Of a stretch of 26,334 nucleotides of DNA, positions 1 through 26,334 are shown piece after piece. The DNA is from a virus. Position 1 is the stretch's first letter. Each line of letters opens with the position of its first letter. The stretch is from positions 1-26,334 of IMG/VR virus record IMGVR_UViG_3300022074_000322; one strand, given 5' to 3'. Below the pieces are notes generated by a model, which saw only the letters and a list, made by a program, of their open reading frames with translations, was not told the DNA's origin and did not search any database. Both the position numbers and the translations under genes were made by a program.

Positions 1-245
1 AACTGCGATAGGGTTTTCTGAGCTTCATTTGAAGCCGCACCATTGCCTCCTTGTTGCTTTGTATCAAGTTGCGCTAGTTTGGCTTGGTTGATACTTGACT
101 GCCAGTTACCTCGCAATCTTCCAGACTTTACTGGTGTCTGGATAATGACGTTTTTTGTAAAATCCAGCAGATTACTTCGTATCTTTTCCTCGCTCGCTTC
201 TGTCACCTTGACTGTGAAACGACTTAAATCTTGACCAAGACTCAT
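1..245 (-). CDS. HK97 gp10-like head-tail connector / tail completion protein (partial)
   Basis: The first 81 codons are visible and the C-terminus runs off the left edge of the window. Residues about 38-48 read TPVKSGRLRGNW, the pattern typical of HK97 gp10-like neck proteins, which usually show 'P..tG.Lr.sw' in this place. Such proteins sit at the head-tail junction or act in tail completion. The ATG at 245 overlaps the stop of the upstream gene (242-592) by four bases (ATGA), which sets the start and implies translational coupling. The position just after the DnaT-like connector and another small connector fits a neck function. The family assignment rests on one motif and gene order; function is inferred. 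Confidence 0.7.
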   Translation of the reverse strand, partial: MSLGQDLSRFTVKVTEASEEKIRSNLLDFTKNVIIQTPVKSGRLRGNWQSSINQAKLAQLDTKQQGGNGAASNEAQKTLSQ

Positions 246-592
246 GCTCTCACCTGTAGATCGACTGAAACCAAGGTGTCAGAGGGTTTGCGTTCATTGA
301 TTGCTATGACGCGAAACACTTTACTGTCAAGGGACACTGTATCATTAAGGATATAAGTGTGCGGCTCAGACAATATGCGTCGATCACCCTGCTGTACGGT
401 GCTTCCGTCTATCTCAGTATCGTTATAATTGAAGACACAACAGAACTTGCTAAATGTATCGGTAGTATCGCTCGTCTGACCTGTTGCGGTGTTGTATGAG
501 CCTTTAGACGTTCTAGTAAATGTAAGCTCGCGTCCGAAACTCTTGATCAACGATGTCGCTTTCTTTTCGAGCGTATCGTATGAAAAACTCAC
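242..592 (-). CDS. Putative head-tail stopper / neck protein, 116 aa
   Basis: The predicted 116-aa protein is small and beta-rich, with a stretch reading 'GDRRILSEPHTYILNDTVSLDSKVFRVIAI' around residues 68-98. I recognise no catalytic motif. Its length and its place between the DnaT-like connector and the gp10-like protein match the stopper (head-closure) slot of siphophage head modules, so it probably joins the connector ring to the tail. The start is a GTG at 592 whose GTGA overlaps the stop of the preceding gene, with AGGTGA about eight bases upstream. An ATG start is not available close by. The exact neck role is inferred from synteny only. Confidence 0.6.
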   Translation of the reverse strand: MSFSYDTLEKKATSLIKSFGRELTFTRTSKGSYNTATGQTSDTTDTFSKFCCVFNYNDTEIDGSTVQQGDRRILSEPHTYILNDTVSLDSKVFRVIAINERKPSDTLVSVDLQVRA

Positions 593-1062
593 GACCTCAT
601 CACCTCAAAGGCTGGTCTGACAATCTTACTAAGTGCAAAGGTCAAGGCAGGCGTGGTGACACGGTTCTCACTATTGTTAGCATAAGTGACCTCGATGTCG
701 CCAACTTTCTCTCGCAGAGTTTTCCGATCTTCTGTGTTTAATTGACTGTTGCCAGACTCTTGCGCAAAGATCGCCTCGTACAGAGCCAGTTTGACATCGC
801 TAGGAATCTCAGTGGCATCTGCGTAGTAGCCATCGATCATTGCTTCAGTTCTAGGCCACTGCAAAGGTTGGTTTTCATTTGCCTTAAATCCGATGAACGT
901 CTGACGCTCAAAAAAATCCATTGCTCGATATATCGATTGAGTGACTTTGGCATCATTCCCAATCGTGAGGTTTCTCAGAGTCGCCCAATCCTTAAAATTT
1001 TGCAGTGAAACATAGGTGTTTGCACCACTGACGACCGATCCATCCTCGACCACAAGGCTCAT
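589..1062 (-). CDS. DnaT-like head-tail adaptor (head completion protein)
   Basis: The 157-aa protein begins MSLVVEDGSVVSGANTYVSL and continues with a helical segment in which 'A.DFFE....F.G.K....QPLQWPR' is prominent (residues about 47-71). This is characteristic of the phage family annotated as DnaT-like ssDNA-binding protein, which by structure and synteny is a head-tail adaptor of the HK97 gp6/P22 gp4 kind docking under the portal. 'IPSDVKLALYEAIFAQ' near residue 86 is also typical. The gene lies directly after a small post-capsid gene, with which it shares an ATGA junction at 1059-1062, and before two further neck proteins. The DNA-binding name is probably historical; I infer a structural role. 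Confidence 0.75.
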   Translation of the reverse strand: MSLVVEDGSVVSGANTYVSLQNFKDWATLRNLTIGNDAKVTQSIYRAMDFFERQTFIGFKANENQPLQWPRTEAMIDGYYADATEIPSDVKLALYEAIFAQESGNSQLNTEDRKTLREKVGDIEVTYANNSENRVTTPALTFALSKIVRPAFEVMRS

Positions 1063-1202
1063 TTTTTCACCTCATATCCATTAGAGCGATACACATCAAC
1101 CATACAAGGATCGACTTTGACGATTTTACCCTCGCCATTCACCATTGTGACTAGATTGGGATTTTCATCATCTAGGACTTTCTTGGTTTTTGATTCAGCC
1201 AT
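1059..1202 (-). CDS. Small conserved post-capsid protein, 47 aa
   Basis: A 47-codon frame starts at the ATG at 1202 and ends in TGA at 1059-1061. It overlaps the next ATG by four bases, the same coupling as its neighbours. The peptide starts MAESKTKKVLDDENPNLVTM and ends DVYRSNGYEVKK. Short proteins with 'VTM.N..GK...V.P.MV..Y...GYEVK' commonly follow coat genes in phages, where they may be small head or connector accessory proteins; no function is established that I know of. An AGGAATAAGAG stretch just upstream can serve as ribosome binding site. Being under 60 aa, it is easily missed by automatic calling. Confidence 0.7.
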   Translation of the reverse strand: MAESKTKKVLDDENPNLVTMVNGEGKIVKVDPCMVDVYRSNGYEVKK

Positions 1203-1222
1203 CTCTTATTCCTTTAGTTGAA

Positions 1223-1259
1223 CCGACTCGTGGCGAACTAGCAGAACTCCGCGAATCGG
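1223..1259 (-). other. Stem-loop downstream of the coat gene terminator
   Basis: On the minus-strand RNA, CCGATTCG (1252-1259) can pair with CGAGTCGG (1223-1230) over eight pairs with one G.U, closing a 21-base loop. It lies between the coat terminator and the next gene, just upstream of that gene's ribosome binding site. No U-run follows, so it is not a second terminator. It may protect the 5' end of read-through or processed mRNA, which is inference. Confidence 0.45.
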
Positions 1260-1263
1260 CTCA

Positions 1264-1288
1264 AGTAAAACGGGGGACAAGCCCCCGT
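1264..1288 (-). terminator. Rho-independent terminator after the coat protein gene
   Basis: Read on the minus strand, ACGGGGG (1282-1288) pairs perfectly with CCCCCGT (1270-1276) around a five-base loop and is followed by a run of four T (1267-1270). It starts only seven bases after the coat stop codon. The short U-run suggests a leaky terminator that makes coat mRNA end here often while letting some transcription continue into the connector genes. This is a common way to raise coat expression. Confidence 0.75.
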
Positions 1289-1294
1289 CTGGTC

Positions 1295-2461
1295 TTAGCC
1301 TAGCAGAGTAGCGATGAAGTCTGATTTCCAGCACTTCACGCCAAACGCGACAGCGACTTCAATCATGGCCTTACGATAACCCTTATAGAACCGAACCTCG
1401 TAGACGATTCCACTATTAGGATCTTGCACCGTAATTGCGTCATCAGCATTGTCCCCACCTTCTGGGACTGCCGGAGCGCGAACAGCGAGTTCAATCGCAC
1501 GACGATGGAAAGCCATGTTGCCAGTGTAATCGTTGCCAATGGTCATCTCGACTGTATCAGCTACGGTTGACCTGATTCCGGGCGCACCGATCACGATATC
1601 GCCACTCGTCGCAACCAATCCGGTGTTGACGACATACTTGTTTACGGAATCACCCGCAAACGTCACGATATCTCCAGCAATGATACCTGTCGTATTGACC
1701 GTGCCACCGTCAAGGGTCAGGGTTGTTTCCCCAACAACTTCGCCTGATCCGTTGTTCACATCGTAGCCAGTACCCGCACCTTTCGTATGCGCTTGAACTT
1801 GCGCTGATTCTCGTACAGCTAAACCTTGCAGATCGAGCAAAGTTCCCTGACGCAAGAGCGTATCGTTTCCAGCCTGATTGACCGATTGCAATGTTGCAAG
1901 TTGACGCAGATTTGTTCCGGCCAAAGTGTTCAAGACCAGACTAGCCTGACCATCATTTGGCGGCATTCCATTATCAACCAGAATCTGTCGAATCTCTGCG
2001 ACTTCATCAAAGTTCGATCCGAACGGTGTAGTTCCAGCCGTACCGAATGCTCTTGATGCTGAGTTCTTCGCCTGAGTAGCGATCTCAACTTCCATCTCAT
2101 TGGTCAAAGCTCTCATCGCTTGCGCGATCATGTCACCATATACAGTGTCGTAGCCAACACCATTATTTAAGTGCAAGACATCTTCGCCAGTGAACGGGAT
2201 TTGCACAGCGCGAGACTTATTGATAGTCAAAGTTTTGTTATCAACAGTCTGATCAGTTCCTTGCGGAATGGTCATAGACTCGGTGACATCACCGACAGTC
2301 GATTCGCGTGTGAATGCGGCTCTTACTACGTCACCTTTAGCGGCACGTTCTGAGCCATTTGCATTGATTGTAACGGCAGGAATAAAGCCAACTAGCTCCC
2401 GTCCTACCACGTCAGCCGCTACATAAATATCTGCGGCGAGGTCTGTTAATACGTTAGCCAT
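1295..2461 (-). CDS. Major capsid protein, P22 coat-like
   Basis: The 388-aa product matches the phage P22 coat (gp5-like) family in its opening (MANVLTDLAADIYVAADVVG), in the early pattern 'GD.V..AF.R....GDVTES.TIP...D' and in a central insertion domain. The HK97-fold core is expected on both sides of this domain. A beta-rich insertion (about 222-310, with AGDIVTFAG at 262-270) corresponds to the I-domain region. The C-terminal part 'GIVYEVRFYKGYRKAMIEVAVAFGVKCWKSDFIATLLG' is typical of the family's closing strand. AAGGAG lies nine bases before the ATG. The gene follows the scaffold gene by 14 bases and is itself followed by a terminator, consistent with the most highly made structural protein. 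Length is close to P22 gp5 (about 430) but shorter. Confidence 0.9.
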   Translation of the reverse strand: MANVLTDLAADIYVAADVVGRELVGFIPAVTINANGSERAAKGDVVRAAFTRESTVGDVTESMTIPQGTDQTVDNKTLTINKSRAVQIPFTGEDVLHLNNGVGYDTVYGDMIAQAMRALTNEMEVEIATQAKNSASRAFGTAGTTPFGSNFDEVAEIRQILVDNGMPPNDGQASLVLNTLAGTNLRQLATLQSVNQAGNDTLLRQGTLLDLQGLAVRESAQVQAHTKGAGTGYDVNNGSGEVVGETTLTLDGGTVNTTGIIAGDIVTFAGDSVNKYVVNTGLVATSGDIVIGAPGIRSTVADTVEMTIGNDYTGNMAFHRRAIELAVRAPAVPEGGDNADDAITVQDPNSGIVYEVRFYKGYRKAMIEVAVAFGVKCWKSDFIATLLG

Positions 2462-2475
2462 GTGGGGCTACTCCT

Positions 2476-3150
2476 TCATTCGTTTACAATTTTCCCTTTG
2501 CCACGAACGAATAAAGCTCTGTCTTTCTGCGACAATTCATCGAACTGGCTCCGGCTCATTTCTTGAACTTCAACACTAGCCCCGCCAATGCTTCGGGTAG
2601 CTCCACCACCCTGTGCTTGAATGCCATCGACTAAGAAGGAATATTCAGTCTTAATTTTCGCACTCAGATCATCTAACGATGATACCGTCAACTGACCACT
2701 ATCATCAGTAACACGGATTTCATTCTCTACAAGAGTCAGCCTCTGGCTGATCTCCTTTTCAAGAAGTTTGGCCTTCTGAACGTCCTTTGTCAACGTCCCA
2801 GCAATCCTAGATGCTTCGGTTCGTATCGTTTGACGTTGCTGGCTTTCCATCATCTCATTGAGCCGTAAGTTGATCGAGTCATTTTCGGCTTTTTGGCTTT
2901 CGTAGAGTTCTTTGTATTGGCCGTTTTCTTGGGCTTGCTTTTCTTTGTCATCGCGTGCTTTGGCATCTGCTTGTTCCTTTGCTTTTTGAATCGCTTTCTT
3001 CTCAGCTAGCAACTCATCGTTTTTGGATTTAAGACCAGCTACTTCCTGGTCTAACCTCTCTTGGACTTTCGCTTCAATCGTTGATTCAATCTCGGTTTGG
3101 AGTTTCGACTTATCTGCGTCTTCGATTGGTAAGTCTTTCAATGTTTCCAT
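2476..3150 (-). CDS. Capsid scaffolding protein
   Basis: The 224-aa protein is highly charged and predicted to be almost entirely coiled coil from about residue 10 to 130, with many Glu, Lys and Gln ('KEQADAKARDDKEKQAQENGQYKELYE'). A short C-terminal region ends in 'RGKGKIVNE'. This composition, and a position directly before the coat gene, are those of a phage scaffolding protein (GP20/P22 gp8 type). Such proteins nucleate procapsid assembly with the portal and leave during maturation. The pattern 'LTKDVQKAKLLEKEI..RL' around residue 117 is often seen in scaffolds of this kind. The start ATG has GAGGTGA just upstream. No protease domain is fused to it. Confidence 0.85.
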   Translation of the reverse strand: METLKDLPIEDADKSKLQTEIESTIEAKVQERLDQEVAGLKSKNDELLAEKKAIQKAKEQADAKARDDKEKQAQENGQYKELYESQKAENDSINLRLNEMMESQQRQTIRTEASRIAGTLTKDVQKAKLLEKEISQRLTLVENEIRVTDDSGQLTVSSLDDLSAKIKTEYSFLVDGIQAQGGGATRSIGGASVEVQEMSRSQFDELSQKDRALFVRGKGKIVNE

Positions 3151-3174
3151 GCGTCACCTCTAGTTTGCGTGGTT

Positions 3175-3187
3175 GCGGCTCTGCCGC
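3175..3187 (-). other. Short intercistronic hairpin after the 61-aa gene
   Basis: GCGGC-AGA-GCCGC on the minus strand forms a five-pair stem with a three-base loop, directly after the TAA stop of the 61-aa gene and about 20 bases before the scaffold ribosome binding site. There is no U-run, so it is not a standard terminator. It could act as an mRNA 3'-end or processing structure. Confidence 0.45.
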
Positions 3188-3188
3188 G

Positions 3189-3374
3189 TTATAAGTCTAT
3201 GCCTTGGCCGATCAAAGTGAATATCTCACCATAATCGCCTTGAATATCTTCTGGTAGCTTTGGTAGCAAGCCCCGAATGATCTCTAAATCTTCATTGCTA
3301 ATATTATCAGACTTATCAAGAATCTCTCGGATTTGAGTAATGATACTCTGTTCTTCACTTGTAAGCATTTGCAA
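3189..3374 (-). CDS. Small acidic hypothetical protein, 61 aa
   Basis: The product is short, acidic and helical (MLTSEEQSIITQIREILDKS ... LLPKLPEDIQGDYGEIFTLIG). I do not recognise a family. It overlaps the end of the MuF-zincin gene by 20 bases and precedes the scaffold gene. Two starts compete: a TTG at 3374 with GAGG six bases upstream, and an ATG at 3368 with the same GAGG at 12 bases. Spacing favours the TTG, codon type favours the ATG. Its tight overlap with a possible metalloprotease gene makes an inhibitor, immunity or chaperone role for the zincin domain conceivable. That is speculation from position and charge only. Confidence 0.6.
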   Translation of the reverse strand: MQMLTSEEQSIITQIREILDKSDNISNEDLEIIRGLLPKLPEDIQGDYGEIFTLIGQGIDL

Positions 3375-5205
3375 TCATGTCCTCTATCAACTCAATAAAT
3401 TTGGGGCTACATCGTCGCTTCTGTCCTCCAAAGTAAGCACTGAAGTTTTCAGCGAACCACTCAACTGTCTTTGTTTCGCCATATTGACTTGGTGATGTTT
3501 GCTGTAACTCCTTGCGCGAACTCCTCCACAATTTATTCATGCGCTGTTCTATCGGACTGAAGTTTTTCCATTCGCGTGTAGCGAATCTCTCATTGAATTT
3601 GGTGGGGCTAAACTTATAGGTCTGGTGAACATGGTGACCAAATTCATGGATAATCGTTGATCTGTAAGTGTCGAATCGTGTTTCCTGATAACTTGCGACA
3701 CTCCAAGGTTTGTTCTCTGCATCTCCTTGATTCCAAGCAGATCGATTGGTTGCTAGCATACGCCCACGATTGCCATCTGTGCCTTCCATTGCTATTCCAG
3801 ACACTTTTCGACCCATATTTTTTTGACTTATTGACAAAGTAGCATCGCCCATTGAGGCATTCACTCGACGCTGTGTAGTTTGCATAGCCCGGAGTTTGGG
3901 GATATTGAACAATCTTGAAAGGCCATCTAGGTCTTCAAGACAAGCCTCTAGCGCGACAGCATTATCATCATCGAATCGAGAGACGGAACCCCAATTCTTT
4001 TTCCCTGAGAATCGCGTATCTGAGTATTGCCGAGGATCTGCATTGCCTTCTTCCACATATGCCTTGAGACGTTTTCTTGCTTCTTTTGGTGTCTTGAATT
4101 TGATTTCTGATGTTGGTCTGAAGGTGAATGTCGGTGCTTCAGGGTCTGGCAAAGTGGGTCTAATCGCCTGTTGGATCGTTGTTTGATTGAATGTGATATC
4201 TCTGTCTCTTAACTCTTGCAGTGTCAGAGTGCGGCCATCGCTGTCGATGAATCGTGACAATGGCAACCTCTGTTGAGCAAACAGGCGTTGACGCTCTTTC
4301 CCAAGCACCTCAACTTGAAACTCCTTCGACTGCTTCCGCAACCATTGCTCATAATTGAGTTTCGCACTGACCACACCCCGACCTGACGATCCGACCGCAC
4401 CTCTTTGACCTTCGACATCTAGTTCAAATTCTTTCTTAACTTTAGGGACAATGGTAGAGCGACAGCCAAAGTGGGCTGGTGGCTTCGGTGATCTCTCAGG
4501 ATTATCAGAGATCGGATAGATCAAACCATCTCGACTCATACAAATAAACGTAGTACGACTGTCGAGCGTGGCGACCCATTGATATCCCTCAAGAATATCA
4601 GCGTTTTCCTTGAGTGTTTCGTTTCGAGCTTCGACTGCCAAATGGTTAGTCCCTGTCCTAATCAGCGTTTTGACTTGATCTTTCTTTAGGCTGACATGAT
4701 CTTTTATGTCATTCACGATTTGAGGAGATGTCCGACCTAATGCAAATCCATCGCGTAGCACTTGCAAAAACTGCCCTTGAGCTTGCTGACCAAAGGAACT
4801 GATCAACTGACCGAACGATTTGGCAGATCGACCGGGCTGTAAAGCCATCACATCAGTTAGGTATGCAGATCGTAGTTGTACAGGGTTGGGCAGATCAAAA
4901 TCGACTCCAGTGGCTTGTGAAAATGCGGCTGTACTGAACTCAGATTCATATTGAATGAAATCGTTTGCAAAATCTTCTGTTGATACTCCGATCTCTCGAT
5001 AAACTTCTGCCGCATACAGTTTGAGATCATCAAGGATTCGTTGATAGCGGAATTGCTGAAACTCTGTCAGATCGCCTTGTAACTTGCGTTCAACTTCGCT
5101 GATGAGTTTTTCTAACTCAATTCCTGCTTGATTAACTTGGCCACCAGCAAGACGTTGGATGAATATTTGATGTCGAGTAAGTGTGTCAAACAAATCGTCG
5201 GACAC
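3355..5205 (-). CDS. MuF-type head protein with C-terminal HEFGH metalloprotease domain
   Basis: The 616-aa protein has a classical MuF/SPP1 gp7 domain at about residues 145-255: 'RTGTNHLAVEARNE', 'Y.WVATLDSRTTFICMSRDG', 'PPAHFGCRST' (Cys222 and Cys248 conserved). These minor head proteins bind the portal inside the capsid. A linker common to MuF proteins follows (WLRKQSKEFQVEVLG..R to about 335). The last about 240 residues form a separate domain with HEFGH at 520-524 and a downstream YGETKTVEWFAENFSAYF (Glu582 in the third zinc-ligand place). The spacing and residues resemble the catalytic domain of anthrax lethal factor. The start is GTG at 5205 with GGAG five bases before it, one base after the previous stop. 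Options: injected effector, polymorphic toxin, or capsid maturation protease. The MuF assignment is solid; the protease role is inferred. Confidence 0.85.
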   Translation of the reverse strand: MSDDLFDTLTRHQIFIQRLAGGQVNQAGIELEKLISEVERKLQGDLTEFQQFRYQRILDDLKLYAAEVYREIGVSTEDFANDFIQYESEFSTAAFSQATGVDFDLPNPVQLRSAYLTDVMALQPGRSAKSFGQLISSFGQQAQGQFLQVLRDGFALGRTSPQIVNDIKDHVSLKKDQVKTLIRTGTNHLAVEARNETLKENADILEGYQWVATLDSRTTFICMSRDGLIYPISDNPERSPKPPAHFGCRSTIVPKVKKEFELDVEGQRGAVGSSGRGVVSAKLNYEQWLRKQSKEFQVEVLGKERQRLFAQQRLPLSRFIDSDGRTLTLQELRDRDITFNQTTIQQAIRPTLPDPEAPTFTFRPTSEIKFKTPKEARKRLKAYVEEGNADPRQYSDTRFSGKKNWGSVSRFDDDNAVALEACLEDLDGLSRLFNIPKLRAMQTTQRRVNASMGDATLSISQKNMGRKVSGIAMEGTDGNRGRMLATNRSAWNQGDAENKPWSVASYQETRFDTYRSTIIHEFGHHVHQTYKFSPTKFNERFATREWKNFSPIEQRMNKLWRSSRKELQQTSPSQYGETKTVEWFAENFSAYFGGQKRRCSPKFIELIEDMIANAYK

Positions 5206-5206
5206 A

Positions 5207-5494
5207 TTAGCTCCATTTGACTTTGTCTGCCCAGAATGCGGCTGACATCTTGCCTTTGGCTATGTTTTTGGCGTGTCTGGCCTTGAATGCCTTGCGTTTC
5301 GCTTTCATGGCTTCTGACTCACCAGCCTTCGGTGCGCCTGATGTTTTGGCTCCTTGCTGACCGAATCGAATCAGTTTTACCTTGTCGCCTTCCTTTGCAA
5401 GCACGACATGAGATTTCTCTGGATGTCGGGGTGTCCTCTTGGGCTTGTTGAAACCTTCCAGATTGAACCTTTCAAGTCTAGGGTCTTTTGCCAT
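5207..5494 (-). CDS. Conserved phage head-module protein (DUF6321-like), 95 aa
   Basis: The 95-aa basic protein contains the string 'KPKRTPRHPEKSHVVLAKEG' near residue 17, then 'KVKLIRFGQQGAK' and 'FKARHAKNIAKGKMSAAFWA' near the end. These are hallmarks of a widely conserved but uncharacterised phage protein that I associate with DUF6321 in marine and cyanobacterial phages. It starts at an ATG whose A is the last base of the previous stop (TAATG) and ends one base before the MuF start. Its place among five tiny basic genes between portal and MuF suggests an internal head or DNA-contact role. No enzymatic motif is visible. Confidence 0.75.
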   Translation of the reverse strand: MAKDPRLERFNLEGFNKPKRTPRHPEKSHVVLAKEGDKVKLIRFGQQGAKTSGAPKAGESEAMKAKRKAFKARHAKNIAKGKMSAAFWADKVKWS

Positions 5495-5664
5495 TACTTC
5501 TTTGCTCGTTTCTTGGCTGTTGCAGATAGTTCATTCATGTGAAAAAGATATTTACTGGTGCTTGTGTGCCTAGCTCCTGACATGGCTCGACCAGATGCAT
5601 CCTTGTGGGTCTTACCTGTAAATGGAGTGCCATCACTAAAATAATGTTTCACGCCTGCTACCAT
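5494..5664 (-). CDS. Small basic conserved phage protein, 56 aa
   Basis: A 56-codon frame begins at ATG 5664 (AAGGAG eight bases upstream) and stops in TAA whose last base is the A of the next ATG. The peptide begins MVAGVKHYFSDGTPFTGKTH and ends in a Lys/Arg-rich tail KKRAKK. The pattern 'HYF.DGT.FTGKTHK...G...SGA.HT..S..LFHM.EL' recurs in small proteins of marine phages as far as I recall; their function is unknown. Both ends are overlapped by neighbouring genes, which strongly supports translation. It belongs to a run of five tiny basic proteins next to the portal gene. Confidence 0.75.
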   Translation of the reverse strand: MVAGVKHYFSDGTPFTGKTHKDASGRAMSGARHTSTSKYLFHMNELSATAKKRAKK

Positions 5665-5786
5665 CACTTTCTCCTTTTTCTGACCTTGCGTATATCTGCG
5701 TCTGTAATCTTATCTCTTGGCGGTGCAACCCTAGCCAATCGTTTTTGCTTTGCTGAATACGATTTGCGACCTTTAGGCTTCGGCAT
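5664..5786 (-). CDS. Tiny basic conserved phage protein, 40 aa
   Basis: The frame of 40 codons runs from ATG 5786 to a TGA sharing its last base with the next start. It starts at the last base of the upstream stop (TAATG). The peptide is extremely basic: MPKPKGRKSYSAKQKRLARV, then 'APPRDKITDADIRKVRKRRK'. 'YS.KQK.LA.VAPP.D.IT..D...L' is a recurrent small-protein pattern in environmental phages with no known function. High Lys/Arg content suggests nucleic acid or portal contacts. Length alone would not support it; the back-to-back coupling and the recognisable pattern do. Confidence 0.72.
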   Translation of the reverse strand: MPKPKGRKSYSAKQKRLARVAPPRDKITDADIRKVRKRRK

Positions 5787-6049
5787 TACTTCTTAGCCTT
5801 GTTTGTTTTGCGGAACTTCTGTATTGCTTCCCATTGCTTAGAATCAACTGATCGAGCCTTACCGCCTGTCAAGACTGAGTTCACTCGTGCCATTGCCCAT
5901 TGGCTGACTGAAACTCCGGGTCTGCGTCCTGATGTGACTGCGGCTCCAACTCCCTTGTCATAAATCTGCTTAAGTGCCGAATACGGCGCGTTCGCTTTTT
6001 TCGCTTTATTCTGCAAAGCCTTCTTCGTGCGTTCATTTATTTTTGCCAC
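5786..6049 (-). CDS. Conserved phage protein (DUF5824-like), 87 aa
   Basis: I place the start at the GTG at 6049 rather than at any ATG farther upstream. A perfect AGGAGG sits eight bases before it, and this leaves a 17-base overlap with the previous gene. The 87-aa basic product has 'ALKQIYDKGVGAAVTSGRRP' followed by 'GVSVSQWAMARVNSVLTGG', a pattern I associate with DUF5824-type phage proteins. These are common near portal and prohead genes in marine and cyanophages and of unknown role. The C-terminus is again Lys-rich (KFRKTNKAKK). It is part of the basic small-gene cluster between portal and MuF genes. Confidence 0.72.
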   Translation of the reverse strand: MAKINERTKKALQNKAKKANAPYSALKQIYDKGVGAAVTSGRRPGVSVSQWAMARVNSVLTGGKARSVDSKQWEAIQKFRKTNKAKK

Positions 6050-6266
6050 CGAATCGCCTCCTGAATGCTTTAGTGTATGGTGATTCTGGTGTCTTCTTTC
6101 GCTTACCTTTTGAATCCTTGTCGCCAGCCAACTCACCTAATAATCGGCCTTCCTTCTGCATCTTCTCTAGCTGTGCGAGCCGTTTGCGTCTGGCCTCGCC
6201 CGTCAACCCGGCGAGATATTTGGCTGGAATCTTGCGACCTGACTTTGTAGTGACCTTCCTAACCAT
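6033..6266 (-). CDS. Small basic conserved hypothetical protein, 77 aa
   Basis: The 77-aa product is strongly basic: MVRKVTTKSGRKIPAKYLAG then 'LTGEARRKRLAQLEKMQKEG' and an RRRFGGKNK tail. 'KSGRKIP.KYL.GL....R..R..EI' type openings occur in phage proteins next to DUF5824/DUF6321 genes; function unknown. It begins inside the end of the portal gene (eight-base overlap) and its end overlaps the next gene by 17 bases, consistent with coupled translation. The highly charged composition suggests a DNA or capsid-interior protein, but no motif identifies an activity. Confidence 0.7.
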   Translation of the reverse strand: MVRKVTTKSGRKIPAKYLAGLTGEARRKRLAQLEKMQKEGRLLGELAGDKDSKGKRKKTPESPYTKAFRRRFGGKNK

Positions 6267-7677
6267 TGACTACTTCCAATGCCATCGGTGCTGAGACGCC
6301 TCGTTCGTCTTGCACTTCTTCCAATGTTCGCTCTGGTGCAATCACGCCAGCCGCTTTCAATCTGTCGAATATATCTTGCTCTGCCACAATCGACCGATCC
6401 AATAGGGTCACCATTGACATGATCAACTGCGGATCGACGGACTTGTCGTAGAACTCATTGTTGATTTGGAACACGACTTCCTCAGTGTCAACACCCATAA
6501 ACTCACCGACCCAATCGATTGCTTGCCTTAACCCTTTACTCAAATTGTTTACCAGATCACCCAAGACGGAGTTTTCACTAGCGAATCGAATCCTCGCACC
6601 TTCTGCTGTCTCATTCCCTGCCCTGTCAGTAATAATCCTTGCCCCAATCATCACCATCGCAGATTCTTTCGAGCGCATTGCATCCATCACCATGTTATTG
6701 GGATCAGCCTGTAACAGCGTAGCCGAGCCAGTTTCACCCAGGACATGACCAGCCCTCGATCCTAGCTTTATGCCTTGTGGATTGAATGCCTTGAATTGTT
6801 CCGGTGACAGACTATGGGTAATGAACAGCGAGGGTTGCCCTGTCAGGAAACAAGATTCTTCATAATCTGCTGAGTTTCGATAGTGAGCTATGTTGACATC
6901 AGCAATGTCTGACAGCGGAGCCTCATCGACCGTCACATCGTTATTCTGCGCTCCGACAAATGCGAGAGGGATGATGTCCCAAGTCGATCCGTCAGCCTTG
7001 CGCGGGAACATCTCCTCGGTGACAGGAACGTCATCACGATATAACTGTTGGCTGTATCCCTCTTCGCTCAGTCGCAAAACGCGATATTGCGTCTCAACTT
7101 CAGATGAAAACTCATCCAACTCCTTTAGGTAAGACTCAGATAACACGCACATGACTAGCATTTTACGACCGTTGATACTCTGTGTCTTCCAGTTCACGAC
7201 CTGTTCAGCAGTGTAAGGAATGATTGCCGCCTTTAGTTGGAGCATTTCCGTTTGCTCTATTGTCAATCCATCTGGTGCTTGCGGATAGTCAACCAGAAAC
7301 GCTGTACGACCTGTCTCAAGTAGATTGCTTAACTCGTCTTTGCTCAACTGGCTGAGACTCAAGCCATCGCCTGTCGCGTCCATCTTAAGGTAGTCAAGCC
7401 CTTCCGGTAGCACACAGATAGGGTCTTTGCGGAACGCCGCACCGACAAGAGCGTTCTTTGTCCTGCCAGTAAAGTTGGTGAATAGCGCACGTTTGAGGTA
7501 TTGCTTGTACCTTTGAGTTTGTGTGCCTTTGCGCTCATCGCCTGATTGATTATCTGGAACAGGCAGATATTCGTATTTCTTCTCCTTGATCGCCCGTGAT
7601 CCTTTTACAGCATCTCTGGTTTGCGTCCAGACAGGTAGATATTTTTGATAATCGGGGTGCTGTTGAGTCACTGGCAT
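6259..7677 (-). CDS. Portal protein (DUF4055 type)
   Basis: The 472-aa protein matches the DUF4055 portal group. It has the N-terminal 'HPDY...LP.W...RDA..G...IK' followed by 'YLP......R......RY..YL.RA.F.N.TGRT...LVGA.FRKDP' (about residues 6-86). Later come 'LSQLSKDELSNLLETGRTAFLVDYP' and 'SADYEESCFLTGQPSLFITH'. Portals form the dodecameric ring at the capsid vertex through which the terminase pumps DNA and to which the neck attaches. Length is usual for the group. It follows the large terminase gene by 40 bases and overlaps the next basic gene by eight. The ribosome binding site is weak and lies within an inverted repeat. Confidence 0.88.
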   Translation of the reverse strand: MPVTQQHPDYQKYLPVWTQTRDAVKGSRAIKEKKYEYLPVPDNQSGDERKGTQTQRYKQYLKRALFTNFTGRTKNALVGAAFRKDPICVLPEGLDYLKMDATGDGLSLSQLSKDELSNLLETGRTAFLVDYPQAPDGLTIEQTEMLQLKAAIIPYTAEQVVNWKTQSINGRKMLVMCVLSESYLKELDEFSSEVETQYRVLRLSEEGYSQQLYRDDVPVTEEMFPRKADGSTWDIIPLAFVGAQNNDVTVDEAPLSDIADVNIAHYRNSADYEESCFLTGQPSLFITHSLSPEQFKAFNPQGIKLGSRAGHVLGETGSATLLQADPNNMVMDAMRSKESAMVMIGARIITDRAGNETAEGARIRFASENSVLGDLVNNLSKGLRQAIDWVGEFMGVDTEEVVFQINNEFYDKSVDPQLIMSMVTLLDRSIVAEQDIFDRLKAAGVIAPERTLEEVQDERGVSAPMALEVVNG

Positions 7678-7678
7678 G

Positions 7679-7697
7679 ATTGAAAATCTCGTTCAAT
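7679..7697 (-). repeat. Inverted repeat over the portal ribosome binding site
   Basis: ATTGAA (7679-7684) and TTCAAT (7692-7697) are perfect inverted copies separated by seven bases, ending two bases before the portal start codon. In the minus-strand RNA they would form a six-pair A/U-rich hairpin that covers the likely translation initiation region. The portal gene lacks a strong Shine-Dalgarno sequence, so this could tune portal translation. The stem is weak and the match could be chance. Confidence 0.35.
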
Positions 7698-7717
7698 GGT
7701 CATTTTTATTGTACGCC

Positions 7718-9016
7718 TCATAATGCGAAATTGAAATCGACGTTAGCGACAGGACGTAGTATAGGCATTTCGTAGGCGATTGGGTAAGTCGTCGCATCAT
7801 TTTGGTGGTCAACTCCAGTGGTTTTGTCTGGCTCACCGTTCCGGTAGACCTGTTGCTCAAGACACGATGCCACAGTAGGACAGGCGTTGGCGTTGATTCG
7901 GATACGACCAGCCTCAAGTGCGGCATTGGTTGCCATGATCCGATCTCTGACCGCTGGGTTCGACTTCTTAGCTCTTACTGTAAAACCCGCTTGTTGTAAC
8001 AATGCGATATCGGACATCGATGCATTTACTGTTTTCCTCGCACTGCCACTTGCATCAGGATAGACAAAAATCTGATGCCCTGCGTACTTCGACTTGATCA
8101 GATCGATCATCTCTGGCGTGTCGTACATATTGATAAGCTCTTCAACGCAGTGCCAGACTCGACCGCCTTCTCGTTGGACGTAAACGGTTGCGGCTTGCTT
8201 CGTGACGTTAAAGTCACAGCCGATAAACAACGGCTCATCTTTACGGATTGTCTCACTCGACGCATGGCTCGTCCGATCATAAGAGTTATACACTGTTCCA
8301 CTGATGAGGTTGACGAATCTACCTTCCAAATATGCGTCTAGTAAATTGTCAGGGTAAGCGTCCCGTAATGAATCGATGTACCCGGCTGGCAAGTGCGGAT
8401 TGCTCGCTGTTGGGGCTTGAATAATCTCGTAGCCTTCCTTTGGGTCACGCTTCCAAGTCTCATAGACGAATCTAAATCCTTCTGGTGTTGTCGTGACACC
8501 TATCGTATTCAATCCACCGTTAGGTTTGTGCTGACGATTTCGAGATAATATCTGCCGCCATACATAAGCCGCATCGTCTTTCTTGAGCGTATCAAGCTCA
8601 TCGATGTCTGCGTCAGCGTGTTCGTAACCGATAATTCTGGTGCTGTTATCCATCGACCGGAAGAAGATGTGGCCGCATCCTTCGACGTGAATCTGATTAG
8701 TAGGGCTTTTGGTCAGTTTGAAAGGAAGGTTTAACTCCGTCAGTATCTCCTCAAAGCGAGGCCATGCGATCATTCGGATCAGATCATAAGTAGGTTCGTA
8801 GAATCCTCGATTGCACGTTGGGTTGGCTAGTAGCCCAAAGATACAGCGCAGAATAGCCGCTTCAGTCTTGCCAGCACCAAACCCAGCGACAAACGCAGGG
8901 AATTTAGCCTGACTGTAGATGTAATCGTACTGAGGAATCGTTGGCCTGATCTTGGTGACAAGATCGCTTGAGGATGGCTCCCATAAGTCTGGCTCATCTA
9001 CCTCAATCAATCTCAT
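7718..9016 (-). CDS. terL: Terminase large subunit
   Basis: The 432-aa protein shows both terminase domains. The ATPase has Walker A GFGAGKT at 45-51, an adenine-contact region near 'IRPTIPQYDYI', Walker B with Asp139-Glu140 in ADADIDELD, and a coupling motif 'GVTTTPEG' at 173-180. The nuclease carries the expected acidic triad: Asp268 (FIGCDFNVT), Asp321 (VYPDASG) and Asp407 (HQNDAT), an RNase H-like fold. It packages DNA into the prohead using ATP and cuts concatemers. It overlaps the small subunit gene by 14 bases and is followed by the portal, the standard order. The packaging strategy (cos or pac) cannot be told from the window. Confidence 0.92.
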   Translation of the reverse strand: MRLIEVDEPDLWEPSSSDLVTKIRPTIPQYDYIYSQAKFPAFVAGFGAGKTEAAILRCIFGLLANPTCNRGFYEPTYDLIRMIAWPRFEEILTELNLPFKLTKSPTNQIHVEGCGHIFFRSMDNSTRIIGYEHADADIDELDTLKKDDAAYVWRQILSRNRQHKPNGGLNTIGVTTTPEGFRFVYETWKRDPKEGYEIIQAPTASNPHLPAGYIDSLRDAYPDNLLDAYLEGRFVNLISGTVYNSYDRTSHASSETIRKDEPLFIGCDFNVTKQAATVYVQREGGRVWHCVEELINMYDTPEMIDLIKSKYAGHQIFVYPDASGSARKTVNASMSDIALLQQAGFTVRAKKSNPAVRDRIMATNAALEAGRIRINANACPTVASCLEQQVYRNGEPDKTTGVDHQNDATTYPIAYEMPILRPVANVDFNFAL

Positions 9017-9365
9017 GAGGATTGACGACCTGTAGTACTACGTTATGACCTTGTGTTGAGCTTTCTGGTTGCTCGCGCCACCCGGCTTGTGTCTTCAGAT
9101 AAAAGATAGTGGCTACCGTATTTCCAGAGTTACTTTGCTGTAACAAGTTTTGGCTGACGTTAAGGATTGCTTTCGCTTTCCCTTTTTTATATGCCTCAAA
9201 AACCTCCGGCTGTCTTCTCTCAACCGCCCGCAAAGTGTTCTCCTCAATGCCAAAGTAGTCTGCGATCTGACCCTTAGTCATTACAGATGCGAGTGCTTCG
9301 ACTTGAGCGATATCTTTGTCGTCGAATTGTACAGCGGGACGACCACCGCCTTCACCTTGTGCCAT
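9003..9365 (-). CDS. terS: Terminase small subunit
   Basis: The 120-aa product has an N-terminal Gly-rich start and a helix-turn-helix-like region: 'VEALASVMTKGQIADYFGIE' then 'ENTLRAVERRQPEVFEAYKKG' (about residues 23-63). It continues with 'AKAILNVSQNLLQQSNSGNT...IFYLKTQAGW'. This is the recognisable layout of small phage terminases: DNA-recognition helices, an oligomerisation helix, and the 'A..F.LK...GW' signature. It lies immediately upstream of, and overlapping, the large subunit gene. It recognises the packaging site and regulates the large subunit. Length is within the usual range of 110-180 aa. Confidence 0.85.
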   Translation of the reverse strand: MAQGEGGGRPAVQFDDKDIAQVEALASVMTKGQIADYFGIEENTLRAVERRQPEVFEAYKKGKAKAILNVSQNLLQQSNSGNTVATIFYLKTQAGWREQPESSTQGHNVVLQVVNPHEID

Positions 9366-9383
9366 AGGCGAGAGAGTAACAAG

Positions 9384-9560
9384 TTATCCCTTGCGATACA
9401 ATTTGCCAACGATTTTTGAGTAGTGGCTTTTCATATCTCTAGGATCAATGACCATAAATCCTTTTGGGTTCTGACCAATCAAAGCATAGGGTCTGTTGTT
9501 TCCTCGTAAGAACCACTTCGCCGCATCCAGTGCTTGGTCTGCCGTGTTATAGTAGATCAT
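9384..9560 (-). CDS. Small hypothetical protein, 58 aa
   Basis: The frame encodes MIYYNTADQALDAAKWFLRG, then 'NNRPYALIGQNPKGFMVIDP' and a basic end. I do not recognise a family; the alternation suggests a small alpha/beta protein. The ATG at 9560 overlaps the stop of the PAPS-reductase-like gene in an ATGA junction (9557-9560), so I prefer it over an in-frame ATG at 9566. Neither has a clear Shine-Dalgarno sequence, which fits coupled translation. The terminase small subunit starts 18 bases downstream of its stop. Co-transcription with the preceding sulfur-family gene is likely; a shared function is not shown. Confidence 0.65.
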   Translation of the reverse strand: MIYYNTADQALDAAKWFLRGNNRPYALIGQNPKGFMVIDPRDMKSHYSKIVGKLYRKG

Positions 9561-10492
9561 TCGCATAAACCGTAAATGCTATGACAGGTTGTCGGTTCCT
9601 CATACACAGATATAAGGTCATATTGGACTTTACCCCTGGTTGTATTCGCCCAGTCAACCTTAGCGTTAATGGAAGCTAGACTGCTAAGCTCCTCTGGCGA
9701 CAATCCTTCTACCTCACTCGCTCTAAGTGTAAAAAACGTAGCGCGACCAACTTTGCTTGCCTCTCCAATCAATGCTTCCCACTCTGCAACGCGCTCAATT
9801 TCTTCTGGAAACCTCATAGCAATTTGTCGCAGTTCTTCTTTATTGCAACTGACGCATGGCATACACCCAACCCTTCCCATGCCTTGCTTGTATAATGGAT
9901 TTGGATCGATACCATGTTTTTTGTGCATCGAGAAAACGTCTTCAACAGTCCAATGTAAGATTGGTCTAACGATCTCAGCACCAGCATCATCCATTTCTCG
10001 CTCTGGTAGCTTTGCCCGAGCCGCAGATTCATCTGCCCGTACCCCAACCCAAGTTTGAACCTTATCATGTTGCTTCATCACAGGGAAAAGCACTTGCTGA
10101 TTAAACGGCAAAATCTTTAGATTCTCGGTGCAGAAGCGAGCCATTGTGGACGGGAAACGCCCTTTCCATAAGCAAAGGTCTAAGAAAGGATTCCCTGTTG
10201 GCTGAAGAACCGCCAGCGCACGTTCAATTTTATCTTCCGAAATTCCATCCTTCCGCCATTTTGTCTGCACAACTTCGCGTTTACGCTCGATATCCTTTGA
10301 GAAGTCCGCCTTGCATCTCTGAATCTTGATGCCTAACTTTTGTTCCAAATAATCGACATATTCATAAGTAATCGGATGTTCGTGTCCCGTATCCGCAAAT
10401 GCCAACATCGGATCAACACCACGCTCAATAGCAAGCAATGCTGTTGCTGTGGAGTCTTTGCCTCCAGACATCGATACGATGACTTTTGTCAT
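9557..10492 (-). CDS. PAPS-reductase-family (PP-loop) protein
   Basis: The 311-aa protein has the N-type ATP-pyrophosphatase loop SGGKDST at 9-15, 'LAFADTGHEHPIT' at 30-42, 'RFCTENLKI' with Cys121, and 'VGVRADES' at 149-156. A cysteine cluster GCMPCVSC gives Cys210, Cys213 and Cys216. This is the phosphoadenosine-phosphosulfate reductase superfamily as commonly found in phages. The Cys121 plus C-x2-C-x2-C pattern could bind an iron-sulfur cluster, as in DndC-type sulfur transferases and APS reductases. Bona fide assimilatory reduction is possible, but the motif set does not decide between sulfate reduction, nucleic acid thiolation and another adenylating reaction. The ATGA junction at 10489-10492 ties it to the zinc ribbon gene. 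Confidence 0.85.
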   Translation of the reverse strand: MTKVIVSMSGGKDSTATALLAIERGVDPMLAFADTGHEHPITYEYVDYLEQKLGIKIQRCKADFSKDIERKREVVQTKWRKDGISEDKIERALAVLQPTGNPFLDLCLWKGRFPSTMARFCTENLKILPFNQQVLFPVMKQHDKVQTWVGVRADESAARAKLPEREMDDAGAEIVRPILHWTVEDVFSMHKKHGIDPNPLYKQGMGRVGCMPCVSCNKEELRQIAMRFPEEIERVAEWEALIGEASKVGRATFFTLRASEVEGLSPEELSSLASINAKVDWANTTRGKVQYDLISVYEEPTTCHSIYGLCE

Positions 10493-10701
10493 TTCAAACC
10501 AAGCCTTGCGATCACATATTCGACAGCCATTAGATGTGGGTTTTTTGGTTGAGGTGCTTCAGACCATTGATTCATAGGTTGGTAAGGGACTTTTGCCAAT
10601 GAACCACCTTCCTCGAACTCGCTGACATCACCGCACGACATACACCATGTTGGATCACCAAGGGACTGACCGCATCTAGGGCAATGAGTGTATTGAGCCA
10701 T
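10489..10701 (-). CDS. Zinc-ribbon protein, 70 aa
   Basis: The 70-aa protein begins with a four-cysteine ribbon: CPRCG at about 8-12 and CMSCG at 20-24, giving C-x2-C ... C-x2-C. A linker and a C-terminal helix 'MAVEYVIARLGLK' follow. Single ribbons of this type bind zinc and act in protein or nucleic acid contacts. The gene shares a TAATG junction with a 32-aa membrane peptide gene upstream and an ATGA junction with the PP-loop gene downstream, so the three are translated together. A partner role for the PP-loop enzyme is plausible from this arrangement only. Confidence 0.75.
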   Translation of the reverse strand: MAQYTHCPRCGQSLGDPTWCMSCGDVSEFEEGGSLAKVPYQPMNQWSEAPQPKNPHLMAVEYVIARLGLK

Positions 10702-10799
10702 TATACATTCCTCTCAAACAAATACCGACCGATTTCTCCTACAATGCCAACGGCGACAAAAGCCGCCGCAAGACACAAAACAAACTCAAAGCCTGTCAT
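10701..10799 (-). CDS. Single-pass membrane peptide, 32 aa
   Basis: A 32-codon frame starts at ATG 10799, overlapping the upstream stop as ATGA (10796-10799), and ends in TAA sharing its last base with the next ATG at 10701. The peptide is MTGFEFVLCLAAAFVAVGIV followed by GEIGRYLFERNV. Residues 4-22 form one strongly hydrophobic helix and the tail is charged, so a membrane peptide is predicted. Without this frame the 95 bases here would be an unexplained gap in an otherwise gap-free run. No family recognised; possible roles include membrane anchoring or host-membrane modification. Confidence 0.65.
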   Translation of the reverse strand: MTGFEFVLCLAAAFVAVGIVGEIGRYLFERNV

Positions 10800-11053
10800 G
10801 CCAGTTTCCTCCTAGCTGTCCGACCTACCGCTCTATCGGCTTTCCGTAAGCTCTTTAGAACGACTTCTGGCTCGACCGTATTGCCTTTCTTGATCGCTGA
10901 CCAAGACTTCATACCGACCTTGGTACGGTTTTCCCCATCAAGATCGCTGATGTGTACCCACTTGCTCCCGAGCTGAACTTTGACCAATCGATAGCCTGAC
11001 CCGATTCTAGGCAATTCGTTGGTCACGATCACTTCTTGATAAATGGTTTGCAT
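10796..11053 (-). CDS. Hypothetical protein, 85 aa
   Basis: The 85-aa product opens MQTIYQEVIVTNELPRIGSG and has 'YRLVKVQLGSKWVHISDLDG' (a beta-strand-like, small barrel pattern). The C-terminal half is basic (SLRKADRAVGRTARRKLA). I recognise no named family. TTGGGAGA precedes the ATG at suitable spacing, immediately downstream of a GC-rich hairpin containing the previous stop codon. The basic tail would suit nucleic acid binding. It is the second gene behind the promoter at 11315-11343. Confidence 0.65.
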   Translation of the reverse strand: MQTIYQEVIVTNELPRIGSGYRLVKVQLGSKWVHISDLDGENRTKVGMKSWSAIKKGNTVEPEVVLKSLRKADRAVGRTARRKLA

Positions 11054-11067
11054 CTGATTCTCCCAAG

Positions 11068-11083
11068 GGCGGCTTACGCCGCC
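11068..11083 (-). other. Intercistronic hairpin with stop codon in a GTAA tetraloop
   Basis: On the minus strand GGCGGC-GTAA-GCCGCC makes a perfect six-pair GC stem closed by a GNRA-type loop. The TAA inside the loop is the stop codon of the gene at 11074-11280. The next gene's ribosome binding site follows directly after the stem. The identical 16-base element occurs at 15559-15574 after an unrelated coding sequence. No U-run follows, so it is not an ordinary terminator. Confidence 0.7.
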
Positions 11084-11280
11084 TCTCTTGTAGCTTCCAT
11101 CAACTCAGCGTTGCTCAAGTTACGAGAGGCGGCCTTGAAGCGATCTCTGGCCTTGAGCATAAGATCGTTGAGCTTCCAGCAATACTCCAAGCGAGCATTA
11201 GCGTTACACGCTTTGACCCACTCAGCTTTCCAATTCTGATAATTGACCCAAGCGTTTTTAGCATTTTGTACATCAGTCAT
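11074..11280 (-). CDS. Hypothetical protein, 68 aa, first gene of a promoter-leader cassette
   Basis: The 68-aa product starts MTDVQNAKNAWVNYQNWKAE and is helical and Trp-rich, with a basic middle (LMLKARDRFKAASRNLSNAEL). No family recognised. I choose the ATG at 11280 rather than a codon further upstream: AGGAG lies nine bases before it, and the leader up to this ATG is conserved with the gene at 15565-15783. The upstream codons lie in the leader. The stop codon is embedded in the loop of a GC hairpin. A sigma70-like promoter sits about 35-60 bases upstream. Confidence 0.7.
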   Translation of the reverse strand: MTDVQNAKNAWVNYQNWKAEWVKACNANARLEYCWKLNDLMLKARDRFKAASRNLSNAELMEATREAA

Positions 11281-11314
11281 GTCGTTTTCTCCTGTGTGTT
11301 TACCCGACACAGAT

Positions 11315-11343
11315 AGTATCCCTCATCTAAATCAGAATAACAA
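11315..11343 (-). promoter_or_regulatory. Sigma70-type promoter, copy 1 of a duplicated promoter-leader
   Basis: Minus-strand reading gives TTGTTA (-35, 11338-11343), a 17-base spacer, and GATACT (-10, 11315-11320). The region from just inside the -10 through the leader to the ATG (11278-11316) agrees at 33 of 39 positions, by my hand alignment, with the same region at 15781-15819, including the AACACACAGGAGAA ribosome binding segment. The promoter hexamers fall at identical positions and spacing in both copies, which supports the call. Individually each hexamer is only four of six matches. Confidence 0.65.
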
Positions 11344-11355
11344 CCTTTTTGATGT

Positions 11356-11769
11356 TTATTTATCATTATTTTTGATTATCGCATCGATCCCGCTAATTCT
11401 ATGCCTTGCGAGACGGACACGTTTTTTGTCTTCTAAGGTCAATTTGCGACCCTTTGCCTTATCGTTCTCAGCGATCGACAGCACCAAATCATCCTCTAAA
11501 CGCTGTTGTGTCATCTGTTTTGTTAAAACTGGTCTGACATAGTTGGAGTCAGGTGAAAAAATTTCTGACACTGGCAACCCGAGAGTGTCCATCAAATCTA
11601 ATCCTGTAGCACCGCACACAAAACAATGAACACCCACTGACCGATCTGGCCTCTCACTGATCATCAGGTTTCGATGCTTGCCGCCATGCACCGGACAAAC
11701 GGCTCGCCACTTGTCTTGTCCTGCTGGCTGAACCTTGTCTAATCGAGCGAGGATGTTATCAACTGGCAT
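11356..11769 (-). CDS. Stand-alone CHC2 primase-type zinc-binding protein
   Basis: The 137-aa protein contains one CHC2 zinc finger: Cys25 and His28 (CPVHGGKHRN) and Cys49 and Cys52 (HCFVCGATG), preceded by 'W.A.CP.H' as in DNA primase N-terminal domains. The remaining residues are basic (KGRKLTLEDKKRVRLARHR) and no Toprim or polymerase motif is present. It is therefore only the template-recognition half of a primase. It overlaps the SF2 helicase gene by 11 bases, pointing to a joint replication-initiation role. How the catalytic part is supplied (host DnaG or an unrecognised gene outside) is unknown. Confidence 0.8.
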   Translation of the reverse strand: MPVDNILARLDKVQPAGQDKWRAVCPVHGGKHRNLMISERPDRSVGVHCFVCGATGLDLMDTLGLPVSEIFSPDSNYVRPVLTKQMTQQRLEDDLVLSIAENDKAKGRKLTLEDKKRVRLARHRISGIDAIIKNNDK

Positions 11770-13246
11770 TCTTCAACCTCGACTGCGCGTAAATCATATT
11801 CTCGCGTTTAATCCATCGAGTGACCTCATCAGAGACACTTGAGGCTGATACTGGGTTAATTTTGTTAGGCCAGACACCGAACTTACTCCGATACTTGTGC
11901 GCGACCCATCCCTTCGATTTTCCCGTCTGTCGAGCGTATAGCCATAATTCACCAAGCCATTCGCTTTTGCGGTCTATCGATATGGTTTTATTGGCGCGGT
12001 TTTGAGCCGTTAGTTTTTCAAGCACCTGATTATCAGTGACGATTTCCTCATAATTGGGAACCTCGTACCCGCAAGAACAACGAACACCGACCATCTCCTG
12101 ATAGCATTGTGGACACTGCTGTACCCTTGGTTCTTTCTTTTCTTTGATCTGATTGCGCTCAGAAAAGCGATGCTCCCCGTCATCAAGCTCAGATGGGACA
12201 ATATGTTCTGCGAACCCGTGCCGCTTCACGTTACCAGCATGATCGAGGTAGATCGCTTTGTCCTTGCCCACTGAGGTTCTCATAATACGTCCTGCTCGTT
12301 GAACGTAAGCAATCAGGCTCTTTGTTGGAAAACAATCGATCAGACAAGAGACGGACGGAGCGTCATACCCGGTATTCAAAAGTCTGGAACATGACAGAAT
12401 TTCAAACTCACCAGCATCGTGAGCCTCATATAAGTCTCGTCGAATCTCGTCGTCCGTGTATCCGTCAATATGTTCTGCGCTGATCCCAGCCTCTCTAAAC
12501 GTCTCAACCATGAATTTGGAGTGCTTGATACTTGGGCTGAATGCAATCGTCTGCCGCCCGTTGGCGTGTTTCAACCAGTTTTTAACAATATCACCAGCTA
12601 ATATCCGATCCTTTTCAATCTCTTCAGCCAAGTCATTGGGGTCAAAATCTGAGCCGCCTGTAGTCAACGCTCTGGTTTTGACGTTTGCTGTATCAACTTG
12701 ACGACCTCCGTAATACTCAACCGGACACAAGAAGCCCTGATCGAGAAGCTCTGTCGGAGTAATCGGCACAACGATATCATCGTAGTGTTTGCCCAATCCT
12801 TTACTGAATGGAGTCGCGCTGAGTCCGATAAATGGTATCGCATTGTAGGCATTCATCATCTTGCTCAAACTTTCATAGTGAGTGTGACACTCATCAACGA
12901 TAGCGATATCGAAATCTGGCATTCGATTACGTCTGGCAAGCGTTTGAATGCTTGCGATCTGAACGGGTCTCGTCGGATCAGTCATCTCATGCTGGCCTTG
13001 CATTACGCCTAAACTTAGATTGTGACCGACAAACGATTCCAAGGTCTGTTGTACCAGTTTGACTCTGTCGCAGATAAATATTGCCCGCTTGCCTTTCTGG
13101 ACTACTGATTTGATGATCGCCGCCGCCGTGATTGTCTTTCCAAAACTGCATGGTGCGGCGAGGATAGGTCTAAGGTTACCTTTCCGTATTGACTCTCTCA
13201 GCATCTCAATAGCCAGAGTTTGATGGGGGCGTAAAAATAAGCTCAC
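11759..13246 (-). CDS. SF2 DEAD/DEAH-like helicase with C-terminal zinc ribbon
   Basis: Motifs are clear (numbering from the longer ATG form): motif I APCSFGKT at 36-43, an unusual Walker A without the usual GSG; motif II DECH at 123-126; motif III SAT at 148-150; motif VI QRAGRIMR at 321-328. The order and 'LRPHQ' start are those of UvsW/type-III-Res-like SF2 helicases. A four-Cys ribbon (383, 386, 395, 397) follows, then a basic C-terminal domain. It likely unwinds DNA or R-loops at replication start. I prefer the GTG at 13246 (GTGA overlap with the upstream stop, GGAAGG at good distance); an ATG at 13261 is in frame and adds five residues. Confidence 0.88.
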   Translation of the reverse strand: MSLFLRPHQTLAIEMLRESIRKGNLRPILAAPCSFGKTITAAAIIKSVVQKGKRAIFICDRVKLVQQTLESFVGHNLSLGVMQGQHEMTDPTRPVQIASIQTLARRNRMPDFDIAIVDECHTHYESLSKMMNAYNAIPFIGLSATPFSKGLGKHYDDIVVPITPTELLDQGFLCPVEYYGGRQVDTANVKTRALTTGGSDFDPNDLAEEIEKDRILAGDIVKNWLKHANGRQTIAFSPSIKHSKFMVETFREAGISAEHIDGYTDDEIRRDLYEAHDAGEFEILSCSRLLNTGYDAPSVSCLIDCFPTKSLIAYVQRAGRIMRTSVGKDKAIYLDHAGNVKRHGFAEHIVPSELDDGEHRFSERNQIKEKKEPRVQQCPQCYQEMVGVRCSCGYEVPNYEEIVTDNQVLEKLTAQNRANKTISIDRKSEWLGELWLYARQTGKSKGWVAHKYRSKFGVWPNKINPVSASSVSDEVTRWIKRENMIYAQSRLKNAS

Positions 13247-13551
13247 TTCTCGCCCTTCCATTCTTCTACAAACTGTGATCGCAACTCGCGTGATCGGAAG
13301 AATCCATCATGCTCTGGATACATGACATGAAAGTACCGGGAATAATAAGCAGTGTAGTTATTGCAAATCTTAAATGGATCGCCCTTGGTCTCGATGTCGG
13401 TATGCCAACGGATGCGCTCAAAAACGGCTTTGCTACTGTAGTGCTGATGTCCTCGATTAATGATCTGAAACGTGAATTTGACAAACAAGTCCCAAACATG
13501 AGGATTCTTTTTATGGTACTCCCACCACTGTTGCTTGATCGTTTTACTCAT
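13243..13551 (-). CDS. Conserved phage hypothetical protein, 102 aa
   Basis: From the ATG at 13551 the product reads MSKTIKQQWWEYHKKNPHVW, then 'FTFQIINRGHQHYSSKAVFERIRWHT', 'ETKGDPFKICNNYTAYYSRYF' and 'YPEHDGFFRSREL'. This combination is a common, uncharacterised phage and prophage protein usually found beside replication genes. An ATG at 13557 in the same frame is an alternative; longer forms have no support. The end overlaps the helicase start. Its eight-base overlap with the upstream gene and lack of a strong ribosome binding site point to coupled translation. The many aromatic and His residues are a family trait; function unknown. Confidence 0.72.
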   Translation of the reverse strand: MSKTIKQQWWEYHKKNPHVWDLFVKFTFQIINRGHQHYSSKAVFERIRWHTDIETKGDPFKICNNYTAYYSRYFHVMYPEHDGFFRSRELRSQFVEEWKGEK

Positions 13552-13903
13552 AATCATCGACCAAGGTTTGTTCTTGACCCCATTGTGGAGCGAACCACCT
13601 GTAACCAAATTGTCCGCCTTGGTTAAAAAGATAGTCAATCGACAAGTCTTCGCCTGAGTGATTTTCAATATCATCGTGGTTTTCAACCATAAACGAGAAA
13701 GAAAACTCACCATTGTCTCTTTTGCAAATAGCCGCTAGTTCAACAACAAATGGATCACAATGCTCATCAATTTGCCAATAAAGTTGCTCTGGCGTATTTG
13801 AGTAAACAATTACAAGCCAATCTTGGGTTCGCATCGCAAACAGTTTCTTGTTCCGATGCTTACCTAGCAAATAAATCGGTTCTGATCGATCAATTTTATT
13901 CAT
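13544..13903 (-). CDS. Hypothetical protein, 119 aa
   Basis: The start is placed at ATG 13903, giving MNKIDRSEPIYLLGKHRNKK. GGGAGA lies seven bases before it, whereas the in-frame ATGs at 13909 and 13918 are too close to or lack such a site. The 119-aa product is acidic at the end (GQEQTLVDDYE) and contains 'LFAMRTQDWLVIVYSNTPEQLYWQIDEHCDPFVVELA'. I recognise no family. It is the first convincing gene after the inverted-repeat-rich stretch at about 14 kb and leads the helicase-primase block, so a role in early or replication functions is possible. Confidence 0.62.
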   Translation of the reverse strand: MNKIDRSEPIYLLGKHRNKKLFAMRTQDWLVIVYSNTPEQLYWQIDEHCDPFVVELAAICKRDNGEFSFSFMVENHDDIENHSGEDLSIDYLFNQGGQFGYRWFAPQWGQEQTLVDDYE

Positions 13904-14369
13904 CAGCATTTCTCCCATATTTCAGACATAGTTGTCATTTAGAGGACGTAGGGTGATCCCTGTCCACTTTGTTATCTATCGTCCATGCAGCCTCAGTCAT
14001 CAGCAGTGCTTTCGATGGTGGGTATCTCCATCCGGTAGCTCAACCGTCCCTGCCCATATTTGCATCCGAATAAAACTTTTTTTATTCCGACACTAGGCGA
14101 ATCACCTCTAACGCTGTTTGTCCCGTCCTCAAAGGTTGAGACTGCAATCTTGCTTTGACGTGCTACAGCACAATGCGACTGTTTAAACAGACACACAGAT
14201 CGGACTAAACTGAGAGAAAAGTTGAAGTTTCGGCAGATTTGCCTCAAACTATCACCAGTGCCGGAGTGCGGTCACGGGTGTTTTTCTCCTGTACTTCAAT
14301 CCGGTCTGCTAGGGGATTCTCACTCCCCGTCCGGCACTGTCTGAATCATGCTCTCCTTAATTTGAATGT
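13904..14369 (-). other. Gene-poor region dense in inverted repeats (candidate origin or structured RNA)
   Basis: This 466-base stretch holds no gene I would defend. It contains at least seven dyads: CAGTGCCGGA/TCCGGCACTG (14256-14265 with 14330-14339, ten perfect pairs); GGGGA/TCCCC nested inside it (14312-14328); GGCA/TGCC (14232-14243); CTGTTTAAACAG (14179-14190); GTGC/GCAC (14160-14171); CTCAA/TTGAG (14128-14140); GAATAAAA/TTTTATTC (14068-14087); GATGG/CCATC (14014-14032). It separates the accessory genes from the replication genes. An 84-codon open frame (13993-14247, TTG start) and two shorter frames exist, but their peptides look like nothing I know. Replication origin, regulatory RNA or both are possible. 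Confidence 0.5.
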
Positions 14370-14501
14370 TCAACCCTTTTTTTTCAATTGGCGATAAATC
14401 CACCAAACGATTACGATTTGACTAATCACCAACAACCAACCCAAACCACTCATAATCAGGTAGTAAGTTTCAGTCTCAAAAATTGTCATTGGAAAAGCCA
14501 T
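14370..14501 (-). CDS. Single-pass membrane peptide, 43 aa
   Basis: A 43-codon frame begins at ATG 14501, whose A is the last base of the upstream stop (TGATG), and ends in TGA at 14370-14372. The peptide starts MAFPMTIFETETYYLIMSGL. Residues about 15-36 (LIMSGLGWLLVISQIVIVWW) form one hydrophobic helix, and the tail IYRQLKKKG is strongly positive, which predicts the C-terminus in the cytoplasm. No family recognised. Small coupled membrane peptides in phage early or accessory regions can affect host membrane or exclusion functions; here this is only inference. A later in-frame ATG (residue 5) is an alternative start. Confidence 0.65.
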   Translation of the reverse strand: MAFPMTIFETETYYLIMSGLGWLLVISQIVIVWWIYRQLKKKG

Positions 14502-14719
14502 CAACTTCTAATTTTTACCTCGAAAGATGCACCTTCATCACCAAGCATACGGATCAGATGACCCTGTATAGATTTGTATGCACTGATGATCTCTGATATT
14601 TCGACAGGATCATAGCCTTCAGAAACAAGTTTTCTTTTCAACACACTATCATGCTCTGACAAGAAATCGGATAAGCAGTCAGCAGTTTCCGATTTGATTG
14701 AAATTACATTCATGTCCAT
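14501..14719 (-). CDS. Hypothetical protein, 72 aa
   Basis: The 72-aa product starts MDMNVISIKSETADCLSDFL and is helical and acidic in the first half, ending GASFEVKIRS. No family is recognised. An AGGAGAGACAA sequence precedes the ATG. It lies nine bases downstream of the lipoprotein gene and is coupled at its end to the 43-aa membrane peptide gene. It belongs to the accessory group driven from the promoter at 15818-15846 as far as gene order shows. Confidence 0.62.
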   Translation of the reverse strand: MDMNVISIKSETADCLSDFLSEHDSVLKRKLVSEGYDPVEISEIISAYKSIQGHLIRMLGDEGASFEVKIRS

Positions 14720-14728
14720 TTGTCTCTC

Positions 14729-15046
14729 CTAATCAATGACTGAATGACCACGACCCTCAAGGCATCGTCTCACTCGCTTTTTATATGTTGATTCCTTGCG
14801 TGGAATCATTCCTAGGGTCGCAGTCGATACATACCAGTTCATTGCAGTCTGCACCTGATCGATTGATGTGACTGTATGCTCGTCAGCAAGTTGCTTACAG
14901 TGTTGTACATCGTTTGTGATCTCAGCGGCTTTGTTCTCTGGGTATGTTCCTGACCGACCACCTGTATCGATAATCGGCTGGTAGGAACAACCTGTCATAA
15001 AGAATACTGTGATCAGCAAACTTTTATGCATTTTGCTCCCCTTCAT
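14729..15046 (-). CDS. Putative phage lipoprotein
   Basis: The N-terminus (MKGSKMHKSLLITVFFMTGC) is a signal peptide with basic residues, a short hydrophobic core and a lipobox-like MTGC, with lipid attachment expected at Cys20. The mature part has 'GGRSGTYPENKAAEITNDVQ', 'CKQLADEHT' and a C-terminal 'CLEGRGHSVID'. Two further cysteines may form a disulfide in the periplasm. Similar small lipoproteins occur in marine phages; superinfection exclusion is one possibility and an outer spanin is less likely because it is far from the lysis block. Start at 15046 gives ATGA coupling; ATG 15031 has a better Shine-Dalgarno (GGGGAG) and also leaves a functional signal. Confidence 0.7.
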   Translation of the reverse strand: MKGSKMHKSLLITVFFMTGCSYQPIIDTGGRSGTYPENKAAEITNDVQHCKQLADEHTVTSIDQVQTAMNWYVSTATLGMIPRKESTYKKRVRRCLEGRGHSVID

Positions 15047-15267
15047 AACAGCCTACCTTTCTTGCGCTCTTCTTCCACAATGTCACCCAAAGTAGTCCAA
15101 GTGTTTTTCTTGGCCTCCTCGTTTTGATCGTCAACGATCTTCGCAAGCCTGAGAAGCTCTTCCTTACAGGATTCTTGAGCTTCACGACCAGCGTTGGGGT
15201 TGGTCATCACTTCGCAACACATTACGACGATTGTTTGCCAAGTAGGAGTAATATCGATTGTTTTCAT
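15043..15267 (-). CDS. Hypothetical protein, 74 aa
   Basis: The 74-aa product begins MKTIDITPTWQTIVVMCCEV and continues with 'PNAGREAQESCKEELLRLAK', then an acidic-basic helix ending ERKKGRLL. It appears helical with three cysteines; I recognise no family, though small phage proteins with this 'A.E.....EL.RLAK..D' pattern occur. GAGGAAC precedes the start. It follows a hairpin that contains the stop of the previous gene, and its own stop overlaps the lipoprotein start as ATGA. Confidence 0.62.
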   Translation of the reverse strand: MKTIDITPTWQTIVVMCCEVMTNPNAGREAQESCKEELLRLAKIVDDQNEEAKKNTWTTLGDIVEEERKKGRLL

Positions 15268-15287
15268 TGCTAGTTCCTCAATTGTAG

Positions 15288-15307
15288 AGCCGCCCTTATG
15301 GACGGCT
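15288..15307 (-). other. Intercistronic hairpin with stop codon in an ATAA loop
   Basis: Minus-strand AGCCGTCC-ATAA-GGGCGGCT forms eight pairs (one G.U) with a four-base loop, and the TAA in the loop is the stop codon of the 15296-15544 gene. The stem sequence differs from the two GTAA hairpins, so the arrangement rather than the exact sequence is shared. It lies about ten bases before the next gene's ribosome binding site. No U-run follows. Confidence 0.6.
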
Positions 15308-15544
15308 TGCTAACCATTCTTCGCGCTCATTATCGAAACGCTCATTTGCTTCTGGCATTCCCTCAAAGTGAATGTCATTGAATTGTTGGCGAGTGACCTG
15401 ACCGTGGTCATGCTCAACTACACTTGCGTAGATGTAGCCGATCCGCCAAATCTGCTTGTCAGACAGACCGTGATTTGCAATCAGACCACCATTTTTCAGG
15501 TGGTCAAATGCGGCTTTAGCGACTTGTGCTGTTGTCATAAACAT
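15296..15544 (-). CDS. Hypothetical protein, 82 aa
   Basis: The 82-aa product starts MFMTTAQVAKAAFDHLKNGG and has 'LIANHGLSDKQIWRIGYIYA', then an acidic C-terminal part rich in Glu, Asn and Arg ending EEWLASRP. No family is recognised; the first half looks like a small helical domain. AAGGGGAG precedes the start, directly after a GC-rich hairpin carrying the previous stop. An alternative ATG lies two codons downstream. It is the second gene behind the 15818-15846 promoter. Confidence 0.62.
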   Translation of the reverse strand: MFMTTAQVAKAAFDHLKNGGLIANHGLSDKQIWRIGYIYASVVEHDHGQVTRQQFNDIHFEGMPEANERFDNEREEWLASRP

Positions 15545-15558
15545 GATAACTCCCCTTG

Positions 15559-15574
15559 GGCGGCTTACGCCGCC
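15559..15574 (-). other. Intercistronic hairpin with stop codon in a GTAA tetraloop (second copy)
   Basis: The 16-base element GGCGGC-GTAA-GCCGCC is identical to that at 11068-11083, again with the upstream gene's TAA in the loop and the downstream ribosome binding site just after the stem. The flanking coding sequences are unrelated, so the element itself is conserved or was copied. As at the first copy, both genes lie behind the duplicated promoter-leader. Confidence 0.7.
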
Positions 15575-15783
15575 ACCAATTGATGTGCGCCAAAGTAAAG
15601 CGGACGAGTGCCTTCGCCAAAAACGCGAATTGTGCTACGTCCAGAAGTAGTGCTTTCAACACGATGAACCGTTTCGGTATCTAACAAACAAAACTGCATA
15701 TCGCGTTTTTCGACAGCATTCCACTTCACAAGGACTGCACCCTTGCGGATGCGAACTTTTGAGCCTCTGATGAACTTTTTCAT
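15565..15783 (-). CDS. Hypothetical protein, 72 aa, first gene of the second promoter-leader cassette
   Basis: The product starts MKKFIRGSKVRIRKGAVLVK and is a small beta-rich basic protein ('WNAVEKRDMQFCLLDTETVHRVESTTSGRSTIRVFGEGTRPLYFG'), perhaps a small SH3 or KOW-like barrel. I do not recognise the family. The ATG at 15783 is chosen because AGGAG lies nine bases upstream and the leader sequence to this ATG is conserved with the 11074-11280 gene. Its stop codon is in the loop of a GC hairpin. The two cassette-leading proteins do not resemble each other. Confidence 0.7.
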   Translation of the reverse strand: MKKFIRGSKVRIRKGAVLVKWNAVEKRDMQFCLLDTETVHRVESTTSGRSTIRVFGEGTRPLYFGAHQLVAA

Positions 15784-15817
15784 GTCGTGTTCTCCTGTGT
15801 GTTGATTCGACAAAGAT

Positions 15818-15846
15818 ATTGTCGTTGATGTAGATAACGATGTCAA
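15818..15846 (-). promoter_or_regulatory. Sigma70-type promoter, copy 2, with overlapping inverted repeat
   Basis: The minus strand reads TTGACA (-35, perfect consensus, 15841-15846), 17 bases, then GACAAT (-10, 15818-15823). CGACAA and TTGTCG (15809-15814 and 15820-15825) are inverted copies around a five-base centre and straddle the -10, a typical operator place. The leader to the ATG at 15783 is shared with the promoter at 11315-11343. It likely drives the accessory genes from 15783 to at least 14370. Confidence 0.75.
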
Positions 15847-15859
15847 CACTTTTGATGAT

Positions 15860-16438
15860 TTATTTTTGTTTTTTGTTGATTATCTTTTCTTTTATGCGTT
15901 TTTTCTTGCGAAATATCTTACCGATTCGCCTGGCATATTCAGCAGTGATCTCAGTAAATTCTTGACATGATTCAAGGAAGTCCACTTTCGGTTGCCCAAT
16001 TTTCCAAACCAACGCGACTCGATAATCAGCAGAGTTTCCCGATTTGTATCGATTACATTTAACGCACTGCTTATGAGCATTCCATTGATGGAATCGTAAA
16101 TGCGGAGCCGATCCGGTAGATCGGTAGTGACCACAATCCCAGTTCCCTCCGTATGACCCTTCGCCTGTCCACCGACCGCATGAAATGCATGGTTTGTTGC
16201 GATCTCGGAACCGAATATAGGCGTTAAATGCTCGTTGTGCTTCTCGGATGTGATCAGAGCGCGTTTTGTGACGCATCCTAACGTCCCTGACGGCCTTTTT
16301 ACGATCTCTCAGTATCTTGGCTTGGGTAAACGCTTGTAAGCACTTATACGAGCAGAAAGAGCGTAATTGAGATTGAATCGTGCTGTCGCTATCACACTTG
16401 GTCTTGCAATAACCACATCGACGAATCTTTGATCTCAT
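15860..16438 (-). CDS. ninG: NinG-like recombination protein
   Basis: The 192-aa protein (from ATG 16438, in an ATGA junction with the previous gene) has the NinG/Rap layout. An N-terminal Cys cluster (Cys8, Cys11, Cys29, Cys33) is followed by a long basic helix to about residue 80. The core then reads KPCISCGRW (84-90), 'NWDCGHYRSTGSAPHLRFHQ' and 'WNAHKQCVKCNRYKSGN' (119-135), an HNH-like zinc site. Lambda NinG promotes Red-dependent recombination at branched DNA. The link to the annealing protein and exonuclease genes upstream is consistent. The tail is very Lys-rich. An upstream ATG in frame at 16477 is inside the preceding gene and not needed. Confidence 0.85.
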   Translation of the reverse strand: MRSKIRRCGYCKTKCDSDSTIQSQLRSFCSYKCLQAFTQAKILRDRKKAVRDVRMRHKTRSDHIREAQRAFNAYIRFRDRNKPCISCGRWTGEGSYGGNWDCGHYRSTGSAPHLRFHQWNAHKQCVKCNRYKSGNSADYRVALVWKIGQPKVDFLESCQEFTEITAEYARRIGKIFRKKKRIKEKIINKKQK

Positions 16439-16758
16439 ACCTTGATGGCTCGATGATTCGCATTCATTGACCGCCACGCCTCGATTTTGGCTTCTGCCGC
16501 AACTCGCAAAAAGCGCATTTTCTCATCCTCATCAATTGCTGTCCTGAGAGCTTGCAGATGTTTCTCATATTGTGGGTCAGCCAAAGCCTCGCGCTCTTGT
16601 GCTGAGACAGGTAAATCCATGTGCTGTTTCATCAGTTTGGCTCGCAAAACCTTACGATACTCGTCAAGGTAAAGACGTTCGGCTCGTTTTTGTGCGGCTT
16701 CATTGGCGGTATCGCGGAGCCAATCGACTGCCGCCTCAACTTCTTTTTCGTCGATCAC
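16435..16758 (-). CDS. Conserved phage hypothetical protein, 107 aa
   Basis: The 107-aa protein reads MIDEKEVEAAVDWLRDTANE, then 'RLYLDEYRKVLRAKLMKQHM', 'LPVSAQEREALADPQYEKHL' and 'ALRTAIDEDEKMRFLRVAAEAKIEAWRS'. It is all helical and corresponds to a common phage protein of unknown function that typically precedes NinG-like or replication genes. It shares ATGA junctions with the XRE regulator upstream and NinG downstream. Coupling to NinG supports a role in recombination or replication, which is inferred from context. Confidence 0.75.
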   Translation of the reverse strand: MIDEKEVEAAVDWLRDTANEAAQKRAERLYLDEYRKVLRAKLMKQHMDLPVSAQEREALADPQYEKHLQALRTAIDEDEKMRFLRVAAEAKIEAWRSMNANHRAIKV

Positions 16759-16958
16759 GACCCAAGCTCCAAGAATTTGCCAAACTCAATATCAAGATAG
16801 TTGCAAATTGTCTCGACTTTCGACACTTTCATGTCAGTCATATTTCTCCATCGATGAACCTGTTGCGGTGAAACTGCTAAATCGTTTGCTAACTGACGAC
16901 TCGTAACCTCGTTGAGTTCTTGCGCGATGCGTAAACTTTTTCCAATGTTGTATTTCAT
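16755..16958 (-). CDS. XRE/Cro-type helix-turn-helix regulator
   Basis: The 67-aa protein is almost a single HTH domain: 'RIAQELNEVTSRQLANDLAV' then 'SPQQVHRWRNMTDMKVSKVE' and 'ICNYLDIEFGKFLELGS'. The helix-turn-helix is at about residues 20-41, with Gln/Arg residues in the recognition helix. The size suits a Cro-like repressor without a dimerisation or cleavage domain. GAGGAAA lies eight bases before the ATG. A perfect nine-pair inverted repeat lies 48-80 bases upstream and other dyads cover the promoter at 15818-15846; either may be its operator. The direction of regulation is unknown. Confidence 0.8.
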   Translation of the reverse strand: MKYNIGKSLRIAQELNEVTSRQLANDLAVSPQQVHRWRNMTDMKVSKVETICNYLDIEFGKFLELGS

Positions 16959-17005
16959 TTTTCTTTCCTCATGTTAGACTGAAATCTCATTTGACTCCCT
17001 ATGAC

Positions 17006-17044
17006 TGCCGCTAGTCTGATTCCCTCACCTAGCGGCATTTTTTT
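17006..17044 (+). terminator. Inverted repeat with plus-strand T-run (reverse-facing terminator or operator)
   Basis: TGCCGCTAG (17006-17014) and CTAGCGGCA (17029-17037) are perfect nine-base inverted copies with a 14-base loop, followed on the plus strand by seven T (17038-17044). This is a textbook Rho-independent terminator for rightward transcription, yet all genes nearby run leftward. On the minus strand the run precedes the hairpin, so it would not terminate that transcript well. It may stop antisense transcription or serve as an operator ahead of the XRE gene. Confidence 0.55.
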
Positions 17045-17313
17045 CAGAACGGTATTTCCTTGTCTAAATCAACCGGGTTACCCTGACTTGGCGGAGTCAT
17101 AGGTTGTGATTGTTGAGTCTTTGGTGTCACTTTTAGCTTTAAAACTGGAGCGCGATCACTTGAATCCTCGCTTCTTTTCCATGCGCTGACCCAATATTCT
17201 TTCCCGTCAATTGTAGCGTTGCCTTGGAAATCTGGATCTGTCGGTTTGTTCCTTCGCTTGTTCTCCCAGATCGCTATTTCATTATTATTGTCATACGTTT
17301 TTTGTTCACTCAT
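17044..17313 (-). CDS. Small SSB-like protein with SSB-type C-terminal tail, 89 aa
   Basis: The start at ATG 17313 overlaps the exonuclease stop as ATGA. The 89-aa product has 'IAIWENKRRNKPTDPDFQGN', 'GKEYWVSAWKR' and 'APVLKLKVTPK', a beta-rich core found in small phage proteins beside recombination genes. A Gln/Pro-rich linker follows, and the last residues are DLDKEIPF. An acidic stretch ending IPF is the hallmark of bacterial SSB tails, which recruit helicases and exonucleases. Together with two recombination genes upstream, this suggests a single-stranded DNA binding protein or an SSB-tail mimic. An OB fold is likely but not shown. Confidence 0.65.
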   Translation of the reverse strand: MSEQKTYDNNNEIAIWENKRRNKPTDPDFQGNATIDGKEYWVSAWKRSEDSSDRAPVLKLKVTPKTQQSQPMTPPSQGNPVDLDKEIPF

Positions 17314-17915
17314 CTTATTAACTCCAATCGTTGTGTTTCTTTCGTTATCTCCTCGCAAGCCTTCTCAACTTCAGCCGCGAGCTTCTCAATGTATTCATCG
17401 TCTCGTCTGATACGAGTGACAAATATCGGCATCGTTTCGTGGTACGACACAAAATCCCACCACTCTCGATCTGTGATCCACATGCATCCTTGGACTTGTG
17501 GAATGTGTAAAGTCGGCATTTCTTGCGACCGCAAGACAGCGACATGGTTAGCTGGCTTAAAGACCTTTATCTCCAAACCACCATCATTGCTGATCAATCC
17601 ATCTGGTGACGCTCCAGCCTCCAGCGTGTCGTGCTTACACAAACCAGCTTCAACAACAATGCTGTCAGTCATCAATTGATAGAGAGATCGAGCCTTTGCC
17701 TCAAGCTCTGTGCCTCTCTCCATCCACTCCGTGACTGTGATCTCCGGGCTTTCACCAGTAAGTTTTTGTGCAATCAACTCATTGATGTACGACTTGGCTT
17801 GAGTGCTTTTTGCACCTGTCGGATTGATCAACTTGCCAAAGTTAGAGGCAGTAGGACAGCCAAGACGCGCTTGATGCCATTCTGGACTCCTTTGCTCATG
17901 ATCAATGATTCTCAT
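17310..17915 (-). CDS. YqaJ/lambda-type recombination exonuclease
   Basis: The 201-aa protein begins MRIIDHEQRSPEWHQARLGC. Its core motifs are 'TASNFGKLI' (23-31), 'EWMERGTELEAKARSLY' (63-79), 'AGASPDGLI' with Asp105, and 'LEIKVFK' with Glu115 and Lys117. These are the D...ExK metal site of the YqaJ/lambda Exo nuclease family, which degrades the 5' strand of double-stranded ends. ATG 17915 has GAGGAAGAGG at ideal distance and overlaps the annealing-protein gene by 14 bases; an in-frame upstream ATG at 17966 has no support. Pairing with an annealing protein forms a Red-like system. Confidence 0.9.
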   Translation of the reverse strand: MRIIDHEQRSPEWHQARLGCPTASNFGKLINPTGAKSTQAKSYINELIAQKLTGESPEITVTEWMERGTELEAKARSLYQLMTDSIVVEAGLCKHDTLEAGASPDGLISNDGGLEIKVFKPANHVAVLRSQEMPTLHIPQVQGCMWITDREWWDFVSYHETMPIFVTRIRRDDEYIEKLAAEVEKACEEITKETQRLELIR

Positions 17916-18591
17916 GGTTAGCCTCTTCCTCATAGGTGTCAGGCTCATTACCATGCGTGATAGCATCCACCACGTCTTCTGATGGTGCTTGAGGCTTGCT
18001 GTTTTGCTGTGCTTTTTTCGTCTGCAAGACTTTTATTGCCTGATCGTAAACGGCTTGAGTCATTGACTTGACGCTATCAACTTCGTAGTGAGCTAAAAAT
18101 GCATCTAAATTAGCATTTGTCTCTTGCAGTAGTTTATTGATCTCACTCCTTTGATCCTCGCTCAGTGGTTTCTCAAATGCCTCCTTTTCTGACGCTGGTA
18201 AATCCTCTCCAGCGTAGATGTAACAACCTAGACCAAGCATCGCTATGCACTTGACCAGACAGCGCATACGGGCTGTGTTTACTTGAAATGCGTTTGGATT
18301 GATAATCGCTTGGTTTTTGTGGTTCATAACAGGCAACCACATTATGCGTTCAACTTTCTCGCCTTGCTTCTCGATTGAGATTGAAACGCGAACTTCCATT
18401 GATCCGTCAGGGAACACAATATCATCATGAATGACATATTGTGCTTGAGGGTAATATTCCATTAAAAACTGCCACGCCCAAGTCCAAGACAAATAGGTGA
18501 ATTTGCCTACTTTTTCCGTGGCATGATTGACGTTTTCCTCATGCAAGGTTTCCCAAACATCTTTAGCTAAGGATAATTTTTTAGTAGTCAT
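17902..18591 (-). CDS. Single-strand annealing recombinase, Sak3/DUF1071-like
   Basis: The 229-aa protein shows 'KVGKFTYLSWTWAWQFLMEY' near residue 27, followed by 'RVSISIEKQGEKVERIMWLPVMNHKNQAI' and 'NTARMRCLVKCIAMLGLGCY'. This set of segments typifies the DUF1071/Sak3 annealing proteins (Sak3-type, Rad52-like fold). It should anneal complementary strands after the adjacent exonuclease resects ends. The C-terminal third is linker and helices rich in Gln, Glu and Asp. The ribosome binding site lies inside a hairpin-forming palindrome, suggesting control of initiation. It is the first gene of the recombination operon. Confidence 0.82.
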   Translation of the reverse strand: MTTKKLSLAKDVWETLHEENVNHATEKVGKFTYLSWTWAWQFLMEYYPQAQYVIHDDIVFPDGSMEVRVSISIEKQGEKVERIMWLPVMNHKNQAIINPNAFQVNTARMRCLVKCIAMLGLGCYIYAGEDLPASEKEAFEKPLSEDQRSEINKLLQETNANLDAFLAHYEVDSVKSMTQAVYDQAIKVLQTKKAQQNSKPQAPSEDVVDAITHGNEPDTYEEEANHENH

Positions 18592-18600
18592 GTTTATTTC

Positions 18601-18618
18601 TCCTGTTACATAACAGGA
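18601..18618 (-). promoter_or_regulatory. Palindrome covering the ribosome binding site of the annealing-protein gene
   Basis: TCCTGTTA and TAACAGGA are perfect inverted copies around a two-base centre. On the mRNA the right arm contains the AGGAG-type ribosome binding site (start codon ten bases downstream), so a stem of seven pairs with loop ATGT would hide it. The DNA symmetry also suits a repressor operator, and a TAATTA-like -10 lies just upstream. Which role is used cannot be decided from sequence. Confidence 0.55.
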
Positions 18619-18642
18619 TAATTAAACATCATTTGAAGGGAT

Positions 18643-18658
18643 AAAAAAAGCGTTTTTT
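18643..18658 (-). terminator. Weak A/T hairpin between endolysin and recombination operon
   Basis: The minus strand reads AAAAAA-CGC-TTTTTTT just after the endolysin stop codon. The A and T runs can pair around a three-base loop and leave a T-rich tail, which would work as a weak intrinsic terminator at the end of the lysis block. All pairs are A-U, so stability is low; it could also be a bent promoter upstream element. Confidence 0.35.
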
Positions 18659-18664
18659 GATTAT

Positions 18665-19117
18665 TTATGTCATCAATTCAAAATGTGGAGCATCGATGAA
18701 AGGTCTCCGTCCCTCACTGCGTCTGGTGTCGATGTAATCGTTCATGGCGGCTTCCATTGTCCCCGTCCAACCCCGTAAATCAGGAATATGCCATGCGGCT
18801 CCCCATCGGATGTCTACGCCTTCCTCAGTGGCGGCTTGTTGCATCGCTTCTGCAATGTTGTCATACACATTGAGTTCCCATGATCCTCGACCGTCAATGT
18901 AGGCCATCAGATCGACTGCACGACCCTCAAGATGTTTAGATTTCATGGTCTTACTCGCGCCTTTTTCCACTAAGGCTTTTTGTTCTTCTTCTGTGCGTAG
19001 ACCTTGAATCACACCGAAATCTGTATCAGTAATCTGAATCGCCCTTGAGACGATCTTAACTAGGCGTTCATCCACACCCTCTAATCGGTCTAACGACCGT
19101 TGGCTAAGTTCAAACAT
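18665..19117 (-). CDS. Endolysin, M15 (L-Ala-D-Glu / VanY-like) peptidase
   Basis: The 150-aa protein contains the M15 zinc motif SKHLEGRAVDL (Ser60, His62, Asp69) and the closing PHFEL (His145) preceded by Asp142, with 'DFGVIQGLRTEEEQKALVEKG' as the usual N-terminal segment. A 'WGAAWH' region replaces the WGG.W of related enzymes. Such endolysins cut peptide bonds in murein stem peptides (T5 Lys/L-alanyl-D-glutamate peptidase group). There is no signal peptide, so release by the holin encoded immediately upstream is required. The TAATG junction with the holin gene at 19117 confirms the lysis cassette. Confidence 0.92.
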   Translation of the reverse strand: MFELSQRSLDRLEGVDERLVKIVSRAIQITDTDFGVIQGLRTEEEQKALVEKGASKTMKSKHLEGRAVDLMAYIDGRGSWELNVYDNIAEAMQQAATEEGVDIRWGAAWHIPDLRGWTGTMEAAMNDYIDTRRSEGRRPFIDAPHFELMT

Positions 19118-19497
19118 TATTTTGTGTCCGTCTTTTGTTTTTTGTCATACGACCGCATAGTCCCAATACCTAACATACCGAACATTAACGGCATCATGAC
19201 ACTCATGTCAGCCATCGGAATCATTATTCCAAATCCAGCGCATATTGGGGCGACCATGTAGTTGATTGCTAGGCTTAGACCACATATCCATCCGATTAAA
19301 GGTCTCCAAGACGCTTGAAACCAGTTCCCTTTTGCATCTGCCTTCAATACCTCAATTTGAGCTAATGCAAGCTCCTGGGCGTGCTTGTCAGCCATCACGC
19401 TGATCTCGTGAGCTAGCACGTTTTTTTGATCTTTGTCCTCGATGAATTTATCGAGTAATCCTGTCACTGGTGCAATCAGTGCCTGTATCATAATCAC
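19117..19497 (-). CDS. Holin, 3-TM holin-like family
   Basis: The 126-aa protein has an amphipathic helical N-terminus with 'HAQELALAQIEVLKADAKGN' (40-58), then the signature 'NWFQASWRPLIGWICGLSLA' at about 58-77. Two or more hydrophobic segments follow (about 64-93 and 97-113). The 'W..SWRP.IG' pattern is characteristic of the 3TM holin family. The C-terminus is charged. It would form membrane lesions to release the endolysin. Location directly before the endolysin gene supports this. An in-frame ATG two codons on is an alternative start. Confidence 0.82.
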   Translation of the reverse strand: MIMIQALIAPVTGLLDKFIEDKDQKNVLAHEISVMADKHAQELALAQIEVLKADAKGNWFQASWRPLIGWICGLSLAINYMVAPICAGFGIMIPMADMSVMMPLMFGMLGIGTMRSYDKKQKTDTK

Positions 19498-19700
19498 CTC
19501 AGTATCTTAGTGTTTCTAGGATTGACCCACTCGGGGATGCAGTAAGCCTGTACTTTACGCTTAGTCCAATAGTTATATCGTGTGCGGCTCACTCGATCTG
19601 CAAAGTAATTGCACCTGTTAATTGAATAAAAATATGCCTTCTTGTCCGGTATGACCGTTCCGTCTGCTGTCATCACGATCAATGCAAACACATAAATCAT
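19494..19700 (-). CDS. Small protein of the lysis block with N-terminal hydrophobic segment, 68 aa
   Basis: The 68-aa product opens with MIYVFALIVMTADGTVIPDK; residues 1-11 are hydrophobic. It then has 'FYSINRCNYFADRVSRTRYN' and a second Cys in 'QAYCIPEWVNP'. Two cysteines and a short signal-like start hint at export, but the hydrophobic part is short. Small proteins like this lie next to holins in environmental phages; I know of no function. Four-base overlaps with the holin gene downstream and the EF-hand gene upstream (ATGA) imply co-translation. A spanin-like role would be a guess. Confidence 0.62.
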   Translation of the reverse strand: MIYVFALIVMTADGTVIPDKKAYFYSINRCNYFADRVSRTRYNYWTKRKVQAYCIPEWVNPRNTKILR

Positions 19701-20026
19701 TTGTCACTTTTGTCTTGCTTCTTTGCTTGATAGGCACTGGCTCCGAAAAATGAAGCGACAAGAGCCGATACAGCTATGAAGTACGTCCCCGCGATATCAG
19801 CAATGAGTTCAGCCGCTTTATCAAGTCCAAGAAGATCACATATAAAAATACCACTGGGATACATAAGTAAGCCAGCAAGCGCAAACCACGCCATCTTACG
19901 GATCGAATCGCGCTGTGCGTCTTCATCCTCCATCTTACGACGGCGATCCTCAAGTTCAATGACAGCAAGCTCATGCGGATCGAGAGTGCCGTTCTTGTTC
20001 GTGTCATATTTTTTCAAATCACTCAT
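19697..20026 (-). CDS. EF-hand plus two-TM membrane protein (holin-like)
   Basis: The 109-aa protein starts with one canonical EF-hand loop, residues 8-19: Asp8, Asn10, Asn12, Gly13, Asp16 and Glu19 (DTNKNGTLDPHE). A charged helix to about 43 follows, then two hydrophobic segments (45-68 and 73-98) and a Lys/Asp-rich tail. A calcium-binding loop joined to a two-helix membrane domain is seen in some phage holin-like or antiholin-like proteins. Location just before the lysis genes suits that reading. Junctions are ATGA on both sides. Calcium binding is predicted from the loop; the membrane function is inferred. Confidence 0.75.
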   Translation of the reverse strand: MSDLKKYDTNKNGTLDPHELAVIELEDRRRKMEDEDAQRDSIRKMAWFALAGLLMYPSGIFICDLLGLDKAAELIADIAGTYFIAVSALVASFFGASAYQAKKQDKSDK

Positions 20027-20487
20027 GCTGGTCTCATATTAGCGAGCCAATAAATAAAACCACCGACAGAAGCCAGTCCCAGCAGACATATAAATACAAT
20101 GACCAAAGACCGTAGCAAAGCCATGTTTCTTTTACGCTTCGCGATTTTGGCCTTTTTCTGTGCTTCCAAAGCCTCATCACGGTTGCGTTTCGCTTCTGCC
20201 GCATACCTCAAAAAATCTTGATAAAGGTTCGCTCTACCCTGATAGATGAGCATGGTTTTAAGCTCTTCCTCTCGTTGCCTTAATTTTTCGAGGTGAAGAA
20301 AGTTTTCTAAATCGGAACCACTTGACTGAGAACTGCCTGATTTTTTCTGTATCTCTGCCTTTGCATCAAAATACTTGCCAAGCTGCTCAGCACAATCGGT
20401 TATGTCTTTGCCATTCTTGAGTAGCTCTTTCACCGCGCCTATGGCGGTGTTTGCTGTGGAAATTACGCTTATCGCTTCAAAGATCAC
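20023..20487 (-). CDS. Coiled-coil, C-terminally membrane-anchored protein, 154 aa
   Basis: The 154-aa product begins MIFEAISVISTANTAIGAVK and continues with a long helical, charged region (about 30-122, including 'RYAAEAKRNRDEALEAQKKA'). One transmembrane segment near 124-149 (SLVIVFICLLGLASVGGFIYW) follows, then a short tail. This layout, an amphipathic N-terminus, coiled coil and C-terminal anchor, recurs in phage proteins beside fibre and lysis genes; no precise function is known to me. It could be an i-spanin-like or membrane-organising protein, but the position of the anchor at the C-terminus is opposite to most spanins. ATGA overlaps tie it to both neighbours. Confidence 0.7.
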   Translation of the reverse strand: MIFEAISVISTANTAIGAVKELLKNGKDITDCAEQLGKYFDAKAEIQKKSGSSQSSGSDLENFLHLEKLRQREEELKTMLIYQGRANLYQDFLRYAAEAKRNRDEALEAQKKAKIAKRKRNMALLRSLVIVFICLLGLASVGGFIYWLANMRPA

Positions 20488-20675
20488 GATCTAAGTACAA
20501 GGGATATCAGCAGGAGCAGAGACGCCCCAGCAGTGGAGATCATGATCATTTCGATACGCTTGACACGATGAAGCATCTCTGCCCATCGCTCTGCACAGAC
20601 CGCTTCATGCGTAGTCAGGTTCGACTCAACTTTGTTGATTTGGGAATGTGCTGAAGCCACAGTACGATTGTCCAT
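20484..20675 (-). CDS. Small tail-anchored membrane protein, XhlA-like, 63 aa
   Basis: The 63-aa protein has a polar helical front (MDNRTVASAHSQINKVESNL then TTHEAVCAERWAEMLHRVKR) and one hydrophobic helix at about 42-61 (EMIMISTAGASLLLLISLV). This is the layout of haemolysin XhlA and related small phage membrane proteins that often assist holins. It begins at a good ribosome binding site (GGAGAGGAGAG) and overlaps the next gene as ATGA. Its first nine residues and the preceding DNA resemble those of the gene immediately upstream (20709-20993), suggesting an old duplication of the start region. Confidence 0.7.
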   Translation of the reverse strand: MDNRTVASAHSQINKVESNLTTHEAVCAERWAEMLHRVKRIEMIMISTAGASLLLLISLVLRS

Positions 20676-20686
20676 TTATCTCTCCT
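20647..20686. repeat. Direct repeat, copy 1, over ribosome binding site and gene start
   Basis: This 40-base stretch and that at 20965-21004 are identical at 34 positions by hand alignment. Each spans the Shine-Dalgarno region and the first codons (M-D/E-NRTVASA) of its gene. Beyond this window the two proteins diverge completely. Confidence 0.7.
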
Positions 20687-20708
20687 CTCCCAATTATTGA
20701 TAGGTGAA

Positions 20709-20993
20709 TTACCTGCCGGTTTGCGATCTTTTATTGGAACATCGTACAGATGCCATGAATTTTGCTAGCGTGTCGCAGGCATTTATTGCATCTTCGATAA
20801 TTTTTGACGCAGTGCGGACAGCCGCTCTGTAATTTCTAGCGGTACTTGATATCGCCGTTCCCTCGCCTGTCTTGCGCGTAGCGTAGCAATAAGTTTCGCG
20901 TAATCGATCTCGCGCTTCTTTTTGTGTTCCAATAGCGACTGACTTTAGTCCGAGTGTGACGATCTGTGCTGACGCGACAGTTCGATTTTCCAT
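20709..20993 (-). CDS. Hypothetical protein, 94 aa, sharing its start with the next gene
   Basis: The 94-aa product begins MENRTVASAQIVTLGLKSVA and proceeds with basic, helical sequence ('RDRLRETYCYATRKTGEGTA', 'AVRTASKIIEDAINACDTLA'). No family is recognised and there is no membrane segment, unlike the following gene, which shares the MxNRTVASA opening. AGGAAAGAG precedes the ATG. It lies between the fibre chaperone and the lysis block; a tail or lysis accessory role is open. Confidence 0.62.
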   Translation of the reverse strand: MENRTVASAQIVTLGLKSVAIGTQKEARDRLRETYCYATRKTGEGTAISSTARNYRAAVRTASKIIEDAINACDTLAKFMASVRCSNKRSQTGR

Positions 20994-21004
20994 TTCTCTT
21001 TCCT
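20965..21004. repeat. Direct repeat, copy 2, over ribosome binding site and gene start
   Basis: Partner of 20647-20686, in the same orientation and 318 bases away, again covering the ribosome binding site and the MENRTVASA codons of the gene 20709-20993. Differences are six scattered substitutions, mostly silent or conservative in the coding part. Confidence 0.7.
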
Positions 21005-21407
21005 ATGGCTTTGCAGGCCAGTTTATTCCGGTAAGGTTTCCATCTGCATCGAGGCTCGGACTTTGTGTCGTGATATCTCTCAATGCTTGACGATAGGCTT
21101 TCATTTCATCGCTCATCGTGACATCCGCTAACGCATAAAAATCAGTTTCGATAATCCTCAAATTTCTTTCTGTGCGTAATTTTTTCATCGGCTCGGCATT
21201 ATCTAAAGCAGTTTTTTTTGCCGTGACTTGCGACCAAGTAACACCCCATGTTGATACATCATCCGATTCGACGGCGATTCCATTTGAATCTTCGCCCGTG
21301 ATTTTACGAAACATCGATTTAAACTCAGCCTCTGATGAAGGTTCGCCCCGTAAAACCCATTGAGCAGTTCCGAGTAATTCGCTGAGAGCTTCTCCTGCTG
21401 TCGCCAT
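21003..21407 (-). CDS. Tail fibre assembly chaperone-like protein (TAC / gp38-like)
   Basis: The 134-aa protein ends with the phage tail-assembly chaperone signature at about residues 72-115: 'LRTERNLRIIETDFYALADV' followed by 'TMSDEMKAYRQALRDITTQ'. It closes with a short 'DG..TGINWPAKP' segment typical of proteins that sit next to tail fibres. The N-terminal half ('GTAQWVLRGEPSSEAEFKSM') is less conserved. It follows the fibre gene by 11 bases, as expected of a chaperone or fibre-tip accessory. A stoichiometric tip component rather than a dedicated chaperone is an alternative. Confidence 0.78.
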   Translation of the reverse strand: MATAGEALSELLGTAQWVLRGEPSSEAEFKSMFRKITGEDSNGIAVESDDVSTWGVTWSQVTAKKTALDNAEPMKKLRTERNLRIIETDFYALADVTMSDEMKAYRQALRDITTQSPSLDADGNLTGINWPAKP

Positions 21408-21418
21408 AATTGTCTCCG

Positions 21419-22372
21419 TTATCCAGCAATTTCTAATAGACTGATTGTATCCGTTCCGGCAATTGCGCGGAAAGATGAACTGGCATCAGCGACCTTAAAG
21501 TGAACGGTATATGTGGTTGCCCCCGTTGTATTCGGAGTATCAAAAAACATAAACGTGCCGGAAAAACCAACATTTCCACCAGCATGATCGTACATGAACA
21601 GTGGTGTGCCGCTTGAGCGCAGATTGCTTGAACCTCTGAATATTGTCACGCTTGACTGAACATTCGATCCGCCGTCTTGTGTCGCACTGAAAGTCGCTGT
21701 GACTAATATTTTACTTGAAGTCGCTGTCGGCGTGATACTTGCCGCCAGCGTCGTCGCTGTAAAACTCGTAGCATTGCTGTTTGTCGAAGTAAGCACATCG
21801 TTCAAAGCCACCACTTGAAGAACTTTTCCCGCACCACTCAGGGTTCCTCCAACCGTAAGATTTCCGACAATTTCAACATTCGTCGTACCAGTCGGAACCT
21901 TCAAAACATCTGCGTCGGCATCGTTTTTGATGGTCACATCGTTAGTCGAACCCTGACCTGTGAGGATCAAACCTTCTGCGGCTGTTTTGCCTATCGCCGC
22001 CGCATCACCCGCCGCAGTATCACCCGTCGGATTAAATGTTAATCCGGTCACATCTGCAGGGAATGTGCATAAGCCTCCATCCGCAATGGTCATCGCATCA
22101 TCGCCATCTGAGAATGCGATACCCCTGCATTGTATCTCAGTCACAACATCATTCGATTGATCTAACAACGCGATAGGGATAAACGCATCGTTGTCTTCAT
22201 TTCTGATAGATAAAATATTCGTAGAAGTATTGTAGAAAAACTGGTTCGCAAACGTAGTTGATGGTGCGCTCGTGCCAGAATTGTTCGACGCTAATGCCTG
22301 AAGTGAACTATTCAACTCCGTTCTGAATGACGGAAAACCTTGGTTTGCTATGGTGAAATCTGCTTGGCTCAT
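21419..22372 (-). CDS. Tail fibre protein
   Basis: The 317-aa protein opens MSQADFTIANQGFPSFRTEL and 'NSSLQALASNNSGTSAPSTT', then 'NQFFYNTSTNILSIRNEDNDAFIPI'. This is a recurrent N-terminal anchor of tail fibres in marine phages. The middle is Thr/Ala/Gly/Asp-rich repeat-like sequence including 'DADVLKVPTGTTNVEIVGNLTVGGTLSGAG', typical of fibre shafts. The last 130 residues form a beta-rich receptor-binding head candidate. It shares its start base region with the J-like gene stop and precedes the chaperone-like gene. It likely decides host range; the receptor is unknown. Confidence 0.83.
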   Translation of the reverse strand: MSQADFTIANQGFPSFRTELNSSLQALASNNSGTSAPSTTFANQFFYNTSTNILSIRNEDNDAFIPIALLDQSNDVVTEIQCRGIAFSDGDDAMTIADGGLCTFPADVTGLTFNPTGDTAAGDAAAIGKTAAEGLILTGQGSTNDVTIKNDADADVLKVPTGTTNVEIVGNLTVGGTLSGAGKVLQVVALNDVLTSTNSNATSFTATTLAASITPTATSSKILVTATFSATQDGGSNVQSSVTIFRGSSNLRSSGTPLFMYDHAGGNVGFSGTFMFFDTPNTTGATTYTVHFKVADASSSFRAIAGTDTISLLEIAG

Positions 22373-25182
22373 TATGCGACCTCTCGTCCGGCTCCTTTAG
22401 CAACGAAATCAAAAGTTCGATCAATGGCTGATCCGCTACTATTCTTAAACGTTATTGTAAACCCTGTGCGTGACTTTGACGATAGTTCATAAAAATCCCC
22501 CGTCTGAAGGTTTTGCGCTCCGATTCCTATCGCTGGCGTGGCTTGGAATGCCTTGGTAAACGTCACTGCTTTTGCTCCAGCCCCACTTGCGACATCTTCT
22601 CCCGATTCAACTCGCTCGCCCATATCTAGCTGAACTGACAGGAAGGTGACCGCTGGAGTCGCCTGATCGTCCGTTGTCGTCAGTCTAGCTCTGAACTGAA
22701 GACCTCTTGCCTTAAAATCACTGACGGTAAATGTTTTAAAATCTCCATAGGTTGGGCTTCCTGATGGATTATCGGTTGTGAAACGACATTGAACCTCTAC
22801 CCCAACATCGTCGAACGCATTGACATCGCCATCGAATAGACCTTGCCGTGAGTCGAAATTACCTTCAGCCTCATCAAATGTCGAAACATAATCGACCCGA
22901 ATCGACCGTACAATTGAAGTTGCTCGCACTAAAAAGATAGCCCCAAGATCAACTGTGTTCTGGAAGTTGTAGAATCCTTCTGCATCCACGTTTCCAGCAC
23001 CACCGTCGAACAATCCGAGGGCGTCATCAAAGTTTCCAGTAACCGAATCAAAATTGATGGAAGTGTCCAGAATGAGTCGATCTTGATCATCTATTTCGAC
23101 CGTATCATCAAATGTTCCATTGAAATCAGGGCTTTCCGTGATTGTCTGAATCGGTTTGAAATTGTCTAACTCGTCAATGTTTGAACTCAAAACAACAGTT
23201 GCAGGATTCAAACTCGCAAGTCCCAATTTATCCACAGACTTGACGAAATATGTGCCGTTTCTTGCTGGAACGAATACAGAGGTTGCAGGGCGGCTCACCT
23301 TATCCACCAATGGATTACTGTTCTGATATGTCATCGATGAATCAGTAGACGCAAATCTCAGCCTGTAGTGACTTAGATCAGCGTCAGCTACGGCGTTCCA
23401 ACTCAGCAAATATTGGTTGCCTATCAAATTTCCGCTCAGCCCTGTGACATCGGCTGGCGGTGCAGTTTTACCAACTACCTCATGCGTGATAGTAGTAAAT
23501 GGTGACTTGACCCCCAGCGTATTGATGACTCTTGCCTTGACCGTGTAGACCAAACCGTCCTCAATGTTGACTTGCTCAAATCGTCCTTCACTTGCTTGCC
23601 CCATCGTGACGAACTCTGTGGTTCCTGCTTTCTGACTCTGAACCTCAAATCGATCTGCAAACTGATCAGATGTGGATAAGTTTGCAATCAAGAAACTAAC
23701 AGCCTCTTCGTTCAAGGTTCTGACCTCATCCGATACTGTAAGAACCGGAGCCGCTACCGTCAAAGGGTCTGGCAGATTAGAACTTGCAGTCGCGGGCTGG
23801 GTCTTGTCATTGACCCAGGGATAAATAGTTGCGTCATGCTCGGCTAAGGAGACATTCACAGTCGCATCGAAATTGATCGACAAGCCTGTTACACGAAACT
23901 TTTTATCAGTAAACGCTGGGGTACTGTGGGTCACTGTCACAATGTCGCCCACAGCGCATTTGAGGGCGTCTGGCGTAGCTACAAATGACATTTGAAGACC
24001 AGCCAATCGGCTTTGCTTCAAAAGAGTCTTTGCTATATTCCGAGCCTGATAATAACTGGTAATCGTGTTTAGATTGATTTCTGTTTCTAGTGGCTTGTTA
24101 TTGTCTTCAGCAAGAAATGTGGTGTAGTCAGCAGAATCAGCGTCAGGAAAGATCACTGCATCAGCCTGATAATTAGTTTCTGGGTTTACAAACTTTGCAG
24201 TTACGCGATTGAATTTATTGCCTTTCTGCGATCCCTGAATCTTGAATCCTGAGATGATGTTGGACTCTGTGAACGCAAAAGTAGCCGTGTAGTCATCTTC
24301 GACAAACACTCTGTAGGTTCCGTTCTGAAATGGCATCATGCCTTGGAATCCAGCCAGTAGAATTTTTGTATTGCTGAACAGCGTCTGATTGGTATTAATT
24401 ACAGCGTTACACTGGAATCGCTTGATCTGTACTCCTGACCCACTAAATGTTTCGTTCGTAGTATCGCAAGCATTGGCCGCCGCACTGAATGTCGTATCGT
24501 CCAATAAACTAGAGTCCAGCCCTTTACCGTATCGACTGTTCGTCAAATAGTCCCTCAGACACAACACAGGATTATCTGAGAAGGCCGTCGATGAATCTCT
24601 TGGATCAAAGACTTTTCTACCCTGTACAATCGCGTTGATCGTAGGAATTGAGCTAAATACATCGCTGTTGAACTGAATCTTGATGCCAAGATATGCGATG
24701 CCAGATAGTTTATCGTTAGATGTCCAGCTAGGAGCCTCAAGCAAAGTCGTCGAGGCTGATTGACCATCTGTCCCAACTTTCTTATCAATCGTGATATATG
24801 GCTCATATTTTGAACCAGACAAGTTCTCATCATTGATGAAAATGTCGCCTATCTGATGAACTTCGCCTTCACATAAAACGAGACAGATGAACAGGCTTTC
24901 GTTTTCTGCACCAGATGTTTCGATGAATACTCGCGTCCCGCCAACTTTTCTTTCACCATAGATAACAGGTATCGGAGCGATGTTGCTGTTTTTATTGACT
25001 AAAACACTGGACGCATCCTGATCGATGTCAGGTAATTCGGGGATATCGACAAACCATGAGATAACATCGCCAACAAGGTCAACGGCTACATCGATGACAT
25101 CCTCGACCAAATCGACAGTATCATTGACAACATCTTTCGTCGTTCGTAATGGGTCATTGAAAAAGTCGGAAATGAACCCCAT
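22372..25182 (-). CDS. Tail tip attachment protein, lambda J-like, with FN3 domain
   Basis: The 936-aa protein is the largest here. The N-terminus is acidic and helical (VVNDTVDLVEDVIDVAVDLV), then 'IPVIYGERKVGGTRVFIETS' and 'SLFICLVLCEGEVHQIGDIF' at about 71-115, the signature of J-type central tip proteins. A central phage-tail domain is followed by a fibronectin type III domain at about 573-660 ('PPADVTGLSG', 'LLSWNAVADADLSHYRLRF'). A C-terminal region holds two copies of an Asp-rich motif (711-736, 769-794). It forms the tail tip and contacts the host receptor. TAATG or single-base junctions with its neighbours show tight coupling. Length is near lambda J (about 1130). Confidence 0.88.
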   Translation of the reverse strand: MGFISDFFNDPLRTTKDVVNDTVDLVEDVIDVAVDLVGDVISWFVDIPELPDIDQDASSVLVNKNSNIAPIPVIYGERKVGGTRVFIETSGAENESLFICLVLCEGEVHQIGDIFINDENLSGSKYEPYITIDKKVGTDGQSASTTLLEAPSWTSNDKLSGIAYLGIKIQFNSDVFSSIPTINAIVQGRKVFDPRDSSTAFSDNPVLCLRDYLTNSRYGKGLDSSLLDDTTFSAAANACDTTNETFSGSGVQIKRFQCNAVINTNQTLFSNTKILLAGFQGMMPFQNGTYRVFVEDDYTATFAFTESNIISGFKIQGSQKGNKFNRVTAKFVNPETNYQADAVIFPDADSADYTTFLAEDNNKPLETEINLNTITSYYQARNIAKTLLKQSRLAGLQMSFVATPDALKCAVGDIVTVTHSTPAFTDKKFRVTGLSINFDATVNVSLAEHDATIYPWVNDKTQPATASSNLPDPLTVAAPVLTVSDEVRTLNEEAVSFLIANLSTSDQFADRFEVQSQKAGTTEFVTMGQASEGRFEQVNIEDGLVYTVKARVINTLGVKSPFTTITHEVVGKTAPPADVTGLSGNLIGNQYLLSWNAVADADLSHYRLRFASTDSSMTYQNSNPLVDKVSRPATSVFVPARNGTYFVKSVDKLGLASLNPATVVLSSNIDELDNFKPIQTITESPDFNGTFDDTVEIDDQDRLILDTSINFDSVTGNFDDALGLFDGGAGNVDAEGFYNFQNTVDLGAIFLVRATSIVRSIRVDYVSTFDEAEGNFDSRQGLFDGDVNAFDDVGVEVQCRFTTDNPSGSPTYGDFKTFTVSDFKARGLQFRARLTTTDDQATPAVTFLSVQLDMGERVESGEDVASGAGAKAVTFTKAFQATPAIGIGAQNLQTGDFYELSSKSRTGFTITFKNSSGSAIDRTFDFVAKGAGREVA

Positions 25183-25736
25183 CAGGCTTTACCCCACTGA
25201 ATGTCTTTGACTGAGTTTGCCGCGAATCTCATACCTGTATCTGTGGGAAATAGATACTGCTGACTGTTATTGTTGGTAAATCGTCCCGCCTTACGTTCAA
25301 AGTCAGACCAGTGGCTTGCGAGTTTCATATTCACAACGGCTGAGTTCTTACTATTCTGCAAATCATAACCAACAATCTCCCCGTCGAATGTTTTGATCGG
25401 GTCACCGGATATCGCCCCTGCACTCGTCAGTATCGCAAGGAATATTTGAACTTGCCGATTTACATATGTTTGATTGAGGAAGATTGACACATACGCTTGA
25501 TCAACAGCGGATAAAGTTATATTGACTGTACCGACTCGTAGCTGATTCGTTTCTTGCGTCGAGGAAATAGAGAGAAGATGACCAGCCGCGATATATTCAT
25601 TGGACTCATAAGTGATCGGAAAAAAGTTGTCTGTAAGGAAAAGCTCTGTTGTGAAACCAATCCTGACCAAATGCGCTAGTCTCAGCTCATCTTGTTCTAG
25701 TGCAGTCTGAGTCGTCGAATTAATCGTGCGTGTCAC
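25182..25736 (-). CDS. Tail tip/hub assembly protein (DUF2163-like)
   Basis: The 184-aa protein has 'ELFLTDNFFPITYESNEYIAAGHLLSI' (about 31-57), 'VGTVNITLSAVDQAY' and 'IKTFDGEIVGYDLQNSK', then a terminal 'F...SW.DFER..GRFTN...Q..FP.DTG..FA' part. This layout is that of tail proteins between the distal tail protein and J in siphophages and gene transfer agents (DUF2163/hub or lambda L-K position). It probably forms part of the baseplate hub. ATGA overlap with the upstream tail gene sets the start. No catalytic cysteine of the peptidase K type is evident. Confidence 0.72.
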   Translation of the reverse strand: MTRTINSTTQTALEQDELRLAHLVRIGFTTELFLTDNFFPITYESNEYIAAGHLLSISSTQETNQLRVGTVNITLSAVDQAYVSIFLNQTYVNRQVQIFLAILTSAGAISGDPIKTFDGEIVGYDLQNSKNSAVVNMKLASHWSDFERKAGRFTNNNSQQYLFPTDTGMRFAANSVKDIQWGKA

Positions 25737-26314
25737 GGGATAACCTCGATCATATCTATTTCATATGAATATTGTTCATTTGCGTTGAGATCATACGTCT
25801 GAATATCGTTTCTCAAGCGCATGGTGAACGGCACACTGTCAAATGTGATCACCTCGTCGTTTGCTACGTTTGCGACGAGTGCTGGCTCAATCGATACGTT
25901 CCCAGCTCCTGCTCGATCTGCTGTTACCATGTAAACCTTAGAGTGATTGGCAAACTTGATGAAGTCCCCGGCTTTCAATGTCCCCGATATCCCATCAATC
26001 GGCACACTGACAGCACCAGCGTTTGTGGCTCCATTCACCAGAACTGTCCCCGAAACATCTCCATTTGCGTTTCCGATCACAGGTGGAACGATAGTAAAAC
26101 TTCCTAGCCGACCTTGCTGACTCGCAACAAATGCAAAGACAGGCATAAATTCTGCTCTCGTCATTACATTGTATCGCGCAGTAAAACAGAACTGCTGACC
26201 ACCTAGTGTCCTTACTTGCTGACGACCTGAGACTGTTTCTGATAACAAATTGCTATGCTTTGACTCAACATTGATCGCTTGAAACTCTGGTGTCGTGGGG
26301 TAAGTTCCTGCCAT
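25733..26314 (-). CDS. Distal tail-type structural protein
   Basis: The 193-aa protein begins MAGTYPTTPEFQAINVESKH and has 'SGRQQVRTLGGQQFCFTARY' then 'MTRAEFMPVFAFVASQQGRL', followed by a beta-rich insertion (about 85-158) and a last strand set ending 'SYEIDMIEVIP'. Proteins of this pattern occupy the position between tape measure and hub in marine siphophages, equivalent to a distal tail (Dit) or lambda M slot. The start has GAGAGG nine bases upstream and is the first gene inside the right edge. The insertion resembles the coat protein's insertion domain. Assignment rests mainly on order. Confidence 0.65.
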   Translation of the reverse strand: MAGTYPTTPEFQAINVESKHSNLLSETVSGRQQVRTLGGQQFCFTARYNVMTRAEFMPVFAFVASQQGRLGSFTIVPPVIGNANGDVSGTVLVNGATNAGAVSVPIDGISGTLKAGDFIKFANHSKVYMVTADRAGAGNVSIEPALVANVANDEVITFDSVPFTMRLRNDIQTYDLNANEQYSYEIDMIEVIP

Positions 26315-26334
26315 TATATAACGCCTCTCGTCCC

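Follow-up and report, generated by a model that had tools for sequence, protein, structure and literature searches.

RNA II of ColE1 is a replication primer, the leader pseudoknot of T4 gene 32 is a small, gene-specific autoregulatory site, and the put element is a small cis element of some tens of nucleotides with two hairpins. To our knowledge, known antitermination RNAs are several times smaller than the RNA of about 420 nt considered here. The put RNA of phage HK022 is reported to bring about RNA-only processive antitermination (PMC9378689), and GOLLD and ROOL are described as ornate RNAs, some of which are phage-borne (PMC12286853).

The window analyzed here is the whole 26,334-nt stretch of IMG/VR virus record IMGVR_UViG_3300022074_000322, a 26.3-kb phage fragment in which all sizeable credible genes lie on the minus strand. 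A sequence-only reading had singled out an inverted-repeat-rich stretch at 13993-14350 as a candidate replication origin or regulatory RNA. Our findings indicate that this gene-free stretch almost certainly encodes a structured RNA, representing a conserved RNA family, on the same strand as the genes and with its 3' end about 18 nt ahead of the next one. We place the 5' end from the promoter and the 3' end where conservation stops. The stretch first outlined is real, but it runs on to about 13921, so that a boundary at 13993 cuts away its 3' strands. In the sense of transcription it does lie ahead of the helicase and primase-finger genes, as first read, and two small genes come between. The main elements of the locus are the following:

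13921-14339, minus strand: the whole RNA, about 420 nt, delimited by promoter spacing, conservation and a match to covariance model R1 at 13924-14136 (E 4.7e-37).
14345-14373, minus strand: sigma70-like promoter predicted from the sequence, with -35 TTGAAC (14373-14368), a 17-nt spacer and -10 CATGAT (14350-14345).
13544-13903, minus strand: first gene after the RNA (119 aa, likely start ATG 13903), which differs between relatives.
11759-13261, minus strand: helicase gene (phrog_16), a homologue of which lies downstream of the RNA in most loci.

Upstream of the RNA, the window carries genes for a Sak-like annealing protein, an exonuclease and NinG; downstream, and co-directional with the RNA, are those for the helicase and a primase zinc finger. 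The window helicase is nearest to that of Pseudomonas phage PS-1 (37%), and its terminase is nearest to those of siphophages such as Raoultella phage RP180 (53%). A phosphoadenosine phosphosulfate reductase-like gene (phrog_424; 9557-10492, minus strand) lies between the replication genes and the terminase. Across the loci compared, a helicase homologue is found near the RNA in 48 of 61, and elsewhere the neighbors are other early genes or terminase. The gene after the RNA varies: the helicase may follow directly, or after a PD-(D/E)XK-like gene (an assignment that is our own reading of its sequence) or another small gene. The RNA is followed by Sak/exonuclease/SSB genes in the L068 group and by small genes and terminase in L301, and in G014 it heads a divergent early operon. 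Immediately ahead of the helicase in L012 (4220-4910) is a gene that consists of many short tandem repeats of the GGCGATCACGAAGGC type and encodes a repeat protein rich in His, Gly and Asp.

The absence of any defensible gene, already noted from the sequence, holds: from 14370, where a 43-codon frame ends, to the gene that starts near 13903, we find none that is credible. An 84-codon frame does run uninterrupted through this stretch in the window, as a protein gene would. In the close relatives L001, L002 and L011, however, stop codons and indels whose lengths are not multiples of three disrupt it, and the stretch is therefore non-coding; these breaks, together with the compensatory base changes described below, refute a protein gene and leave that reading hardly any probability. 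The refutation test set for the sequence-only reading turned on whether the frame or the dyads are conserved; the frame is not and the main dyad is, which favors an RNA. The 43-codon frame (14370-14501, minus strand), which encodes a hydrophobic, probably membrane-spanning peptide, is conserved in L001, L002 and L011. It has an overlap at either end: its start shares letters with the stop of the preceding gene, and its stop codon with the -35 box of the RNA promoter.

Contigs reached through helicase relatives in IMG/VR made it possible to compare the sequence ahead of the helicase. A profile search of the retrieved loci, together with motif scans of the viral collection, yielded 87 locus matches, some of them on the same contig, comprising 58 distinct sequences from uncultured-phage contigs. 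Of 25 phage records examined with model R1, 23 had a single copy each; L014 and L015 carry a diverged version (E 0.0085), and four of the more distant relatives (L005, L006, L007 and L009) share GGGANAAACAGCGT and pairable flanks but differ in the remainder. When the versions from the window, L093, L058, L010, L066 and L102 served as queries in distant blastn searches, no match was returned from 50,697 phage records. The covariance model found no copy in 369 gammaproteobacterial and 289 alphaproteobacterial genomes, a weak negative in view of the strict filters and limited sample. No cultured phage or bacterial genome carrying the RNA was found in these collections, which may omit close records. 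A loose motif pattern gave only chance matches on genome contigs, and a second pattern gave none. Two sub-threshold matches in bacterial genomes (L316 and L317) were rejected, as they fall within ordinary protein-coding genes.

Folding of the minus strand is more stable than that of shuffled sequence, both for 13921-14339 (z -3.9) and for 13919-14500 (z -3.1); the plus strand folds less well than the minus strand (z -1.5 against shuffled sequence). The main pairings are long-range and crossing, and only part of one of them is present in the list of repeats (I6). The 3' half contains a double pseudoknot in which one nested set of helices (E and C) crosses another (A and B); the order along the RNA is the 5' strands of E, A, C (CAGC) and B, internal hairpins, and then the 3' strands of C (GCTG), E, B and A. 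Its elements are listed here, with z values from partner-swap controls on 22 representatives less than 85% similar:

14146-14137 with 13995-13986, minus strand: helix E, TGCAGTCTCA with TGAGGCTGCA; z 12.1, both-side changes in 9 of 11 pairs, 15 GU against 1 AC.
14130-14124 with 13948-13942, minus strand: helix A, GAGGACG with CGTCCTC; z 6.5.
14106-14099 with 13959-13952, minus strand: helix B, GGTGATTC with GGATCACC; z 8.1, both-side changes in 7 of 7 pairs.
14111-14124, minus strand: near-invariant motif GGGANAAACAGCGT, with invariant columns among 51 sequences.
14116-14113 with 14004-14001, minus strand: helix C, CAGC with GCTG, the latter inside an invariant (T)GCTGAT.
13921-13941, minus strand: conserved unpaired tail AAANGACNACTATNG, kept also where no start codon follows at once.

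Because RNAalifold on an automatic alignment was too poor to use, the helices were positioned relative to two invariant anchors. The blocks making up the alignment were kept in register with A and B, a choice that favors those two helices, and E was taken at fixed register. Among 29 sequences, standard pairs occupy 85.0% of cells, against 66.0% after shuffling and 30-50% after sliding by 1-3 positions. Both-side changes occur in 21 of the 29 pairs tested in the 3' half and in 182 cells (62.7 when shuffled), and the covariation score is 0.518, compared with 0.171 after shuffling and 0.09-0.15 after sliding. Compensatory changes thus exceed both kinds of control, as is generally expected of a structured RNA. 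Helices A, B and E all exceed their partner-swapped controls. These three helices also gave the strongest signals when pairs of 14-nt windows, positioned by the invariant anchors, were scanned against each other. Helix C is invariant, and covariation is therefore silent on it. The scan found no pairing partner for the 3' tail, whose conservation even without a nearby start codon indicates that it is part of the RNA. A loop contact near TTACGA/TCGTTGCTG that appeared to covary by eye failed the partner-swap control (z 0.7) and was rejected.

The 5' half contains a second pseudoknot, in which a strand in the loop of helix P1 pairs beyond P1 (PK1). Its parts are listed here together with the dyads noticed in the sequence alone, which fare differently among relatives:

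14339-14330 with 14265-14256, minus strand: P1, the ten-pair perfect repeat, CAGTGCCGGA with TCCGGCACTG; partner-swap z 7.3.
14312-14328, minus strand: P2, a GGGG-loop-CCCC hairpin within P1, seen in the sequence; relatives keep the stem with different letters.
14303-14282 with 14220-14201, minus strand: PK1, with 5' strands CGGATTGA (14303-14296) and GGAGAAAA (14289-14282) in the P1 loop and 3' strands (14220-14213 and 14208-14201) beyond P1; from the MFE of the window, partner-swap z 3.8 / 3.3.
14179-14190, minus strand: palindrome CTGTTTAAACAG, with a small CTGT/ACAG hairpin in the nearest relatives; the palindrome itself is not conserved.
14059-14095, minus strand: optional 37-nt A/T-rich hairpin, missing in L001, L002, L011 and most others, present in L137 and L293.

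Of the eight dyads first listed, the ten-pair repeat and the GGGG/CCCC hairpin it encloses are both genuine parts of the RNA; several others look like chance. The palindrome is there, but only its CTGT/ACAG stem is kept, and only in the nearest relatives. Similarly, the A/T-rich dyad exists (14065-14075 with 14080-14090) but forms part of the 37-nt insertion that most relatives lack.

The strand after P2 can instead pair with the 5' strand of P1 (P1alt; z 4.8 among 14 representatives, two of which, L275 and L071, may be misassigned), through CCGG/CCGG in the window, GTCGGT/ACCGAC in L007 and GTCGGC/GCCGAT in L037. P1 and P1alt are mutually exclusive, the 5' strand of P1 having two conserved partners, and their alternation can be a switch or a folding order during transcription. 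In L066 and L071, the 3' core is kept and the P1/P2 module is replaced, after a promoter-like site, by another helix pair upstream of the core (AAGAACAGGA/TCCTGTTCTT; AAGACGGG/CCCGTCTT). L008 (740-1200) and L010 (5215-5670) carry the promoter and P1/P2 as in L005-L009, followed by a different conserved non-coding stretch of about 400 nt (GTCGCCTGAAAAGGTCACCC...) that has no Rfam match and whose exact motif occurs in these two contigs only. This arrangement suggests that 5' and 3' RNA modules have been swapped between phages.

Inverted repeats could also act as such, in a DNA-level origin or regulatory site, and they do exist here. The conserved pairings cross and span 100-180 nt, however, and an RNA therefore fits better than a cruciform. 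The base changes point the same way: GU pairs exceed AC mismatches 15 to 1 in helix E, which identifies the sense RNA as the functional copy, although the same strand test is uninformative in helices A (2 GU vs 8 AC) and B (3 vs 4). A search for iterons or direct repeats in the stretch gave only short imperfect matches in two or three copies. Cumulative GC skew, proposed as a check of the origin idea, shows no inflection at the RNA in unidirectional genomes such as the window, where it is monotonic. In G014, its minimum lies inside the RNA region, where gene direction also switches; the skew just follows gene direction and thus speaks neither for nor against an origin. We consider a DNA-level site very unlikely. 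Of the two roles originally put forward, the structured transcript or regulatory RNA is strongly supported by the long-range compensatory changes, the predicted promoter and the broken frames, and the replication origin as a DNA element is not supported, given the crossing pairings, the lack of iteron-like repeats and the absence of a skew inflection in unidirectional genomes.

A search of the whole window against Rfam 15 (4227 families, including GOLLD, ROOL, group I/II introns, RNase P, tmRNA and riboswitches) gave no match at the gathering threshold. On 13500-15000, matches down to E 10 comprised only two meaningless snoRNA-type ones (E 3) outside the RNA stretch, six relatives searched at E 1 gave nothing relevant, and ARAGORN predicted no tRNA or tmRNA. 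As the RNA matches no Rfam 15 family, it is probably a new phage RNA, that is, a new family within a known kind, the large structured phage RNAs. No paper describing it was found in the open-access subset of the literature. The double pseudoknot and the near-invariant unpaired GGGANAAACAGCGT and GCTGAT recall the make-up of a catalytic core, which would suit a ribozyme, either self-cleaving or a reduced self-splicing intron. This is nevertheless quite unlikely, given that no Rfam ribozyme or intron matched to E 10 on 13500-15000 or to E 1 in the relatives, and that the RNA splits no gene, its flanks being separate genes of which the next has its own start.

About 500 nt ahead of a helicase homologue, L030 (5449-5497) has an isolated short hairpin whose stem resembles helix A and which the tail CCTCTAAAACCCAACTATG follows; its model match is weak (E 1.2), and it is possibly a chance match or a remnant. 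Pseudomonas phage PS-1 (L306:2379-2991) has an unannotated 613-nt gap that separates the cro-side genes from the helicase or from the gene preceding it (fold z -2.2), and Pseudomonas phage vB_PaeP_YA3 (L308:2272-2742) has one of 471 nt at the corresponding place (fold z -1.0). The two gaps share a 53-nt block with 91% identity and are candidates for a different RNA that occupies this position in cultured phages.

The promoter ends about 6 nt ahead of P1, at a near-fixed distance among relatives, in which it usually reads TTGACN-N17/18-TANNNT. Under strict scoring, 10 of 24 distinct upstream segments reach at least 9/12, against 0.5 expected, with the promoter of the window itself below this cut-off. 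No terminator follows the RNA in any of 31 diverse representatives; a start codon and a ribosome-site-like motif follow helix A in 28 of them, within 60 nt in 25 of those 28 (median 32 nt). The tail is also conserved in L068, L074, L289 and L301, which lack a close start codon.

Judged by this arrangement (a promoter of its own, the same direction as the genes, and no terminator before the next gene), the RNA may be a cis-acting leader of the phage early (recombination/replication) operon, a reading to which we assign a probability of roughly 0.4. Minus-strand transcription would start at the sigma70-like promoter, and the RNA would form the 5' end of the helicase/primase (early) transcript and, as a cis element, affect that same transcript. 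Folding would take place while it leaves the polymerase, its 5' part shifting from a local hairpin (P1alt-P2) to P1/PK1, and the finished 3' double pseudoknot would then control expression of the operon behind. The likeliest target would be the elongating RNA polymerase, which would read through pauses and terminators as it does with the put RNA of HK022; we prefer this target because the RNA always heads its unit, in the same direction, while the genes behind it vary. That the following gene is not constant argues against gene-specific control, and a purely translational role is made less likely by the retention of the tail in the four loci that lack a close start codon. No terminator for the RNA to overcome was identified.

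It is also possible, though less probable, that the RNA is autonomous and trans-acting, being processed off the operon transcript and working alone or with a protein, for instance by helping to take over the host or by self-assembling into a particle in the manner of the ornate GOLLD and ROOL RNAs. Its size and pseudoknotted fold, its own promoter, its single copy per genome, its retention whatever gene follows (including where a close start codon is lacking) and the occurrence of its 5' module on a different 3' RNA in L008/L010 are all consistent with such a role. The missing terminator, a start codon usually within 40 nt, and a position immediately ahead of an early gene that runs in the same direction are harder to reconcile with it, and no processing site was identified.

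A more doubtful alternative is that the RNA primes a replication origin in the manner of ColE1 RNA II: the folded transcript would remain base-paired with the template near the conserved 3' tail and be extended as a primer, and the two competing 5' pairings would serve as a copy-control or commitment switch. The RNA does sit within recombination/replication modules, as a single copy per genome and with alternative pairings close to its promoter, and in G014 it lies at the gene divergence point that is also the cumulative GC skew minimum. No replication initiator stood out among the searched G003 genes or by eye in the G014 early operon, which is weak evidence, as most genes lack annotation. 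Against priming, the skew is unchanged at the RNA in unidirectional genomes, including the window, and in G014 simply tracks gene strand; furthermore, no G-rich/C-rich hybrid site was recognized and no antisense RNA was seen. Somewhat more doubtful still is the wider proposal of a new class of phage RNA that would start DNA replication in tailed phages without a recognizable initiator, with a 5' switch and a primer at the 3' tail. The trans-acting RNA and the RNA-primed origin nonetheless fit nearly as well as the cis-acting leader and are its main rivals.

It is uncommon for a large RNA to have a conserved pseudoknotted fold, and those that do mostly play a central part. The RNA described here occurs in numerous uncultured phages belonging to several types, whose compact genomes retain it at the start of an early operon, where it could add an RNA-based route to controlling, or starting, phage replication. 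Its fold, invariant motifs and apparent 5'/3' module swapping make it a ready model for structural and genetic work.

Compared with known systems, the RNA resembles the T4 gene 32 leader in placing a pseudoknot upstream of a phage DNA-metabolism gene, and differs in that the gene following it varies. With ColE1 RNA II it shares the character of a folded transcript of several hundred nucleotides with its own promoter, alternative 5' pairings and a location near replication functions; unlike in ColE1, priming is conjectural here, with no sequence relation and no antisense RNA I recognized. Like GOLLD and ROOL, our RNA is large, elaborate, conserved and structured, but it is smaller than they are, matches no covariance model of theirs and stands at an operon head without a terminator. 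With its length of about 420 nt, crossing helices and multiple pseudoknots, it also departs from the small two-hairpin put type. It is nevertheless to the put RNA of HK022 that the arrangement comes close: a structured RNA that directly follows an early phage promoter, would be transcribed together with the operon and would act whichever genes come next; by analogy, the RNA perhaps works as put does.
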